From contig NZ_OY780939.1 in assembly GCF_963675975.1 (NCBI RefSeq), positions 186,001-250,000 on the forward strand: a stretch of DNA of 64,000 nt, given 5' to 3'. How positions within the stretch are numbered: position 1 is the stretch's first letter; every line of letters starts with the position of its first letter. Below are positions 1-64,000 of this stretch, piece after piece. This DNA is from Halarcobacter sp. GTDB lineage: Bacteria > Campylobacterota > Campylobacteria > Campylobacterales > Arcobacteraceae. Below the pieces are notes generated by a model. It saw only the letters and a list, made by a program, of their open reading frames with translations, was not told the DNA's origin and ran no database searches. Position numbers and translations under genes: made by a program.

Positions 1-499
1 CACCATGCTCATTAGTAAATAACATAGTATCTACCATTCTAATCATTTCATCAATATTTCTACCAAGTGGCAAGTCATTGATTACTGCATGTCTTACTGT
101 ACCATCTTTATCAATTAGGAAAGAACCTCTTAAAGCTACAGAATCTCCGAATAATACATCATAATCTCTAGAAATTTGTTTAGAAAGGTCTGCAACTAAT
201 GGGAATTTAACTCTTCCAATTCCACCATTTTCAACTGCAGTTTCTCTCCACGCAAAGTGTGAGAATTGAGAATCAACTGAACAACCGATTACTGAAATTC
301 CTCTTGATTCAAACTCTTCGATTCTTTTTGAGAATGCAATGATTTCTGATGGACAAACGAAAGTAAAGTCTAAAGGATAGAAAAATAATACCGCACCTTT
401 TTCACCAATATTGTCATATAAATTAAAATCTTCAACGATTTGACCATCTGCAAGTACAGCTGTTGCTGTAAAATCTGGAGCTTTTTTTGTTACTAACAT
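1..499 (-). CDS. 2-Cys peroxiredoxin (AhpC/TSA family), 3' part cut by window edge
   Basis: Thiol peroxidase that reduces hydrogen peroxide and organic peroxides in the cytoplasm. Reading the minus strand from the ATG at 499 gives 166 codons, open to the edge. The thioredoxin-fold segment and the peroxidatic motif FTFVCPSE are present, with Cys near residue 49. An Arg that fits the active-site Arg follows in the RGSFLID stretch. The family is usually near 198 residues, so the C-terminal part with the resolving Cys-Pro lies outside the window. It is divergent from the ferredoxin gene across a 272-bp AT-rich region. Family is clear; the exact subgroup and reductant cannot be told. Confidence 0.93.
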   Translation of the reverse strand, partial: MLVTKKAPDFTATAVLADGQIVEDFNLYDNIGEKGAVLFFYPLDFTFVCPSEIIAFSKRIEEFESRGISVIGCSVDSQFSHFAWRETAVENGGIGRVKFPLVADLSKQISRDYDVLFGDSVALRGSFLIDKDGTVRHAVINDLPLGRNIDEMIRMVDTMLFTNEHG

Positions 500-771
500 G
501 TAATTTCCTTTTATTAAAATTAATTTTGTAAATGTAATTATAGTATAAATTTTTTAAATAAAAAAGACTATTTCATATTAAGTTTTAAAATTTAAGATAT
601 ATTTTATTTTTGGAAAAAAATTATCCATTAATAGAGTAGTGCAAAATATAATAATACAAAAAGTGTTAATTTTTGGTAAAGATAAATATTAACTTAACTT
701 ATAATCATAGAATTTAAAGTTTAATTAATTTTTAATGTGCTAAAGTTTATTAAATTTTACAAGGAGTCAAA
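500..771. promoter_or_regulatory. Divergent AT-rich intergenic region between peroxiredoxin and ferredoxin genes
   Basis: No coding potential is seen on either strand. The region must carry promoters for both divergent genes. The ferredoxin start at 772 is preceded by AAGGAG. I looked for PerR- or Fur-like palindromes and found none I would defend. Confidence 0.5.
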
Positions 772-1029
772 ATGGCAGTAAAAATTACTGATATTTGTAT
801 CAACTGTGACGCATGTTTAGATGAGTGTCCAACTGAGTCAATCGTTGATAATGATGAAAACCCAACAGGTGAAGATATTTATTATGTAAATTCAGAAACA
901 TGTACAGAATGTGTTGGTGACAATGATGCACCTGCATGTGCAGACGCATGTCCAACTGAGGGTTGTATTGTATGGGATAATCCTACAACTGAAGGTGCAG
1001 TTGACGGGCAACCTGTAGTAGAAGATTAA
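772..1029 (+). CDS. 2[4Fe-4S] ferredoxin, Alvin-type
   Basis: Small cytoplasmic electron carrier. The first cluster motif is C9-x2-C12-x2-C15-x3-C19-Pro. The second is C44-x2-C47 followed by an eight-residue spacer, then C56-x3-C60-Pro, with a further Cys a few residues on. The long spacer in the second motif is typical of Allochromatium-type low-potential ferredoxins as opposed to clostridial ones. At 85 residues it has normal length and is rich in Asp and Glu. It stands alone and ends at a strong terminator. Likely partners are pyruvate or 2-oxoglutarate oxidoreductases, none of which is in this window. Confidence 0.93.
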   Translation: MAVKITDICINCDACLDECPTESIVDNDENPTGEDIYYVNSETCTECVGDNDAPACADACPTEGCIVWDNPTTEGAVDGQPVVED

Positions 1030-1052
1030 TAATAAATAACTAAATATTTATA

Positions 1053-1095
1053 AAAGGCAAGTAGTATTTTAAAAACTACTTGCCTTTTTTTATTT
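1053..1095 (+). terminator. Rho-independent terminator after the ferredoxin gene
   Basis: A 13-bp perfect stem (1053-1065 with 1075-1087, core GGCAAGTAGT) has a nine-base A/T loop and runs into a T-rich tract. Confidence 0.9.
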
Positions 1096-1142
1096 TTTTA
1101 GGTATAATCCGCGGCTTAAAAATTAAATGAGGAAATGATCAT

Positions 1143-1556
1143 ATGGAACAAACATTATCAATCATCAAACCTGATGCAGTTGCAAAGAATGTTGTAGGTA
1201 AAATCTTAGACAGATTTGAGTCAAATGGATTAAGAATAGCAGCTACTAAAAAAATTCAATTATCTAAAGCTGATGCAGAAGCTTTTTATGCAGTACATGC
1301 AGAAAGACCTTTCTTCGGTGAACTAGTTGATTTCATGATTTCTGGACCAGTTGTAGTTTCAGTACTTGAAGGTGACAACGCAATGGCTAAAAATAGAGAG
1401 TTAATGGGTGCAACTAACCCTAAAGAAGCAGCAGCTGGTACAATCAGAGCTGATTTCGCTGAATCTATTGATGCTAACGCAGTTCATGGTTCTGACTCTT
1501 TAGAGAATGCAGCAATCGAAATTAAGTTTTTCTTTTCAGATAGAGAAATCTGCTAA
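1143..1556 (+). CDS. ndk: Nucleoside diphosphate kinase
   Basis: Transfers the gamma phosphate of ATP to NDPs through a phosphohistidine. The catalytic motif is NAVHGSDS, with His at about residue 115. The N-terminal [10 protein letters not shown] and the C-terminal EIKFFF segments are typical, and 137 residues is full length. GAGGA lies nine bases before the ATG. It is followed within 20 bases by the DUF177-rpmF-plsX-fabH genes, so the five genes may be co-transcribed. Confidence 0.97.
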
Positions 1557-1574
1557 GAACTTCTAAATTACCCA

Positions 1575-1952
1575 ATGAAAATCGAGTTTAGAAAAGTCCC
1601 TCAAACTCCTAAGGAGTTGAGTGCTGAATTCAATTCAGTAAAAATTGAAGGTACTTTTTGTAAAATGTCGCCATCTTTAGTTAAAATTGATGGTAAACTA
1701 ACAGGTGAAACCTCTATACCTTGTGCAAGATGTGGACAAGAAGAGACTGTAACTTTAAATGAAGATATTAACTTTATATTAAGTGATGGTATATATAAGT
1801 CAACTTCTGAAGAAGATGACTTAATAATAGAGATAGAAAATAGCCTAATCAATTTTGATGAAATAATCGAAAGTGAAATTTCATCTATTCAAAGCGATTA
1901 TTACATTTGTTCAGAATGTGAAAATTCTGACTTTGTTGAAAAAGAATACTAA
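1575..1952 (+). CDS. DUF177/YceD family protein
   Basis: YceD-type proteins are nearly always encoded directly upstream of rpmF, as here (gap 14 bases), and are linked to 23S rRNA/ribosome maturation in bacteria and plastids. Two CxxC pairs, at residues 50/53 and 112/115, may bind a metal. The segment between them is strongly acidic. 125 residues is in the short part of the family range. The start has no strong ribosome binding site, and translation could be coupled to ndk. Family call rests on motif layout plus position. Confidence 0.82.
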
Positions 1953-1966
1953 ATAAGGAGAGAAAA

Positions 1967-2119
1967 ATGGCAGTACCTAAGAGAAGAGTATCTCATACTA
2001 GAGCAGCTAAAAGAAGAACTCACTATAAAATTACTTTAAAAAGACCGGTAAAAGATAGTGATGGTAGTTGGAAAATGCCTCATATGGTTAACCCAAATAC
2101 TGGTGAATACAAAAGCTAA
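1967..2119 (+). CDS. rpmF: 50S ribosomal protein L32 (cysteine-free form)
   Basis: Fifty residues beginning [17 protein letters not shown], the invariant L32 N-terminus. GGAGAG precedes the ATG. The protein has no cysteine, so it is the zinc-independent (C-minus) version. Its stop overlaps the plsX start as TAATG, showing translational coupling in the classical rpmF-plsX-fabH order. Confidence 0.96.
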
Positions 2120-3111
2120 TGCTAAAAATAGCTATTGACGCGATGGGTGGGGACTTTGGTCCCGAACCTATTATAGAGGGTTTAATATTAGCCCTTAGAA
2201 ATAATAATACTTTTACTGCAATTGCAGTAGGAGACGAAAACCAAATTAAACCTTTAATTCCAAACTATCTTGCAAGTAGAATTGAAATACTTCATACAGA
2301 CGATGTAATTAGTATGTCAGACTCTGCAACAGATGCACTTAAAAGAAAAGAATCAACAATTTATAAAGCAATTGAGTTAGTAAAAGAAGAACAAGCAGAT
2401 GCAGTTGTATCAGCTGGACATTCTGGAGCTTCTATGTCTTTAGCAACACTTAGAATTGGAAGAATCAAAGGTGTTAGTAGACCTGCAATTGCAACTCTTA
2501 TGCCAACTAGTGAAAACCAAAATACACTTGTATTAGATGTTGGTGCTAATGTAGATTGTGAAGCAAAAAATCTTTATGAATTCGCAGTAATGGGACAAGT
2601 TTATGCAGAAGATGTATTACAACTTGATGATCCACTTATTGGTCTATTAAGTAATGGTGAAGAAGAGAGTAAAGGAAATGAAGTTACAAAAGAAGCATTT
2701 AAACTAATCTCAAAAGTACCAAACTTCGCTGGAAATGTAGAGGGAAGTGATGTATTTAAAGGAACAGTTGATGTTGTGGTTTGTGATGGATTTATTGGTA
2801 ATATTTTACTAAAAACTGCAGAAGGTGTAGCAGATACAATTGGTAAAATTATTAAGAAAAATTTAAAAAGATCTCTTATTTCAATAGCCGGTGCAGTACT
2901 AATGAGAAAAGTATTTAAAAACTTAAAAGTTAGAGTTGACTATGCAGAATATGGTGGGGCACCACTGTTAGGTGTAAAAGCACCTGTAATTATAGCTCAT
3001 GGTAAATCTAATCCAAAAGCTATACAAAATGCAATTTTTCAAGCAATTAATAGTGCAAGCTCGAATTTAAATAATGATATTGAAGAGAGATTAAAAAAAT
3101 ATAGTTCATAA
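2119..3111 (+). CDS. plsX: Phosphate acyltransferase PlsX
   Basis: Converts acyl-ACP to acyl-phosphate, the acyl donor for PlsY in phosphatidic acid synthesis; peripheral membrane enzyme. The N-terminal [18 protein letters not shown] and the central [10 protein letters not shown] and [12 protein letters not shown] motifs are diagnostic. 330 residues is full length. It starts inside the rpmF stop codon and precedes fabH by 25 bases. Confidence 0.97.
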
Positions 3112-3136
3112 AACTTTTGTTTTTTAAGGAATTTTA

Positions 3137-4135
3137 ATGGCATATGCAGCATTTAGATCAATTGGAGCTTACATCCCTCCTAAAATAATGACAAATTTTG
3201 ATTTTGAAAAAATTATTGATACCTCTGATGAATGGATAACTAAAAGAACTGGTATAAAAGAAAGAAGACTAGCTGAAGATAATGAAGCTTCATCAGATTT
3301 AGGAGCAAGAGCAGCCCAACAAGCAATACAAAGAGCTGGAATTGCAAAAGAAGATATAGATTTAGTAATTTGTGCTACAGTTACGCCTGATTACTTATGT
3401 ATGCCTTCTACAGCATGCTTAATAGCTTCAAAACTTGAACTTCCTCCAGTGCAAGCATTTGATGTAAGTGCAGCATGTACAGGTTTTGTTTACGCAACTT
3501 CTATAGCAAAAGCATTTATAGAATCAGGAATGAAAAAAAATGTTCTAATAATTGGAGCAGAAAAATACAGTTCTATTTTAGACTATACAGATAGAGCTAC
3601 TTGTTTTATTTTTGGAGATGGTGCAGGTGCTGCAATTATCTCTGCTACAGATAAAAAAGAGGAAGCTATCATTGATGTTAATTGTTCAAGTGATGGTAAT
3701 TATGATGATTTAATCCAAACTCCAGGTGGAGGAAGTAAAAATCCTTGTTCACAAGAAGTTTTAGATAATAAAATGGCTTGTATCAGAATGAAAGGAAATG
3801 AAACTTTTAAACTTGCAGTTAAAACACTATCTTCAGATGTGAAAGAATTACTTGAAAAGAATAATTTATCAAATGAAGATATAACACACTTTATACCACA
3901 TCAAGCTAATTATAGAATAATAAAAGCTGTTGGTGACTCTTTAAATTTAAAAGAGGAACAAATTGTATTAACAGTACATAAATATGGTAATACCTCTGCA
4001 GCTTCAATCCCTATGGCAATGAATGATGCCTATGAAGAGGGAAAAATAAAAGCAGGAGATAATATACTTTTTGATGCTTTTGGAGCAGGACTTACTTGGG
4101 GAAGTGCAATTTTCCCATTTTCACCTAATAAATAA
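3137..4135 (+). CDS. fabH: Beta-ketoacyl-ACP synthase III
   Basis: Condenses acetyl-CoA with malonyl-ACP to start type II fatty acid synthesis. The catalytic triad is visible: Cys114 in SAACTGF, His255 in PHQANYR and Asn285 in GNTSAAS. The C-terminal GAGLTWGSA loop is canonical. 332 residues; AAGGA before the ATG. Last gene of the plsX block, with a terminator directly after it. Confidence 0.97.
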   Translation: MAYAAFRSIGAYIPPKIMTNFDFEKIIDTSDEWITKRTGIKERRLAEDNEASSDLGARAAQQAIQRAGIAKEDIDLVICATVTPDYLCMPSTACLIASKLELPPVQAFDVSAACTGFVYATSIAKAFIESGMKKNVLIIGAEKYSSILDYTDRATCFIFGDGAGAAIISATDKKEEAIIDVNCSSDGNYDDLIQTPGGGSKNPCSQEVLDNKMACIRMKGNETFKLAVKTLSSDVKELLEKNNLSNEDITHFIPHQANYRIIKAVGDSLNLKEEQIVLTVHKYGNTSAASIPMAMNDAYEEGKIKAGDNILFDAFGAGLTWGSAIFPFSPNK

Positions 4136-4141
4136 ATTTAT

Positions 4142-4163
4142 AAAAAAGCATTTTGCTTTTTTA
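4142..4163 (+). terminator. Terminator after fabH
   Basis: Nine-bp stem AAAAAAGCA / TGCTTTTTT (4142-4150 with 4154-4162) with a three-base loop and a built-in T run, seven bases after the fabH stop. Confidence 0.75.
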
Positions 4164-4302
4164 TATACATCTAATCAGACTTTTTACTAATAATCTTTTT
4201 CTGACAAATATAATCTAAAAATATCTCTTTATATAATAAAAAACAAAATTCTTTAAGTTTGCTTATTATAGAATTTATAATCTACCTAATTAGGAAGTAT
4301 AT

Positions 4303-6210
4303 ATGAAATCTGTCTCAATTAAATTCAAAACATTAACACTTATCGTAGGAATAATTATTGTAGTAACGATATTACAACTGTTTGTTTCTATTTATGAAAC
4401 TAACGCCCTAACCAAAATTCAAATGAATCACTATAGTAAAGAATCATACAAACGGGTTGATTATGAATTAAAAAGTTATATTGAGATTGTTAAAAACATG
4501 ATGGAAGAGGAATATGAACATAATCCAGTAAATGCTAAAGAAGTAATTATTAATCAATTAAAAAACCTAAGATATGGGGAAAATGGTTATTTTTGGATAC
4601 ATACTCTTGATTCAAAAATGCTTATGCACCCAGTAAACCAATCACGTATGGGACAAGATTTAAATGAAGTAAAAGATCCCGATGGGGTATATATATTTAG
4701 AGAGATGAATAAAATAGCTAAAGAGAAAGGTATGGGAAAAGTAGCCTATAAAACTATAAAACCAGATGATAATAAAAAAATTGATAAATTCTCTTATGTA
4801 TTTTTATTTGAACCTTATGATTGGGTTGTGGGGACAGGGGCATATGTTGATGATATAGAAAAAAATATTCTCAAAATAAAAGAAGACAGTGTAGAAAAAA
4901 CAAAACGTCTTATTATAATGGTAACAATGTTTTCATCTGTGGTAATTATAATTTCATATTTTTTAATAATTTTTGCTTTTAATCATGTTATTGAAAAACC
5001 TTTAGTAATGTTCAAATCATATTTTGAAAATTTCTTAAAATTTATTACAATGGAAAACAACAGATACACTTCAACTGAAGTTAAAAATGTTGATGAAATT
5101 AGTGAACTTCTTTTAATGATTAATGAAACAGCTGAAAGTTTTGATAAAAAACTTAAAAATGACATGAGAGTTATGGGAGAAGTTGTATTAACAGCAGATA
5201 GAATTGAACAAGGTATTTATAATTGTAGAATAAAATCTGATAGTGAAAACCCTATGATTATGACACTAAAAAAATCTCTTAATAAAATGCTTGTTGTTTT
5301 AAACACTAATATGCAGGATATTCAAAATACACTTGAAGCTTATGAAAAAGATGATTTTACAAAAAGAATTGATATTGATCCTAGATTAAAAGCTACTATG
5401 CTTGCAGTTATTGATGGTGTAAATACTTTAGGTGAAACTCTAAGTGAAAACGCGAAAAGCAACCTGCATAATGGAGAGACATTAGAGAATAACTCAACAA
5501 CAATGACAAGCTCAATGGAAAACCTAGCATTAAAAGCAAATGAACAAGCAGCAAGCTTAGAAGAGACAGCAGCAGCAGTAGAAGAGATTACCTCTATAAC
5601 AAGAGGGAACACACAAAATGCAACAAAAATGGCAACATTAGGGAAAACAGTAAGAGATTCAGTAACAACAGGTGAAGATTTGGCATCTAAAACAGCATCT
5701 TCAATGGATGAGATAAATGAAAAAGTAACAGCAATAAATGAAGCAATAAATGTAATTGATCAAATAGCCTTCCAAACAAATATACTTTCGTTAAATGCAG
5801 CAGTTGAAGCAGCAACTGCAGGAGAAGCAGGAAAAGGGTTTGCAGTAGTAGCACAAGAAGTAAGAAACCTAGCATCAAGATCTGCACAAGCAGCAAAAGA
5901 GATAAAAGAATTAGTAGAAGATGCAAACCTAAAAGCAAATGAAGGTAAAGTAATTTCAGATAGTATGATAGAAGGATATAAAGAGTTAAATACACATATA
6001 AGTGAAACAATCCATATCATAGAAGATGTAAGTGTAGCATCAAGAGAACAGATGACAGGTATAGAACAAATAAATGATACAATAACAATGTTAGATAGAG
6101 TAACACAAGAGAATGCGAGTGAAGCTAATCAAGTAAAAGAGATAGCAAAAGAAGTATCAGCAATGGCAAATGAATTAGTACAAGATGCCAAAAGTAAAAA
6201 GTTTAACTAA
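4303..6210 (+). CDS. Methyl-accepting chemotaxis protein with periplasmic sCache domain
   Basis: Transmembrane chemoreceptor. A first membrane span (about 9-30) is followed by a periplasmic single-Cache domain (about 35-195) with the typical ENGYFWIHTLD and YDWVVGTGAYVDDI stretches. A second span lies at about 200-222. A cytoplasmic linker then leads to the signalling hairpin, whose tip reads IDQIAFQTNILSLNAAVEAA. No CheR/CheB docking pentapeptide is seen at the C-terminus. sCache domains of this type commonly bind small carboxylates, but the ligand cannot be read here. Codon choice is A-rich in the signalling half, suggesting a recently homogenised paralogue. The PAS gene follows after nine bases. 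Confidence 0.93.
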   Translation: MKSVSIKFKTLTLIVGIIIVVTILQLFVSIYETNALTKIQMNHYSKESYKRVDYELKSYIEIVKNMMEEEYEHNPVNAKEVIINQLKNLRYGENGYFWIHTLDSKMLMHPVNQSRMGQDLNEVKDPDGVYIFREMNKIAKEKGMGKVAYKTIKPDDNKKIDKFSYVFLFEPYDWVVGTGAYVDDIEKNILKIKEDSVEKTKRLIIMVTMFSSVVIIISYFLIIFAFNHVIEKPLVMFKSYFENFLKFITMENNRYTSTEVKNVDEISELLLMINETAESFDKKLKNDMRVMGEVVLTADRIEQGIYNCRIKSDSENPMIMTLKKSLNKMLVVLNTNMQDIQNTLEAYEKDDFTKRIDIDPRLKATMLAVIDGVNTLGETLSENAKSNLHNGETLENNSTTMTSSMENLALKANEQAASLEETAAAVEEITSITRGNTQNATKMATLGKTVRDSVTTGEDLASKTASSMDEINEKVTAINEAINVIDQIAFQTNILSLNAAVEAATAGEAGKGFAVVAQEVRNLASRSAQAAKEIKELVEDANLKANEGKVISDSMIEGYKELNTHISETIHIIEDVSVASREQMTGIEQINDTITMLDRVTQENASEANQVKEIAKEVSAMANELVQDAKSKKFN

Positions 6211-6219
6211 GGAGAGAAC

Positions 6220-6624
6220 ATGGCAGCAGGACAAGAGACAGTTTTAGATGAATATGCATTCTTAGTTAGTGAAACAGATGAAAAGGGTATAATAAGATTT
6301 GCCAATGATGATTTTTGTAAAATAGCAGAATATAGCCTAGAAGAGTTAATAGGTGAGCCACATAATAAAGTAAGAGATCCTGAAATGCCTAAAAAAGCTT
6401 TTAAGTCATTGTGGGATACAGTACAAAAAGGTGAAATCTGGACAGGCTATGTAAAAAATGCTACCAAATCAGGAGGATATTATTGGGTATATGCTACAGT
6501 ATATCCATTCGAAAGTTGTGATGGTTCTAAAGGTTATCTATCTTGTAGAAGAAAACCTTCTAGAGAAGAAATTGACACTATTAAAGAAGTTTACAAACAA
6601 TGGAATTTAGAAGAGAAAAAATAA
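6220..6624 (+). CDS. Single-PAS protein of the Aer/CetB type
   Basis: A 134-residue soluble protein that is almost entirely one PAS domain. It opens with DEYAFLVSETDEKGIIRFAND and continues with RDPEMPKKAFKSLWDTVQKG and a YYWVYATVYPF strand, the pattern of Aer-like FAD-binding PAS domains. A GGAGAG site lies upstream, nine bases after the chemoreceptor stop. In Campylobacter, CetB is a stand-alone PAS protein working with the receptor CetA; the gene pair here suggests a similar bipartite redox/energy sensor. FAD binding is inferred from the family. Confidence 0.85.
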   Translation: MAAGQETVLDEYAFLVSETDEKGIIRFANDDFCKIAEYSLEELIGEPHNKVRDPEMPKKAFKSLWDTVQKGEIWTGYVKNATKSGGYYWVYATVYPFESCDGSKGYLSCRRKPSREEIDTIKEVYKQWNLEEKK

Positions 6625-6640
6625 ACTCTTCTAATCTTAC

Positions 6641-6961
6641 TTATAAATATTGAACTAATCCCATATAAAATATTGTTCCCAAAAATATTGATACTAAATA
6701 GTTTTTCATAATTAGGTGTAAAACTACAGTAAATAATATAGCCCCTATCTCTTTTATTCCATAAGGATATAAAGAGAAATCAATATCTTTTAAAGTGTAA
6801 AAAATCAATATTGTAAGTATTATTGAGGGAAAATATTTTCCTATAAATTCCAAAGACGCAGGCAATTCAGCTTTTTTAAAAAAGATAAAAGGAAAAGCTC
6901 TTGTAAAGATATTTACTGCTGTCATAACAGCAATTGCTAAAAATATTTCTATATTACTCAT
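6641..6961 (-). CDS. azlD: AzlD-family branched-chain amino acid exporter subunit
   Basis: Small inner-membrane protein (107 residues from the chosen start, three or four membrane spans) that pairs with AzlC to export branched-chain amino acids. I take the ATG at 6961 (MSNIEIF) because it overlaps the azlC stop by eight bases; the longer frame from 6997 would run inside azlC. The motif TRAFPFIFFKKAELP is characteristic of AzlD. It is convergent with the chemoreceptor/PAS pair. Confidence 0.88.
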   Translation of the reverse strand: MSNIEIFLAIAVMTAVNIFTRAFPFIFFKKAELPASLEFIGKYFPSIILTILIFYTLKDIDFSLYPYGIKEIGAILFTVVLHLIMKNYLVSIFLGTIFYMGLVQYL

Positions 6962-7643
6962 TGTTATCCAATCTTGCTCTAAATAAAAATAGAACAACTA
7001 ATGATAAAATAATAGAAGTGATTAGCATCTTATCAGTTGGTACTAAAATAAAAGCTACAACTGATGTAAAAGCCCCAATTAAAAATGGAATTTTATTATT
7101 TAAATTTTTATATTGTTCAATACATAAAACTACAAATAGTGCTGTTAAAGAAAACTCCAAACCTGCAGTGTTAAAATCAATATTTGAGCCAATTATTGCA
7201 CCTAAAGTTGAACCGATAAACCAATAAGTTTGGTTAAAGGCACATAAAAAGAAGTAATACCATCTTTTTTTTAACTGTTCATCATCTTTTATTGTAGTCA
7301 ATAAAGCATAAGTTTCATCAGTTAAGGCAAATATTAAATATGGTTTTAATTTACCAGCTTTCTTAAATCTTTTTAATAAAGATAAACCATAAAAAGATTG
7401 TCTAAGATTTACAAACCATGAAGCAATAGCTATATCTATAAGCCCCGCTTTTACATTAAAAAAATTGATTGCAACAAACTGCAATGCGCCTGCATAAATA
7501 AATAAAGACATAATAGGTGCATAAAACCAAGGGTAATCAAAAGATACTAAAAGCAAACCAAATGCAAAACCCAAAACACTATATCCCATCATAACTGGAA
7601 TAGAAATTTTAAACGCGGTTTTTATCTCTCTTTCGTATTTCAA
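6954..7643 (-). CDS. azlC: AzlC-family branched-chain amino acid exporter, large subunit
   Basis: Membrane protein of 229 residues with about five to seven hydrophobic spans. The N-terminal SIPVMMGYSVLGFAFGLLLV and the ALTDETYAL segment are typical of AzlC/YgaZ. The stop overlaps the azlD start, the usual two-gene arrangement. Substrates (branched-chain amino acids, perhaps methionine) come from family knowledge. Confidence 0.9.
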   Translation of the reverse strand: MKYEREIKTAFKISIPVMMGYSVLGFAFGLLLVSFDYPWFYAPIMSLFIYAGALQFVAINFFNVKAGLIDIAIASWFVNLRQSFYGLSLLKRFKKAGKLKPYLIFALTDETYALLTTIKDDEQLKKRWYYFFLCAFNQTYWFIGSTLGAIIGSNIDFNTAGLEFSLTALFVVLCIEQYKNLNNKIPFLIGAFTSVVAFILVPTDKMLITSIILSLVVLFLFRARLDNNE

Positions 7644-7649
7644 TAAAAC

Positions 7650-8087
7650 CTACTTTATAAGATTTTTGTTATTAGGATTGTTTTTAAATACATTAAATGA
7701 CTTCTCTTTTGCATCTTTATTAAATTTATCAACTGTTGCAACTGAATTTATATATAAAATTGATTCATCAATAATAATTTGGAAAACAGAAAACAATGGA
7801 ACCTTTACAACTGAACCAAAATTTTCACTCCCAAAACCTGCTTCAAAGCTCAAATAGTTATCATCAATTTCTATAGTAGAATAAGTATAATTACTTAATA
7901 CAAAAAGTGAGAATTTAGATAATTGATCAAATACTAATGGAGGTAATTCTGGATTAAATTTTACAGCATCTATATTTGCAGTTATAGCAAACTCTTGCCC
8001 TTGTTCTATTAAAAACTCCATAGTCTCTTTTACTTGTTTACTAACTAAATCTTTATATTCATTATTTTCAATTATATTATTTATCAT
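7650..8087 (-). CDS. Putative SspB-like protein (possible ClpXP adaptor)
   Basis: Unknown gene of 145 residues when read from the ATG at 8087 (MINNIIENN), which has AGGA eight bases upstream; longer in-frame starts reach 8207 but lack such a site and run under the next gene's promoter. Residues about 25-115 resemble SspB: a helical start, an extended strand with a PELPP segment, then an LSFEAGFG strand and a KVPLFSVFQI strand, ending with an ESILYI strand. This matches the Sm-like core of SspB, which tethers ssrA-tagged proteins to ClpX. A Lys/Asn-rich tail ends in NKNLIK; in SspB the C-terminal tail contacts ClpX. The match is by eye and may be only fold-level. Confidence 0.5.
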   Translation of the reverse strand: MINNIIENNEYKDLVSKQVKETMEFLIEQGQEFAITANIDAVKFNPELPPLVFDQLSKFSLFVLSNYTYSTIEIDDNYLSFEAGFGSENFGSVVKVPLFSVFQIIIDESILYINSVATVDKFNKDAKEKSFNVFKNNPNNKNLIK

Positions 8088-8106
8088 TTTTAATCCTAGG
8101 TTCATT

Positions 8107-8769
8107 ATGGTTTTTGTATTATACCTTATGAAACGGTTTATTTTTCTTATTTTTTTATCTGTGTCACTACTAAATTCAAAAAGTATTATTTTAACAAAAA
8201 ACGACATAAAAAATATAGATAATAGTTATAATAAAAAAGCAATTTTTTTAAGACTTCAAGGATATGTAAAATTAAAGAGAAAAATCAAAGATTTTGATTT
8301 AGAAAAAAAACTCAACTATGTTAACAGCTTTTATAATAGAATCTTACCTATTGATGATTCAAAAAAATATAGTGTAGATGACCATTGGGCAACGCCTAAA
8401 GAGTTTTTAATTGAAGGTAAAGGTGATTGTGAGGATTATGCAATTGCAAAATATTTTACACTTTTAGAAGTTGGTATTCCAAAAGATAAACTATATTTTG
8501 CTGTAGTAAAAGTAAAAGCAGAGACAAATTATCATATGGTATTACTTTACCTTGAAAATAAAAAAGCTATGCCACTAGTTTTAGACAATCTAAGCTTTAA
8601 AATTCTTCCTTTTGACAAAAGAAAAAAACTTGAACCAAAAGTTATTTTTAATGAGAAAGAAGCTTTTATTCTAAAAAACAAAAAAATATCAAAAAAAGTT
8701 AAAATTGATTGGGGTAAGGTTAATAAGTGGGAATTATTACTTGATAGAGTTTATACTAAAAATGAATAA
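8107..8769 (+). CDS. LapG-like periplasmic transglutaminase-like cysteine protease (BTLCP family)
   Basis: A signal-like hydrophobic N-terminus (KRFIFLIFLSVSLL) precedes a 190-residue papain-fold domain. The catalytic set of the family is visible: Cys in GKGDCEDYA, His in NYHMVLLYL and Asp in VLDNLSF. The tryptophan-containing DDHWATPKEFL segment is typical. LapG cleaves large surface adhesins and is held inactive by LapD. No adhesin, type I secretion system or LapD adjoins it here. Start could be the ATG at 8107 (AGG six bases before) or the one at 8128, which gives a cleaner signal peptide. Its 3' end overlaps the pabC stop on the other strand. Confidence 0.8.
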   Translation: MVFVLYLMKRFIFLIFLSVSLLNSKSIILTKNDIKNIDNSYNKKAIFLRLQGYVKLKRKIKDFDLEKKLNYVNSFYNRILPIDDSKKYSVDDHWATPKEFLIEGKGDCEDYAIAKYFTLLEVGIPKDKLYFAVVKVKAETNYHMVLLYLENKKAMPLVLDNLSFKILPFDKRKKLEPKVIFNEKEAFILKNKKISKKVKIDWGKVNKWELLLDRVYTKNE

Positions 8770-9323
8770 TCCTCTAAAACATCAAAATCAATCATAGCGT
8801 TCATCAAAGCAATTTTTTTTGAATTTTTTAACATATTAATATCAATATCTTTTTCAATTAATAAGCCCTCTTGTATCAATCTATCTCTAGTAGTACCCAA
8901 AAGAAGAGGTTTTTTAGATGTTAACCAGTTTGTCCCATCAAATATGGCTATATTTGCAATCGAAGTATCTGTAACAAAATTATCTTTTATAATTATAATC
9001 TCATCAGCATCTTCTTTTTTCTCAAATAATTTATCTAAAGATTCTCTATTTAAATATTTTTTTGAATAAGAAATACCATCTTCATGTAGGATTTTAAAAG
9101 TTTTTATTTCCCTTTTTTTATAAGGAAAAAACTCAACACTTAAGACTCCACTCTCATCATATATAAGTTTACATCTTAAAAGTTTATTTGAAGAAGGATA
9201 AATATAATCTTGAAGATTTAAGTTTAAACCAATCGTTCTTGCTATTCTTTTTTCATGAAAAGATAAATTAAAAACTTCAAAATCTTCACATTTAATTGTT
9301 TCAAAAAAAATATTTTTTTCCAT
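8751..9323 (-). CDS. pabC: Aminotransferase class IV, probable 4-amino-4-deoxychorismate lyase
   Basis: PLP enzyme of about 190 residues, shorter than average PabC (about 270) and closer to compact class IV forms. It shows FFETIKCEDFEVFNLSFHEKR at the start (a class IV beginning with the HxxR pair), VTDTSIANIAIFDGTNW in the middle and LLGTTRDRLIQEG near the end. PabC splits aminodeoxychorismate to p-aminobenzoate and pyruvate for folate. A pabB gene lies 2 kb upstream on the same strand, which supports the role. I chose the second of two adjacent ATGs because AGGA lies five bases before it. Confidence 0.8.
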   Translation of the reverse strand: MEKNIFFETIKCEDFEVFNLSFHEKRIARTIGLNLNLQDYIYPSSNKLLRCKLIYDESGVLSVEFFPYKKREIKTFKILHEDGISYSKKYLNRESLDKLFEKKEDADEIIIIKDNFVTDTSIANIAIFDGTNWLTSKKPLLLGTTRDRLIQEGLLIEKDIDINMLKNSKKIALMNAMIDFDVLEDYSFLV

Positions 9324-9383
9324 CATTGTCCTAAAATTTTTAGTAATGATAACAAAAAAATATTTTAAAAAAGTATCAATTGA

Positions 9384-9701
9384 TTAAAGATGACAATTAT
9401 CGCAATCAATTGTTAATTCATCAACATCACATTTTACGCATTTGTGAGCTAAATCTTCAGCTAAAAAAACTCTTTTTTGAGTACAGTTTGGATTGTTTGA
9501 AGCATGAAAAGCAACATTTGTACTTGGATCGAACAATAAAGTGTTAGCTACATTTGAACACAATGAGTGATTTTTTGCAAGGGCTCTTCTTACATTTATT
9601 TGATACGATCTTGATAATTGAGTTTGAATTTTTATATCACTTGATGTTTTCGCAAGTTTTATTTTTTCTTCTATAGTTTTTGTTTTTAAAAAAACCATCA
9701 T
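9384..9701 (-). CDS. Leucine-rich-repeat-variant-like small protein with C-terminal Cys cluster
   Basis: Unassigned 105-residue protein. Residues about 25-75 look like two LRV-type helical repeats: INVRRALAKNHSLCSNV and DPSTNVAFHASNNPNC match the pattern of a hydrophobic pair plus an ASNP-like turn. The C-terminal 20 residues contain C-x2-C-x8-C-x2-C next to a His, fit for zinc or a 4Fe-4S cluster. LRV proteins of nitrogen-fixing bacteria carry an Fe-S cluster, but at the N-terminus. GGAG precedes the ATG. It lies alone between pabC and a regulator. Confidence 0.6.
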   Translation of the reverse strand: MMVFLKTKTIEEKIKLAKTSSDIKIQTQLSRSYQINVRRALAKNHSLCSNVANTLLFDPSTNVAFHASNNPNCTQKRVFLAEDLAHKCVKCDVDELTIDCDNCHL

Positions 9702-9930
9702 TTTCTCCAGCTTTTGTTTTAAATTATTTTATAATATTCTTATTACAGATTGATTACAAATAATTTTATTTATCCCATAAAAAAGAAAATATATAATTTA
9801 AATAACTAAATTATAACAATATATAATTATGAGAATTGGATTTTATATTTTTATAAATAAAAATTTTATTAATAAAAAAACTAATTTTTTAATTTAAAAA
9901 TATTTATATAGATATTATTTTATAAAAAGG

Positions 9931-10605
9931 TCAAATTTGAATATTTAATTTATAACCAATTCCTGAAAAATTTTGAAGAATTGATTTGTAAGTTTTTTTT
10001 CTAAAATCTCTTATTAATGATTTTAATGCAGCAGTAGTTGATTCATTGTCCCAAATATGATATTCTAACTCTTCGTATGTTATAACTCTGTTTTGATTTT
10101 GTATAAATAGATTAATAAGTATTGTCTCTTTTTTATTTAATACTATAATCTCAGAATCTTTTGTAATTGTTTGGGTTTGATGATTAAAAATCATATCTTT
10201 ACCAAGTTTTACATTACTATAAATTCTTGACTCAATCACTTGTAAACATTTATTAAGTGCAATTAAAAACTCATCTTTTAAAAAAGGTCTTACAAGATAT
10301 TTAGTTATATAAAGTTCAATCAAGTCATTAACATATTTATTATCTAGACTGCTACTTATTACAATAAAAGCTGTCTTAATATCACTTTTTCGTATCTCTT
10401 TAAGAAAAGCTATCATATTTGCATCTTCAAAACTATCATCAACAACTACAATACAAGGTGAATATTTTTTATAAGATTTTTGTGCTTCTTTTAAAGAGTT
10501 TGCAATGAAAACCTTTTTTAAGTTTTCATTTAATATTGGTAATATTTCATCTTCACTTTTTTTATTTGTACAAACATATAAAACAAGCAAATTTTTTAAT
10601 GTCAT
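9931..10605 (-). CDS. OmpR-like response regulator with degenerate receiver
   Basis: 224 residues: a receiver-like domain (1-120) and a winged-helix DNA-binding domain (135-224, with YEELEYHIWDNE and FSGIGYKL). The Asp of the phosphorylation site appears kept (IVVVDDS), but the acidic pair expected after the first strand is replaced (VLYVCTNK) and the conserved Lys of the KP switch is Arg (YLVRPF). This suggests it does not use normal phosphorylation. No kinase gene adjoins. The DNA-binding half resembles that of the regulator at 16156-16836, so the two are likely paralogues. A 229-bp AT-rich gap without a gene lies downstream. Confidence 0.85.
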   Translation of the reverse strand: MTLKNLLVLYVCTNKKSEDEILPILNENLKKVFIANSLKEAQKSYKKYSPCIVVVDDSFEDANMIAFLKEIRKSDIKTAFIVISSSLDNKYVNDLIELYITKYLVRPFLKDEFLIALNKCLQVIESRIYSNVKLGKDMIFNHQTQTITKDSEIIVLNKKETILINLFIQNQNRVITYEELEYHIWDNESTTAALKSLIRDFRKKTYKSILQNFSGIGYKLNIQI

Positions 10606-10608
10606 TTT

Positions 10609-11169
10609 TTATAAACCTTCTAAAATATTTTTAGTATCAGTCACATTTGCATAAGCAAACTCTAGTGCTGACATTATTGTTCCATGAACATATTTTGCTG
10701 GAATTTTAATTTTATCATATTCCAACTCTTTAGTTGCACAAGCATCACTTACAACAATGCAATTGTATCCAAAATCTTTTGCTGCTCTAACTGTAGCATC
10801 AATACACATATGAGACATTGCTCCAACTATAACTAAAGTATTAATCTCATTTTCATCTAAATACTCTTTTAAATCTGTATCTAAAAAACTATTTGGTCTG
10901 TTTTTAGAAATCACTTTTTCATTTTTTAAAGGACTCAACAAAGAATATATTTTTGCACCAGATGTTCCTTTAGCAAAAAATCTTGCATCTAAAGATTCAT
11001 TTTCATGAAATACATGAATAACTTCAAATTGTTTTTGTCTAAAGATATCTAAAATCAATTTTGCATTTAAAGAAGCCTCTTCACTATTTTCTAAAGGAAA
11101 CTTTGCATCTTTGAAACTAGAAAAATAATCGTTTTGGAAATCTACTAAAAGTAGTGCTGTGTTTTTCAT
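10609..11169 (-). CDS. Isochorismatase-like cysteine hydrolase
   Basis: Cytoplasmic hydrolase of the nicotinamidase/isochorismatase fold, 186 residues. The catalytic Asp sits in LLVDFQNDYF, the Lys in VISKNRPNSF and the nucleophile Cys in SHMCIDATVR, so the triad is complete. Members hydrolyse nicotinamide, isochorismate or other amides and esters; the substrate is not readable. AGGA precedes the ATG. The stop is four bases from the regulator start at 10605, so the two are probably co-transcribed. Confidence 0.87.
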   Translation of the reverse strand: MKNTALLLVDFQNDYFSSFKDAKFPLENSEEASLNAKLILDIFRQKQFEVIHVFHENESLDARFFAKGTSGAKIYSLLSPLKNEKVISKNRPNSFLDTDLKEYLDENEINTLVIVGAMSHMCIDATVRAAKDFGYNCIVVSDACATKELEYDKIKIPAKYVHGTIMSALEFAYANVTDTKNILEGL

Positions 11170-11231
11170 TTATAATCCTTTTTTATTTTAAAAATTATAA
11201 ATAAAGATAGAAGGAAAAAAGAGGGATTAAA

Positions 11232-12185
11232 TTAAAAAGGCAAATATATTTTATCAAGTAGTTCTTGGTATTCTAAAGAAGCATCAGAATCACAAGTGAT
11301 TCCACCACCACTTTTATAGTATAAATTTGAGTTTTCATCTTTCTCAATAAATCTAATCATAACTGCGCTATTAAAATTTTCACCATCAAAAACACCAAAT
11401 ATTCCAGTATAAAAACCTCTGTCATACTCTTCAATATCTTTTAATATCTCTATAGTTTTCTTTTTAGGGGTTCCAGTTATAGAACCAGCAGGTAAAAGTG
11501 AAGCTAAAATATCTCCAATATTTTCATTCCAGTTTTCTTTTAACTCTCCACTAATTTTTGAACTTATTTGCAGTAATTCTTTATCTCCTGCATTTATTTT
11601 ATCTATATATCTAAACTCATCTACTCTGATTTTATTTGCAACTATTCCTAAATCATTTCTAAGTAAATCAACAACCATAGTATGTTCTGCCATCTCTTTA
11701 GTATCATTTAGAATTTTATCTTTTGCATTTTCAATACTATTATCAATGGTTCCTTTCATAGGATGGGTAAAGATTTTATTGTTTTTTATCTCTATAAATT
11801 TTTCAGGGGAAAAACATATAAACTCATCTAAAAATTTTAATTTATATTTTGCTTTGGCTTTTTCATAAATCTCATCAAAGGAATAATCAGTTTCAATTTT
11901 TGTTTTTGCTGTTAGGTTTAAAAGATAAGAATTTCCTGCTTTTATATGCTCTTGCAAAATATCAAACTTTTTTTTATATTCACTAAAAGATATTGGATAT
12001 TTTTTTATAGATATTTTTTTATTAATATCAAGACTTATCTCTTCATCAATTTTAAATTTTATTGTAGAGGGTAAATCTTTTAAAGAGTTTATATAATATT
12101 TTTCTAAATCATAAGATACTAGAAAAAAAAATGGCTCCTTTGAAGAGCCATATTTATTTAGTTTTGCTTGAAATTCTTTATTCAA
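11232..12185 (-). CDS. pabB: Aminodeoxychorismate synthase component I
   Basis: Chorismate-utilising enzyme making 4-amino-4-deoxychorismate for folate. 317 residues holds only the catalytic domain, as in the short PabB of Campylobacterota. Diagnostic stretches are HPMKGTID, LLRNDLG, LLPAGSITGTPKKKTIEI and YYKSGGGITCDSDASLEYQE. The glutamine amidotransferase PabA is not in the window. The start lies three bases after the pyrB stop, so pyrB-pabB form an operon; pabC is 2 kb further downstream. Confidence 0.92.
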   Translation of the reverse strand: MNKEFQAKLNKYGSSKEPFFFLVSYDLEKYYINSLKDLPSTIKFKIDEEISLDINKKISIKKYPISFSEYKKKFDILQEHIKAGNSYLLNLTAKTKIETDYSFDEIYEKAKAKYKLKFLDEFICFSPEKFIEIKNNKIFTHPMKGTIDNSIENAKDKILNDTKEMAEHTMVVDLLRNDLGIVANKIRVDEFRYIDKINAGDKELLQISSKISGELKENWNENIGDILASLLPAGSITGTPKKKTIEILKDIEEYDRGFYTGIFGVFDGENFNSAVMIRFIEKDENSNLYYKSGGGITCDSDASLEYQELLDKIYLPF

Positions 12186-12187
12186 AT

Positions 12188-13069
12188 TTATTGTTTTAAT
12201 ACAAGCTTTTTAAGTACTGCCATTCTTACAGCAACACCATTTTTCACTTGCTCTAATACTTTATTTCTAGGATCAACTAACATCTCATCTGAAATATCAA
12301 CATTTCTATTTACTGGTCCTGGGTGAAGTAATAAAATATCTCTATCCCCAAAAGTCTCTTTTGTAATACAATAATCTTTTGCATACTCGTTTAATGATTG
12401 AAAATATATTTCATTGTGTCTTTCAAGTTGTGTTCTTAAACTCATAACAACATCAACCTCATCAATTATTTCATCTAATAGGTCGTATTGTTTTAAACTC
12501 TCATCTTCATATTTAAAACAATCTGGAGCAACAAAACATACATCAACACCAAATCTTAGAAGTAACTCTTTATTTGAACCTGCAACTCTTGAAGATTTTA
12601 CATCACCAACAATAGCAACTTTTTTACCTTCTATTTCACCATCAAAATGTTCACTAATAGTAAAAAGATCTAATAATGCTTGCGTAGGATGAGCAGTTTT
12701 TCCTGCTCCTGCATTTATAATAGGACAATTAACATAATCAACTAATGTTCTATGAAAATTGCAATCAGAGTGTCTAATTACAATTGCATCAGGTCTCATA
12801 GCATTTATATTCATTACTGTATCAAATACAGTTTCACCTTTATTTGTTGAACTTGTTCCAACATCTAAAGAGATTACTTGCGCACCAAGTCTTTTAGCAG
12901 CCATTTCAAAGGCTCCCCTTGTTCTTGTTGAGTTTTCAAAAAATAAATTTACAATTATTTTACCTTTTAGAACCTCACTAGATTCCATATCTGAGAAGAT
13001 TTTAGCATCATCATAAATCTTAAGAATCTCTTCTTTTGTAAAGTCACTTGTAGTAATCAAATGCTGCAT
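12188..13069 (-). CDS. pyrB: Aspartate carbamoyltransferase catalytic subunit
   Basis: Joins carbamoyl phosphate and aspartate in pyrimidine synthesis. Substrate motifs are FFENSTRTRGAFEMAAKRLG, where the common proline of EPSTRTR is Asn as in several Epsilonproteobacteria, HPTQALLD and HPGPVNR. 293 residues is normal for the catalytic chain. AAAGGA precedes the ATG. No regulatory subunit gene is next to it. Confidence 0.96.
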   Translation of the reverse strand: MQHLITTSDFTKEEILKIYDDAKIFSDMESSEVLKGKIIVNLFFENSTRTRGAFEMAAKRLGAQVISLDVGTSSTNKGETVFDTVMNINAMRPDAIVIRHSDCNFHRTLVDYVNCPIINAGAGKTAHPTQALLDLFTISEHFDGEIEGKKVAIVGDVKSSRVAGSNKELLLRFGVDVCFVAPDCFKYEDESLKQYDLLDEIIDEVDVVMSLRTQLERHNEIYFQSLNEYAKDYCITKETFGDRDILLLHPGPVNRNVDISDEMLVDPRNKVLEQVKNGVAVRMAVLKKLVLKQ

Positions 13070-13170
13070 TTTTGTCCTTTAATTTTGATTTTGATTTTAG
13101 CTAAATAGTGTTTAATAAATATTTACATAAAGAGAGAAAAAATTTTAAATTTTAAAAGAAAAAAGAAGAG

Positions 13171-13374
13171 TTAGTGAACTCTTTTTATAGCTTTAAGGGT
13201 ATTTATAATGGCACCTTTTCTACTATTTGAAAATCCTCTAAACACTTCATCTTCAGAAGACATTTGTATAAAGTGCAAATTGTGTCTAAATTTTATATTG
13301 ATAATTTGTACATTATCACCAATATATTTGTCTAAACCTTCAATATCATTTGAATTTATAATAGATACTTTCAT
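13171..13374 (-). CDS. Small conserved-looking protein of unknown function
   Basis: 67 residues from the ATG at 13374 (MKVSIINSND), chosen because AGGA lies six bases upstream; an in-frame extension to 13461 would add a hydrophobic stretch but crosses a hairpin and lacks a ribosome binding site. No known domain is recognised. It is basic at the C-terminus, with pattern of mixed alpha/beta. Divergent from ccoG. Confidence 0.6.
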   Translation of the reverse strand: MKVSIINSNDIEGLDKYIGDNVQIINIKFRHNLHFIQMSSEDEVFRGFSNSRKGAIINTLKAIKRVH

Positions 13375-13450
13375 AGAAAATCCTTTATTTTTTAATTCTA
13401 CAACTAAAATGTAAAAAATTATCAATAAATTAAAACTAATAAAAAATTTT

Positions 13451-13477
13451 AAGAGTGACACTTTTGTGCCACTTTTT
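13451..13477. promoter_or_regulatory. Hairpin / paired GTGNCAC elements in the divergent region before ccoG
   Basis: An imperfect 11-bp inverted repeat (13451-13461 with 13466-13476, one mismatch and one G-T pair) has a TTTT loop. Each arm contains the self-complementary core GTGNCAC. It lies 34 bases before the ccoG ATG and 77 bases before the divergent small gene, so it could be an operator or a terminator of an upstream transcript. Confidence 0.4.
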
Positions 13478-13510
13478 AAAAATATATTTTTACAAAGAAA
13501 AGGAGATTAT

Positions 13511-14854
13511 ATGAATTACACTAAAAAAAGGTATATAACTTATGGGATTTTTACCCTGTTTATTTTTGTTTTACCATTTATAAAAATAGATGAAAATCAT
13601 ATGCTGATGTTATCATTTGAGTACTCAAAGTTTCATTTTTTGGGATTCTCTTTTGATGTAAATGAACTTTATGTTATGCCATTTTTGTTGATGATACTTT
13701 TTATAGGTATATTTGCAATAACTACAATTTTTGGTAGAGTTTGGTGTGGATGGGCATGTCCCCAAACAATTTTTAGAGTTGTTTTTAGAGATTTGATTGA
13801 AACTAAATTATTAGGATTAAGAAGATTAAAAAACAAACAAAAAGATATTGATTACAGTAAAAAATCTAATCAAATAAAAAAATATATTGCCCTGCTTATT
13901 TGGGGAGTATTAACCCTTGTTGCTGCATCAAACTTTATGTGGTACTTTATTCCACCTGAAGATTTTTTTAATTATATTCAAAATCCAAATGAACATAGTT
14001 TTATGATTTTATTTATAATAACACTTGCTGGATTTCTTTTTTATGATATTGTATTTTGGAAAGAAGATTTTTGTACATACACTTGCCCATATTCAAGAAT
14101 ACAATCAGTTTTATATGATGATAATACAGTTCAAGTTGTTTATGACACAAACAGAGGTGGAGATATTTATAAGAATGGTGAAAAATCTATTTTTGATGTA
14201 AAACAATGGAGTTCAAATGAAGAGTGTACAACTTGTGAAGCTTGTGTAAAAGTTTGCCCTACACATATAGATATTAGAAAAGGTTTACAAGTTGAATGTA
14301 TAAATTGTCTTGAGTGTTCAGATGCTTGTAGTACAGTTATGGGAAAACTTGGGAAAAAATCATTAATCCAATGGGGAAGTACAAATAGTGTTATAAATAA
14401 AATAAAAACAAATCTTTTTTCAAAAAGAAATCTTGCATATATGGCAAGTATAGTTATTTGTGTTTTCTTTGCAACAGCTATGATAGTTGAGAAAAAAGAT
14501 TTTATAGTAAATATAAATAAAACAACACAACTTTATAAAATCAATGAAGATAAAACTGTTTCAAATAATTATGTTTTTACCTTCTCTAATATGCAAGATA
14601 AAGAGGTTGTTATGGATTTAACACTTAACAATCAAAAAGACTTTGAGATTAAAAGATTTGAACCTTTTATTCTAAAACCTAAACAAAGAGTAAAAAAAGT
14701 TGTAATTGTTAAAACTAAAAAAAGACTATATTTATCAGATAAAAAAGATACACCATTAGATTTAAAAATTGATATCTCTGCAAATAACAATATAGATAAA
14801 AAACAAACTTGGGATTTATCTTTTATCTATCCAAGAAACGATTTATTTAATTAA
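13511..14854 (+). CDS. ccoG: Cytochrome c oxidase accessory protein CcoG (FixG/RdxA family)
   Basis: Membrane Fe-S protein needed for copper delivery to cbb3 oxidase. I start at 13511 (MNYTKKRY), which has AGGAG six bases upstream, giving 447 residues. Motifs in order: CGWACPQTIFR after the second span, CTYTCPYSRIQSVLYDD, then a 2[4Fe-4S] pair beginning CTTCEACVKVCP and ending CINCLECSDAC. About five spans and a C-terminal immunoglobulin-like periplasmic domain (about 350-447) are visible. The cco structural genes are not in the window. Confidence 0.94.
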   Translation: MNYTKKRYITYGIFTLFIFVLPFIKIDENHMLMLSFEYSKFHFLGFSFDVNELYVMPFLLMILFIGIFAITTIFGRVWCGWACPQTIFRVVFRDLIETKLLGLRRLKNKQKDIDYSKKSNQIKKYIALLIWGVLTLVAASNFMWYFIPPEDFFNYIQNPNEHSFMILFIITLAGFLFYDIVFWKEDFCTYTCPYSRIQSVLYDDNTVQVVYDTNRGGDIYKNGEKSIFDVKQWSSNEECTTCEACVKVCPTHIDIRKGLQVECINCLECSDACSTVMGKLGKKSLIQWGSTNSVINKIKTNLFSKRNLAYMASIVICVFFATAMIVEKKDFIVNINKTTQLYKINEDKTVSNNYVFTFSNMQDKEVVMDLTLNNQKDFEIKRFEPFILKPKQRVKKVVIVKTKKRLYLSDKKDTPLDLKIDISANNNIDKKQTWDLSFIYPRNDLFN

Positions 14855-16166
14855 TATCTTTTTCTATAATGAGAGAGAAATACACTCTCTCATTAGTGTT
14901 TGATACTTCAATTTTTCCTTTGAAACTCTCTTCAATTATTTGTTTACTTAAAAACAATCCTAAACCACTCCCCTGCTCTTTTGTAGAGAAATATGGATTA
15001 AATAGTTTGTTTATATCTTTTTCATCTACTTTAGGACCATTGTTTGAAATTAAAATTGAAACCTCTGCACTTGAAGCTGATATTTCTATTTTAATCTCTG
15101 GGTTTTCTATATTTTTTAAAACATCCCTACTATTTGATAAAATAGCTAAAAAAACCTGTGCCAATTCATTTTTTATTCCAAATATTTTTACATCTTCATT
15201 TGTTTTAAAATCAATATTTAATGCTATATTATGTTTTTTTAAATCCTCTTCAAAAATTGTTTTTACATTTAAAATCACATCTTTTACTAAAAACTGCTCT
15301 CTTTTTTTTGAAGGTTGATAAAACTCTTTAAAATCATTTATTGTTTTTGATAAAAACTCTATTTGTTCATTTGCTTGGCTAATTTTCTTTTCAAAATACT
15401 CTTTTTCTAATTCATTTTTTGTAAACTTCTTTTTTAGATTTATTAAAATATATGAAAGGTTATTAAGTGGTTGTCTAAACTGATGAGTTATATTAGCTAT
15501 CATCTCTCCTGATTTTGCTAATTTTGATTGTTGTAAAAGCATATTTTCATACTCTTTTTTTTCTTGTTTTAAATCACTATATTTATATGAAACAGAGATA
15601 GTAAAAAGTATAGCTTCAATAGCAAAAACTAATAAAACTAAATCCATAAAACCTTGTTGTTCATAATATGTTTTAAAATCAAAAATAAAAAGTATAAAAC
15701 AAAACAAAGACCAACCAAAAACATAAGTAAGTGTTGGTTTAAAACTATTTTTTAAATTAAATACAATAGAGGTAAAAAGTATTCCATATATGATTGTATA
15801 AGGAAGATATTCAAAAAGCATATAATGATAAAAAGAACTTAAAATAACTATATTTATCAATAAAGTATAAAACAACAATTGTTTATAATTTTTCATTTGA
15901 GGTATATATTTACCCTGAAAAAAATTGACGGCAAAAGCTAGTGCACTTAAACTGGCAAAAGTTAAAGACAAATCCTTCCAAACATTTAGTATATTCCAAA
16001 AGCCACTATATTGTGCAATATAAATCAAAGAAAAAATTTGCATAAAGCAATAACTTATATAAAATATCTCTTTGGAATAGATATATCTAATAAAAGTATA
16101 AACAATAGTCATCAAAACTATTCCAAAAGTTATACCATAAAAAAGAATAGTATAATCAAAGTGCAA
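14847..16166 (-). CDS. Sensor histidine kinase with a multi-span membrane sensor
   Basis: 439 residues. The first 195 form about seven membrane spans with almost no periplasmic domain, as in 7TM-DISM-type kinases without the extracellular part. A dimerisation/phosphoacceptor helix follows with H228 in ANITHQFRQPL, then an ATPase domain with NSRDVLKN (N box) and GSGLGLFLSK (G2 box). Gene order is regulator first, kinase second, with an 11-base overlap. The stop overlaps ccoG's end on the opposite strand by eight bases. Confidence 0.9.
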   Translation of the reverse strand: MHFDYTILFYGITFGIVLMTIVYTFIRYIYSKEIFYISYCFMQIFSLIYIAQYSGFWNILNVWKDLSLTFASLSALAFAVNFFQGKYIPQMKNYKQLLFYTLLINIVILSSFYHYMLFEYLPYTIIYGILFTSIVFNLKNSFKPTLTYVFGWSLFCFILFIFDFKTYYEQQGFMDLVLLVFAIEAILFTISVSYKYSDLKQEKKEYENMLLQQSKLAKSGEMIANITHQFRQPLNNLSYILINLKKKFTKNELEKEYFEKKISQANEQIEFLSKTINDFKEFYQPSKKREQFLVKDVILNVKTIFEEDLKKHNIALNIDFKTNEDVKIFGIKNELAQVFLAILSNSRDVLKNIENPEIKIEISASSAEVSILISNNGPKVDEKDINKLFNPYFSTKEQGSGLGLFLSKQIIEESFKGKIEVSNTNERVYFSLIIEKDIN

Positions 16167-16836
16167 TTTTATATCCTGTACCAGATAGATTTAGAATCAA
16201 ATCCTTTGATAATTTATTTTTTAGATTTTTAACTAAAGTTTTTAAAGCATCTTTACTCATAACCTGTTCATCCCAAACAAAGTTTTCAATCTCTTGATAA
16301 GTTACATATCTGTTTTTGTTTTTTATAAGAAGTTTCAAAAACTCTAACTCTTTTGTTCTAAGTTTTACTATTTCTTGATTATTTAATAAAACTAAATTAA
16401 AAAGATCAAAAACCATCCCATTTGGAAGTTTTACAATATTTGTTTCATCATTTTGTAAAGTTTCAATGGAAGTTTTTATTGCACTATTTAATTCATATTC
16501 ATTTATAGGTTTTACTAGATATTTTACCAGTTGTAACTCTACAGCTTTTAAAAGATACTCTTTATCACAAAAAGCAGTTAAAACTATAATTTGTACTTTT
16601 TTATCTTTTTGACGTATTCTTTCTACAAACTCCAAACCATTTAGCTTTGGCATTTGAATATCAGTTATGATAATATCAGGTTTGTTTATCTCATAAATCT
16701 TTAAAGCATCTAAAGCATTTGAAGCCTCATAAATATTTGAAAAATACTCTTCTAAATACTCAACTGCATTTTCCCTTGCAATCTCATCATCTTCAACTAT
16801 TAGTACTTTGATATTATCATTTATTCTTTTTTTCAT
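16156..16836 (-). CDS. OmpR-like response regulator paired with the 7TM kinase
   Basis: 226 residues. The receiver keeps all key residues: acidic pair D16/D17, phosphorylation site D59 in IIITDIQMP, T87 and K109 in YLVKP. A winged-helix output domain occupies about 140-226 (TYQEIENFVWDE, LSGTGYKIAL). It overlaps the kinase gene, so the two proteins form a cognate system. The target genes cannot be read. Confidence 0.92.
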   Translation of the reverse strand: MKKRINDNIKVLIVEDDEIARENAVEYLEEYFSNIYEASNALDALKIYEINKPDIIITDIQMPKLNGLEFVERIRQKDKKVQIIVLTAFCDKEYLLKAVELQLVKYLVKPINEYELNSAIKTSIETLQNDETNIVKLPNGMVFDLFNLVLLNNQEIVKLRTKELEFLKLLIKNKNRYVTYQEIENFVWDEQVMSKDALKTLVKNLKNKLSKDLILNLSGTGYKIAL

Positions 16837-16941
16837 AAGATATTATAACCTATATAATTTTATAGTGTTATTTTAATAATTATTAATAATTGGTTTAAAT
16901 AAATTGGCTATAATTTTATTACTTAAAATTAGGACAAAAAT

Positions 16942-18126
16942 ATGTTAGAACAATTAGATAAAGAGTATGTATTACACACTTATGCAAGAAATTATGTAAA
17001 TTTTAAAAAAGGGATAAATGCAACTTTATTTGATGACAGAGATAAAGATTATATTGACTTTACTTCAGGTATTGGAGTTGTTTCAACAGGACATGGAAAT
17101 AAAGAAGTAGCAGAAGCTATTTATAAACAAGTTTCAAATATAACTCATATTTCAAATCTTTATGCTATTGAACCACAAGCAAAACTTGGTGAAAAAATAG
17201 CAAAACTTTCAGGGATGGATGTGGCAACTTTTTTTGCAAATTCAGGAGCTGAAGCAAATGAAGGTGCAATTAAAATTGCAAGAAAATATGGAAAAACAAA
17301 ATACGATGGGAAAAGATATAAAGTTATAACTTTAGAGCACTCTTTTCATGGAAGAACAATTACAACAGTAAAAGCAACAGGACAAACATCATTTCATAGT
17401 CCAAACTTTGCTCCATACCCAGATGGTTTCTCTTTCAATTCAGCTATTGATGATATTTTTAATTCAATTGATGATGAAACAGTTGCTGTTATGATTGAAC
17501 TTGTTCAAGGTGAAGGTGGAGTTCAGCCATTTGAAAAAGAAGCAGTTCAAGAATTAGCTAAATTTTTAAAACAAAGAGACATTCTTTTAATAATCGATGA
17601 AGTTCAAACAGGTGTTTACAGAACAGGTGAGTTTTTAGCAACAAATCTTTATGAAATTGAACCTGATGTAATTACACTTGCAAAAGGTCTTGGTGGTGGA
17701 GTTCCTATTGGAGCAGTTGTAACTACTCACAAAGATATTTTTGAACCAGGAGACCATGGTTCTACTTTTGGAGGAAACTACTTAAGTTGTGCTAGTGCAA
17801 ATAAGGTTTTAGATATTCTAGAAAACTATAAAGATGCTGGAACTTTAGATGAAACTATAATATATTTTGGAGATAAATTAAACGAGATTTATGAAAAATA
17901 TCAAAATATATTTACAGCAGAAGTTGGTTTAGGTTTAATGAGAGGATTAAGAGTTAAAGATGCAGATATGTTAAAAACTGTTATATCAAATGCCTTTGAT
18001 GAAGGTGTTTTAGTATTAAAAGCAGGAAGAAATACATTAAGACTTTTACCTCCTTTAACTATTTCAAAAGAAGAGATAAATGAAGGGTTTAAAAGGTTAG
18101 ATAATGCACTTGCAAAAATTGCTTAA
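16942..18126 (+). CDS. argD: Acetylornithine aminotransferase
   Basis: PLP-dependent class III aminotransferase of arginine synthesis (may also serve in lysine synthesis). Motifs: FFANSGAEANEGAIKIARK, the HSFHGRT loop, LLIIDEVQTG and the PLP lysine in TLAKGLGGG. 394 residues is full length. AGGA precedes the ATG. The next gene begins 23 bases before its stop. Confidence 0.93.
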   Translation: MLEQLDKEYVLHTYARNYVNFKKGINATLFDDRDKDYIDFTSGIGVVSTGHGNKEVAEAIYKQVSNITHISNLYAIEPQAKLGEKIAKLSGMDVATFFANSGAEANEGAIKIARKYGKTKYDGKRYKVITLEHSFHGRTITTVKATGQTSFHSPNFAPYPDGFSFNSAIDDIFNSIDDETVAVMIELVQGEGGVQPFEKEAVQELAKFLKQRDILLIIDEVQTGVYRTGEFLATNLYEIEPDVITLAKGLGGGVPIGAVVTTHKDIFEPGDHGSTFGGNYLSCASANKVLDILENYKDAGTLDETIIYFGDKLNEIYEKYQNIFTAEVGLGLMRGLRVKDADMLKTVISNAFDEGVLVLKAGRNTLRLLPPLTISKEEINEGFKRLDNALAKIA

Positions 18127-19297
18127 GCTCTCTTCTCTTTCATTTTTTCTTGTGCCAATATTAATGTGTGCACAAGAAAAAAATAGTTTAGATGAGAAAA
18201 TACTTTCAGAAGATAGGTTAAACTTATTTAAATATAGTAAAGATAAAAACGAAGAGAGTAGTAGCAAACTAAAAAAAGATTGGATTAATCCAATCAATTT
18301 ATCCCTAACAAAAAGTAAGTCAGATACTTCAAATACTTTAAGAAGTGCCATAAATATCGATCAACCCATTTTTAAAAGTGGTGGAATCTATAGCGCTATA
18401 AAATATGCAAGTGCCACATATAAATATACAGATTATGATATTGATTTACAGAAAAAAGAGTTAATTAAAGAAGCTACAACAATGCTTTTTAATCTAAATA
18501 TTTTAGATTTAAATATCAAAAAAAATGAACTTCTTTTAAAAAATGCAAATATTGATGTTGAGAGAAAAAAAGAGCAAGTACTAAATGGATTTTTAGATAC
18601 TTCAACTTTAGACAATGCCATTTTAGATGCAAATGTTATAAAAAATAATTTAGCAGATTTGTATTATCAAAAAGATGAACTTATTTTAAACTTTTCAAAT
18701 ATTGCAAGTGGAGAGTATACTAGTTTTGATTTACCTGTATTAAGTTTAGTAGATGAAGATTTATTTTTAAAAAGAAACTTAGAACTATCAAAAGCAAAAG
18801 CTGATGTACAACAAAAAGATTATTACAGTGATATGATTGTTGCTAAATATCTTCCAACTCTTAGTGTTGAAGCTAGTCATACCCAATACCATGAAGATAA
18901 AGATGATGATATCTCAAATAAAAATGTTTATAACTATGGTTTATCTGTATCAATGCCACTTGATGTAAGAACTTTTAATGATATTGAAACAGAAAGAATC
19001 AATTATCTAACAAGTAAATTAAACTTAAAAAACATCGAACTTGAAGAAAGAAATTTTTATAAAACAAAATTATCTAAACTAAAAATGTTAGAAAACAAAA
19101 AGAAAATTGCTCAAGATGATTATAAACTTTATGATTCTTTGTTAGATGTTATTATTGAAGAAAAAAATGCAGAACTAAAAACTCAAAGTGATGTGGATAC
19201 CCTTCAAAATTCTCAAAAAATCAAATCTATTGAGTTGAAAATTTACGAACTTGAGAAACAAATTGAACTTTTGGATTTATATTCTAAAATTGGTTAA
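18104..19297 (+). CDS. TolC-like outer membrane efflux protein
   Basis: 397 residues with a signal peptide (LSSLSFFLVPILMCAQ). Long coiled-coil helices and two weakly repeated halves are as expected for outer membrane channel proteins of type I secretion or efflux pumps. The SIDQPIFKSGGIYSAIKYA-like strand and the YGLSVSMPLD strand are typical of the two beta segments. It overlaps argD, yet no membrane fusion protein or pump gene follows, so its partner is elsewhere. Shorter than E. coli TolC (471 mature). Confidence 0.78.
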   Translation: MHLQKLLKLSSLSFFLVPILMCAQEKNSLDEKILSEDRLNLFKYSKDKNEESSSKLKKDWINPINLSLTKSKSDTSNTLRSAINIDQPIFKSGGIYSAIKYASATYKYTDYDIDLQKKELIKEATTMLFNLNILDLNIKKNELLLKNANIDVERKKEQVLNGFLDTSTLDNAILDANVIKNNLADLYYQKDELILNFSNIASGEYTSFDLPVLSLVDEDLFLKRNLELSKAKADVQQKDYYSDMIVAKYLPTLSVEASHTQYHEDKDDDISNKNVYNYGLSVSMPLDVRTFNDIETERINYLTSKLNLKNIELEERNFYKTKLSKLKMLENKKKIAQDDYKLYDSLLDVIIEEKNAELKTQSDVDTLQNSQKIKSIELKIYELEKQIELLDLYSKIG

Positions 19298-19322
19298 AGA
19301 AGAAGTTTAATTACTTCTTCTT
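19297..19322. terminator. Possible bidirectional terminator between the TolC-like gene and pyk
   Basis: Ten-bp stem AAGAAGAAGT / ACTTCTTCTT (19297-19306 with 19313-19322) with a TTAATT loop sits at the convergent junction. Its right arm is also the Lys-rich C-terminal coding end of pyk, so coding constraint may explain part of it. No long T tract follows. Confidence 0.4.
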
Positions 19323-20762
19323 AGGTTCTGGAAGATCAAGATAATATTTCATCTCAGATGGAGTTAAAATCTTAATTGTATTTGTACTTCCTGGTTGTCC
19401 TACTGGATAACCAAATGTTGCTATATATGTAGCTCTTTTATCTAACATACCTTTTTCATCAAGATTTTTTAACATCATTTGAATCATTCTTGAAGCACCA
19501 GCTTCTTTAATTTTTGCAATTGGTTCAACACCCCATAAAGCACACATTGGATTTAGTACTCTTCTTTTATGAGAGAACATATAAATATTTGTTTTTGGTC
19601 TATATCTAGATATTTTCATACCAGATAATCCTGAACTTGTAAGTGCTATAATACCTTTAGCACCCATATCATCTGCTAATTTAGTTGCTGTTGCTTGAAT
19701 CACATCAAATTGGTCATGATAAGATAATTTATCATGCTTATCATAAGGATAGATCTCTTCTGTTTTTGCAATAATATTTGCCATAGTTTCAACTGTATTA
19801 ATTGGGTCAACTCCAACTGCACTCTCTTCACTTAACATAACAGCATCTGTTCCATCTAAAACAGCATTTGCAACGTCTGAGATTTCTGCTCTTGTTGCTC
19901 TTTCATTATGTGTCATAGATAAAAGCATTTGTGTTGCAGTGATTACAGGGATACAAGCTTCATTTGCTTTTTTGATAAGTCTTTTTTGAATTGTAGGTAC
20001 TTCATAATATGGAACTTCAATACCAAGGTCTCCCCTAGCAACCATTAATCCATCACTTGCATCAATAATCTCATCAATATTTTCAACTGCATCAAATTTT
20101 TCAATTTTTGCAACTAATTTACCTTTGTAGTCACCTAAAAGTTTTCTTGCATTTTTCATATCATTTGCATTTTGAACAAAAGAGATTGCAAAATAGTCAA
20201 CTTTATTTTTAACTCCCCAAGCAATATCTTCTTTATCTTTTTTAGTAATTACATTAATATCAATCACTGTATTTGGAAAGTTTATACCTTTTTTAGAACT
20301 AAGAATTCCTTGGTTTTCAACTACTGCTTTAACCTCTTTACCTGTTTCTATAACTTTTGCTCTAATAGTTCCATCATAAAGATAAATATACTCATCCACC
20401 TTTACTTTATCAAGTAGTTCTGGGTAATTTGTTGACATTATATATTTTTTATCTGCTTTTTTATAACCAACAATCTCTTCTTTTAAAAATGTAATCTCAT
20501 CACCTCTAAAAAGTTCAAATTGTTCTTTTAATTCACCAATTCTAACTTTTGGTCCTGAAATATCTTGAAGAACTGAAATTGTTGCATTTAAATTATTCAT
20601 TGCTGTTCTAATATTTTTTAATGTTTGACTATGATACTCATGATCTCCATGGGAAAAGTTAAGTCTAAACATATTTGCACCAGCTTTGATTAGCCCTTCA
20701 ATCATCTCTACACTATTACTTGCTGGTCCTAAAGTTGCTAAAATTTTTGTTTTTTTATACAT
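19311..20762 (-). CDS. pyk: Pyruvate kinase
   Basis: Last step of glycolysis: phosphoenolpyruvate plus ADP to pyruvate and ATP. Motifs: KILATLGPASNS, MFRLNFSHGDHEYH, the signature VAKIEKFDAVENIDEI and GLMVARGDLGIEVP, then ITATQML and MLSEESAVG. 483 residues. GGAG precedes the ATG. It ends in a Lys-rich tail. In related asaccharolytic bacteria the enzyme mostly works from amino-acid-derived PEP; that is inference. Confidence 0.96.
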   Translation of the reverse strand: MYKKTKILATLGPASNSVEMIEGLIKAGANMFRLNFSHGDHEYHSQTLKNIRTAMNNLNATISVLQDISGPKVRIGELKEQFELFRGDEITFLKEEIVGYKKADKKYIMSTNYPELLDKVKVDEYIYLYDGTIRAKVIETGKEVKAVVENQGILSSKKGINFPNTVIDINVITKKDKEDIAWGVKNKVDYFAISFVQNANDMKNARKLLGDYKGKLVAKIEKFDAVENIDEIIDASDGLMVARGDLGIEVPYYEVPTIQKRLIKKANEACIPVITATQMLLSMTHNERATRAEISDVANAVLDGTDAVMLSEESAVGVDPINTVETMANIIAKTEEIYPYDKHDKLSYHDQFDVIQATATKLADDMGAKGIIALTSSGLSGMKISRYRPKTNIYMFSHKRRVLNPMCALWGVEPIAKIKEAGASRMIQMMLKNLDEKGMLDKRATYIATFGYPVGQPGSTNTIKILTPSEMKYYLDLPEPKKK

Positions 20763-20896
20763 GGGCTTCTCCTATTTTTTGTTTTGACATTATATCAAAT
20801 CTAATTTACATTCAAGTTACATATCTTTATACAGATTACACAATAAATCCACTTGAAAATGTTAGTATATGATACTAAAAAATAGGAGTTTTTACT

Positions 20897-21625
20897 ATGA
20901 AATTTTTGTCAGTTTATAAACAATTTTTAATATTCTTTATCATAACAATACTTCTTTCTGGATGTGCTCAAAAACGAGACTATGAATATACAGGTTCAAA
21001 AACTCAAACAGGAGCAATTATTGGAGGTATATTAGGTGCATTAATTGGAGCAACAACAAAAGGTAATAGTAAAGCAAAAAGAGCCCTTATTGGGGGAGTA
21101 ATTGGTGCAGGAGTTGGTGGAGCAATTGGTTATTCTATTGATGAGCAAGCAAAAGAAGTAGCTAAAGAACTTGACACAAAAGTTGATAATAATTCTGATG
21201 CAATCAAAAATGAAGATAATGACTTAATTGTTTCAAACACAGATAAATATGTAAAAATCACCTTAAAAGAGAGCATGGTATTTGCAACTGATTCTGCATA
21301 TCCTACAAATGAAGCAGCACAAAGAATAAATAAAATCTCTAAAGTTTTAAAAAATTATCCTAATACAACTGTTCAAGTTGTAGGTTTCACAGATAATAGA
21401 GGAAGCTATTTATATAATCTAAAACTTTCAGAAAAAAGAGCATTAAATGTGGGACAAGTATTATATGATAGTGGAATTAAAAATGAAGTATTTTCAAAAG
21501 GATGCTCATATGAAAAACCTATAGTTCCAAATGATTCCTTAGAAAATATGGCTTTAAACAGAAGAGTAGAGATATATCTATATCAAGATATTAATAAAAT
21601 AGTTGACCCTTGTAAAAAATATTAA
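20897..21625 (+). CDS. OmpA-family lipoprotein with glycine-zipper domain
   Basis: 242 residues. A lipobox (LLSGCAQ, Cys at about residue 23) predicts a lipoprotein. A glycine-zipper segment follows (GAIIGGILGALIGATTKG, then GGVIGAGVGGAIGYSID, residues 37-82). A C-terminal OmpA-like peptidoglycan-binding domain covers about 120-235, with VVGFTDNRGSYLYNLKLSEKRA and NRRVEIYL. This is YiaD-like architecture that ties the outer membrane to the cell wall. AGGAG lies eight bases before the ATG. Confidence 0.92.
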   Translation: MKFLSVYKQFLIFFIITILLSGCAQKRDYEYTGSKTQTGAIIGGILGALIGATTKGNSKAKRALIGGVIGAGVGGAIGYSIDEQAKEVAKELDTKVDNNSDAIKNEDNDLIVSNTDKYVKITLKESMVFATDSAYPTNEAAQRINKISKVLKNYPNTTVQVVGFTDNRGSYLYNLKLSEKRALNVGQVLYDSGIKNEVFSKGCSYEKPIVPNDSLENMALNRRVEIYLYQDINKIVDPCKKY

Positions 21626-21689
21626 AAATTTTTAAAAATTTTAGTAATTTCACTTTTTTCACACTATTTTTAATTAAAATTTTTACGGA

Positions 21690-21852
21690 TTTGTACCCTA
21701 ACAAAATCTACTTTTTTCTAAAGCTTAAAACCTTTAGAATTTTAAGCCCGAGGTTTATCTAGTAAATATCTGTTGAACGATAAAACAAAAAAATATTAAA
21801 AAAATTTAAATCATTAAGCTATAAAGGGTTAGCCACCTTTATAGCTTTTTTA
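21690..21852 (+). ncRNA. Possible small structured RNA or leader between the lipoprotein and MidA genes
   Basis: The 241-bp gap has no reading frame. It shows an eight-bp stem GCTTAAAA/TTTTAAGC (21723-21730 with 21740-21747); the loop's CCT could pair with AGG at 21751-21753. The strong terminator at 21816-21852 then follows. The layout fits a small RNA or an attenuator leader; I do not recognise a known family. Ends are guesses. Confidence 0.3.
21816..21852 (+). terminator. Strong hairpin terminator 15 bases before the MidA-like gene
   Basis: Perfect 12-bp stem AAGCTATAAAGG/CCTTTATAGCTT (21816-21827 with 21836-21847) with an eight-base loop and a T run. It could end the lipoprotein transcript or a small RNA, or attenuate the following gene. 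Confidence 0.8.
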
Positions 21853-21866
21853 GATAAACTTCTACC

Positions 21867-22877
21867 ATGAAAAAAGAAAAATTTAGTGATTACTTCAATA
21901 ACTGGCTATATAGTGAAAATGGATACTATTCAAACTACAAAACAATAGGTAAACAAGGGGATTTTTTCACTTCTGTTTCAACCTCATCATTTTTTGGTGG
22001 CTCAATTGGCAAAAAAATTGTTGATACTATAAAAAAAGGTAATTTGCCAAAAGATACAACAATCTTAGAGATTGGTGCACACCACGGGTATTTGCTAGCA
22101 GATATAATCCAATTTATCTATACACTTGAACCAGAACTACTTAATACACTTAATTTTGCCATAGTAGAAAGATTTGAAAATCTTCAAACTCAACAAAAAA
22201 CTTATTTAAAAGAATCTTTTGGTGATGCAATAAATTTAACACACTATAAAGATATAAGTGAAGTTGTTTTACCCCATGCCTTTATAGTTGCAAATGAGAT
22301 ATTTGATGCTTTTGCTTGTGAATTAGTATATACAAAAGATGAGCAACTAAATATGGCATATGTTAAAAATCATAAAATATCTTTTGAACCTTGTATTGAT
22401 GAAAATATTATAAATCATTGTAAAAAATATAAAATAGAAAAAGGTGAAGTTGGTGTAGGTTATGAAGAGTTTGCAAAAACTATTTATAAAAATATTGATA
22501 AGTTCTTTTTCCTAACTTTTGATTATGGAGATAGAGTTCCTAGAAACGATTTTTCTACTAGAATCTATTATAAACATGAAGTTTTTCCAATATTTGAAGA
22601 GAAGTTAAAACTTGAAGATTATTATTTGAAAGCTGATATAACATATGATGTGTATTTTAAACACTTAAGTGATTGTTTTGAAGATTTAAATATAAAGAAC
22701 ATAACCTTTAAAACACAAGTTCAAGCCTTAATTGAATTTGGCATTACTGAGCTTTTAGAACTTTATAAACAAAATGTAGATGAAAACTCCTATTTAAGAG
22801 AATCTCAAAAAGTAAAAACTTTAATTGAACCAACAGGAATGGGAGATAGATTCAAAATGCTACTTATTGAAAAGTAG
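21867..22877 (+). CDS. SAM-dependent methyltransferase, MidA/NDUFAF7 (DUF185) family
   Basis: 336 residues. The N-terminal SDYFNNWLYSENGYYSN segment and the GKQGDFFTS loop are typical of the family. The SAM-binding motif ILEIGAHHGYLLADI lies at about residue 65. In mitochondria the family methylates an arginine of complex I; the bacterial role is not established. The start overlaps no other gene and has no clear ribosome binding site, sitting just after a terminator. Convergent with the DUF779 gene. Confidence 0.85.
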   Translation: MKKEKFSDYFNNWLYSENGYYSNYKTIGKQGDFFTSVSTSSFFGGSIGKKIVDTIKKGNLPKDTTILEIGAHHGYLLADIIQFIYTLEPELLNTLNFAIVERFENLQTQQKTYLKESFGDAINLTHYKDISEVVLPHAFIVANEIFDAFACELVYTKDEQLNMAYVKNHKISFEPCIDENIINHCKKYKIEKGEVGVGYEEFAKTIYKNIDKFFFLTFDYGDRVPRNDFSTRIYYKHEVFPIFEEKLKLEDYYLKADITYDVYFKHLSDCFEDLNIKNITFKTQVQALIEFGITELLELYKQNVDENSYLRESQKVKTLIEPTGMGDRFKMLLIEK

Positions 22878-22880
22878 CAT

Positions 22881-23258
22881 TTATGATTCTAATTTTTTAA
22901 GCTCTTCATACTCTTCATCAGAGAATATTCTAGAGCGTGTTATAAACTGATATCCATGGTCAATTTCAATAGAAAAAGAGTTTCCAAAAGCTGCTTTTTC
23001 CTCTTTTACATCAATTATAATTTGAGAGTGTCTAAAATACTCAAATTGGTCTTTATCAATAAAAAATTCACAACCACAAATCTCACCTAATTTTACGTTT
23101 CGACTAGGAACATAAAAGTCACCTTTTTCATAACACATGGGTGCTGTACCATCGCAACATCCACCACTTTGATTAAAAACTAAATCTCCGTGTTCTTTTT
23201 TTAACATCTCCACAACATCTTTTGCATCATCACTTACGATTACTCTTCTTGTATCCAT
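22881..23258 (-). CDS. DUF779 family protein
   Basis: 125 residues, Cys-rich in the first half (QSGGCCDGTAPMCY and EICGCEFFID). DUF779 proteins are regularly encoded next to acetaldehyde-type aldehyde dehydrogenases, as here, but their function is not known. A hairpin separates it from the dehydrogenase stop and AAAGGA precedes its ATG. Confidence 0.88.
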   Translation of the reverse strand: MDTRRVIVSDDAKDVVEMLKKEHGDLVFNQSGGCCDGTAPMCYEKGDFYVPSRNVKLGEICGCEFFIDKDQFEYFRHSQIIIDVKEEKAAFGNSFSIEIDHGYQFITRSRIFSDEEYEELKKLES

Positions 23259-23270
23259 AATTTATCCTTT

Positions 23271-23294
23271 AATATAGGGAAGAGTCCCTATATT
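23271..23294 (-). promoter_or_regulatory. Intercistronic hairpin between aldehyde dehydrogenase and DUF779
   Basis: Perfect ten-bp stem AATATAGGGA/TCCCTATATT with a four-base loop. On the minus strand it is followed by the ribosome binding site, not a T run, so it looks like an mRNA-stability or processing element instead of a terminator. Confidence 0.45.
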
Positions 23295-23306
23295 TATTAA
23301 TATCTA

Positions 23307-24812
23307 TTAAAAGAATCCTAAGGCATTTTTGCTGTAAGAAGTTAAGATATTTTTTGTATGTCTATAAGAGTTTAACATCATCATGTGAGTTTCTCTACCG
23401 ATACCTGATTTTTTATATCCACCAAATGAAGCATGAGAAGGATACATATGGTAGCAGTTTACCCAAACACGTCCTGCTTGAATTGCTCTTGATACTTTAT
23501 GTAATTGGTGTGCATCTCTTGACCATACACCAGAACCTAATCCATAAACTGTATCATTTGCAATCTCAATTGCTTCTGCTTCATCTTTAAAAGTAGTCAC
23601 AGCAAGAACTGGTCCAAAAATCTCTTCTTGGAAGATTCTCATTTTATTGTGACCTTTAAAGATTGTTGGTTTGATATAAAATCCATTTGGATGTTTAGCT
23701 GATTCATATGCTTCACCACCAATTAAGCACTCTGCACCCTCTTCTTTACCAATTTTAATATAATCTAAAATTTTCTCTTTTTGGTTAAGTGAGCATTGTG
23801 CACCCATCATATTTTCAACATCTAGAGGATCACCTAATTTAATAGCAGCTACTCTTTCTAATACTCTTTTCATAAATGGCTCATAAATTGACTCTTGAAT
23901 AAGTGCTCTTGATGGACAAGTACAAACCTCACCTGAGTTAAATGCAAATAATACTAAACCTTCAATCGCTTTATCAAAAAACTCATCATCTGCATCCATA
24001 ATTGATTCAAAGAAGATATTTGGAGATTTACCACCAAGCTCTAAAGTAGATGGGATAATATTTTCAGTTGCATATTGCATAATTAATTGACCTGTTGTAG
24101 TCTCACCTGTAAATCCTACTTTTTTAATATCTGGGTGAGTTGCTAAATATTTACCAATTTTTCCACCTGAACCATTAATAATATTTATAACACCTTTTGG
24201 TAGAACATTTTGAATTGTTTCCATTAATAATAAAATTGATTTTGGTGTTGCTGATGCTGGTTTCATAACAACACAATTTCCAGCTGCTAATGCAGGCGCT
24301 AATTTCCAAGCTGCCATTAATAGTGGAAAGTTCCATGGAATAATTTGTGCTACAACTCCATATGGCTCATAAACCTCTTGAGAGATTGTATCTTCATCAA
24401 GATCTGCAACACTTCCAGATTCAGCTCTAATAACAGATGCAAAATATCTAAAGTGATCCACAACTAAAGGTAAGTCAGCATTTAATGTTTCCCTTACTGT
24501 TTTACCATTATCTAAAGTTTCAACAAGTGCAAGAGTTTCAAGATTAGCTTCAATTGCATCTGCAACTTTGTTTAACATTGTACTTCTTTCAATTACTGAA
24601 GTGTGTTTATAAGATTCAAAAGCAGTTTTTGCAGCTTGTACAGCTAACTCTACATCTTCTTCATTTGATCTTGGAATTCTTGTTAAAACATCACCATCTA
24701 CAGGTGAAATATTATCAAAGTACTCACCACTTTTTGGAGCTACCCATTCTCCACCAATAAAATTCTCATACTGAGGTTTAAAAGTTGGTTTTTCATAAAT
24801 TTTAGCAGACAT
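23307..24812 (-). CDS. NAD-dependent aldehyde dehydrogenase (AldB/ExaC type)
   Basis: Oxidises acetaldehyde-like aldehydes to acids. 501 residues with IIPWNFPLLMAAWKLAPALA, the cofactor-binding GFTGETTTGQ, the catalytic Glu in LELGGKSPNIFF and the nucleophile Cys in NSGEVCTCPSR. The paired Cys and the C-terminal GRETHMMMLNSY stretch are typical of the acetaldehyde/chloroacetaldehyde group. Operon with DUF779. The 207-bp upstream region shared with the divergent FIST kinase carries phased direct repeats. Confidence 0.93.
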   Translation of the reverse strand: MSAKIYEKPTFKPQYENFIGGEWVAPKSGEYFDNISPVDGDVLTRIPRSNEEDVELAVQAAKTAFESYKHTSVIERSTMLNKVADAIEANLETLALVETLDNGKTVRETLNADLPLVVDHFRYFASVIRAESGSVADLDEDTISQEVYEPYGVVAQIIPWNFPLLMAAWKLAPALAAGNCVVMKPASATPKSILLLMETIQNVLPKGVINIINGSGGKIGKYLATHPDIKKVGFTGETTTGQLIMQYATENIIPSTLELGGKSPNIFFESIMDADDEFFDKAIEGLVLFAFNSGEVCTCPSRALIQESIYEPFMKRVLERVAAIKLGDPLDVENMMGAQCSLNQKEKILDYIKIGKEEGAECLIGGEAYESAKHPNGFYIKPTIFKGHNKMRIFQEEIFGPVLAVTTFKDEAEAIEIANDTVYGLGSGVWSRDAHQLHKVSRAIQAGRVWVNCYHMYPSHASFGGYKKSGIGRETHMMMLNSYRHTKNILTSYSKNALGFF

Positions 24813-24898
24813 ATCATTTCCTTTTATAAATTAAAATGAAAAAATCATATACCTTAAATGTATTAATCTTTTCTTGGTGAAATCTTACTCCACAAATA

Positions 24899-24942
24899 TA
24901 GCTTGAGTTTAGCCTGAATATAGCCTGAATATAGCGTTGATT
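24899..24942. promoter_or_regulatory. Four 11-bp-phased TAGC direct repeats (candidate regulator operator)
   Basis: Copies begin at 24899, 24910, 24921 and 24932. The middle two are identical (TAGCCTGAATA). The first (TAGCTTGAGTT) and fourth (TAGCGTTGATT) are degenerate. Spacing near one helical turn is what OmpR-type regulators need. The site lies 87 bases upstream of the aldehyde dehydrogenase start and 78 bases upstream of the FIST kinase start. Confidence 0.55.
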
Positions 24943-25019
24943 TTTTTGTTTCTAAAAGAGCCATTTTTAGCCATCTTTTAATAAAAACATCAATTATATT
25001 TTTTTTAAAAAAACTATTT

Positions 25020-26954
25020 ATGATACAATTTTGTATGAAAACTTTTAACTATAATATTAAAAATGGTATTGAAAATAGCAATATTAATCTAAACATCTTA
25101 AAAGATGAAAAAAATATATTAATACAAGTTTTTTGTGGTCAAGGTTTCGATGCTTTAAAAGATATTATAGAAAAACTTAAAAAAGAACTTCCCCAATCTA
25201 TTATTATTGGGACAACAACAGATGGAGAGATAAAAAATAATTCTATTACCACATCTAATACTATTGTTTCTATCTCGATTTTTCATAAAACTAAAATCAT
25301 AGCCTCTTATGTAGAAGAAGAAAACTCTTTTAAAAATGGTTTTAATCTTGCAAAAAATCTAATTACACATAATACTAAACTTCTAATACTTTTTACAGAT
25401 GGGACAACAACAAATGGAGAAAACTTTTTAAAAGGTGTAGAATCTTTTAGTAACACTACTCCCATTTGTGGAGGAATGGCTGGAGATAATGGAAAATTTA
25501 CCCAAACATTTATTTCATATCAAGACAAAATTTTAAAAAGTGGTGCAGTTGGAGTATCTTTAAATTCGGAACAATTAAAAATACATAATGATTATAGATT
25601 TAACTGGTCTCCTATTGGAATAGAACACACTATTGATAAAATTGAAGATAATAGGGTTTATAGTATAAATGGTATGTCTCCTGTCGAGTTTTATGCAAAA
25701 TATTTAGGGGAAGATGTAGCAATGGCACTTCCTGCAACAGGAATTGAGTTCCCACTTATTGTTGAAAAAGAGGGGATTCCTACAGCTAGAGCAGTTATAG
25801 CTAAACACAATGATGGAAGTGTAAGTTTTGCAGGAAATCTAAAAGAGGGAGATAAGGTAAAACTTGGTTTTGGAAATGCTGAGATGATTATGCAAAACCC
25901 TTTAGAGAGTCTAAACAGTTTTGGTTCAATGAAACCAGAAAGCTTTTTTTTATTTTCTTGTATGGCTAGAAGAAGATATATGCCTAGTTTTATCCAAGTA
26001 GAAGTTGAGCCTTTCGCAAGGATTGCTCCAACAACAGGATTTTTTACCTATGCTGAGTTTTATCATAATGGAACAAACAATCTTCTTTTAAATCAAACCT
26101 TAACAATAGTTGCACTTACAGAAGATTGTTCTAAAAATGATTTTCAAGAATTAAATTTGGAATCTAAAGAAACAAATGAACATGCTAGAACAATAAAAGC
26201 CTTAACACATCTTATACAACAATCAACAAAAGATTATGATAAACAAACTTCAAAATTAAATGAAGAAAAATTATATACACACAATCTATTAGCTGCGCAA
26301 AAACAGTTTTTAAGGCATACAATTCATGAAACAAATACTCCCTTATCTTCTATTATGTGGAATATTGAGCTACATGAAATGGAACTGGGAAAAAATAGAT
26401 ATTTATCAAATATTGAAGTTGCTATGAAAAATCTTTTTTCAATATATGATGATTTGAGCTATTTAGTAAAAAGAGACCAAATCAATTACACAAGTCAAAA
26501 AGTAGATTTAACTGATTATGTAAGAAGTCGAATTGACTTTTTCTCTCAAGTTGCATTAAAAGCAAACTCAAAATTGGTATTTGATAGTTCAAATAAACCA
26601 AGATTTATAAACTTCAATGAAACAAAACTTCAAAGAATTATAGACAATAATTTAACAAATGCTATAAAATATACCTTTGAAAATCAAGATATTCATATTA
26701 TACTTTATGGAGAAGATGATTTTTATAAATTACAATTTACAAGTCATTCAAGTGTAATCCAAGAGCCTCAAAAAATATTTGAAGAATACTATAGAGAAGA
26801 AAAACTAAAAGAGGGTTTTGGATTAGGTTTAAATTTGGTAAAAAAAATTTGTGATGAAGAAGATGTAAAAATAAAGCTTGAATCAAATAGCCATTTTACA
26901 ACTTTTTCATACTACTTTAAAAAGGAAAATAAAGATGAAAATTCTATTACTTGA
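25020..26954 (+). CDS. FIST-domain sensor histidine kinase
   Basis: 644 residues. FIST_N (about 25-215, with IIIGTTTDGEI, LFTDGTTTNGEN and GGMAGDNGKF) and FIST_C (about 220-365, with YAKYLGEDVA and FLFSCMARRRY) are followed by a short coiled coil and a kinase core with phosphoacceptor His436 in HTIHETNTPLSS. The ATPase part has DNNLTNAIKYTF and GFGLGLNLVKK. No membrane span, so it is a cytoplasmic sensor. FIST domains are thought to bind small ligands such as amino acids. The start is uncertain: neither the ATG at 25020 nor that at 25035 has a ribosome binding site, and a TATGATACAAT stretch overlaps them. The regulator gene overlaps its end. Confidence 0.9.
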   Translation: MIQFCMKTFNYNIKNGIENSNINLNILKDEKNILIQVFCGQGFDALKDIIEKLKKELPQSIIIGTTTDGEIKNNSITTSNTIVSISIFHKTKIIASYVEEENSFKNGFNLAKNLITHNTKLLILFTDGTTTNGENFLKGVESFSNTTPICGGMAGDNGKFTQTFISYQDKILKSGAVGVSLNSEQLKIHNDYRFNWSPIGIEHTIDKIEDNRVYSINGMSPVEFYAKYLGEDVAMALPATGIEFPLIVEKEGIPTARAVIAKHNDGSVSFAGNLKEGDKVKLGFGNAEMIMQNPLESLNSFGSMKPESFFLFSCMARRRYMPSFIQVEVEPFARIAPTTGFFTYAEFYHNGTNNLLLNQTLTIVALTEDCSKNDFQELNLESKETNEHARTIKALTHLIQQSTKDYDKQTSKLNEEKLYTHNLLAAQKQFLRHTIHETNTPLSSIMWNIELHEMELGKNRYLSNIEVAMKNLFSIYDDLSYLVKRDQINYTSQKVDLTDYVRSRIDFFSQVALKANSKLVFDSSNKPRFINFNETKLQRIIDNNLTNAIKYTFENQDIHIILYGEDDFYKLQFTSHSSVIQEPQKIFEEYYREEKLKEGFGLGLNLVKKICDEEDVKIKLESNSHFTTFSYYFKKENKDENSIT

Positions 26955-27594
26955 AGATGATTTGATGTTAAATGATGCAATAAATCAATACTTAACATCA
27001 GTGGGACATCAAATTGTATCCTCAAAAGATGGAAAGACTTGCCTTGAAATATTAGAGCATGAAAAATTTGATATGTTGATATTGGATATTAACCTTCCAG
27101 ATATTAATGGTTTTACAATTTTAGAAGAGCTTCATAAACAAAAAAGAACTATCCCTACTATATTTATCTCTGCACTTTTAGATATAGAAGATATTTCAAG
27201 AGCCTTTGATATTGGTTGCCACGATTACTTAAAAAAACCCTTTCATCTAAAAGAACTAAATCTTCGAATAAATAAAATTCTAAAATCTTCAATAGTACCA
27301 CAAAACCATAAGAGATTATCAAAACAATACAGTTTTGACCATGATAATATGACACTTTATTTTAATAATGAACCTCATATCTTACCAAAAAGACAACTTA
27401 TGATAATCTCACTATTATCTAAAAATAGAAGTCTAGTTGTAAATTATGATATGTTTAGAGAATATGCTTATGATGGAGATGATATAGATACAGCTACCAT
27501 AAGAGCTGAAGTAAATAGAGTAAAAAAAGTTCTAAAAGAAGACTTTATTATAAATATAAGAGGTATCGGTTATATGGTAGAAAGGCCAAATTAA
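26935..27594 (+). CDS. OmpR-family response regulator partner of the FIST kinase
   Basis: 219 residues from the ATG at 26935 (MKILLLEDD), chosen for AAGGA upstream; it overlaps the kinase end by 20 bases. Receiver residues are complete: E/D pair in LLEDDL, Asp in MLILDINLP, Ser in FISAL and Lys in YLKKPF. A winged-helix output domain follows (LPKRQLMIISLL to INIRGIGYMVE). Likely acts on the phased repeats upstream of its own operon and of the aldehyde dehydrogenase. Confidence 0.92.
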   Translation: MKILLLEDDLMLNDAINQYLTSVGHQIVSSKDGKTCLEILEHEKFDMLILDINLPDINGFTILEELHKQKRTIPTIFISALLDIEDISRAFDIGCHDYLKKPFHLKELNLRINKILKSSIVPQNHKRLSKQYSFDHDNMTLYFNNEPHILPKRQLMIISLLSKNRSLVVNYDMFREYAYDGDDIDTATIRAEVNRVKKVLKEDFIINIRGIGYMVERPN

Positions 27595-27978
27595 ATTACA
27601 CTATAGGTAATTCTATAAAAAATTTTATCTAATTATAGATGAAAAATATTAATAACCACAAATAGCATTTTTCTAAATCAAATATTCTGAAAAGTTGTAA
27701 GATGAATTTTTTTTGGAACATAATTAGAACAATTAAACGAACGTTTTTACACATCAAATACTGACTATAAAACCCCACCTTTTTTCTATACTATATCTGT
27801 ACAAAAAAATTAAATAAATGGGTTTTTATAGACATTTAGTAAAAAAAGAGACTATTTAGAGTTTTATATCAATAGAAAAAAGTTCTAGTTATACCATCAT
27901 GAGATTTTTCTACTGCTCCAAATATTACAGGTTGTGGAACTTATTTTGATGTTTCATTTGATATTAAGGAATCATCTA
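27595..27978. other. Gene-poor region at the left edge of the XpaC/TelA cluster
   Basis: 384 bp without a convincing gene. It holds TTTGGAACATAAT at 27712-27724, repeated exactly at 33397-33409. A short stop-broken peptide on the minus strand (27911-27960, VPQPVIFGAVEKSHDG) may be a gene remnant; I cannot identify it. Confidence 0.5.
27712..27724. repeat. Left copy of the 13-bp direct repeat
   Basis: TTTGGAACATAAT, identical to the copy at 33397-33409 on the other side of the XpaC/TelA operon. Confidence 0.4.
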
Positions 27979-30147
27979 TTAATTTTTCACTTGATGGTTT
28001 AATTTTGTTTTTATTTCATTTTCTAAATATGAAATTGTTTTTTGTTCTTTTTTTATATCATTGTATAATTCGTTTGACTTGTTATAATATTCTTTTACAA
28101 AATCTTTTTGTTCAACTTTACAGTCTATTTTAAAAAGACCCCAAGTTTTTTTAATTGAAAAAACATTATGCTTAATATCTTCTAATTGAGATTTTCTAAT
28201 TTTTAAATTCTTCCTTATTCTATCTACTTTGGAAGTATCATTTAAGTAATTATTTGCATTAATAGAGTTAATATTTTTTGACATTTTATCAATATAAAGT
28301 TTCTCTTTTTTAAACAGTTTCATTAATGAATTATGTTCTTCTAGTGTTGAATTAATGAGTTTATTATTACAAATATTAAATTCTTCAACATTTCTTATTT
28401 TATCTAAAAAAACAGATAACTCTTTTGTTGGTGTATTTTTCATTATTAACTTATCATAGATTAAATTCATTGTCTTACCATCTGAAATAACCCTACATGA
28501 TGATTTTATATTTAATTCTTTCTTTTTCTTTTCACATAACTTTTTTGCATCATTATGAGCAGTATTTAAACTATTTTCATTGTATGTCAAAGCATAAGTA
28601 TATTCGTTTGGTCCATCAATTGCTACAGCAAAAGATTTGAAATGTGGTTTTTTAAAAAATTTTTCTAATTGAGTTTCAATTTCATGAGTAACTTTAAAAG
28701 TATCTTTTTTTTCTTCACTCTTTTCCTTTTTTATGTCTTCCTTATTTAAATTTTCATTTTCTTTATTAGTCTTTCTTTCTAGTAAATTATCAGCTGATTT
28801 TATTTCTTCTTTTTTTGTTTTATCACTTATATTTTTAAAAAAATCAAATATATTGTCTTTAGCATTAACAATTATATTTTGTGTATATTCAAATTTTAAA
28901 TTATTATTAGGCAATTTATATAATAATCCAATATTTTTAGTTCTTATTGGTTCATAAGTTATCCCATCTATAACAAATTTATCATCTTTGTAATCATAAA
29001 GAGCATTCCCACCCAAAAGCAATTCTCCTTTATCCATAGGTTCAGCAACCCTTAAAAAACTTTCTCTTCCAAATAAATAGAACTTATTTTTCTTTTTAAT
29101 ATTTCCATCACTATCAAATAGAATAAATTGATTGTTTATCTTATGGTTTTTGAATCTATCAGATATAGTAATAAGATATTCGTCTTTTCCCAATGGTTTA
29201 ATAAACCAAGAAAACAATGAACCTTTTTTTTTTAAATTTATCAGCTCTTTATTCCATATAATTTCACCATTAGAGGAAAATTTGAATATATGAATTGTTC
29301 TTTTACCAAACTTCTTTTTATTCTTATACATATAAACATTAGATAAAAAAGAACCATTTTCTAATTGAATCAAATCTATAAATTTACCAAAAAATTTACC
29401 GCTATAATCATGTTGCCAAATTAAGTTACCATCTTTATCAAATTTTATTATAAAAAAAGGATTTTCAGCAATTGCTAAATAATTATTATCTACAGTTTTT
29501 ATAACTTTCATAAATCTAATAGCCTTAGATTTATCCTTTTTTATTATTATCTCATTAGAAAGAAACTTTCTTAAATCTTTTTCTTTTATTACGTTATGTT
29601 TGTCTTCATATAATATTTCTTTATTCCATATCTCTTTTCCATTATTATCAAATTTGAAAATTTTATGTGTATCTTCAAATGTAAGAAAATCATTTACAAC
29701 ACCTATAAAGCCATCATCTGTAGAAACAATAGATTGAAGATTCTTATTATCAATTTTATTCGTAATTCTGTGAGTTTTTTTATCAATGATATTATCACCA
29801 ATAATATAACTATCTTTTAATTCTGCAGTAACAGTGTTTTTCCCACTAATAGTTTTTGTCCAGATTTCTTTTCCATGTTTATCAAGTTCTAGAATCTTAA
29901 TAGTATTATAAGAGTGTGATGATCTCCCTACAATTAGGTATCCGTTATTTACATTTTTTATTGATTCAATTAATGGCAAATTACTTACTATTGGACTTAT
30001 ATACCAAAGTGCATTTTTATTCTTATTTATAAGATTTATGTAAAACAAAAATGTTATCATTGTTAATAAGATAAATATAATTAATATAGTTTTCTTTACA
30101 AAATTATAGTTTGGATCTTTAATTTTATCGATATGAAAATATGTCAC
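27979..30147 (-). CDS. Membrane-anchored periplasmic beta-propeller protein with C-terminal helical region
   Basis: Not a named family I can assign. 722 residues, GTG start two bases after the previous stop. A basic N-terminus precedes one membrane span (about 18-40), predicting a periplasmic body. Residues about 45-445 show PQQ/WD-like blades: repeated IWNKE, LIWQHDY and GNIKKKN units after DNNGK- or DKDGN-like turns. A Lys/Glu-rich linker (about 450-490) follows. Residues about 505-565 form a compact domain (FAVAIDGPNEYTYALTY, then an AKKLCEKKKKEL helix and SSCRVIS) that resembles alanine/cysteine-type modules seen at the ends of other envelope proteins. The last 130 residues are coiled coil. 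Fourth gene of the XpaC/TelA operon. Confidence 0.7.
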   Translation of the reverse strand: MTYFHIDKIKDPNYNFVKKTILIIFILLTMITFLFYINLINKNKNALWYISPIVSNLPLIESIKNVNNGYLIVGRSSHSYNTIKILELDKHGKEIWTKTISGKNTVTAELKDSYIIGDNIIDKKTHRITNKIDNKNLQSIVSTDDGFIGVVNDFLTFEDTHKIFKFDNNGKEIWNKEILYEDKHNVIKEKDLRKFLSNEIIIKKDKSKAIRFMKVIKTVDNNYLAIAENPFFIIKFDKDGNLIWQHDYSGKFFGKFIDLIQLENGSFLSNVYMYKNKKKFGKRTIHIFKFSSNGEIIWNKELINLKKKGSLFSWFIKPLGKDEYLITISDRFKNHKINNQFILFDSDGNIKKKNKFYLFGRESFLRVAEPMDKGELLLGGNALYDYKDDKFVIDGITYEPIRTKNIGLLYKLPNNNLKFEYTQNIIVNAKDNIFDFFKNISDKTKKEEIKSADNLLERKTNKENENLNKEDIKKEKSEEKKDTFKVTHEIETQLEKFFKKPHFKSFAVAIDGPNEYTYALTYNENSLNTAHNDAKKLCEKKKKELNIKSSCRVISDGKTMNLIYDKLIMKNTPTKELSVFLDKIRNVEEFNICNNKLINSTLEEHNSLMKLFKKEKLYIDKMSKNINSINANNYLNDTSKVDRIRKNLKIRKSQLEDIKHNVFSIKKTWGLFKIDCKVEQKDFVKEYYNKSNELYNDIKKEQKTISYLENEIKTKLNHQVKN

Positions 30148-30149
30148 AT

Positions 30150-31328
30150 TTATTCTTTTTTTAGATTTATTTCTTTACTAAATACATAACTTTTGTGTTT
30201 ATACTTATTTTCATGAGAGAAATTTATATAAATATATTTATTATCAGGGGAAATAGCAAATTTATCAAATTTTTTAATTTTTAATTTAAACTTTTTAATT
30301 AATTTAGGATCTAATGGATAACTAATATCAACAACTTCTATTTCATAAAAATGCGCATTTCTATTTTTTTCATTATAACGTCCACCTAATAAAATTGCCT
30401 TAGTTCCATTATCGAAAATTTTTAGACCACGAACAAAATCATTATTTGAAGTATAACCTCCTAATGATCTTATGTTTTTAAAATCACTAATATCAAAAAA
30501 TTCAATATTATTTGAAACTGCTAAAATATAAATATGTAATTTATTAGGAGACAATATAATTTGTCTACCTCTAGCTAATGTACCTATATCAAAAATGGAT
30601 TTGATCTTAGATAAATCACTAACATCCAATAGATGTAATCCTTTTCTATCAAGTAAAAATACATAGTTATCATCATATACTTGTATATCTCCTAGGTCTA
30701 AAGGATAAGAGTTTTTCCCATTTGCTTGAATGTCTGCAATTGAGTTTGTAGAAATATATTCTCCAATAATAGGTGTAGATTCTAATGAAAGATCAACAAC
30801 ATACATACCCTTATCACTTCTAATAAAAGCCTTTTTTTCATCTTCTGTTAAAGAAATTTTTAGTGCTTCTTTTATCTTAATTATTTTTTCTAATTTTAAA
30901 TTAGATTTATCACTTATATCAAAACAATATAGACCTAAATAAGGACTTACAATGTAAAGTTTTTTCCCATCTTTGGTTTCTGTAACATCTATTTCAGATA
31001 CATAATTTTCTCTAATATTAGGAAAAAGAAAGGTACTTAATAATTTAATATTTTTAGTATCATGTATATCAAAGATACTAATACCAGATCTATCATGTCC
31101 ATAAACATATAAATATTTTTTGTCATTTGATAATTGCATTTTCCTAACATCAGAAAAATTTATTTCTATTGCATTAACATTTGATTTATCTATAATATTT
31201 TCACTATTTTTCCATTGATTTTGGTATTTAAGATAAAGAAAAATAAAAGGAGTTAAAACAACAATAATTACTAAAACTAAAGTTAACTCTTTTTTAAATA
31301 ATTCATTTGGGTCAGAATTTACTTTCAA
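30150..31328 (-). CDS. Membrane-anchored LVIVP-type beta-propeller protein
   Basis: 392 residues, TTG start three bases after the telA stop with GGAG upstream. One membrane span (about 15-33) after a KK pair predicts a periplasmic propeller. Blades repeat every 42-48 residues with the LVIVP pattern: ISIFDIHDTKNIKLLS, LYCFDISDKSNLKLE, LHLLDVSDLSKIKS and IEFFDISDFKNIRS. Such propellers usually bind ligands or proteins; no catalytic residues are seen. The N-terminal SDPNELFKKE recalls KDPNYNFVKK at the same place in the next gene. Third gene of the operon. Confidence 0.78.
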   Translation of the reverse strand: MKVNSDPNELFKKELTLVLVIIVVLTPFIFLYLKYQNQWKNSENIIDKSNVNAIEINFSDVRKMQLSNDKKYLYVYGHDRSGISIFDIHDTKNIKLLSTFLFPNIRENYVSEIDVTETKDGKKLYIVSPYLGLYCFDISDKSNLKLEKIIKIKEALKISLTEDEKKAFIRSDKGMYVVDLSLESTPIIGEYISTNSIADIQANGKNSYPLDLGDIQVYDDNYVFLLDRKGLHLLDVSDLSKIKSIFDIGTLARGRQIILSPNKLHIYILAVSNNIEFFDISDFKNIRSLGGYTSNNDFVRGLKIFDNGTKAILLGGRYNEKNRNAHFYEIEVVDISYPLDPKLIKKFKLKIKKFDKFAISPDNKYIYINFSHENKYKHKSYVFSKEINLKKE

Positions 31329-31331
31329 TGA

Positions 31332-32507
31332 TTAAATCTCCAGTGAAAAAGAGGCCTTAAATGATTCTGTTTGTTCAGCTTCTTTCATTTTTTCTTCTAG
31401 TTGATTAGTAATGTTTTTTAAAGTTCCTATTTCATCTTTAATTTTAATTATTGCATTTAATTTCGAAGAATTAATTTTTGAAATTGCTTCATCAATTTGA
31501 TTAAATGATTCTTTCAAAATATCAATATTTATTGTTCCTTTTCCTGCATTTATATATATTTCACTTGCTTGATCATTCATTCTTTTTGAATTACTTAAAA
31601 TTAAATCATTTGTCACATCTTTTGTTTTTTCAACTGCAGTGATTACGTTTTTCTGATTTTCAAGTGCAACTAGCATTGCAACTCCACTTTCAAGTGCTCT
31701 TTTAGTAACAATCCTAACATTTGATATATTATCTATTAGCTCCCAATTGGTATTGATTATTAAATCACTAGATAAAAACCCTTGCTGGGTTACTACTAAA
31801 ATTTCATATATACTTCTAGTCTTTTTGTGTAAATTCAAAAGTAGATTACTCTCATAAAAAACTCTATCCTCTTCTTTTAGTTTTAAAAGATTATCTTCAA
31901 TAGTTGAAATTACCTCTTCAAAGATAAATGCTTTTTTTTGTAGTTTTAGTGCAGTTTCACTATATCTTTTTTTATCATGTTGTAAAACAATATTGTCATC
32001 TTTTAGTAGTTGCTCTCCTTCTTCAAGATAATTTATTGTTTCTATGATAAGTTCTTTTGCAGATTTAAATTTCTTTAAATATCTGTCTATTGGCTTACCA
32101 ATAAAAGGAATAAGAGATAAAATCCCACTAGAATTAAGATTATATTTATGTGGATTAATATCAGATATCTCACTATTTAATTTTATTATTGTATTAGCGA
32201 TATTACTAGATTCACTATCTTTTATAGAATCTAATTGAGCTACTTTGGCCATTAAAAGTTCTGAAGAATTTTCTAAGTCTTTAATATCATCGATTAAAAT
32301 ATTTTCTAAAATTGTTCTAATCTCTTCTACATCTTTTTCTGAAATGAATTCTAAAAACTCTTTTGCTTTATTTTTAATTTTACTTTCATCTTCTTCATTT
32401 AAACTATCTTCAAAAACTTTATTTTGACTATTCTCAATTAAGTTTAGTGATTGGTTTTCTATTCCACTGATTAATAATTTTAGAGATTCATTTCTACTGT
32501 TTTGCAT
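31332..32507 (-). CDS. TelA-family protein (toxic anion resistance family)
   Basis: 391 residues, mostly alpha-helical and without membrane spans. The segment GILSLIPFIGKPIDRYLKKF and the later RIVTKRALESGVAMLVALENQK and KTKDVTNDLILSNSKRM stretches match the TelA family. TelA homologues are linked to tellurite and cell-envelope antibiotic tolerance; the biochemical role is unknown. AAGGA precedes the ATG. It follows the XpaC-like gene by nine bases, and XpaC-TelA pairs are a known gene neighbourhood. Confidence 0.82.
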   Translation of the reverse strand: MQNSRNESLKLLISGIENQSLNLIENSQNKVFEDSLNEEDESKIKNKAKEFLEFISEKDVEEIRTILENILIDDIKDLENSSELLMAKVAQLDSIKDSESSNIANTIIKLNSEISDINPHKYNLNSSGILSLIPFIGKPIDRYLKKFKSAKELIIETINYLEEGEQLLKDDNIVLQHDKKRYSETALKLQKKAFIFEEVISTIEDNLLKLKEEDRVFYESNLLLNLHKKTRSIYEILVVTQQGFLSSDLIINTNWELIDNISNVRIVTKRALESGVAMLVALENQKNVITAVEKTKDVTNDLILSNSKRMNDQASEIYINAGKGTINIDILKESFNQIDEAISKINSSKLNAIIKIKDEIGTLKNITNQLEEKMKEAEQTESFKASFSLEI

Positions 32508-32516
32508 TCGATTCCT

Positions 32517-33167
32517 TTATCTTTTAGATATATCTTTTAATATATTTAATGTATGTTCAAGTTCAGACTCAATAGATGAAACTTTTTCATCGTTTGTATT
32601 TTTTTCAGTTAATTCATGAATATAATTATCTAAATGATTTAAAATATTTTCATTTTGCATATTGTTTTTTTTAATCTCAGCTTCAATATTTTGAGCTTTA
32701 CTAAAATCATTGGTAAGTTTTAAACTGCTTTCTAAATTAATTAAGATATTTAAATTTTCTATATAAAGATTTAGAGTTTTATTAATTAGTAATAAAATAT
32801 TAATTGAAAAAAGCCCTTTTTCATTGAAATTGTTTTTAACAAATTCTTTAATAAATTCTATTTTTTTAAAAATGTTATTTTGTCTATTTAAGTTGTAGTC
32901 ATTAGTAATTTTTTCTTCAAAAATGTAAAACTTTTCTTTTTCTCTCTCTAATTGAAGTAACTTTGAATTTTTTATATAGGTTATAAAACTAACTATTAAC
33001 CATCCCAAACTTAAAACAAATAATAGATAGAAAAATTCTTTCTCAAACTCAGTAAGATCAAGAAAGTATAAAGCTAGAATGTAACTATAAAGTGAAGTAA
33101 AAACTAACAAACCTGAATAGTATAAGTATTTTTTCTTTCTAAAAAAGAAAATCATTTTTTCAAACAT
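32517..33167 (-). CDS. XpaC-like two-span membrane protein
   Basis: 216 residues: two membrane spans (about 13-33 and 42-63), then a cytoplasmic helical domain. The pattern LLLINKTLNLYIENLNILINLE followed by a helix hairpin and ending SIESELEHTLNILKDI resembles XpaC (PF10112), partner of TelA. The match is by helix and leucine pattern plus gene order, so it is tentative. First gene of the four-gene operon; only a weak ribosome binding site is visible. Confidence 0.6.
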   Translation of the reverse strand: MFEKMIFFFRKKKYLYYSGLLVFTSLYSYILALYFLDLTEFEKEFFYLLFVLSLGWLIVSFITYIKNSKLLQLEREKEKFYIFEEKITNDYNLNRQNNIFKKIEFIKEFVKNNFNEKGLFSINILLLINKTLNLYIENLNILINLESSLKLTNDFSKAQNIEAEIKKNNMQNENILNHLDNYIHELTEKNTNDEKVSSIESELEHTLNILKDISKR

Positions 33168-33649
33168 TTATTCTCTTAAATAATATTTTTATTAATATAT
33201 TATAACATTATAAAATTAAATAGATATTTCTTTTATAATTATTTTTGAAGAATTAAAAAGATAATAGTAAAAAAAATAGTGCGTAATATTTAACTTTGTT
33301 TGGCAAGAATATCTAAACTTGTAAATTCAGTAGCTATTAAATTATATTCTACCAACAAGGAATAGGATATAGAAACTTGTTACACAACCTCTAAAATTTG
33401 GAACATAATCACTTATATTAGTGTTCCATGTTCCACAAAGTGTTCAAAAAGTAAAAACTGAAAAATTTCATAAACCTTAAGGGGTTCTGGAACAAATAAA
33501 TTTGTTTTTTAGTTTGAAAATCTTACTTTCCAACTCAATAAATTTTTATTTACAAGTTAATATTTATTATAATAAAAAACATTATGTAACCCTCTAAAAA
33601 ATTAGGTCAATTTAAATCAGAATAATTAGCTCTCTAGTTGTACTGTTCA
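33168..33649. other. Gene-poor region upstream of the XpaC/TelA operon
   Basis: About 480 bp with stops in all frames. It must hold the operon promoter. It carries the right copy of TTTGGAACATAAT (33397-33409), and 33379-33408 resembles (about 22 of 30 bases) the inverse of 27911-27940. Together with the recombinase remnant it looks like decayed mobile DNA. Confidence 0.5.
33397..33409. repeat. Right copy of a 13-bp direct repeat flanking the XpaC/TelA cluster
   Basis: TTTGGAACATAAT, identical to 27712-27724. The two copies bracket the whole four-gene operon at 5.7 kb distance. Could be attachment-site remnants or coincidence in AT-rich DNA. Confidence 0.4.
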
Positions 33650-33835
33650 AATATTACTCATAAAACTTTATATCAAATGAAACATACATTTGTATCTATG
33701 ATGATATCAAGTGGAAAAGACATTCTATGAGTTGCATCAATGCTTGGTCATAAAAGTGCAAATATTACTTTACAAGTATATGCTAATTATGTAAATAGTG
33801 AAAAGATGACAAGAGGTTCTTTTTCACTAGATTAA
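33641..33835 (+). pseudogene. Decayed tyrosine recombinase (phage-type integrase) C-terminus
   Basis: A frame ending at the TAA at 33833-33835 translates to a clear integrase tail: THKTLYQMKHTFVSMMISSG, a TGA at 33728-33730 where Trp is expected, then VASMLGHKSANITLQVYANY. The catalytic His of HTF, the LGH box and the nucleophile Tyr (TLQVYANY) are recognisable. The Arg of the usual RHTF is Lys. The N-terminal two thirds are missing. It is a relic of a mobile element beside the XpaC/TelA cluster. Confidence 0.85.
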
Positions 33836-33905
33836 TTTGAACAATAGTAATTCAGTTTTGGGACAATTTGAATTTACAATACTTTCAAATTCCTATAAAT
33901 TAGGC

Positions 33906-33926
33906 TTAATTAATTAATTAATTAAT
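33906..33926. repeat. TTAA microsatellite at the end of the CHASE kinase gene
   Basis: About five tandem TTAA units. The kinase stop codon lies inside it, so slippage here could alter the C-terminus only slightly. Confidence 0.7.
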
Positions 33927-35872
33927 GGCAACTCAATATAAAATTTGGCTCCATTTTCTGTATTTTTAGCATATATATTGCCTTTTAGACTCTCATTTAT
34001 AATTCTATAACTCATATTTAACCCTAAACCTGTTCCCAAAGTTTGGTGTTTAGTTGTAAAATATGGTTCAAAAATGTGTGGCATAATTTTTTCAGGAATT
34101 CCACCTGCATTATCTTCAATAGTGATTACAATACCTTTGTTACTTGTATATGATTCTAATTTTATCCATGGATTTACTATTTCTTCTTCTAACAAAGCAT
34201 CTTTAGCATTATTAAAAATATTTAATAAAACCTGCTCTAATTGACCAATAATCAAATTAACTTCTGTTTTCTTTTCATAATTAATATTATCAATTAGGTA
34301 AATACCTTTTTCTTTTAAAGTTGCATCAATAATCATTTTTGATGCACTGATTCTATCTTCTAGATTTGTTTTTTCAACACTTTTTCTAACTCTTAAAAAA
34401 TCTCTAAAGGTATCAATAGTTTTTGATAAATGAAGAGTATAATCAACGATATTCCCTAATTTCTTATACACACTTTCATCATCAATAATATTTGCTTTTT
34501 TTTCAAAAATCAATCCACTTGCCAAAGAACTAATTGCACTTAAAGGTTGTCTCCATTGGTGGGCAATATTACCTATCATCTCTCCCATTGCAACCATTTT
34601 TGCATTTTGAAAATAGTCAACTTGTTTCTCTTCAAAAGTTTTTTTAGCTGTAATATCTTGTCTAATAGCTATAAATCCAACTAAAGATTTATTTTCATCA
34701 TACTCAGGAGATATCATAGAATTAACCCAAAAATCATGACCTGATTTAGCTACATTTTTAAGCTCACCTGTCCAAGTTTTGCCTGATTTTATTGTATTCC
34801 ACATATTTTCATAAAACTCACTTGAGTAATTAGATTCTTTTAATATACTATGAGTATTTCCCAATAATTCTTCTCTTGAGTATCCTGTCAAGTTACAATA
34901 TGCTTCACTAACTTCAGTAATAACTCCTTCGGTATCAGTTCTTGAATAAAGAACATAGTTACCTATTAAGTCAAGATTACTTTGTATTTTTTTAGTTTGC
35001 TCTTGAACCTTTTTTTCTAATAATAGATTTAGTTTTTCTAACTCTCTTGGTCTATTTAAGATTATAAATAAAAGATATCCAAGTAAAATAGAGATTAAAA
35101 TACTAACAGAATATAAAGTGAAAATTAAACTATTTGATAAATAAACTCCTGTATATTGTATATCTAAATACCAAGTTCCATTTGGTACCTTTAAACTTTT
35201 TGTATAAATTTTTTGTTCTGAAGAAAAACTCTTATTTCCATAAAAAATATCCATTTTTTCTGTATCTGGATGGATTCTTTTTAATCTAAAAATATACTTT
35301 TTTTCTTTTAATTCATTTATATTTGTATTTTTAATCAAATCATCTAAAATAATTAAAGCAGAAGCAAATCCCCAAAATTTATCATTTATATAAACAGGTT
35401 TTCTAGCAACAATCCCTACTCCACCTTGTAATAAAGTAAAAGGACCGGCTAAAGTTAGCTTATGACTTTTCTTAGTTAAAAATGCTTCTTTTTTTCTTGC
35501 ATCATCTTTAAATAGATCATGTCCAATAGCTTTTTCATTTCCTTTTAATGGATATATTTTTTCAACTACTGCATTGGGAGCTAATTGAAGGTTATTTACA
35601 CTTTTTAATTCAGATAAAAGCATCTTTGAAAAACTCTCAAAACTACTCATATCTCCATTTAGTATTTTTATATGTTCACCTAAAATTATTGCACTTTTTG
35701 TATTTCTTGAGATTGTTCTTTCTAAAACATTTGCTTGGGAACTAAGAACTTCTTTTGATAGGTTATCAATATTGCTTTCAATATTATAATTATTACTTTC
35801 TATTAGATTATGGCTTATATAAATTAGTATAATAGTTACTATAATAGAAATAATTTTTTCTTTTTTAAGCAT
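33914..35872 (-). CDS. CHASE-PAS sensor histidine kinase
   Basis: 652 residues. A first span (about 8-24) is followed by a periplasmic CHASE domain (about 35-235; AGPFTLLQGGVGIVARKPVY is the signature). A second span lies at about 247-270, then a coiled coil, a PAS domain (about 300-405, YSRTDTEGVITEVSEAYCNL to GFIAIRQDITAKK), the phosphoacceptor His in NIAHQWRQPLSA and an ATPase with NIFNNAKDAL and GTGLGLNMSYR. The HQWRQPL H-box is typical of this phylum. No regulator gene adjoins, so its partner is unknown. It reads toward the decayed integrase. Confidence 0.92.
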   Translation of the reverse strand: MLKKEKIISIIVTIILIYISHNLIESNNYNIESNIDNLSKEVLSSQANVLERTISRNTKSAIILGEHIKILNGDMSSFESFSKMLLSELKSVNNLQLAPNAVVEKIYPLKGNEKAIGHDLFKDDARKKEAFLTKKSHKLTLAGPFTLLQGGVGIVARKPVYINDKFWGFASALIILDDLIKNTNINELKEKKYIFRLKRIHPDTEKMDIFYGNKSFSSEQKIYTKSLKVPNGTWYLDIQYTGVYLSNSLIFTLYSVSILISILLGYLLFIILNRPRELEKLNLLLEKKVQEQTKKIQSNLDLIGNYVLYSRTDTEGVITEVSEAYCNLTGYSREELLGNTHSILKESNYSSEFYENMWNTIKSGKTWTGELKNVAKSGHDFWVNSMISPEYDENKSLVGFIAIRQDITAKKTFEEKQVDYFQNAKMVAMGEMIGNIAHQWRQPLSAISSLASGLIFEKKANIIDDESVYKKLGNIVDYTLHLSKTIDTFRDFLRVRKSVEKTNLEDRISASKMIIDATLKEKGIYLIDNINYEKKTEVNLIIGQLEQVLLNIFNNAKDALLEEEIVNPWIKLESYTSNKGIVITIEDNAGGIPEKIMPHIFEPYFTTKHQTLGTGLGLNMSYRIINESLKGNIYAKNTENGAKFYIELPLIN

Positions 35873-36025
35873 ATCAATTTTCCATTTATATATTTATTAT
35901 TTTTTCATTATATAAAAATATACTAAAAATACCTTTATACATTTAAAGTTTTTTTTATATTAAGTATTATTGTCTAATATAATGATATTTTTGTTAAAAT
36001 CTATAAAATAGAAAGGGTATTTATT

Positions 36026-36226
36026 ATGAATCTAATAGTAAATGGTGAAGAGAAAAATTTTGGTGAAAACTCAACACTACAAAATATTATCTCTGAACTT
36101 AAAATTGAAGAAAAAGTTATGGCAGCAGCAGTTAATATGGAGATTGTAAAAAAAGATGAGTGGAGTAGTTTTGTTCTTAAAGAGAATGATAAATTAGAAT
36201 TATTACAATTTGTAGGTGGTGGTTGA
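36026..36226 (+). CDS. ThiS-like sulfur carrier protein
   Basis: 66 residues of the ubiquitin-like fold: VNGEEKNFGENSTLQNIISEL at the start, MEIVKKDEWSSFVLKENDKLELLQ in the second half and a Gly-Gly-Gly end that can be thiocarboxylated. The pattern fits ThiS better than MoaD. AAAGGG precedes the ATG. It is unusual that the next gene, four bases on, is a formate-dehydrogenase-like molybdoenzyme and no thiamine gene is near. Confidence 0.85.
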   Translation: MNLIVNGEEKNFGENSTLQNIISELKIEEKVMAAAVNMEIVKKDEWSSFVLKENDKLELLQFVGGG

Positions 36227-36229
36227 TAA

Positions 36230-38314
36230 ATGATTGCAGATATAAATTCAGTTTGTACATACTGTGGTGTTGGATGTGATATCACAGGTCAAGTAAAAGA
36301 CAATAAAATATTAAAAATCTATGCACAAAATGATGGTTATGTAAGTCAAGGAAAACTTTGTATCAAAGGTGCCAAAGGTTTTGGTTTTGTTGATTCTGCT
36401 GATAGAATAAGAAATAGTAGAGTTAAAAAAAGTTTTATTGAAAAAAACTTAGAAGATTTACCAAGAGAACTTAAAGCTAGGGCTAAAACTTTAAAAGAGT
36501 TTGATGATGAATATTTTGAAACCCCTTATGAGTTTACAACTTCCCTTGCGGCATGGAAACTATCACAAATAAAAGATACTTACGGAAGACACGCCTTTTG
36601 TGGAATGGGTGGAGCTAGAACCTCATGTGAAAGCTCATATATGTTTCAGAAATTTATTAGAGAAGGGATGGATTCTCCCCATGTGGATTGTTGTGCTAGA
36701 GTTTGTCACAGCCCAAGTTTAAAAGGGATGAAACCTTTAATTGGAGAAGGAGCTGCAACTAATCCATTTGATGATATTTATAAAACTGAAAACATAATTA
36801 TCATGGGTTCAAACACAACAGAAGCACACCCAATTGTTGCAAATAGAATAATAAAAGCAGCAAAAGCTAAAACAGCAAATGTAACTGTAATTGATGTTAG
36901 AAATATTCAAATAGGAAAATATGGCAAAGAGTTAGTAATTCCTTATGAAGCAAATCTTTTAGTTCTAAACATGATGGCATATGTAATACTTTCTGAAAAG
37001 CTTTATGACAATAATTTTATAGATGCAAGATGCGTAGGTTTTGAAGAGTATAAAGAGTCTATTTTAAATGATCCTTTTGCAAATCCTGAATATATGAGAA
37101 ATATAAAAGGTTATGAGGATTTAGCAGACTCTATTCCTGAAGTAGCAAGGGAATATGCTTCAAAACAATCTATGTTTTTCTGGGGTCTTGGAATAACTGA
37201 ACATTTAGATGGTTCATATGCTGTTATGGCAATAGTTCATTTAGCATTACTTACAGGAAATATAGGAAAAACAGGAACTGGGCTTATGCCACTTCGTGGT
37301 CAAAACAACGTCCAAGGTGCCTGTGATACTGGTTGTTTGCCATACTTTGATCCAGATTATGGCAAACCAAAAGAGATAGGACTTATGACACCTCAACTAA
37401 TTGATGAGATGTTAAAAGGCAAAATCAAAGCTATGTATGTGATGGGTGAAGATATTGCTCATATTCATCCAAATCAGAACAAAGTTCATAAAGCCTTAGA
37501 AAACCTAGAGTTGATTATCTCAAATGAACTTTTTATGAATGAAATTACAAAAAAAGCAGATATTATTTTTGGAGTCAAATCAGCTTATGAGAAAACAGGT
37601 GTATATGTAAATGCCATGAGAAGACTTCACCTTTCTCAACCCCTTGTAGAAGCCGATATGCCTGATGACTGGGAAGTATTAAGGGATATAGAGAATAAAA
37701 TAAAAGGTGAGTTTATTTATGAAACCAGTGAAGATGTTTGGAATGAAACTAGAGAAAAAGTAAAATCAAGATTTTCTGGGGCAACATATCACAAACTTTC
37801 AAAAAATAGAAACAGAGGTATGCAATGGCCTATTGAAAAAGAAGATACTCCTATTTTGCACCTTGAAAAATTTAGAACCGAAGATGGAAAAGGTTATTTT
37901 CAATATCATCAATACAAATTAAGAGAGCAAATTAAAAAACTTGTAGATAATGAAACCTTTGAGAAAAATGAGTTTTATTTAACTACAGGAAGAACAATTG
38001 TTCATTATAACAATGCCGCTCAAACAATAAGAAGTGAAGCCTTAAATTCAAGATATGACAAAGATGTTATCTTAGCCGCAAAAGAGGATGAAGAAAGAAT
38101 TGGTGCTTCAAAAATTATAATGAAAACCCAATATGGCCAAACTGCAATTATGCCAGTAAAGTATACGAAAAATATAAGACCAGGAACTTTATATACAACT
38201 TTTCACCACCCCGAATCTAAAGTTAACTTTATCTTTGGAGATGAAGCGGATGAGCTTATATTAACTGCTAGATTTAAATCTATTAGAGTAGAAATTGAGC
38301 CGATTAAAGGGTGA
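36230..38314 (+). CDS. Formate dehydrogenase-like molybdopterin oxidoreductase, cysteine form
   Basis: 694 residues, close in layout to E. coli FdhF. The 4Fe-4S site is C9, C12, C16 and C44. The active site reads HVDCCARVCHSPS, with C159 in place of the selenocysteine and H160 after it. The MPLRGQNNVQGACD and YVMGEDIAHI motifs also match FdhF. No twin-arginine signal, so it is cytoplasmic. The C-terminal cofactor-binding domain is complete. Electron-transfer subunits are not adjacent. Operon with thiS and, by a 20-base overlap, with yraN. Another possibility is a related anaerobic oxidoreductase. Confidence 0.88.
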   Translation: MIADINSVCTYCGVGCDITGQVKDNKILKIYAQNDGYVSQGKLCIKGAKGFGFVDSADRIRNSRVKKSFIEKNLEDLPRELKARAKTLKEFDDEYFETPYEFTTSLAAWKLSQIKDTYGRHAFCGMGGARTSCESSYMFQKFIREGMDSPHVDCCARVCHSPSLKGMKPLIGEGAATNPFDDIYKTENIIIMGSNTTEAHPIVANRIIKAAKAKTANVTVIDVRNIQIGKYGKELVIPYEANLLVLNMMAYVILSEKLYDNNFIDARCVGFEEYKESILNDPFANPEYMRNIKGYEDLADSIPEVAREYASKQSMFFWGLGITEHLDGSYAVMAIVHLALLTGNIGKTGTGLMPLRGQNNVQGACDTGCLPYFDPDYGKPKEIGLMTPQLIDEMLKGKIKAMYVMGEDIAHIHPNQNKVHKALENLELIISNELFMNEITKKADIIFGVKSAYEKTGVYVNAMRRLHLSQPLVEADMPDDWEVLRDIENKIKGEFIYETSEDVWNETREKVKSRFSGATYHKLSKNRNRGMQWPIEKEDTPILHLEKFRTEDGKGYFQYHQYKLREQIKKLVDNETFEKNEFYLTTGRTIVHYNNAAQTIRSEALNSRYDKDVILAAKEDEERIGASKIIMKTQYGQTAIMPVKYTKNIRPGTLYTTFHHPESKVNFIFGDEADELILTARFKSIRVEIEPIKG

Positions 38315-38627
38315 TATAGCAGAAAACAAAGCTTGTGAATATCTAAATTCACAAGCTTTTAAAATAATTGAAAAAAACTTTTATGCTAAAAAACTTGGTG
38401 AAATAGATATTATCGCAGTAAAAGATGAGATTTACCATTTTATAGAAGTAAAATCTTCAAACTCATATGAAAATGCCATTAACAACATAACAAAAACTAA
38501 GCTTGCTAAATTAAAAAGAAGTGTTGATTATTATATACAAAAAAAAGAGTTGAACTCTAGTTTTTGTATAGATGCAATTATTGTAGTTGATGAAGATATA
38601 GAGTTTTTAGAAAATATTACTTTTTAG
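38295..38627 (+). CDS. yraN: UPF0102/YraN-family endonuclease-like protein
   Basis: 110 residues with a TTG start inside the preceding gene. The Holliday-junction-resolvase-like fold shows as KGDIAENKACEYL, GEIDIIAVKDEIYHFIEVKSS (acidic and lysine metal-site residues) and KLAKLKRSVDYYI. Function is not established; similar proteins are linked to DNA processing or transformation. Its end overlaps the ClC gene's end on the other strand by 11 bases. Confidence 0.88.
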   Translation: MSRLKGDIAENKACEYLNSQAFKIIEKNFYAKKLGEIDIIAVKDEIYHFIEVKSSNSYENAINNITKTKLAKLKRSVDYYIQKKELNSSFCIDAIIVVDEDIEFLENITF

Positions 38628-40029
38628 CTTTTTTATTTCTAATTCTTCTTCTTGATTTAACATATATAATTCTTACAACTCTTCTTATATTCTTAAAAAA
38701 TCTAGTTGTATACGTAGCCTCAGCATTTTCAATCTCTTCTCCAAGCTTTACATTTATGGCATCAGATTTTTTCATAGATAAAACTTGAGAAGGAAATACA
38801 CTTCTATGTCCAGTCATCAAAAATGCTATTATAATTGATAAGGCTGCATAATGCGCAACATTTACCCCAAATAATTCAACTGCCATAATCATAGCTGCGA
38901 TTGGAGCACTTGTTGCTCCTGCTAAAACACTTACAAACCCTAAAGCAGCAAAAAGAGGAATATATCCATCAACTAAACCACCAAAAAAGTTTCCACTAGT
39001 AGCCCCAATATAAAACACCGGAGTGATAACTCCTCCACTTCCACCAAAACCAAGGGTTAATGAAGTAAAAATTGTTTTTAATATAAAGGCGTACCAAGGT
39101 ACATTTTCATGATCTAGAGTGCTAGAGGACAAGGACTCTTTTATGGTTTCAAACCCTAATCCTAAATATTGATCTCCAACAATTAATGTTAAAACAACAA
39201 TAACAACTCCGCCTAAAAATGCCTTTAAAGTGTAGTGCATTTTTAATGAACTTGCATAATTATGAATCGCTTTTAAAACAGTAATTATAAAATCAGCCAC
39301 TAAACCAAAAAATATTCCAGCAAGGATAACTTTTGCAATAAGTACATAATTAAAATCAAAAGTTACATAATAAGCAATATCAAAATAAGTATAACTAATA
39401 CCTACCATTTTAGCTACAAAAAATGCAGCAAACCCAGCTACTATTGAAGGTAATAGAATATCATACATCAAAGCACCAACAATAAGAATCTCAACTCCAA
39501 AAATAGCCCCAGCCAATGGTGTTCCAAATACAGATGCAAACCCTGCACTAATACCACAAATCACCATTTTCTTTCTATCTCTTTTTGAGAATTTAAATAA
39601 AGTAGCAATCGATGAAGCTGCTGCTGCACCAATTTGTGCACCAGGTCCCTCTTTACCAACTGAACCCCCAGCAAAAATAGTAATAACAGTTGCTATAAGT
39701 TTAACAGGAATAACAGATAGTTTCATTTCACCAGAGTTTTTATGTACAGCTTCAATAACTTTTTCTGTACCATGCCCTTCAGCTGTTGGAGCAAATTTTT
39801 TTACAATAATAACAGTTACAACTAAAGCAAAGGGTAATAAATAATAATAATCAAAGGGGAGTAAACTTCTAGAGTTTTCACAATATTCTAAAAACTTTAG
39901 AAAAAAAGCAACTATCAGACCAATAAAAGCTCCGATAGAAGAAGAGATTAATATCCATTTTGTGATTGTTGCGAACATAACAGTTTGTTCAGCAATGTGC
40001 TTTGACATTTTTTTATTATTATTTTCCAT
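38617..40029 (-). CDS. ClC-family chloride channel/antiporter
   Basis: 470 residues with about ten to twelve membrane helices. Selectivity-filter motifs are present: GGSVGKEGPGAQIGAA (gating Glu in GKEGP) and FGGSGGVITPVFYIGATSG. No CBS domains follow; the C-terminus is a short basic tail. The gating Glu suggests a chloride/proton exchanger, perhaps for acid resistance. Stands alone. Confidence 0.93.
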   Translation of the reverse strand: MENNNKKMSKHIAEQTVMFATITKWILISSSIGAFIGLIVAFFLKFLEYCENSRSLLPFDYYYLLPFALVVTVIIVKKFAPTAEGHGTEKVIEAVHKNSGEMKLSVIPVKLIATVITIFAGGSVGKEGPGAQIGAAAASSIATLFKFSKRDRKKMVICGISAGFASVFGTPLAGAIFGVEILIVGALMYDILLPSIVAGFAAFFVAKMVGISYTYFDIAYYVTFDFNYVLIAKVILAGIFFGLVADFIITVLKAIHNYASSLKMHYTLKAFLGGVVIVVLTLIVGDQYLGLGFETIKESLSSSTLDHENVPWYAFILKTIFTSLTLGFGGSGGVITPVFYIGATSGNFFGGLVDGYIPLFAALGFVSVLAGATSAPIAAMIMAVELFGVNVAHYAALSIIIAFLMTGHRSVFPSQVLSMKKSDAINVKLGEEIENAEATYTTRFFKNIRRVVRIIYVKSRRRIRNKKAKK

Positions 40030-40129
40030 TTTACTACTTGCACTTAATTGAGTTTTAATACTAGAAGAGTAACATAAAAATTAATAAAAAATGGTGTAAA
40101 AATGGCTAAATTTTAATAATATTAAAAAT

Positions 40130-40837
40130 TTATTTTACAATATCAAAATTTTCCTCTTTATTTCTTCCAACTTCATCTAAATATTGCTCTAATGTTTCAA
40201 ACTCTTCAATAGGTTTTGGATCTATTTTTACAATCTCAGCTAAAGATTTTACCCCCATTGATAACAAATATTGTAAATTGCTGTCAAAGGTAGCTTCTTT
40301 TATAACTCTTATTTTATCTTTATGTACTTCAAACATATATCCACCATTTGGAATAGGAGTCATTGAAAGTACAACTGTATAATGATCTTTTATCACTGAT
40401 TCTTTTGTAGAGTACATTAAACCAATATTATAATCTTTTTTTGAAAATCCTCGTATTAAAACAACCAATACTTTTTTCTCTCCAGATTTTGAAGTATTAA
40501 AAATATTTACTAACTCTTTAATAGTAGAATATCCAGGTATTTTTGAATATAATTTTTGAATAAAATTCACCAAACCTGTTTCTACAAAAATTCCTAATAT
40601 ATATGCAAAAAAAGCTATAAGTGCAACTCCAACAAATGTCCAAAGGATAGGATATTTATCAGGTTCAAATCCTATTAGTGTAAATAGATATCCTGTTAAA
40701 CTATTAAATTTTTCATATACCCAAAGTATTATTATAGTAATTGCAGCAATTGGAGCCAACCAAAATAAACCTTTTAATATTACTGTAACTATATGGTCTT
40801 TCCCATGTCCAAAAAAATCTTTTAACTTATCTATCAT
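40130..40837 (-). CDS. DUF502 family membrane protein
   Basis: 235 residues with two membrane spans (about 21-43 and 63-85) and a cytoplasmic domain holding KIPGYSTIKELVNIF and the NGGYMFEV and VLSMTPIPNGG region, the hallmarks of DUF502. The family's role is unknown. Divergent from dgkA across 84 bases. Confidence 0.88.
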   Translation of the reverse strand: MIDKLKDFFGHGKDHIVTVILKGLFWLAPIAAITIIILWVYEKFNSLTGYLFTLIGFEPDKYPILWTFVGVALIAFFAYILGIFVETGLVNFIQKLYSKIPGYSTIKELVNIFNTSKSGEKKVLVVLIRGFSKKDYNIGLMYSTKESVIKDHYTVVLSMTPIPNGGYMFEVHKDKIRVIKEATFDSNLQYLLSMGVKSLAEIVKIDPKPIEEFETLEQYLDEVGRNKEENFDIVK

Positions 40838-40921
40838 ATTTTCTCCTGAATTTATCTCTTATAACCTGATGGTAACTCTTTTTTATTAATATATATAAAA
40901 TATAATAATTAAAGGGATTAA

Positions 40922-41290
40922 ATGAGAAACCAACCTAAGTATCACTTTATTAAGAATACAATATATGCCCTTAAAGGACTAAAAGATATTGTAAGAACAG
41001 AAAACTCTTTTAAAATAGAATTAGCCCTCTTTTTTATCTCTATCCCAATATTATTTTTACTAGATGCTTCACTAACAAATAAGATTTTACTTTTTGCAAC
41101 CTTAGGTCTTGTACTTTTAACTGAAGCTATGAACTCAGCCATTGAAAGAGCAGTTGATTTAGTAACACTTGAACATCAAAGAATGGCAGGAATGGCAAAA
41201 GATGCAGGAAGTGCAGCTGTTTTTATCTCAATTATAATAGCCCTTACCACATGGATTTTAATAGTATTAGATAGTTTGAATATTATTTAA
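40922..41290 (+). CDS. dgkA: Diacylglycerol kinase
   Basis: Inner-membrane enzyme of 122 residues with three spans that phosphorylates diacylglycerol, recycling it to phosphatidic acid. The signature EAMNSAIERAVDLV and the later KDAGSAAVFISII are clear. AAGGGA lies close before the ATG. Confidence 0.95.
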   Translation: MRNQPKYHFIKNTIYALKGLKDIVRTENSFKIELALFFISIPILFLLDASLTNKILLFATLGLVLLTEAMNSAIERAVDLVTLEHQRMAGMAKDAGSAAVFISIIIALTTWILIVLDSLNII

Positions 41291-41347
41291 TATATTTGTA
41301 TATATAATATACATACAAAATTCATATATATTAGATAAAATACGGCT

Positions 41348-42958
41348 ATGGAAACAATACTATTAATAATATTTTTATCATTAGCCATCTCAACTGTGCT
41401 AAATATAATTTTAAAAAAACTGTCTATGTCTCATATCATTGGGTATATAATTACAGGTACACTAATAACTACAATATTTGATTTATCAAACAGTTCAGAC
41501 CTACATATTTTAGAACTAATTGCAGAGTTTGGTATAGTCTTTTTGATGTTTACAATTGGCTTAGAGATGCCACTAAATAAACTAAAAAAAATGAAAGAAC
41601 TACTTTTTGTAAATGGATTCTTTCAAGTTGGAGTTAGTGCTCTTATAATATTTCTAGCTTCAAAATTTATTTTCTCAATTGATACAGTATCTTCTATAAT
41701 AATTGCTTTGGCATTTTCATTATCATCAACTGCCATTGTTTTAACATATTTAAAACAATCAAAAGATATATATACTCCATATGGAGAGAGTTCAACTGCC
41801 ATATTAGTTTTTCAAGATTTAGCTGTGATTCCTATACTTTTACTTATATCATTTTTAGCAAATGACACTCTAAGTTTAAGCGAAATACTTGTTAATACTT
41901 TTTTGTCTGCTTTATTGATTATTCTTTTTATGTTTACAATTGGTAAAAAACTTCTGGAATGGCATTTAAAATTTGCATCTCAAACAAGATTAGAAGAGTT
42001 ATTTCTAGCTTCTGTTTTATCTATAGTTATAGGTACTTCAATTTTTGCACACTACTTAGGATTTACTTACTCTTTAGGTGCTTTTATTGCAGGCATGATT
42101 ATTGCTGAAACAAAATATCATATAAAAGTTGAATCAGATATTGCTTCATATAAAGATTTACTTCTTGGGGCATTTTTCTTTTCTGTTGGTACAAAAATAG
42201 ATTTACCTTTTCTTTTAACAAATATACATTATGTTTTTTTAGTTTTTATAATGGTACTTATAATAAAAGCTTTTGTTGTTTATATTTTAATGAGAAGAAA
42301 ATCAAACAAGAGTGATTCGATAAAATCTGCCCTAGCTCTTTGTCAAATTGGTGAATTTTCATTTGCAGTATTTGCCCTTGCAGCAAATGATAATCTTTTA
42401 GATAAAGATTTATCTAATTTTTTAATCTTAGTAACTGTAATCTCTATGATAATAACTCCATTTATAATAAATAATATCTATAAACTAGCTTCTTATTTTG
42501 TAGTAGAATTTTATGAATCAGATAAAATCACCCCTATTGATAAAAAGAACCATACAATAATCTGTGGATATTCAATTCTTGGGAGAATAATTGCCCACCA
42601 GTTAAAAAGAAAAAAAAGAAGTTTTGTAATCATCTCAGATAATCTAAAACATGTAATCTTAGCTAGAAGAAATGGTTATTTAGCATATTTTGGACACTTG
42701 GAAAAACTGCCTGTTTTAGAATCATTAAAAGTTGATGAAGCCTCAGATATAATAATCACACTAAGCAATTTAAATGAAAAAAAACTAATTTGTGAAGCTG
42801 TATTGAACTTTAAAAGTGATGCAAACTTAATAGTTAAAATTGATTCTTTGGATGAAAAAAAAGAATTAAGAGAATTAAATATCAAATATTTTGTACACTC
42901 CCAATTAGAAACTGCTAATCTAATGCTTGAAAAAAGTTTAAGTTTTCAGGATAAATAA
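41348..42958 (+). CDS. CPA2-type cation/proton antiporter with NAD-binding RCK domain (KefB/KefC-like)
   Basis: 536 residues: about twelve spans (1-385) with FMFTIGLEMPL, ALAFSLSSTAIVLTYL and VFQDLAVIPILLL, then a cytoplasmic TrkA-N domain (about 398-536; IICGYSILGRIIAHQL). Probable potassium or sodium efflux in exchange for protons. The first glycine motif is GYSILG where most have GYGRVG, so nucleotide gating may differ. A terminator follows. Confidence 0.9.
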   Translation: METILLIIFLSLAISTVLNIILKKLSMSHIIGYIITGTLITTIFDLSNSSDLHILELIAEFGIVFLMFTIGLEMPLNKLKKMKELLFVNGFFQVGVSALIIFLASKFIFSIDTVSSIIIALAFSLSSTAIVLTYLKQSKDIYTPYGESSTAILVFQDLAVIPILLLISFLANDTLSLSEILVNTFLSALLIILFMFTIGKKLLEWHLKFASQTRLEELFLASVLSIVIGTSIFAHYLGFTYSLGAFIAGMIIAETKYHIKVESDIASYKDLLLGAFFFSVGTKIDLPFLLTNIHYVFLVFIMVLIIKAFVVYILMRRKSNKSDSIKSALALCQIGEFSFAVFALAANDNLLDKDLSNFLILVTVISMIITPFIINNIYKLASYFVVEFYESDKITPIDKKNHTIICGYSILGRIIAHQLKRKKRSFVIISDNLKHVILARRNGYLAYFGHLEKLPVLESLKVDEASDIIITLSNLNEKKLICEAVLNFKSDANLIVKIDSLDEKKELRELNIKYFVHSQLETANLMLEKSLSFQDK

Positions 42959-42979
42959 TCAAATTTTTAATATAGAAAA

Positions 42980-43006
42980 AAAAGAGCAAAACTAATTGCT
43001 CTTTTC
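42980..43006 (+). terminator. Terminator after the Kef-like gene
   Basis: Ten-bp stem AAAAGAGCAA/TTGCTCTTTT (42980-42989 with 42996-43005) with a six-base loop and short T run. Confidence 0.75.
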
Positions 43007-43141
43007 TCTACTATGAAGGACGTTTAATTAGTAGGTAAAAGAATTATAATAAGTGTTTGTAGCAAAACAATAGCATTATGAATAAATTTAACAATTTTTA
43101 ATAGATTTTTATATAAAATATCGAAATTATTAGGAGCACTT

Positions 43142-44236
43142 TTGTATTCAAAAGAACTAAATTCTATAAAAAAATCTAACAGATTACGTAAAAGAGAAGT
43201 TTTTGATAAATCTCTTATTGACTTAGCTTCAAACGACTATCTTGGTCTTACAACAAATAAAGATATTTTTACTAAAGCCTATGAAAGAGTTTTAAAAGAA
43301 CAATACCATGGACCTAAAGCATCCATGTTAGTAAATGGTTATTCTAAAATTCATCAAGATTTTGAAGATGAATTAAAAAAAGCAAATAACTTTGAAGATG
43401 CACTTATTGTTGGAAGTGGCTTTTTAGCAAATCTTTCAATGATTGAAGCCTTAGTTAGAAAAGGTGATACTTTATTTATAGATGAAGAATACCATGCAAG
43501 TGGAATGGTAGCAACAAGACTTTTAAACAAAAACCAAGTTATAGTATTTAAACATAATGATTGTAATGATTTAAAAAATAAATTAAAACAAACAGATACA
43601 AAAGGAAGAAAAATCATAGCTATTGAGGGTGTTTACTCTATGGGTGGAGATTTAGCACCAAAAGAGATGTTTGATATAGCAGATGATGAAAATGCTTTAC
43701 TAATAGTTGATGAAGCACACTCTTCGGGTGTTTTGGGTGACAATCTTACAGGTATATTTGACTTTTATAAAATAAAAGCAAAACCTAATCATATAAAAAT
43801 GGGTACACTAGGAAAAGCTTATGGAAGTTATGGTGCTTATATTCTAGCTAGTTCTAATATAATTGAGTTTTTATTAAATAGAGCAAAAGCGGTTATATAT
43901 ACTACTGCTCCTTCCCTTTTTGATACAGCATTAGGCCTAGAATCTTTAAAATATATTCAAAAAAATAAAGAGCTTATTAGAAGGAAAATATCAGCCAATT
44001 TACAAGTTATAAATGATATTTTAGGTATAACTTCACATAGCTTAATTATTCCAATAGTATTTGGTGATAATAAAAAAGTTATTGAGATACAAACTAGTTT
44101 AAAAAATGAAGGCTTTTTAGTTGGAGCAATAAGGCAACCAACTGTAAGTAGTGCAATAATAAGACTTATTGCTAAAATAGATATAGAACCTTTTGTTTTA
44201 GAAAAGGTGTGTAAAAAAATAAAGGGGTTTAAATGA
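43142..44236 (+). CDS. BioF-like PLP enzyme (alpha-oxoamine synthase family)
   Basis: 364 residues from a TTG with TAGGAG upstream. The start (LIDLASNDYLGLTT), GSGFLANLSMIEAL, IVDEAHSSGVLG and the PLP lysine K225 in GTLGKAYGSYGAY are typical of 8-amino-7-oxononanoate synthase and its relatives. The protein is some 20-30 residues shorter than E. coli BioF. No other biotin gene adjoins, so biotin synthesis is likely but not proven. The next gene overlaps its stop by four bases. Confidence 0.82.
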   Translation: MYSKELNSIKKSNRLRKREVFDKSLIDLASNDYLGLTTNKDIFTKAYERVLKEQYHGPKASMLVNGYSKIHQDFEDELKKANNFEDALIVGSGFLANLSMIEALVRKGDTLFIDEEYHASGMVATRLLNKNQVIVFKHNDCNDLKNKLKQTDTKGRKIIAIEGVYSMGGDLAPKEMFDIADDENALLIVDEAHSSGVLGDNLTGIFDFYKIKAKPNHIKMGTLGKAYGSYGAYILASSNIIEFLLNRAKAVIYTTAPSLFDTALGLESLKYIQKNKELIRRKISANLQVINDILGITSHSLIIPIVFGDNKKVIEIQTSLKNEGFLVGAIRQPTVSSAIIRLIAKIDIEPFVLEKVCKKIKGFK

Positions 44237-44472
44237 AAAAACTGTTAATTTTAATGATCTTCTCTCTTCTTTGTTTTGCTAATGATAAATTTATAAATAT
44301 GAAAAATTGTGAATCACTAAAACTTTCAAAGTTCACAACTTTAGTATCTTGTCATAATGTAGACTATTTAATAGAATACAAATACCAAGATAATGAAGAG
44401 AAAGACAATATTAAAAGAATTACAGCAATAACTGTAAATGATCAAAAAATTATTAAAACTATGGGTAATTAA
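44233..44472 (+). CDS. Small secreted protein of unknown function
   Basis: 79 residues with a signal peptide (KKLLILMIFSLLCFA, cleavage before Asn-Asp). The mature part holds two Cys (KNCESLKL, LVSCHNV), which could form a disulphide, and a pattern of beta strands. No known domain recognised. Its ATG overlaps the BioF-like stop, so it is translated in the same operon. Confidence 0.75.
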   Translation: MKKLLILMIFSLLCFANDKFINMKNCESLKLSKFTTLVSCHNVDYLIEYKYQDNEEKDNIKRITAITVNDQKIIKTMGN

Positions 44473-44473
44473 A

Positions 44474-45133
44474 ATGATTTTAACTGAGTTAATTAAAGGT
44501 AATGAAAGCTTTAGAAAAAATGGTTTTTTAGATCTTGAAAAAGAGATAAAAAATCTAGTTCAACATGGTCAAAAGCCAGAAGTTATGTTTATTGGTTGCT
44601 CTGATAGTAGAGTTACTCCTGATTTAATGTTAGGAACAAAACCTGGAGATATGTTTATCTTAAGAAATGTTGGAAATTTTGTACCTCCTTATAAACATGA
44701 TGAGGATTTTCACGGAAGTGCCGCAGCTATTGAATATGCTATTGCTGTTTTAAAGGTTAAACATATTATTATTTGCGGACATTCACATTGTGGTGCATGT
44801 AAAAGTTTATATGAAGATATTCCTGATGATGGTTCTTTTATTCATATAAAAACATGGTTGACTTTAGGTGCAAAAGCGAAAGAGAGAACTCTTAGAAATA
44901 AAAAGTTTACCACTGAAGAGGAGATGTATAGAGCAACTGAGAGAAACTCTATTAGACATCAGTTAGATAATCTATTAACTTATCCAGGTGTTGCAAAACT
45001 TCATGAAGATGGAGATTTAAAAGTGCATGGTTGGTATTATGATATTGAAACAGCACAAATTGATTATTATGATAAAGAAGATGATAAATTTAAACCACTA
45101 AATGAGATGACTTATGAGCCAAGAAGAGATTGA
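44474..45133 (+). CDS. Beta-class carbonic anhydrase
   Basis: Interconverts CO2 and bicarbonate. Zinc ligands are visible: Cys and Asp in IGCSDSRVTP, His and Cys in CGHSHCGACK. 219 residues from the ATG at 44474; an in-frame start at 44438 would lie within the upstream gene and has no better ribosome binding site. It sits in a run of overlapping genes with two small envelope proteins. Confidence 0.94.
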   Translation: MILTELIKGNESFRKNGFLDLEKEIKNLVQHGQKPEVMFIGCSDSRVTPDLMLGTKPGDMFILRNVGNFVPPYKHDEDFHGSAAAIEYAIAVLKVKHIIICGHSHCGACKSLYEDIPDDGSFIHIKTWLTLGAKAKERTLRNKKFTTEEEMYRATERNSIRHQLDNLLTYPGVAKLHEDGDLKVHGWYYDIETAQIDYYDKEDDKFKPLNEMTYEPRRD

Positions 45134-45440
45134 AGTAAGAAAATTACCTAAGAAAAGTATTATAATTATTGTCGTGATGGCGATATTAATTGTAATTGGT
45201 TTTATGTTTGAAGTTTTTACTATTAACTTAAAAATGGAAGAAGAACTAGCAAAAATGGGACATAAAAATATATCTGATATAAAAGTTGTTAATAAAATGA
45301 GCGTAGAAGATACAGAAACAAGAATAAAAAGTACAGTATATAAACTTACTTTTTTTGACAAAGATTTGCAAAAAGAGTGTATAGGTTTCGTTCATAGAAG
45401 TAACAATGGAAAATATAGTAAAGATATTGATTGTAAATAA
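45114..45440 (+). CDS. Small single-span membrane protein of unknown function
   Basis: 108 residues: a short cytoplasmic N-terminus with KLPKK, one span (about 14-36) and a periplasmic part of 70 residues with two Cys (KECIGF and the C-terminal DIDCK). It begins 20 bases before the carbonic anhydrase stop. Domain layout and paired Cys recall the secreted protein at 44233, though I see no clear homology. Confidence 0.75.
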   Translation: MSQEEIEVRKLPKKSIIIIVVMAILIVIGFMFEVFTINLKMEEELAKMGHKNISDIKVVNKMSVEDTETRIKSTVYKLTFFDKDLQKECIGFVHRSNNGKYSKDIDCK

Positions 45441-45451
45441 AGAGATATTAT

Positions 45452-46513
45452 ATGAGTATTTTAGAAAAATTTGAAAAAAAAGAAGATTATACATTTGAAG
45501 AAGCATTAAAACTTTACGATTTAGAATTATTTGAATTAGCAACTCTAGCAAATAAGATTAGAGAAGAAAAGCACGGTAAAAAAACCTATTTTAATATAAA
45601 TAGACATATTAATCCAACAAATGTATGTAAAGATGTGTGTCAATTCTGTGCATATAGTGCAACAAGAAAAAATCCACACCAATATACCTTAACTCATGAA
45701 GAGATTATGGAAACTGTTGATAATTCTGTAAAAAATGGAATAAAAGAGGTACATATAGTATCTGCACATAATCCAAATACAGGATTAGAATGGTATTTAG
45801 ATATCTTTAGAAAGATTAAAGATAAACATCCAGAAATCCATGTAAAAGCTTTAACAGCAGCTGAGATTCACTTCTTATCAGAAGAGTACAAGCTTACATA
45901 TGAAGAAGTTATTGAAAAAATGATTGAAAGTGGTGTTGATTCAATGCCAGGTGGTGGAGCTGAAATCTTCGATGAAAAGGTTAGAAAAAGAATCTGTGGT
46001 GGAAAAGTAAAATCTGACCAATGGCTAAAAATCCATGAACTATGGCATAAATCAGGACATCAAAGTAATGCAACTATGCTTTTTGGTCATGTTGAAAGTA
46101 GAGAACATAGAATTGACCATATGTTAAGACTAAGAAAACTTCAACAGCAAACTGGTGGTTTTAATGCTTTTATTCCATTAGTTTATCAAAAAGAAAATAA
46201 CTATTTAAAAGTAAAAGATTTTTTAACAGGTCAAGAGATTTTAAAAACTATGGCTATTGCTAGAATTTTACTTGACAATATCCCAAATATCAAAGCTTAT
46301 TGGGTTACATCAACCACTAAACTTGCTTTATTAGCCCAAGAGTTTGGTGCAAATGATTTAGATGGAACAATAGAAAAAGAATCTATTCAAAGTGCAGCTG
46401 GAGCAAAAAGTGCAAATGGAATCGCTTTAGAAAACTTTGTAGACCTAATCAAAAACTCTGGATTTATCCCAGTTGAGAGGGACTCAGTTTATAATGAAAT
46501 AAAGGTTTGGTAA
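45452..46513 (+). CDS. mqnE: Aminofutalosine synthase (radical SAM)
   Basis: Second step of the futalosine route to menaquinone. 353 residues. The radical SAM cluster is C59-x3-C63-x2-C66 (CKDVCQFC). NINRHINPTNVC, VSAHNPNTGLEWY and SGVDSMPGGGAEIF distinguish MqnE from MqnC and CofH. GAGAT precedes the ATG. The 3' end forms a terminator arm. Confidence 0.92.
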   Translation: MSILEKFEKKEDYTFEEALKLYDLELFELATLANKIREEKHGKKTYFNINRHINPTNVCKDVCQFCAYSATRKNPHQYTLTHEEIMETVDNSVKNGIKEVHIVSAHNPNTGLEWYLDIFRKIKDKHPEIHVKALTAAEIHFLSEEYKLTYEEVIEKMIESGVDSMPGGGAEIFDEKVRKRICGGKVKSDQWLKIHELWHKSGHQSNATMLFGHVESREHRIDHMLRLRKLQQQTGGFNAFIPLVYQKENNYLKVKDFLTGQEILKTMAIARILLDNIPNIKAYWVTSTTKLALLAQEFGANDLDGTIEKESIQSAAGAKSANGIALENFVDLIKNSGFIPVERDSVYNEIKVW

Positions 46514-46532
46514 ACAAACCTTTATTTTCCTA
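46498..46532 (+). terminator. Terminator overlapping the mqnE stop
   Basis: Perfect 12-bp stem AATAAAGGTTTG/CAAACCTTTATT (46498-46509 with 46515-46526), loop of five with the mqnE stop codon in it, followed by a T-rich stretch. Confidence 0.75.
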
Positions 46533-46606
46533 TTTTTTACTACATAAAGTATTTACAATAATTATATATAATGCTAAACTTTTTATAATCAACCAAAGGA
46601 AGAAAG

Positions 46607-47467
46607 ATGAAAAAAAGATATGCATTAATCCCTCTTTTACTTTTTATTACAACATTTCTAAATGGTGTAAATTTAAGAGTATCCCCTGAGACTTTGTCGA
46701 AAGACCTAACTTCTTTTAAAATAATTGATGTAAGAGAAAAAGAAAATTATCAAAAGTCGCATATTAAAAATGCACTGAATTTTCCAGCCCAGCTATCTTA
46801 TGAAAATACTAACTTAGATGGGAAAGTTACAAATCCTAATACAATTCAAAAGCTTCTAAGAGAACTTGGACTTGATATAGATGATAATATTGTTATCTAC
46901 GATGAAGGAAGTTTCTTTAACGCAGCAAGAGTATTTTGGACTTTTGAAGTTTATGGTTTTAAAAATGTAAAACTATTAAATGCAGGCTTTAAAGAGTGGG
47001 AAAATAAAAACTTTCCAACTTCAAAAGAGATACCAAATATCAAACCTAGCCAATATATTGCTTCTGTAAATAATAACAGACTCTCTACAAAATTTACAAC
47101 TCAAATTGCAACTAAAAATCCGCAACAAGTAATAATTGATGCTAGAAGTTATGAAGCATATATTGGAGAAAAATCTGTAGCTCAAAGATTTGGACATATA
47201 CCAAAAGCTATACATATTCCAGCTATTCACAATTTAAGTAAAGAAGAGAGTGTAATGAAATTAAAGAATACACAGTCTTTAAAAGATCTTTATAAAAATA
47301 TTGAAGCAGATAAAAAAGTGGTAATTTATTGTGCTATTGGTAAAGTTGCTGCTACAAACTATTTTGCCCTTAGAGAGTTAGGATATGATGTATCAAATTA
47401 TGATGCCTCGTGGAAAGAATGGGGGAATGATTTTTCATTACCAATAGAAAACAAATCTAAGCAGTAA
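46607..47467 (+). CDS. Periplasmic two-domain rhodanese (thiosulfate sulfurtransferase)
   Basis: 286 residues with a signal peptide (KKRYALIPLLLFITTFLNG). The N-terminal rhodanese domain (about 25-145, LTSFKIIDVREKENYQKSH) lacks the catalytic Cys (VIYDEGSFFNAARVF). The C-terminal domain (about 160-280) has it in VIYCAIGKVAATNYF. This inactive-active tandem is the usual layout of SseA-like enzymes. Periplasmic location suggests thiosulfate or other sulfur-compound chemistry. GGAAG precedes the ATG. Confidence 0.9.
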   Translation: MKKRYALIPLLLFITTFLNGVNLRVSPETLSKDLTSFKIIDVREKENYQKSHIKNALNFPAQLSYENTNLDGKVTNPNTIQKLLRELGLDIDDNIVIYDEGSFFNAARVFWTFEVYGFKNVKLLNAGFKEWENKNFPTSKEIPNIKPSQYIASVNNNRLSTKFTTQIATKNPQQVIIDARSYEAYIGEKSVAQRFGHIPKAIHIPAIHNLSKEESVMKLKNTQSLKDLYKNIEADKKVVIYCAIGKVAATNYFALRELGYDVSNYDASWKEWGNDFSLPIENKSKQ

Positions 47468-47471
47468 TTAG

Positions 47472-49457
47472 ATGTGGAAAAAATTTAATATAAAAATTCA
47501 GCTTGTAATATTTATGACCCTAATAGTAGTTGCCGTGGAAGTAACTACACTTTTTTTTATTCTAAAGATACAAAAAGAAGAGAATAGAAACAATGCAATA
47601 ACGCAGGCAAAAGATATAACCCAATCATTGAATAACGATTTTTTAAAATATATTCTAAACCCAAATGCTGATATTTTATCAGATATAACTTTTAGATTAT
47701 CAGCTTTTAAAAATATAAATGGAATTTTACTTTTTGATAGTGAACATAACCCTATTTTTAAATATGCCCATAGTTTAGATTTAGAAAAAAACAAAGATTC
47801 TATTTTGAAAAATGATATTATATTTACCAATGAGCATCTTTTTATAAAAAATAATATTGAAGCCCAAGGTTATAGTTTTGGTTATCAATTTATGGATATA
47901 GACCTATCTTCTTTTAAAGAAAAAGAGAAAAATATCACTCTAACATTACTTGCGATTTTTCCTTTTGCTTTATTTTTTGGCTTTTTAATAAGTGTATTTT
48001 TAAGTAAAAACTTCACTAATCCATTTATTAGACTTTTAGATGCTATGAAAAATAGTGATCCAACAAATAATAAAATTATAAAAGTTGAAACTACAGCAAA
48101 TAACGAGATAAAAGAGTTATTTGATGGTTTTAACAATCAAATGGATGAGATATATAAATCCTCTTTAAAACTTCAACATCAAGCTACCCACGACCAATTA
48201 ACAAATATATATAATAGATTTTATATTGAAAATAAACTTCAAGATGCTTTGAAAAATAAAACAGCTAAGGGGTATTGTTTATTTTATATTGATTTAGACC
48301 AATTTAAACTTATAAATGATTCAGCAGGTTATCAAGCAGGTGATGAATTACTAAAAATGATTAGTTCAACATACAATAACAATCTACCTGAAGCTTGTAC
48401 TTTCGCCAGAGTTGATGGTGATGGTTTTATGGTATTTTATGAGAATAGATCAAAAGAAGAAGGTATTAAAATACTAGAAAAAATACTTGAAGAGTTTAGA
48501 GATTTTAGATTTATTTGGGCTAATGAAACCTATTCTATAAGTGCTTCAGTTGCCTTGATACACTTTAATGCTTTTGAATACACTTTAAAAGAGCTATTAA
48601 AAGCTATAAATACTACACTTTACACAGCAAAAGAGAAAGGCAGAAACAAGTCTCACATTTATGACTTAAGTGATAATTTAACTAAAAGATTTAAAACTGA
48701 ACTTGAAACTGCAACTTTAATAAAAGAGGCACTAAAAGGTGGACCTTCAAGATTTGAACTATTTGCACAAGATATTGTTCAATTACAAAAACAAAGTGAT
48801 AAATTCAGTTATGAGATTTTAATTAGAATGTGGGACAAAGATGGAAACTTTATATCTCCAGGGGATTTTTTACCTGCAGCTGAGAGATACCAACTTATGG
48901 CAGAAATAGATATGTATGTGTTATGGACTTATCTTGAAACAGTTACAAAAGATTTAAATCATATTCAAAACTTACACTCAGCTCATATAAATCTTGCTGG
49001 TTCTACATTAAACAATCCAGACTTTCAAGAGTGCTTAAAAAAAGCTATAAATACTTTTGATTTTCCTTGGGAAAAACTTGAACTTGAAGTTACAGAAAGT
49101 TCTGCAATTGGTAACTTTAACATGGCAAATGAATTTATCAAATGGCTAAAAGAACAAAAAATTGGTTTAGCTTTGGATGATTTTGGTACAGGTATGGCAT
49201 CTTTTGAATATCTAAAAAGCTTACCTTTTGATGTAATAAAAGTTGATGGAAGTTTTGTAAAAGATATGCACAAAGACCCAGTTGATAAAGCAGTTATAAA
49301 ATATATTCAAGAGATAGCTCAATTAAAAGGTCAAGAAACAGTTGCTGAGTATGTAGAAACTAAAGAGGATGTTGAAGAGTTAACAAAAATAGGGATAACT
49401 TACGGACAAGGGTTTTATTTAGGTAAACCTAGACCACTTACTACTTGGTTATCTTAA
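47472..49457 (+). CDS. Membrane GGDEF-EAL protein, probable c-di-GMP phosphodiesterase
   Basis: 661 residues: span (10-30), periplasmic CHASE8-like domain (about 35-155, INGILLFDSEHNPIF), span (about 158-178), HAMP, degenerate GGDEF (about 235-390, site reads DGDGF) and EAL (about 415-655). The EAL domain keeps its key residues: E in YEILIRMW, N in HINLAG, E in LEVTESS, DD in LDDFGTGMASF, K in IKVDGS and E in VAEYVET. So it should degrade c-di-GMP, with the GGDEF part regulatory. Five bases after the rhodanese stop. Confidence 0.9.
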   Translation: MWKKFNIKIQLVIFMTLIVVAVEVTTLFFILKIQKEENRNNAITQAKDITQSLNNDFLKYILNPNADILSDITFRLSAFKNINGILLFDSEHNPIFKYAHSLDLEKNKDSILKNDIIFTNEHLFIKNNIEAQGYSFGYQFMDIDLSSFKEKEKNITLTLLAIFPFALFFGFLISVFLSKNFTNPFIRLLDAMKNSDPTNNKIIKVETTANNEIKELFDGFNNQMDEIYKSSLKLQHQATHDQLTNIYNRFYIENKLQDALKNKTAKGYCLFYIDLDQFKLINDSAGYQAGDELLKMISSTYNNNLPEACTFARVDGDGFMVFYENRSKEEGIKILEKILEEFRDFRFIWANETYSISASVALIHFNAFEYTLKELLKAINTTLYTAKEKGRNKSHIYDLSDNLTKRFKTELETATLIKEALKGGPSRFELFAQDIVQLQKQSDKFSYEILIRMWDKDGNFISPGDFLPAAERYQLMAEIDMYVLWTYLETVTKDLNHIQNLHSAHINLAGSTLNNPDFQECLKKAINTFDFPWEKLELEVTESSAIGNFNMANEFIKWLKEQKIGLALDDFGTGMASFEYLKSLPFDVIKVDGSFVKDMHKDPVDKAVIKYIQEIAQLKGQETVAEYVETKEDVEELTKIGITYGQGFYLGKPRPLTTWLS

Positions 49458-49458
49458 A

Positions 49459-51024
49459 CTATTTTGGTTGGTGGAATTGAACAATAAATTCAACTTCAAT
49501 TCCAGCTTCTGTTTTAACAAAACTTATAGGATAAGTTATATTTACAGAATACAATTCATTGTTCATTTTGTCAATCAGTGTGAAAAACTCTAAAGGCTTT
49601 TGAATAACTATAGTTACTAAATAATTAAAAGTAGTAACTTCTGATTTAAAACTATTTTTAAAAGTTACATTTGAGCCTTCAGGGAAAAGTATTTTCATCT
49701 GCTCAGTAACTCTAATAATAGGCATAAACTCATTTTCTATATATGCCTCTTTATAATCTTTGAAATTTACTATCTGTTTTTGTTTTGCACCTTCAGCTTT
49801 CAACTGGGCTTCTAAAACTGGTGTTTTAGTCTCTTTAAATACTATATTTGCCATATCATAATATTTTAATAATGCTGGCTGTAATACTTTTATAAAAGTA
49901 TCTTTATTTAAGAGATTAATATCCATAGAAAGTGAGTTTTTATCTAAGTCTAACTCTTTTAAAACTACATCATAAGGGATAACTTCTAAGGCTTTTAAAA
50001 CACTTGATTCAATTTGATTGTTTTTTTCAATATGGTTTGGTAATTCTACTCTTTTCTCAACAGTTTTTTTATTTATAACTTTTTCATCTTTCTTATTTAT
50101 CAACTCATTAATTTGAGGATAAAAAAGATATCCAATGGCAATAAGTAGAATAAAGATAATAGCGATTAAACTAAGGTTTTTAAACTTATTATTTGGTTTT
50201 TTTCTTGGCTTTATAAAACTTTTTGTTTTGTGTAAATTTCGTGAAAGTTCAAATAACTCTTCATCTACAGAGATTGGATGATAAGTTATATCAAGCATAA
50301 AATCTTCTGCCATTTTATTAATTTGACTATCAGATATAAGTTTTAAATTATAAAGTAAAGAAACCTTTTCAATAAACATATTTTTTGTTATTGAATAAAA
50401 CTCTTCAATTGTATTTTTAATTGTCTCATGAAGTTCTAAAGCGTAAACTTCATCAAACAATTTTTGTCCTAAAAGTTCATTTTCATAAAATTCACTTTTT
50501 TTAATCTCTTCAAATGGTGTTAAGTCTATTTTTCTATTAAAAACAATTTCAGAATTTGAGTTTAAGATTACACAAAATGCTTGATTATTAAAAAGCAAAA
50601 TTACAAGATTGTTATTGCAAGGATTCTTTTCTATATGTAGATTTAAAATATGATAAGCAGAGAAGATATAATCTATTCCACATTTATCAAAATAGTTTTT
50701 TGTTTCAAACAGTGTATTTTTAGAAACTGCAATATTAAATTGTTCATTTAAAGATGTTATCTCATAATCTTTTGGTGCAGCTAGTTTTTTTTGAATCAGT
50801 TTTGTTTCATCTTGAAGTAAAAGTGTAGAAATATATGTATTATCTATTTCGCTTTGGTGTGATACAAGTTTTGTGGCAATATCTCTGCCCATGATTTCAT
50901 CATAGGCAAGAAATGTAGAGGCATTAGTTTCTACAATATCATTATTATTTAATTTCTTATAATTTATTTTAAGTTGTGTTTTGTATTTGATGGCATTTAT
51001 GTATAAATACTCTTTTGAAAACAT
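49459..51024 (-). CDS. Bitopic protein with GspL/PilM-PilN-like layout, function unknown
   Basis: 521 residues. About 280 cytoplasmic residues (mixed alpha/beta, with LVILLFNNQAFCVILNSN strands), one span (about 284-304) and about 215 periplasmic residues. The last 130 residues, with strands FNYLVTIVIQKPLEFF and GIEVEFIVQFH, look like the ferredoxin-like fold of PilN/PilO or GspL. The whole resembles a GspL-type platform protein of a type II secretion or transformation pilus system. No other such gene adjoins. The match is structural impression only. Confidence 0.45.
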   Translation of the reverse strand: MFSKEYLYINAIKYKTQLKINYKKLNNNDIVETNASTFLAYDEIMGRDIATKLVSHQSEIDNTYISTLLLQDETKLIQKKLAAPKDYEITSLNEQFNIAVSKNTLFETKNYFDKCGIDYIFSAYHILNLHIEKNPCNNNLVILLFNNQAFCVILNSNSEIVFNRKIDLTPFEEIKKSEFYENELLGQKLFDEVYALELHETIKNTIEEFYSITKNMFIEKVSLLYNLKLISDSQINKMAEDFMLDITYHPISVDEELFELSRNLHKTKSFIKPRKKPNNKFKNLSLIAIIFILLIAIGYLFYPQINELINKKDEKVINKKTVEKRVELPNHIEKNNQIESSVLKALEVIPYDVVLKELDLDKNSLSMDINLLNKDTFIKVLQPALLKYYDMANIVFKETKTPVLEAQLKAEGAKQKQIVNFKDYKEAYIENEFMPIIRVTEQMKILFPEGSNVTFKNSFKSEVTTFNYLVTIVIQKPLEFFTLIDKMNNELYSVNITYPISFVKTEAGIEVEFIVQFHQPK

Positions 51025-51038
51025 CTTAAACTAAAACC

Positions 51039-51653
51039 TTATTCCATTGAATTTAAAAGCAACTTCTTTTTAATCAACTCTTTTGCCTCATTGTTATCTA
51101 AAGAGTTTACATCAAATGGTTCTTGAATAAAAAACTCTAGTTTCCCAAAAGGCTTAGGAACAATAAACTTATCCCACGAATTAAACTGCCAATATTTAGT
51201 TGGTTTACAATTAAATATAAGTATTCTAGCATTTGTTTTCTGTGAAATAGCTACAATTCCATCAGCAACTGAATGCCTTGGACCTCTTGGTCCATCTGGA
51301 GTGATTGCTATATCATCACCTGCTTTTAACTCTTTAATTGCTCCTATTAAAGCTTTCGCTCCCCCTCTAGTACTCGAACCTCTAATTGAGTCAATTCCCA
51401 AATACTCAACAGTTCTTGTAATAGCTTCCCCATCTTTGTGCTCACTTATCATAGCACTAACTTTGCCTTTTGGCTTAATTTTCTTATAGTTAAAAGGCTG
51501 CATTAAAAGCTCACCATGCCAAAAAGTAACAATAAAAGGCTCATTGAGATCTATTTTTGGATGATGAAAAACTTTTTTACTTGTTAAATAGATAAATCTT
51601 ACAAAAAGTTGTAATATAAATGGAACAACTCTTGTGATTAGAAAAAGCTTCAT
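51039..51653 (-). CDS. DUF374 lysophospholipid acyltransferase-like protein
   Basis: 204 residues. The acyltransferase-type motifs are FWHGELLMQPF, ISEHKDGEAITRTVEYLG, RGSSTRGGAKALI and ITPDGPRGPRHSV, the DUF374 signature. Likely transfers an acyl chain to lipid A or a related acceptor at the inner membrane. It starts at the base after the miaB stop, so the two are translationally coupled. Confidence 0.88.
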   Translation of the reverse strand: MKLFLITRVVPFILQLFVRFIYLTSKKVFHHPKIDLNEPFIVTFWHGELLMQPFNYKKIKPKGKVSAMISEHKDGEAITRTVEYLGIDSIRGSSTRGGAKALIGAIKELKAGDDIAITPDGPRGPRHSVADGIVAISQKTNARILIFNCKPTKYWQFNSWDKFIVPKPFGKLEFFIQEPFDVNSLDNNEAKELIKKKLLLNSME

Positions 51654-52970
51654 CTATTTTACCACTTCACCTTTCAATGCTGTTCTTGTAGCATCAGTAA
51701 CTTTTACATCAACTATTTTTCCAAGAAGCTCATCACTACCTTTTACAAAAACCTGACAATAATTATCAGTAAATCCTGATACTTCACCATTTGGTTTTAA
51801 ACTTTCAAATAAAACACTCACAGTTTTTCCTATGTTTGCATCCATAAGTTCACTTTGATGTTTTTTATGAAGCTCAATAACCTCTATAAGTCTTGCACTT
51901 CCTATCTCATCAGCTACTTCAATATCTTTTAGATTTAAAGCTTGTGTATTTGGTCTAGGTGAGTATTTGAAATTAAATATTTGATCAAACTTCACTTGAT
52001 TAATTACATCAATTGTATCTTCAAAATCCTCTTGTGTTTCACCAGGGAAAGCTACGATAATATCAGTAGTAATTCTAACCTCAGGAACTAAATCTCTAAT
52101 CTTTTTAGCTCTATTTAAAAACCACTCTTTAGTGTATCCTCTTTTCATAGCTTTTAAAATAGTAGTTGATCCACTTTGTAAAGGCATATGGATACATTTT
52201 GAAATTTTTGGATTTTTTGCAAACTCTTCAATAAAATCATCATCCATGTGTAATGGATGTGGTGAAGTAAATCTGATTCTTTCTAGACCTTCAACTTTTG
52301 AGACCTCTTGAAGAAGTTTTGTAAAAGTTGTTTTCTCTCTTTTATCACTAAATCTTCTTCCATAAGAGTTTACATTTTGTCCTAAAAGAGTTACCTCTTT
52401 TGCACCTTTTGCTACATCTTTTTTGATTTGTTCAACAATCATTTCAGGTGGAATTGAAATCTCATCACCTCTTGTTGCAGGAACAATACAATAAGTACAC
52501 TCTTTATCACAACCTATTGAGATGTTTACAGACGTTTTATATAAATTATGTGAATTTTGTGCAAATTGATAAGTTGAATCATCATAATCTATATCAATCT
52601 CAATTGCACCTTTTTTATCAACTACATCTTTTATTTTTGAAATATTTCTAGCTCCAAGAACAAAGTCCACATATGGAGCTCTTTTCATAATATCTTGACC
52701 AAGGTGACTTGCAGTACAACCGCATACTCCAATTTTTGCACCCTCTTTTTTCTTTACATTAAATTGCCCTATTTCTGAAAAAAGTTTAGAAACAGGTTTT
52801 TCTCTTACTGAACATGTATTAATAATAATTAAATCTGCATCTTCAATATTATCTGTTGTACTATAATTTTTATGCTCTTTTAGTTCAGCAATCATATGTT
52901 GACTGTCAGTATCATTCATCTGACAGCCAAGAGTCTGTATAAATAGTTTTTTGTCTTCTTGTTTACTCAT
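51654..52970 (-). CDS. miaB: tRNA-2-methylthio-N6-isopentenyladenosine methylthiotransferase
   Basis: Radical SAM enzyme adding the methylthio group to A37 of tRNAs. 438 residues: UPF0004 domain with the auxiliary-cluster cysteines (first in TLGCQMND), radical SAM core with CDKECTYC and [10 protein letters not shown], and a C-terminal TRAM domain. Followed directly by the DUF374 gene and preceded by the HP0268-type gene. Confidence 0.96.
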
Positions 52971-52993
52971 TAATACTTTTCGCTTTTGTAAAA

Positions 52994-53236
52994 TTACAGA
53001 GCATGAACCTCATACATATATTCATCATCTGCAAGACCATATTTTACTTCTCTAAAGTATACGTTGTAACCTTCATCTTCTAAAGAATCAACTAAAGACA
53101 TCATATCTTTATGAGAGTTATCTCTATCAAAATAAAATATTTTTTCTCCATCTTTTTGTAACTCTTCTTTTATCTTATCAAGTTGAACTTTTTTCGGTTT
53201 TTCAGTTAGTTCGTTTCTTGCGAATAATAATTCCAT
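52994..53236 (-). CDS. HP0268-family small protein (nuclease in Helicobacter)
   Basis: 80 residues, same length as H. pylori HP0268, which has been described as a nicking endonuclease. The stretch [20 protein letters not shown] and the end [22 protein letters not shown] are the recognisable core. It precedes miaB by 23 bases, the same neighbourhood as in Helicobacter. Confidence 0.8.
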
Positions 53237-53386
53237 CTCATTAAACCTTTTTATTAAATTAGCTAAATAGTTTATCTTAAAATTGCTTTAATTTGAATAA
53301 AAGCTCTTTTAAGCTAAAATATTGTTCTACTCTACATTGAAAATCAAAACTTTACATTTCAATGTCAAAAATTAAGAAGGTAACCA

Positions 53387-54559
53387 ATGGACAAAATTAT
53401 AGATATTTTAGATTCTATCGCCTATGAAAAAGGCTTAAAAATTGAAGATGTTGAAAATGCATTAAAAGAAGCATTAATTAAAACTGCTGAAAAAATGGTA
53501 GATTCTACACTAAGATTCGATGCAGAGATTGATAGACCAAATAAAAAATTAGAACTATTTCAAAAAATTGAAGTTGTTCCAAATGATGATGAAAGATTAA
53601 ATGAAGATGGTCTTGATGAATATGAAAATATTATAAGTAAAGAAAACTATATATCAATAGATGAAGCTAAAAAAATTGATGAGTCTCTAGAAGTTGGAGA
53701 TTTTGTAAACTATGATTTAGAATTTGAAAACATGGGTAGAAATGCCGCTACAATCTTACATAATAACTTCGAATATAGAGTACAAAGATTTTTAGAAGAA
53801 TCACTTTTAAGTAAATATAAAAATAAAATAGGAAAAACTATCAGTGGTAGTGTAACAAGAGTTGATAGACAAGAAAACACCTTTGTAGAGATTGGTGAAG
53901 TTAAAGGTATGCTTCCTAGAAAAAGTAGAATTAAAGGGGAATCTTTTAAAGTTGGTGATACTGTAAAAGCAGTTGTTAGAGGTGTAAATATTGATAAAAC
54001 AAATGGTTTGGTTGTTGAGATTTCAAGAACAAGCCCTAAATTTTTAGAATCACTTTTAAAATCTGAAGTTCCTGAATTAAAAGATGAGATTATTGCCATT
54101 GAAGCAAGTGCCAGAATCCCTGGAAGTAGAGCTAAAATTGCTTTATCTACTACTGATGCTACAGTTGACCCAATTGGTTCAATTGTAGGAGTTAAAGGGG
54201 TTAGAATTGGAGCAGTTTCAAGACAATTAAGTGGAGAAAACATTGATTGTGTTGAATACTCAAATGTACCTGAGATGTTCATAGCAAGAGCTTTAAGTCC
54301 AGCAATCATTTCAAGTGTAAAAATTGAAAAACATGCAGAAGGAAATGAAAAAGGTAAAGCTGTTGTTACAATTCCAAGTGACCAAAAATCTAAAGCGATT
54401 GGAAAAGCTGGGTTAAATATTAGACTAGCTTCAATGCTTACAAAATATGATATTGAGTTAAAAGAGATTGGTGGCGCTCCTGTTGGAGGAAACAATTCTG
54501 AAACTCAAGAACAAGAAAAAACTACAGATACAGCAAGTTTAGAGGCACTATTTAAATAA
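53387..54559 (+). CDS. nusA: Transcription termination/antitermination protein NusA
   Basis: 390 residues: N-terminal polymerase-binding domain (1-125, ALKEALIKTAEKM), S1 domain (about 145-215, GKTISGSVTRVDRQENTFVE), two KH domains (about 220-350, RIPGSRAKIAL, VGVKGVRIGAVSRQL and AIGKAGLNIRLAS) and a short variable tail. No acidic repeat domains as in E. coli. AAGAAGG precedes the ATG. Coupled to cysS by a TAATG overlap. Confidence 0.96.
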   Translation: MDKIIDILDSIAYEKGLKIEDVENALKEALIKTAEKMVDSTLRFDAEIDRPNKKLELFQKIEVVPNDDERLNEDGLDEYENIISKENYISIDEAKKIDESLEVGDFVNYDLEFENMGRNAATILHNNFEYRVQRFLEESLLSKYKNKIGKTISGSVTRVDRQENTFVEIGEVKGMLPRKSRIKGESFKVGDTVKAVVRGVNIDKTNGLVVEISRTSPKFLESLLKSEVPELKDEIIAIEASARIPGSRAKIALSTTDATVDPIGSIVGVKGVRIGAVSRQLSGENIDCVEYSNVPEMFIARALSPAIISSVKIEKHAEGNEKGKAVVTIPSDQKSKAIGKAGLNIRLASMLTKYDIELKEIGGAPVGGNNSETQEQEKTTDTASLEALFK

Positions 54560-55962
54560 TGGCAAGATTAACTATATTTGATTCGGTTAAAAAAGAGAAA
54601 GTTCTTTTTGAACCAATAAAAGGCAATGATGTAAAAGTTTATGTGTGTGGACCAACAGTTTATGATGATTCACATTTAGGTCATGCTAGAAGTGCAATTG
54701 CATTTGACCTTCTTCACAGAGTTTTAAAAGCGAATGGTTACAAAGTAACTATGACCAAAAACTTTACAGATATTGATGATAAAATCATCAAAAAAATGCA
54801 TGAATCAAATAGAAGTTTAGAAGATATCACAAGTGAATATATAAATAAATATAAAAGTGATATGCAAGATTTAAATATCTTACCAAACAGCTTTGAGCCA
54901 AAAGCTACTGAAAATCTTCAAATCATGATTGAGATGATTGAAGATTTGATGAATAAAGATATTGCATATAAAATTTCAGATGGTGTTTATTTTGATGTAT
55001 CAAAAGATGAACACTATGGTTCACTTTCACACAGAGCAAGCGATGAAAACTCAATTGCTAGGGTTGAAGCAAATACTGAAAAAAGAAATCCAAGTGATTT
55101 TGCTCTTTGGAAATTTGAAAAACAAAACGATGTAGCTTATGAATCACCTTTTGGGAAGGGACGTCCAGGATGGCATATAGAGTGTAGTGCTATGATAAAT
55201 AAACATCTTGCATACAAAGATGAAGCTTATCAAATAGATATTCATGGTGGTGGAGCAGATTTACTTTTTCCTCACCATGAAAATGAAGCAGCACAAACTA
55301 GATGCTCAACAAAAGCACACTTAGCAAAATACTGGATGCATAATGGTTTTGTAACTATTGATGGAGAAAAAATGAGTAAATCTTTAGGGAATTCATTTTT
55401 CCTAAAAGATATTTTAAAATCATACTCAGGTGAAGTTGTAAGATTTTATCTTTTAACAGCACAATATAGAGCAAACTTTAATTTCAATGAAGAGGATTTA
55501 ATCTCTTCTAAAAAAAGATTAGACAAACTATATAGAGTTAAAAAAAGAGTTTATGGTTTAGGTAAATCAGCTGTAAATAAAGATTTTAAAGAGAGTATTT
55601 TGTCTGCTTTAAATGATGATTTAAATACAGCAAAAGCTATCTCAATCATAGATGAATATATCAACAAAGCAAATGAAACTTTAGATAAAGAACCAAAAAA
55701 CAAAAACTTTAAAAAAGAGCTAGTGGCTACTTTTGAGTTTATTGATGAGATTATTGGTATTGGATTTGAAGATGCTTATAAATATTTTCAGTTTGGTATC
55801 TCAAAAGAGGATATTGAAAATATTGAATCTCTAATCGAAAAAAGAACACAAGCTAAAAAAGAAAAAGATTTTGAAACTGCTGATAAAATCAGAGATGAAA
55901 TCACAACTTTAGGTGTTTCAATTATGGACACTCCAAACGGTGTAGTTTGGGAAAAACTATAA
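54559..55962 (+). CDS. cysS: Cysteinyl-tRNA synthetase
   Basis: Class I aminoacyl-tRNA synthetase, 467 residues. Zinc-binding CGPTVYDDSHLGHARS with the HIGH-type motif, the WHIECSAM and HGGGADLLFPHHENE zinc-site stretch, and the KMSKSLGN signature are all intact. Starts in the nusA stop codon. Confidence 0.97.
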   Translation: MARLTIFDSVKKEKVLFEPIKGNDVKVYVCGPTVYDDSHLGHARSAIAFDLLHRVLKANGYKVTMTKNFTDIDDKIIKKMHESNRSLEDITSEYINKYKSDMQDLNILPNSFEPKATENLQIMIEMIEDLMNKDIAYKISDGVYFDVSKDEHYGSLSHRASDENSIARVEANTEKRNPSDFALWKFEKQNDVAYESPFGKGRPGWHIECSAMINKHLAYKDEAYQIDIHGGGADLLFPHHENEAAQTRCSTKAHLAKYWMHNGFVTIDGEKMSKSLGNSFFLKDILKSYSGEVVRFYLLTAQYRANFNFNEEDLISSKKRLDKLYRVKKRVYGLGKSAVNKDFKESILSALNDDLNTAKAISIIDEYINKANETLDKEPKNKNFKKELVATFEFIDEIIGIGFEDAYKYFQFGISKEDIENIESLIEKRTQAKKEKDFETADKIRDEITTLGVSIMDTPNGVVWEKL

Positions 55963-55986
55963 AAAGATTTAAATTCTTTTTATAGT
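55956..55986 (+). terminator. Probable terminator at the cysS stop
   Basis: Perfect 12-bp stem ACTATAAAAAGA/TCTTTTTATAGT (55956-55967 with 55975-55986), loop of seven; the T run lies within the stem, and no strong U tract follows. Confidence 0.55.
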
Positions 55987-56067
55987 ACTCACTTTTACTT
56001 TTATTTCAACAAAAATTATATATTATTTGGGTTTTCGATTTTCATAATTTATTTAAAGGAGAAGAAT

Positions 56068-57321
56068 ATGTTCGAACAAAACAAATTCTCTATTATGGCA
56101 ATATCTTCCCTATTTTTTGCAATAACTTTTTTAGCAATTGGTTATGGTATGATTTTAACATTTATTGGTGTATATTTAAAAGAACAAGGTATAAATGATA
56201 TAGCAATTGCTATTATTAATGCTTCATTCTTTTTAGGTGCGGTATGCTCTTCAATATTTAGTCAAAGTATTATTTCAGCAGTTGGGCATATTAGAAGTTT
56301 TGCAACATTTGCAGCTATCATGGTTATCTCATTTTTATTACACTCTGTATTTTTCAATGAATATTTATGGGCTGTACTTAGAGCAATTTCTGGTTTTTCA
56401 TTTTATAGTTTATTAATTATTTTAGAAAGTTGGCTAAATGAAAAGAGTACTCAAGATTCAAGAGGAAAAGTATTAGCAGTTTATACAATTATATTTTACT
56501 TGTCAACTGCCTTAGGACAACTATTTTTAAATGTTGATGAAAACTTTAAACAATCTATTTTTACTATAGGTTCAGTGCTTATACTTTTTTCTATTCTTTT
56601 TATCTCTTTAACAAAAATTAAAGAACCAACATTAAAACCTTTTGAAAGATTTTCTATTCCCAAAGTATATTCAGTTGTTCCTCTTGCTACAACTTCTAGT
56701 TTTTTAGGAGGATTTATTGTAGGTTCATTTTTTACTATGGCACCAGTGTATATTCTTACAAAGTTTAATTCTATTGAGATAGTTTCTTATTTTATGTCAA
56801 TTGCTATTCTTGGTGGGCTTGTATCACAATGGCCAGTTGGAATATTATCAGACAAGTTTGGTAGAAGAAAACTTATATCATGGGTAGCAGCCATAACTTC
56901 AATAACTTCTATTTTATTTTTATTTACTCAAGGTAATATTACATATATTTACATTTGCGCATTTTTATTAGGTCTTACAATCTTTACAATCTATCCTTTA
57001 AGTGTTGCAAGAGCAAATGACGTTTTAGATGAAGATAGTGACTTACTTGAGATTAGTAGAACACTTCTATTCACATATGGAATTGGTTCTTTTATAGGAC
57101 CACTTGTAATTGGTATATTATTAAAATATTATGAATACTCTATGTTTGTAATCTACTTTGCAATTGGTATTTATTTAACATTTTATGCCTTATCTAAGAA
57201 AAGAATCGCCGATGATGAAAGAAGTACTTTCGTTAATATCCCAGTAACTTCTGGTCCTGAATTAACAATGTTAGATCCAAGAATTGATGAAGAGGAAGTA
57301 GTAGTAAGTAATAATAACTAA
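56068..57321 (+). CDS. Major facilitator superfamily transporter, YcaD-like
   Basis: 417 residues with about twelve membrane spans. The LIILESWLNEKSTQDSRGKVLAVY loop and GILSDKFGRRKLI are typical of the YcaD group, whose substrates are unknown. GGAGAAG precedes the ATG. Its last four bases overlap the fbpC stop on the other strand. Confidence 0.87.
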   Translation: MFEQNKFSIMAISSLFFAITFLAIGYGMILTFIGVYLKEQGINDIAIAIINASFFLGAVCSSIFSQSIISAVGHIRSFATFAAIMVISFLLHSVFFNEYLWAVLRAISGFSFYSLLIILESWLNEKSTQDSRGKVLAVYTIIFYLSTALGQLFLNVDENFKQSIFTIGSVLILFSILFISLTKIKEPTLKPFERFSIPKVYSVVPLATTSSFLGGFIVGSFFTMAPVYILTKFNSIEIVSYFMSIAILGGLVSQWPVGILSDKFGRRKLISWVAAITSITSILFLFTQGNITYIYICAFLLGLTIFTIYPLSVARANDVLDEDSDLLEISRTLLFTYGIGSFIGPLVIGILLKYYEYSMFVIYFAIGIYLTFYALSKKRIADDERSTFVNIPVTSGPELTMLDPRIDEEEVVVSNNN

Positions 57322-58322
57322 ACAGTTTTTCTTACTACTTTGATATCCTCTTTATTTATATTTAAAAAGCATTCTGTTTGATTATTATCAAACATTGCTT
57401 TTGTTGTCTTAACCAAAATTTCAACGCTGTCAAAATCTTCTAAAATAATTTCCAACTCATAATAATCTCCACAAAATGAGATATCTTGAATAAGCCCTTT
57501 AATTTCAGTTTCTTTACTACTTACTTCAATTTTATCTATTGAGATAATAGGAACGCTATTTTCATCAATAGAAACTCCAAAAGATTCTGCTAATGCTTTT
57601 GGAAGCTGATTTATTTTATTTAAAAAGTTTGCAACATATAGAGAACTTGGATTATTGAACAACTCTTGAGGTGTTCCATATTGCTCAATCTTTTTATTAT
57701 GGATTATAGCTATTTTATCTGACATACTTAAAGCTTCTTTTTGATCATGGGTTACAAGTATTGCACTTAATCCCATATCTTTTATAAGTTTTTTTAACCA
57801 GATTTTTGTTTTATTTCTAAGTATAGAATCAAGGTTTGAAAAAGGTTCATCAAGTAGGATAACTTTTGGTTCATAAGCTAAAACTCTTGCTATAGAAACC
57901 CTTTGTTGTTGTCCACCACTTAACTCATGGATTTGTTTATTTCTATGTTCAACTAAGTCAAACTGCTTTAATAAACTATCTACTCTTTTTTGTTTTTCTA
58001 ATGCTTTTAATCTATATAAAGCAAACTCAATATTCTCTCTTACATTTAAATGGGGGAAAAGTGCATAGTCTTGGAAAATATAACCAATATCTTTGTGACA
58101 CTCTCTTCTTCCATCTTTTAGTAAACAATGGTCATTTATAAGAATCTCTCCACTATATTCATCTTGTAAAGAAGCAATACTTCTTAAAATAGTACTCTTA
58201 CCACAACCACTAGGTCCTAAAATAGTTACAATTTCACCTTGTAACACATCAAAAGAGATATCTTCTAAAATCTTCGTATTTCCAAAAGAGATTGAAAAGT
58301 CTTTTATACTAACTCCAACCAT
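57318..58322 (-). CDS. fbpC: Iron(III) ABC transporter ATP-binding protein
   Basis: 334 residues. Walker A GPSGCGKST, signature LSGGQQQRVSIARVLA, Walker B VILLDEPFSNLD and switch His in LVTHDQ are present, and a C-terminal regulatory domain follows (about 240-334). One base after the permease stop. Energises iron import with the permease and binding proteins next to it. Confidence 0.93.
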   Translation of the reverse strand: MVGVSIKDFSISFGNTKILEDISFDVLQGEIVTILGPSGCGKSTILRSIASLQDEYSGEILINDHCLLKDGRRECHKDIGYIFQDYALFPHLNVRENIEFALYRLKALEKQKRVDSLLKQFDLVEHRNKQIHELSGGQQQRVSIARVLAYEPKVILLDEPFSNLDSILRNKTKIWLKKLIKDMGLSAILVTHDQKEALSMSDKIAIIHNKKIEQYGTPQELFNNPSSLYVANFLNKINQLPKALAESFGVSIDENSVPIISIDKIEVSSKETEIKGLIQDISFCGDYYELEIILEDFDSVEILVKTTKAMFDNNQTECFLNINKEDIKVVRKTV

Positions 58323-58323
58323 A

Positions 58324-59904
58324 CTAATCCTTAACCATTTTTTTTGCTAAAATCAAGACTGAAATAATCCCAAATAAAACTATAAACATAGCTGGAACAC
58401 TTGATTCTATAATTTGTGATTGATTTACCAACTCATAAGATAAAACTGGAAGTGTATCAAAATTAAAAGGTCTTAAAATCATAGTAAGAGGTAACTCTTT
58501 CATAACCTCAATAAACACTATAATAATACTTACTAATATTGAACTTCTTAGAAGTGGAAAAATCATCTTAAAGAAGGTTTGAAAACCTCCAATTTGCATA
58601 GTTTTACAAGCATCATCATAAGTTTTAGGAATTTTACTAAAACCTGACTCATAATTATTAATTGAAATCGCTAAAAATCTAACCACATAACCAAATATAA
58701 TAGCAACAATAGTTCCACTTAAAAGTATATCAAGCCCTTTATCAATCACACTAAAAAAGCTTAATATTCCAACTGCAACAACAGCTCCTGGAATTGAATA
58801 ACCAAGTTTTACAATTTGTACTAAATATTCTGCAATTTTGCTTTTGTGAACTCTTACATTATATGTAATAATAAAAGCCAATATTGTAATAAGTATAGAA
58901 GTAAATACCCCTAAAGATAAAGTTTGAAGTAAAATTCTAAGAAAATCATCATCTATAATATCTTCATAAGAGATGTAAAACCAATAACTCATTTGTGTAA
59001 ATGGAAGTAAAAATCCAAAAAAGAATGGAATAAAACAAGCTAATATTGCAAGTAATTCTTTTACACCACTTAGTTTTTGTTTTATAATTGGTTTAAAATC
59101 TTTTCCACTACTTTTATATTGTTTATTTCTTCTTTGAAATCTCTCAATAAATATAAGTAAAAATATAAAAAGCATAAGCATAGAAGCTAATTTTGAAGCA
59201 TCTTCAACGCTACCCATTCCAAGCCAAGTTCTAAAAATACCAGTAACAAAAGTTGGTACTCCATAATAATCCATTACACCAAAATCAGCCACAGCTTCCA
59301 TTACAGCTAAAATTACCCCTGCAATAATTGCTGGTCTTGAAATTGGAATAATAACTTTATAAAAAATCTGGAAATTTGATAAACCCATTGTTCTTGAGGC
59401 ATCAATAATAGATGAAGACTCTGCTTTTAAATATGTTTTAGAGATTAAATATACATAAGGGTAAAGAACCAAAGACATGATGATTATTGCACCCTCTATT
59501 GACATAATATCAAAGAAGTTTACTTCATCTAAGCTTTTACCCATAATATCTAAGATAAAAGTAGTAACACTTCCTGTGATATCAAACATCCCTCCATAAA
59601 TATATGACATAATATATGTTGGTATTGCAAAAGGTAAGATTAAGGCATAGTGAAAAAACTTTGAGCCTTTGAATTTATAAAAAGTGGTAATATATGCAGT
59701 TGAAAAACCCATAATACTTGTTAATAATGCAACCCCAAACATTATATATAAAGAGTTGTAAATATATGTAAATAGTACTGTATCAACTAAGTGTTGCCAA
59801 TTTTCACTTTTTGCAAAAATATGAGAGATAAGTATTAGTGCTGGAATTGAAACAAGTAGTGTTAAAAGAACACTACTTATTGTTAGTTTGTTAAATATCT
59901 TCAA
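58324..59904 (-). CDS. fbpB: Iron(III) ABC transporter permease (fused double-length)
   Basis: 526 residues with about twelve spans and two permease modules, each with an EAA-type loop (ASRTMGLSNFQIFYKVIIP at about 170-200; ACKTMQIGGFQTFFKMIFP at about 425-445). FbpB-type permeases have this tandem form. Nine bases after the fbpA stop. Confidence 0.92.
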   Translation of the reverse strand: MKIFNKLTISSVLLTLLVSIPALILISHIFAKSENWQHLVDTVLFTYIYNSLYIMFGVALLTSIMGFSTAYITTFYKFKGSKFFHYALILPFAIPTYIMSYIYGGMFDITGSVTTFILDIMGKSLDEVNFFDIMSIEGAIIIMSLVLYPYVYLISKTYLKAESSSIIDASRTMGLSNFQIFYKVIIPISRPAIIAGVILAVMEAVADFGVMDYYGVPTFVTGIFRTWLGMGSVEDASKLASMLMLFIFLLIFIERFQRRNKQYKSSGKDFKPIIKQKLSGVKELLAILACFIPFFFGFLLPFTQMSYWFYISYEDIIDDDFLRILLQTLSLGVFTSILITILAFIITYNVRVHKSKIAEYLVQIVKLGYSIPGAVVAVGILSFFSVIDKGLDILLSGTIVAIIFGYVVRFLAISINNYESGFSKIPKTYDDACKTMQIGGFQTFFKMIFPLLRSSILVSIIIVFIEVMKELPLTMILRPFNFDTLPVLSYELVNQSQIIESSVPAMFIVLFGIISVLILAKKMVKD

Positions 59905-59913
59905 TGTGCCTTC

Positions 59914-60921
59914 TTATCTCCATCCAGCTTCATCAAAAATTTTAACTGCCAGTGCATTGTATTCACCTAAAGTATTTATAGAGATTTTATCATCATTATA
60001 TGTTCCCCAAGCTTCAACAATTGGATTTAGATTCATACCCTTTACAACTGGATACTCAAAATTATCATTTGCAAATAATTTTTGAGCCTCAGGACTTGCT
60101 AAAAATTCTATAAATTTAACTGCATTTTCTTTGTGTGGAGCATATTTTGTTACCCCTACACCACTTACATTTATATGTGTTCCACCATTTTCAAATGTAG
60201 GAAATATAACCTTTACATTTGATACAGCTTCTTGTTCTGATAGATCTTTTGAACCAGTCATTTGACCCACATAATATGTATTTACAATACCAATTTTACC
60301 TATTCCATTACCTACAGCTTTTACTTGATATCTATCATCACCTCTAGGTCTTCTTTTCATATTTTTTACAACACCTTTTGCCCATTTTAAAGCATACTCT
60401 TCTCCATGGTGAGCAATAACTGCTGCAAGCATTGATTGATTATAGATGTGACTTGAAGATCTAACCATGATCATTCTTTTAAATTCTGGTTTAACTAAAT
60501 CTTCATAAGTTTTAAGTTTATTTTCTAAGTCACTATCTTTTGGTATTACAAAAGCTCTAACTCTTTTTGTAAGAGCAAACCATTCATTATCTTCATCTCT
60601 AAGGTTTTCTGGGATATTTTTTATTAAGTAGTCTGAACTAATTGATTGAAGTAGATTTAATTTTTTTGCTTGATATAATCTTCCTGCGTCAACTGTTATT
60701 AAAACATCAGCTGGAGATTTGTCACCTTCACTTGTTAATCTTTTTATTAATGCATTAGCATCTGCTTTTACTACATTTACTTTTATTCCTGTTTTCTCTT
60801 CAAACATTTTAAATAATTGTTTATCTGTATCATAATGTCTATGAGAATATACATTTACTTCTGATGCTGCAAAAATTGAAGTTGATAATAAGAGTGCACC
60901 TAATAATATTTTCTTTATCAT
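59914..60921 (-). CDS. fbpA: Periplasmic iron(III)-binding protein (operon copy)
   Basis: 335 residues with a signal peptide (KKILLGALLLSTSIFA). Iron-ligand tyrosines sit in VNTYYVGQ; the N-terminal VNVYSHRHYDTDKQLF is typical of class 1 ferric-binding proteins. First gene of fbpABC with a Fur-box-like site upstream. Confidence 0.94.
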   Translation of the reverse strand: MIKKILLGALLLSTSIFAASEVNVYSHRHYDTDKQLFKMFEEKTGIKVNVVKADANALIKRLTSEGDKSPADVLITVDAGRLYQAKKLNLLQSISSDYLIKNIPENLRDEDNEWFALTKRVRAFVIPKDSDLENKLKTYEDLVKPEFKRMIMVRSSSHIYNQSMLAAVIAHHGEEYALKWAKGVVKNMKRRPRGDDRYQVKAVGNGIGKIGIVNTYYVGQMTGSKDLSEQEAVSNVKVIFPTFENGGTHINVSGVGVTKYAPHKENAVKFIEFLASPEAQKLFANDNFEYPVVKGMNLNPIVEAWGTYNDDKISINTLGEYNALAVKIFDEAGWR

Positions 60922-60983
60922 ATCTAACCTTTTTTTAATAATAATTATTGAAATTGTAATTAAATCTTGCTTAATTGCCTCTT

Positions 60984-61012
60984 ATAATAAGAACGATTAT
61001 CATAATAACTAA
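60984..61012. promoter_or_regulatory. Fur-box-like site upstream of the fbpABC operon
   Basis: The stretch around AACGATTATCATAATAAC resembles the GATAATGATAATCATTATC Fur consensus. It lies 65-90 bases upstream of the fbpA start on the minus strand. Confidence 0.6.
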
Positions 61013-61015
61013 TAT

Positions 61016-61047
61016 ATAAAAAGGGAATAGCAAGAACTATTCCCTTT
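61016..61047 (-). terminator. Terminator after the second fbpA
   Basis: Eleven-bp stem AAAGGGAATAG/CTATTCCCTTT (61020-61030 with 61037-61047) with a six-base loop; on the minus strand a T-rich tail follows. Confidence 0.75.
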
Positions 61048-61083
61048 AGATTAGAGTTTTAAATATTATCAAATATTTAAGTT

Positions 61084-62091
61084 TTATTTCCACCCAGCTA
61101 AATCAAATATTTTCACAGCTTGGGCATTATTTTTACCTAAAGTATTGATTGAGATATTATCCGCTTTAAATGTTCCCCAAGATGATACTAAATCAGAGGT
61201 TTTAACACCTTTTAATACTGGATACTCAAAATTTCCTTGTGCAAATAGTTTTTGTGCTTCTGCTGATGCCATATATTCTAAAAATTTAATAGCATTTTCT
61301 TTATTTGGTGCAGTTTTAACAACTCCTCCACCAGAAATATTAATATGTGTTCCACCATTTTCAAATTTAGGGAAGAAAATTTTAACTTTTTTTACTGCCT
61401 CTGCTTGTGACTTATCTTTGTTATCTACCATTTTACCAATATAATATGTATTAGCAATTGCAACTTTCCCTATCCCATTTGCTATAGATTTAACTTGATA
61501 TCTATCATTTCCTTTTGGTTTCATAGCCATATTTGCTACTATTCCTTTTGCCCATTTTAAAGCATACTCTTCTCCATGATGTGCAATGATTGCAGCTAAT
61601 AAAGATTGATTATATGCATTATTTGATGATCTAACCATAATCATACCTTTGAATTTAGGATCAGCTAAAGCTTCATAAGTTGATAACTCTTTTTCTATTC
61701 CCGAACCAATTTTATAAACTGCAACTCTTGACCTTTTTGTTAATCCAAACCATTGATTATCTTCATCTCTTAACTCAGCTGGAATATTCTTTAGTAAAAT
61801 ATCTGAATTGATTGCTTGAAAAATTCCGTCAGTCTTAGCTTTATATAATCTTGCTGCATCAGCAGTTATTAAAATATCAGCAGGAGATTTCTTACCTTCA
61901 TTTTTAATTCTATTAATTAAAGCAGAAGCCTTTGCTTTAACAACATTTACTTTTATGCCCGTTTTCTCTTCAAACATTTTGAACAGCTTTTTATCTGTAT
62001 CGTAATGCCTTGTAGAATAAATATTTACCTCATTTGCACCAAAAAGTGAACATGATAATATTGCACTTCCTAAAATTAATTTTCCAAACAT
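61084..62091 (-). CDS. Second periplasmic iron(III)-binding protein
   Basis: 335 residues, clearly a paralogue of the adjacent fbpA along its whole length (same STRHYDTDK start, NTYYIGK tyrosine pair and ENGGTHIN segment). It has its own signal peptide, its own Fur-box-like site and its own terminator, so it is expressed alone. It probably feeds the same FbpBC permease. Confidence 0.93.
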   Translation of the reverse strand: MFGKLILGSAILSCSLFGANEVNIYSTRHYDTDKKLFKMFEEKTGIKVNVVKAKASALINRIKNEGKKSPADILITADAARLYKAKTDGIFQAINSDILLKNIPAELRDEDNQWFGLTKRSRVAVYKIGSGIEKELSTYEALADPKFKGMIMVRSSNNAYNQSLLAAIIAHHGEEYALKWAKGIVANMAMKPKGNDRYQVKSIANGIGKVAIANTYYIGKMVDNKDKSQAEAVKKVKIFFPKFENGGTHINISGGGVVKTAPNKENAIKFLEYMASAEAQKLFAQGNFEYPVLKGVKTSDLVSSWGTFKADNISINTLGKNNAQAVKIFDLAGWK

Positions 62092-62146
62092 GCTTATCCC
62101 TTTTTTCTTAAGTAAAGAAATTATAAGTAAGCTTTCATTAAATTAA

Positions 62147-62168
62147 TCTTAATAATGATTATCAAAAA
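62147..62168. promoter_or_regulatory. Fur-box-like site upstream of the second fbpA
   Basis: TTAATAATGATTATCAAAA resembles a Fur box, centred about 65 bases upstream of the start codon on the minus strand. Confidence 0.65.
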
Positions 62169-62183
62169 TATAATTATTTTGAA

Positions 62184-62218
62184 CATAAAAAAAGGGAGAT
62201 AGTCGACTATCTCCCTTT
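62184..62218 (-). terminator. Terminator of the rpsF-ssb-rpsR operon
   Basis: Perfect 12-bp stem AAAGGGAGATAG/CTATCTCCCTTT (62191-62202 with 62207-62218) with a TCGA loop; the minus strand then has seven T residues. Confidence 0.92.
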
Positions 62219-62236
62219 TGTTGGTTAAAAATATAA

Positions 62237-62494
62237 TTATTTAACGTATGCTGCGTCAGTTACGTTTTGAGTGTCAACAATATATGGAACTAATGCCATG
62301 TGTCTTGCTCTTTTAATCGCTTTTTCTACCATCTCTTGTGAGTTTTTAGAGTTACCTGTAAGTCTTCTAGGCATAATTTTACCTCTTTCACTCATAGATA
62401 TTTTTAGTAAATCTACATTTTTGTAATCAATGAAATCAATTTTCATCTCTGTATATTTACAATATTTTTTTCCGTATTTTCTTCTTTCTGCCAT
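62237..62494 (-). CDS. rpsR: 30S ribosomal protein S18
   Basis: 85 residues. The S18 core [20 protein letters not shown] and HMALVPYI is clear; the Lys/Arg-rich N-terminus is slightly extended. AAGGA lies upstream. Last gene of the operon. Confidence 0.97.
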
Positions 62495-62510
62495 TTTTAA
62501 TCCTTATATT

Positions 62511-63050
62511 CTAGAAAGGTATTTCATCATCATCAATATTGATTTCAGGTATTCTTTGCTCAGGCATTTGATGTGAACCTGAGTTATTCATACCACCATA
62601 ATTATTTTGACCCATATTATTTTGTTGAGGAACTTGTTGTTGATTATTGTATTGTGAACCTTGTTGGTTATAACTGTTTTGTTGGTTATAAGAACCTTGG
62701 TTATCCGACATATTTTGTGAATCCGCTTTTGTATCTAACATTTTCATTGTATCAACTCTAAGAGCATGTCTACTTCTGTTAGAACCATCTTGTGCAGTCC
62801 ATTGTTCAAATACTAATCTTCCTTCCAATAAAACTTTAGAACCTTTTCTTAAATATTGGTTAGCAACTTCGGCACTTCTTCCAAAAATATTGAAATCTAA
62901 AAAGCAAACTTCTTCTTTTTGCTCTCCAGTATTAGTCTTATATCTATGACTTGTAGCTATTGCTGATTTAGCTAATGCAGAACCATTAGGCATATATCTA
63001 AGCTCAATATCTCTTGTTAAGTTTCCTACCATTACTACTTTGTTATACAT
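62511..63050 (-). CDS. ssb: Single-stranded DNA-binding protein
   Basis: 179 residues. OB fold (1-110, MYNKVVMVGNLTRDIELRY), a Gln/Asn/Gly-rich linker (about 120-165) and the acidic tip DDDEIPF that recruits partner proteins. Located between rpsF and rpsR as usual. Confidence 0.97.
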   Translation of the reverse strand: MYNKVVMVGNLTRDIELRYMPNGSALAKSAIATSHRYKTNTGEQKEEVCFLDFNIFGRSAEVANQYLRKGSKVLLEGRLVFEQWTAQDGSNRSRHALRVDTMKMLDTKADSQNMSDNQGSYNQQNSYNQQGSQYNNQQQVPQQNNMGQNNYGGMNNSGSHQMPEQRIPEINIDDDEIPF

Positions 63051-63071
63051 AAGATGTCCTATAAATTTTGA

Positions 63072-63425
63072 TTAGTTAGCTTTTTTAGCTGCCTCTTCGC
63101 TCATTTTTGTCCATGCAGCGATCTCTTTTTTACTTTCATATTTAATGAAAATAAATCTCATAATATTTTCGTTGATTCTATAGTTTCTTTCTATTTCTAA
63201 GATTCCTTCAGTTGAACCTTTGAAGTAAATTACGAAATAGTAACCTCTTTTGTTTTTTTGAATTTCATAAGCTAGTTGTCTTGTTCCCATGTCGTCACAA
63301 GATGAAATTTCACCACCATTTTTTTCGATTGTAGCTTTAACTAAATCGATTTGAGCCTTAGTTTCTTCTTCAGTAAGAGTTGGCTTCAAAATAAACATTG
63401 TTTCATAATGTTTGATTCTTGACAT
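63072..63425 (-). CDS. rpsF: 30S ribosomal protein S6
   Basis: 117 residues with [16 protein letters not shown] and the [17 protein letters not shown] core. GGAG precedes the ATG. First ribosomal gene of the operon; its leader has a small stem with a CCG that may be an S6:S18 autoregulatory site. Confidence 0.97.
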
Positions 63426-63496
63426 TAATTATCTCCTTATAGATTGTGCCGGTATCTTTACAAATATCAGCAAGGTTTTTTGTAAAGTCTGTGATT

Positions 63497-64000
63497 TTAT
63501 CTAATTAAAACTGAAATTTTCCTAAGACAAGCTTGTAAATAAAGATTTTGATTTGAGATTTTTGAAGACTTTAATTCCAATTCTACTTCAAGAAGATAAT
63601 CAATTATCTCTGAAAATTTTTCTGGCTTTATGTTCATAGCCAATCTACTTTTCTTTTCCCAAACATTTTTTGGAGGGACAAAACCTAAAATCTCTTTCGC
63701 ATTTGCACTTCCAAAAACTCTAATATAAGAGCTAATCATAAATAGTTGTTGTACAAAAGATGTTACTTGATTTAAAAGATATATCTCATTTATCCCCTCT
63801 TCTAAAAGAGTTTCCAAATCCAAACTTATATCTTGAGAAGCTATAAGATTGTGTAAAAAGTCTTCAAAATTAACTGCACCAATACCAAAACAGTGTTTAT
63901 AAACCAAATCAGGGGTGATAGTCGCATCTAAAATTGCAAGTTTTTTTAAGTCATTCATACATAAAGATAAATCTTGTCTATGCATAAAATATAGATTATT
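63497..64000 (-). CDS. holA: DNA polymerase III delta subunit, 5' part cut by window edge
   Basis: The frame is open through the window edge (codons before the Met at 63985 continue it), so this is the C-terminal 167 residues. MNDLKKLAIL, the FEDFLHNLIASQDI stretch and the helical collar domain fit HolA, the clamp-loader subunit. The position directly before rpsF matches other Campylobacterota. Moderate certainty because the Walker-like N-terminal part is missing. Confidence 0.75.
   Translation of the reverse strand, partial: NNLYFMHRQDLSLCMNDLKKLAILDATITPDLVYKHCFGIGAVNFEDFLHNLIASQDISLDLETLLEEGINEIYLLNQVTSFVQQLFMISSYIRVFGSANAKEILGFVPPKNVWEKKSRLAMNIKPEKFSEIIDYLLEVELELKSSKISNQNLYLQACLRKISVLIR

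What the first reader, a model, noticed from the sequence alone, without database searches (positions are those of the whole stretch)
27979..33167. Four-gene XpaC-like/TelA/two-propeller operon of unknown role
Seen: a tight minus-strand operon (gaps of 9, 3 and 2 bases) with a two-span XpaC-like protein, a TelA-family protein and two proteins each anchored by one N-terminal span with a periplasmic beta-propeller. Known: TelA and XpaC are neighbours in other bacteria and TelA is tied to tolerance of tellurite and envelope-active compounds, without a known mechanism. Inference: the cytoplasmic TelA and XpaC parts and two periplasmic propellers could form one trans-envelope complex, with the propellers sensing or binding something outside. 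I know of no description of this four-part set.
Basis: partly seen in the sequence, partly recalled or inferred. Interest (0 to 1): 0.72.

Follow-up and report, generated by a model that had tools for sequence, protein, structure and literature searches.

The report
Mobile TelA operon with periplasmic propellers
A small mobile gene set, found in scattered relatives of Campylobacter, pairs a TelA-type protein (a family linked to tolerance of toxic compounds) and a small membrane protein with two propeller-shaped proteins predicted to face the outside of the inner membrane; what it protects against is unknown.

Summary
The four tight minus-strand genes are real and are a recurring set. TelA is confirmed (PF05816, E 7.8e-36). 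The 392-aa protein is an LVIVD-type propeller. Residues 1-410 of the 722-aa protein belong to a second propeller family. The 216-aa protein is not XpaC by profile (0 of 7 homologues match PF10112). Among 397 Campylobacterota genomes the 216-aa family and full-length propeller 1 occur in the same seven, beside one TelA subfamily. A named-genome scan added two loci. In all 8 loci with enough flank, window included, a second propeller lies near the core: six homologous to the window's (two fused to propeller 1), two of YWTD type. Here the operon is cargo of a decayed ~6.3-kb integrated element, absent from two relatives' sites. Between two congeneric genomes TelA and the 216-aa protein are 97% identical, the propellers 66%. 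Best reading: a horizontally moving TelA-based envelope-protection complex with variable periplasmic recognition parts. Its target (toxicant, peptide or phage) is not shown. No such set was seen in the paper listings.

The parts
32517..33167 (-). 216-aa protein: two N-terminal membrane spans, then a ~150-aa tail, presumed cytoplasmic and helical (not modelled); own family, not XpaC by profile
   Evidence: found in 7 of 397 Campylobacterota genomes
31332..32507 (-). TelA-family protein (391 aa), no span, predicted all helical
   Evidence: PF05816 E 7.8e-36; low-confidence model, mean pLDDT 50.5
30150..31328 (-). Propeller 1: one N-terminal span plus LVIVD-type beta-propeller (392 aa)
   Evidence: 6 of 7 members match LVIVD at E <= 0.01
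27979..30147 (-). Propeller 2 protein (722 aa): span, beta-propeller to about residue 400, then linker, possible DUF4189-like segment (weak) and C-terminal helices
   Evidence: model, PDB matches; residues 1-410, E 1.4e-32; C-terminal part found no relative in the loci compared
27595..27625 (-). Left end of the insert: leftover copy of the histidine-kinase gene 3' end
   Evidence: L064 2912-2948 matches both window ends
33912..33948 (-). Right end of the insert: 3' end of the intact histidine-kinase gene
33662..33832 (+). Remnant of a tyrosine-integrase C-terminus, interrupted by a stop
   Evidence: intact homologue in L070 (PF00589 E 4.5e-22); the pieces alone match no Pfam family
33383..33497 (+). 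~115-bp dispersed non-coding element with inverted repeats
   Evidence: matches at E <= 0.001 in 43 of 104 family genomes, and in 6 plasmid records
33914..35872 (-). Right flank: CHASE/PAS histidine kinase, at whose 3' end the insert lies
26878..27594 (+). Left flank: response regulator, next to the kinase in L064 and L065, which lack the insert

Best explanation
A mobile, TelA-based envelope-protection module. Shown: four genes in a tight operon; TelA; a two-span protein that in 397 genomes was found only with this TelA subfamily; two single-span propeller proteins; recurrence of the 216-aa/TelA pair in 8 other loci; carriage on a decayed integrated element in this genome. Inferred: the two-span protein holds TelA against the inside of the inner membrane, the propellers stand in the periplasm and bind a ligand, an attacker or an envelope component, and binding makes or stabilises a TelA assembly under the membrane that limits damage or entry. 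The fast-changing propellers would set what is recognised, the conserved TelA core what is done about it.
For: Co-occurrence: 216-aa family in 7 of 397 genomes (E <= 0.001); full-length propeller 1 (E <= 2.1e-119; next best 3.7e-38) in the same 7; the genes adjoin each other there. Second propeller near the core in 8 of 8 loci with enough flank: homologous to the window's in window, L044, L045, L047, L049 and L062, YWTD-type in L046 and L048 (Ldl_recept_b above cut-off). The two propellers are one protein in L044 and L045. Predicted topology. L044 against L045: TelA 97.4% and 216-aa 96.8% identical, dN/dS about 0.05 and 0.10; fused propellers 66.3% and 0.32. Mobility: no insert in L064 and L065; operon G+C below its surroundings in the window (0.225 against about 0.286) and in 7 of 7 other loci measured. 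Literature, passages only: a Listeria telA disruption mutant was 4-fold more nisin- and 2-fold more tellurite-susceptible (reported in PMC12791056); PMC7824862 proposes that TelA forms sub-membrane structures that keep out phage or xenobiotics.
Against: No experiment. No interaction was predicted or tested. The TelA model is too poor to use. The Listeria result concerns a distant TelA with an XpaC-type partner. The propellers' higher synonymous divergence (dS 0.69 against 0.17-0.22) may mean recombination rather than selection for new binding. In the second pair compared, L046 and L048, synonymous sites were saturated and give no dN/dS.
Confidence: 0.5

Rival explanations
1. It is specifically an anti-phage (or anti-plasmid) defence system: the propellers recognise a phage part or its receptor at the inner membrane and TelA blocks DNA entry.
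For: Sporadic, horizontally moved, AT-rich cargo; the propellers differ most between relatives; the Ter/TelA proposal in a passage of PMC7824862, which also reports TelA in jumbo phages.
Against: No meaningful PADLOC-DB match for the four proteins (only one at E <= 1, gop at 0.34). A test whether genes beside the dispersed element are richer in defence genes than genes five places away was inconclusive: both sets matched defence models. The window's TelA found no phage record at E <= 1e-5, and its alignment no relative in viral contigs.
Confidence: 0.2
2. A constitutive envelope-organising scaffold (membrane domains, or lipoprotein and outer-membrane traffic) rather than a stress or defence device; the propellers bind an envelope protein, as BamB-type propellers do.
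For: Propeller 2 has a weak PQQ_2/BamB match (E 0.0036, 17.4 bits against a cut-off of 27.6); in L060 another Campylobacterota TelA sits by an SPFH/Band 7 protein.
Against: Sporadic presence (7 of 397 genomes; 1 of 104 in the family) argues against a housekeeping role.
Confidence: 0.15
3. The set is decaying passenger DNA in this genome, with no present role.
For: The element around it keeps only a broken piece of its integrase.
Against: All four reading frames are intact, and the homologous genes are under purifying selection in the one pair where this could be measured (dN/dS 0.05-0.32).
Confidence: 0.1

Closest known systems
TelA (PF05816) with XpaC partner in Firmicutes (Listeria lmo1966-1967, Lactococcus llmg_1115-1116; passages)
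   Same: TelA next to a small membrane protein with two spans and a helical tail (the XpaC layout is recalled)
   Different: The 216-aa protein has no profile match to XpaC (PF10112); two anchored propellers are added
Ter/TelA systems (TerC, TerD, TerF, TelA) as described in PMC7824862 (passage)
   Same: TelA, proposed to work under the membrane against invaders or xenobiotics
   Different: Apart from TelA no Ter family matched the 7 window proteins scanned; the rest of the genome was not tested
TelA locus on Vibrio plasmid pSEA2 (L039)
   Same: A 257-aa two-span protein directly before TelA, with OmpA-type, solute-binding-type and VWA proteins around
   Different: No profile match of the 257-aa protein to the 216-aa family (hhalign probability 0.2); binding proteins instead of propellers
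LVIVD-type propeller proteins (PF08309)
   Same: Propeller 1 repeats match LVIVD
   Different: Here membrane-anchored and tied to TelA

Membership tests
TelA (PF05816) | Match above the curated cut-off over most of the profile | tested here: met
   124.2 bits against 30; profile 33-331 of 332
XpaC / Halogen_Hydrol (PF10112) | Profile match of the 216-aa protein | tested here: not met
   PF10112 is not among the matches at E <= 1 of any of 7 homologues scanned; no match in the whole genome at E <= 0.001, while the control search rings in Lactococcus lactis. The homologues of L062 and L063 were not scanned, and no profile-profile comparison with XpaC was made
XpaC / Halogen_Hydrol (PF10112) | Two N-terminal spans and a gene beside telA (layout recalled) | tested here: met
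   Spans 18-36 and 45-63 in the window's protein, the only member run; directly before telA in 9 of 9 loci
LVIVD beta-propeller (propeller 1) | LVIVD repeat above cut-off | tested here: met
   25.5 bits against 20.2; 6 of 7 members at E <= 0.01
Beta-propeller (722-aa N-terminal half) | Propeller fold | tested here: met
   Model from a 2-sequence alignment, block pLDDT mostly 70-89 in 61-180 and 211-300 with dips; PDB matches: CylK (E 1.8e-10, TM over target 0.28-0.35), NHL domains and BtuG-type lipoproteins (E about 1e-8 to 1e-7, TM over target about 0.5); that these are propellers is recalled
Known defence system in PADLOC-DB 2.0.0 | Match of any of the four proteins | tested here: not met
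   One match at E <= 1, gop at 0.34
Ter system | TerC, TerD or signal-synthesis genes in the operon or next to it | tested here: not met
   None among the four operon proteins and three flanking kinase/regulator proteins scanned; rest of the genome not tested
Integrative element | Empty site in relatives, duplicated target, recombinase | tested here: met
   the recombinase is only a remnant

The most novel reading that the evidence does not exclude
A mobile trans-envelope surveillance system: interchangeable, fast-changing periplasmic propellers (LVIVD plus a second, PQQ-like or YWTD type) recognise an invader or poison and trigger a conserved sub-membrane TelA core held by a dedicated two-span protein; it would be a TelA machine with a definable outside sensor.
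Probability: 0.2. Interest if true: 0.8.

Novelty: new variant of a known kind. Interest (0 to 1): 0.52.

Why it matters
TelA is widespread and its mechanism is unknown. A compact set with a dedicated membrane partner and outward-facing, variable propellers gives a way to ask what TelA responds to and how it sits at the membrane. The fusion of the two propellers in two genomes and a YWTD type in place of propeller 2 in two others give natural tests of which part is the sensor.

Tried and rejected
Single-protein search of genome contigs with propeller 1 found nothing; the TelA alignment found three loci, and none in viral contigs. TelA found no phage record and 11 plasmid records, identity 23-28%; the 722-aa protein found no plasmid. 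Sequence searches of solved structures: TelA, four weak matches, best E 0.01 to SIR4; 216-aa family, none at E <= 1; propeller 1, six at E <= 0.1, best 5.6e-4, YncE among them. The TelA model (pLDDT 50.5, pTM 0.31) was too poor and was not searched. XpaC identity was rejected. Promoter-like sites 56 against 54.6 expected, terminator-like 1 against 0.6 expected, so nothing distinctive. No Rfam match in the window.

I tested whether the ~115-bp element beside the operon marks defence genes: nearest ORFs (107 proteins from 55 loci, window left out) against the fifth ORFs away (84 proteins) in PADLOC at E <= 1e-8. Both sets matched defence models (near: Upx, PDC-M01B, PDC-S68, PsyrT and others; far: type II methyltransferase, DrmMII, mad8 in 3 members and others). 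The output shows only 25 of 69 and 25 of 91 families, so proteins with a hit could not be counted. Inconclusive. phmmer with single propeller queries missed the L062 propellers; profiles found both (search size set to 3000). E-values are for a set of 16 sequences.

Literature, judged from listings: (TelA with XpaC) 19 papers, by their titles most use the letters in another sense; (toxic anion resistance with propeller) 1, on vaults; (with LVIVD) 0; capped listings (15 of 19; 12 of 23; 12 of 22; 12 of 37; 12 of 51) show no title or abstract start on such a set, and the papers were not read. One search, on integrases and kinase genes in Arcobacter, 0. Only passages of PMC7824862, PMC12791056 and PMC3139573 were seen; PMC2976142 is not held.
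Full report
What is there. Four minus-strand genes follow each other with gaps of 9, 3 and 2 bases: a 216-aa two-span protein, TelA, a 392-aa single-span propeller protein and a 722-aa single-span protein (spans by hydropathy). TelA is certain (PF05816, E 7.8e-36). The 392-aa protein matches LVIVD repeats, as do 6 of 7 family members scanned. For the 722-aa protein, a profile built from four other loci without it matches residues 1-410 at E 1.4e-32. Its AlphaFold model (2-sequence alignment, mean pLDDT 58.6) shows a span, a strand-rich region to about residue 400 and mostly helical parts after it; Foldseek's best PDB matches are CylK, NHL domains and BtuG-type lipoproteins, propellers by recall. 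The last ~310 residues found no relative in the loci compared; a DUF4189 match there is below cut-off (E 0.14).

The 216-aa protein. PF10112 (XpaC) is not among the matches at E <= 1 of any of 7 homologues scanned, and finds nothing in the whole genome at E <= 0.001, while the control finds it in Lactococcus lactis. The protein forms its own family with the layout recalled for XpaC: two spans, then a tail presumed helical (not modelled).

Recurrence. In the window's own family, the window's genome alone, of 104, has this TelA, propeller 2 and full-length propeller 1 (propeller 1 gave weak partial matches in 3 others). The family is Arcobacteraceae: G012 contig 2 has the length of Aliarcobacter faecis plasmid pAFAEC and the element at the same coordinates. 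In 397 Campylobacterota genomes PF05816 matches 46 (36 over its cut-off). I read 20 of those neighbourhoods, from 19 genomes, and not the rest. Among them six TelA proteins (L044-L049) are much closer to the window's (E 1e-90 or better; next 1e-33), 45-55% identical. Whole-genome searches over all 397 then found the 216-aa family in exactly these seven, window included (E <= 0.001), and full-length propeller 1 in the same seven (E <= 2.1e-119); 17 other genomes have weaker propeller matches at E <= 1e-10, best 3.7e-38. So nine distinct loci, window included, carry the 216-aa gene directly before TelA.

Propellers in those loci. The L063 contig ends 372 bases before the 216-aa gene; no propeller was found in the part held, so it is uninformative on that side. 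In the other eight, propeller 1 is beside the core (L062 by profile at E 1.7e-31). A second propeller is homologous to the window's in six: window, L044, L045, L047, L049 and L062 (E 4.8e-10 without and 3.1e-15 with the window's protein in the profile). The weakest direct pair is window against L049 (E 0.001 one way, 8.7e-9 the other, in a set of 16 sequences). In L044 and L045 it is fused behind propeller 1. In L046 and L048 propeller 1 is divergent and a YWTD-type (Ldl_recept_b) propeller protein lies after TelA, directly in L048 and second in L046. Gene order varies while the set stays together.

Mobility. Window 24901-27625 and 33912-36000 align to adjoining parts of L064 that overlap by 37 bases, and to adjoining parts of L065 likewise, so both lack the insert. 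In L066 only the left flank was found, so it says nothing. The insert is about 6.29 kb. Its left end keeps a copy of the 3' end of the kinase gene that is intact on the right (28 of 37 columns alike, two gaps, in AT-rich DNA). A stop-broken integrase C-terminus lies at 33662-33832; its pieces match no Pfam family alone, and it was identified through an intact homologue in L070 (PF00589 E 4.5e-22). The operon's G+C is 0.225 against about 0.286 on either side, and lower than its surroundings in 7 of 7 other loci measured. L053, of the same genus as L044 and L045, keeps the outer flanks but holds other genes between them.

Evolution. Between L044 and L045, TelA is 97.4% and the 216-aa protein 96.8% identical, the fused propellers 66.3% (dN/dS 0.05, 0.10, 0.32). 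Along the fusion, blocks of 100 codons are 82-91% identical in the first 300 and 44-66% after. Synonymous divergence rises too, so recombination may explain part of it. Between L046 and L048 the ranking is the same: TelA 81%, 216-aa 58%, propeller 1 50%, but synonymous sites are saturated.

Reading. Linkage, fusions and predicted topology favour one complex across the inner membrane: TelA held by the two-span protein inside, propellers outside. From the TelA literature (passages of PMC12791056 and PMC7824862) the likeliest job is protection of the envelope against toxic compounds or invaders; which of these is open. Nothing here shows a phenotype or a contact between the proteins. Membership: TelA yes; XpaC no; PADLOC-listed defence no. 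That it works like a TelA envelope-tolerance device I hold at about even odds.

Noticed in passing
window 33662-33948; L070 600-3163; L071 1-2665; L073 1501-3192: The integrase clade of the remnant seems to use the 3' end of histidine-kinase genes as its target: homologous integrases or remnants abut a kinase gene end in 3 of the 4 best family matches looked at (L070, L071, L073; not L072) and in the window. The kinase is Pfam-confirmed in L070 and the window, judged by eye in L071 and L073.
   Followed up: partly
window 33383-33497; second copy at G000:C1:896125-896239: A sharply bounded ~115-bp non-coding element with two inverted repeats, matched at E <= 0.001 in 43 of 104 family genomes and in 6 Campylobacterota plasmid records. 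In 56 loci looked at it lies mostly between convergent genes (left neighbour forward in 41 of 54, right neighbour reverse in 40 of 56); the nearest right gene is integrase-like in 7 of 56, two of them the reference integrases themselves. Recombination site or small mobile element; sequence is conserved more than pairing covaries.
   Followed up: partly
L039 4965-12842 (Vibrio alfacsensis pSEA2): A TelA gene cluster with a two-span 257-aa protein, OmpA-type and solute-binding-type proteins and a VWA protein: perhaps the same logic of TelA with outward-facing binding parts.
   Followed up: partly
L044 10889-11956, L045 12636-13709, L053 7461-8528: A second, different TelA gene lies near the set in L044 and L045, and is also present in L053, which lacks the set.
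   Followed up: no
L063 2352-6668: Four look-alike ~250-aa proteins (judged by eye) with a 329-aa gene between them, just after TelA.
   Followed up: no
L048 6222-7877: The YWTD propeller protein has a CxxCH haem-binding motif near its end (motif recalled; sequence).
   Followed up: no
window 25020-26954: A histidine kinase with FIST_N and FIST_C domains in front of the kinase core.
   Followed up: no
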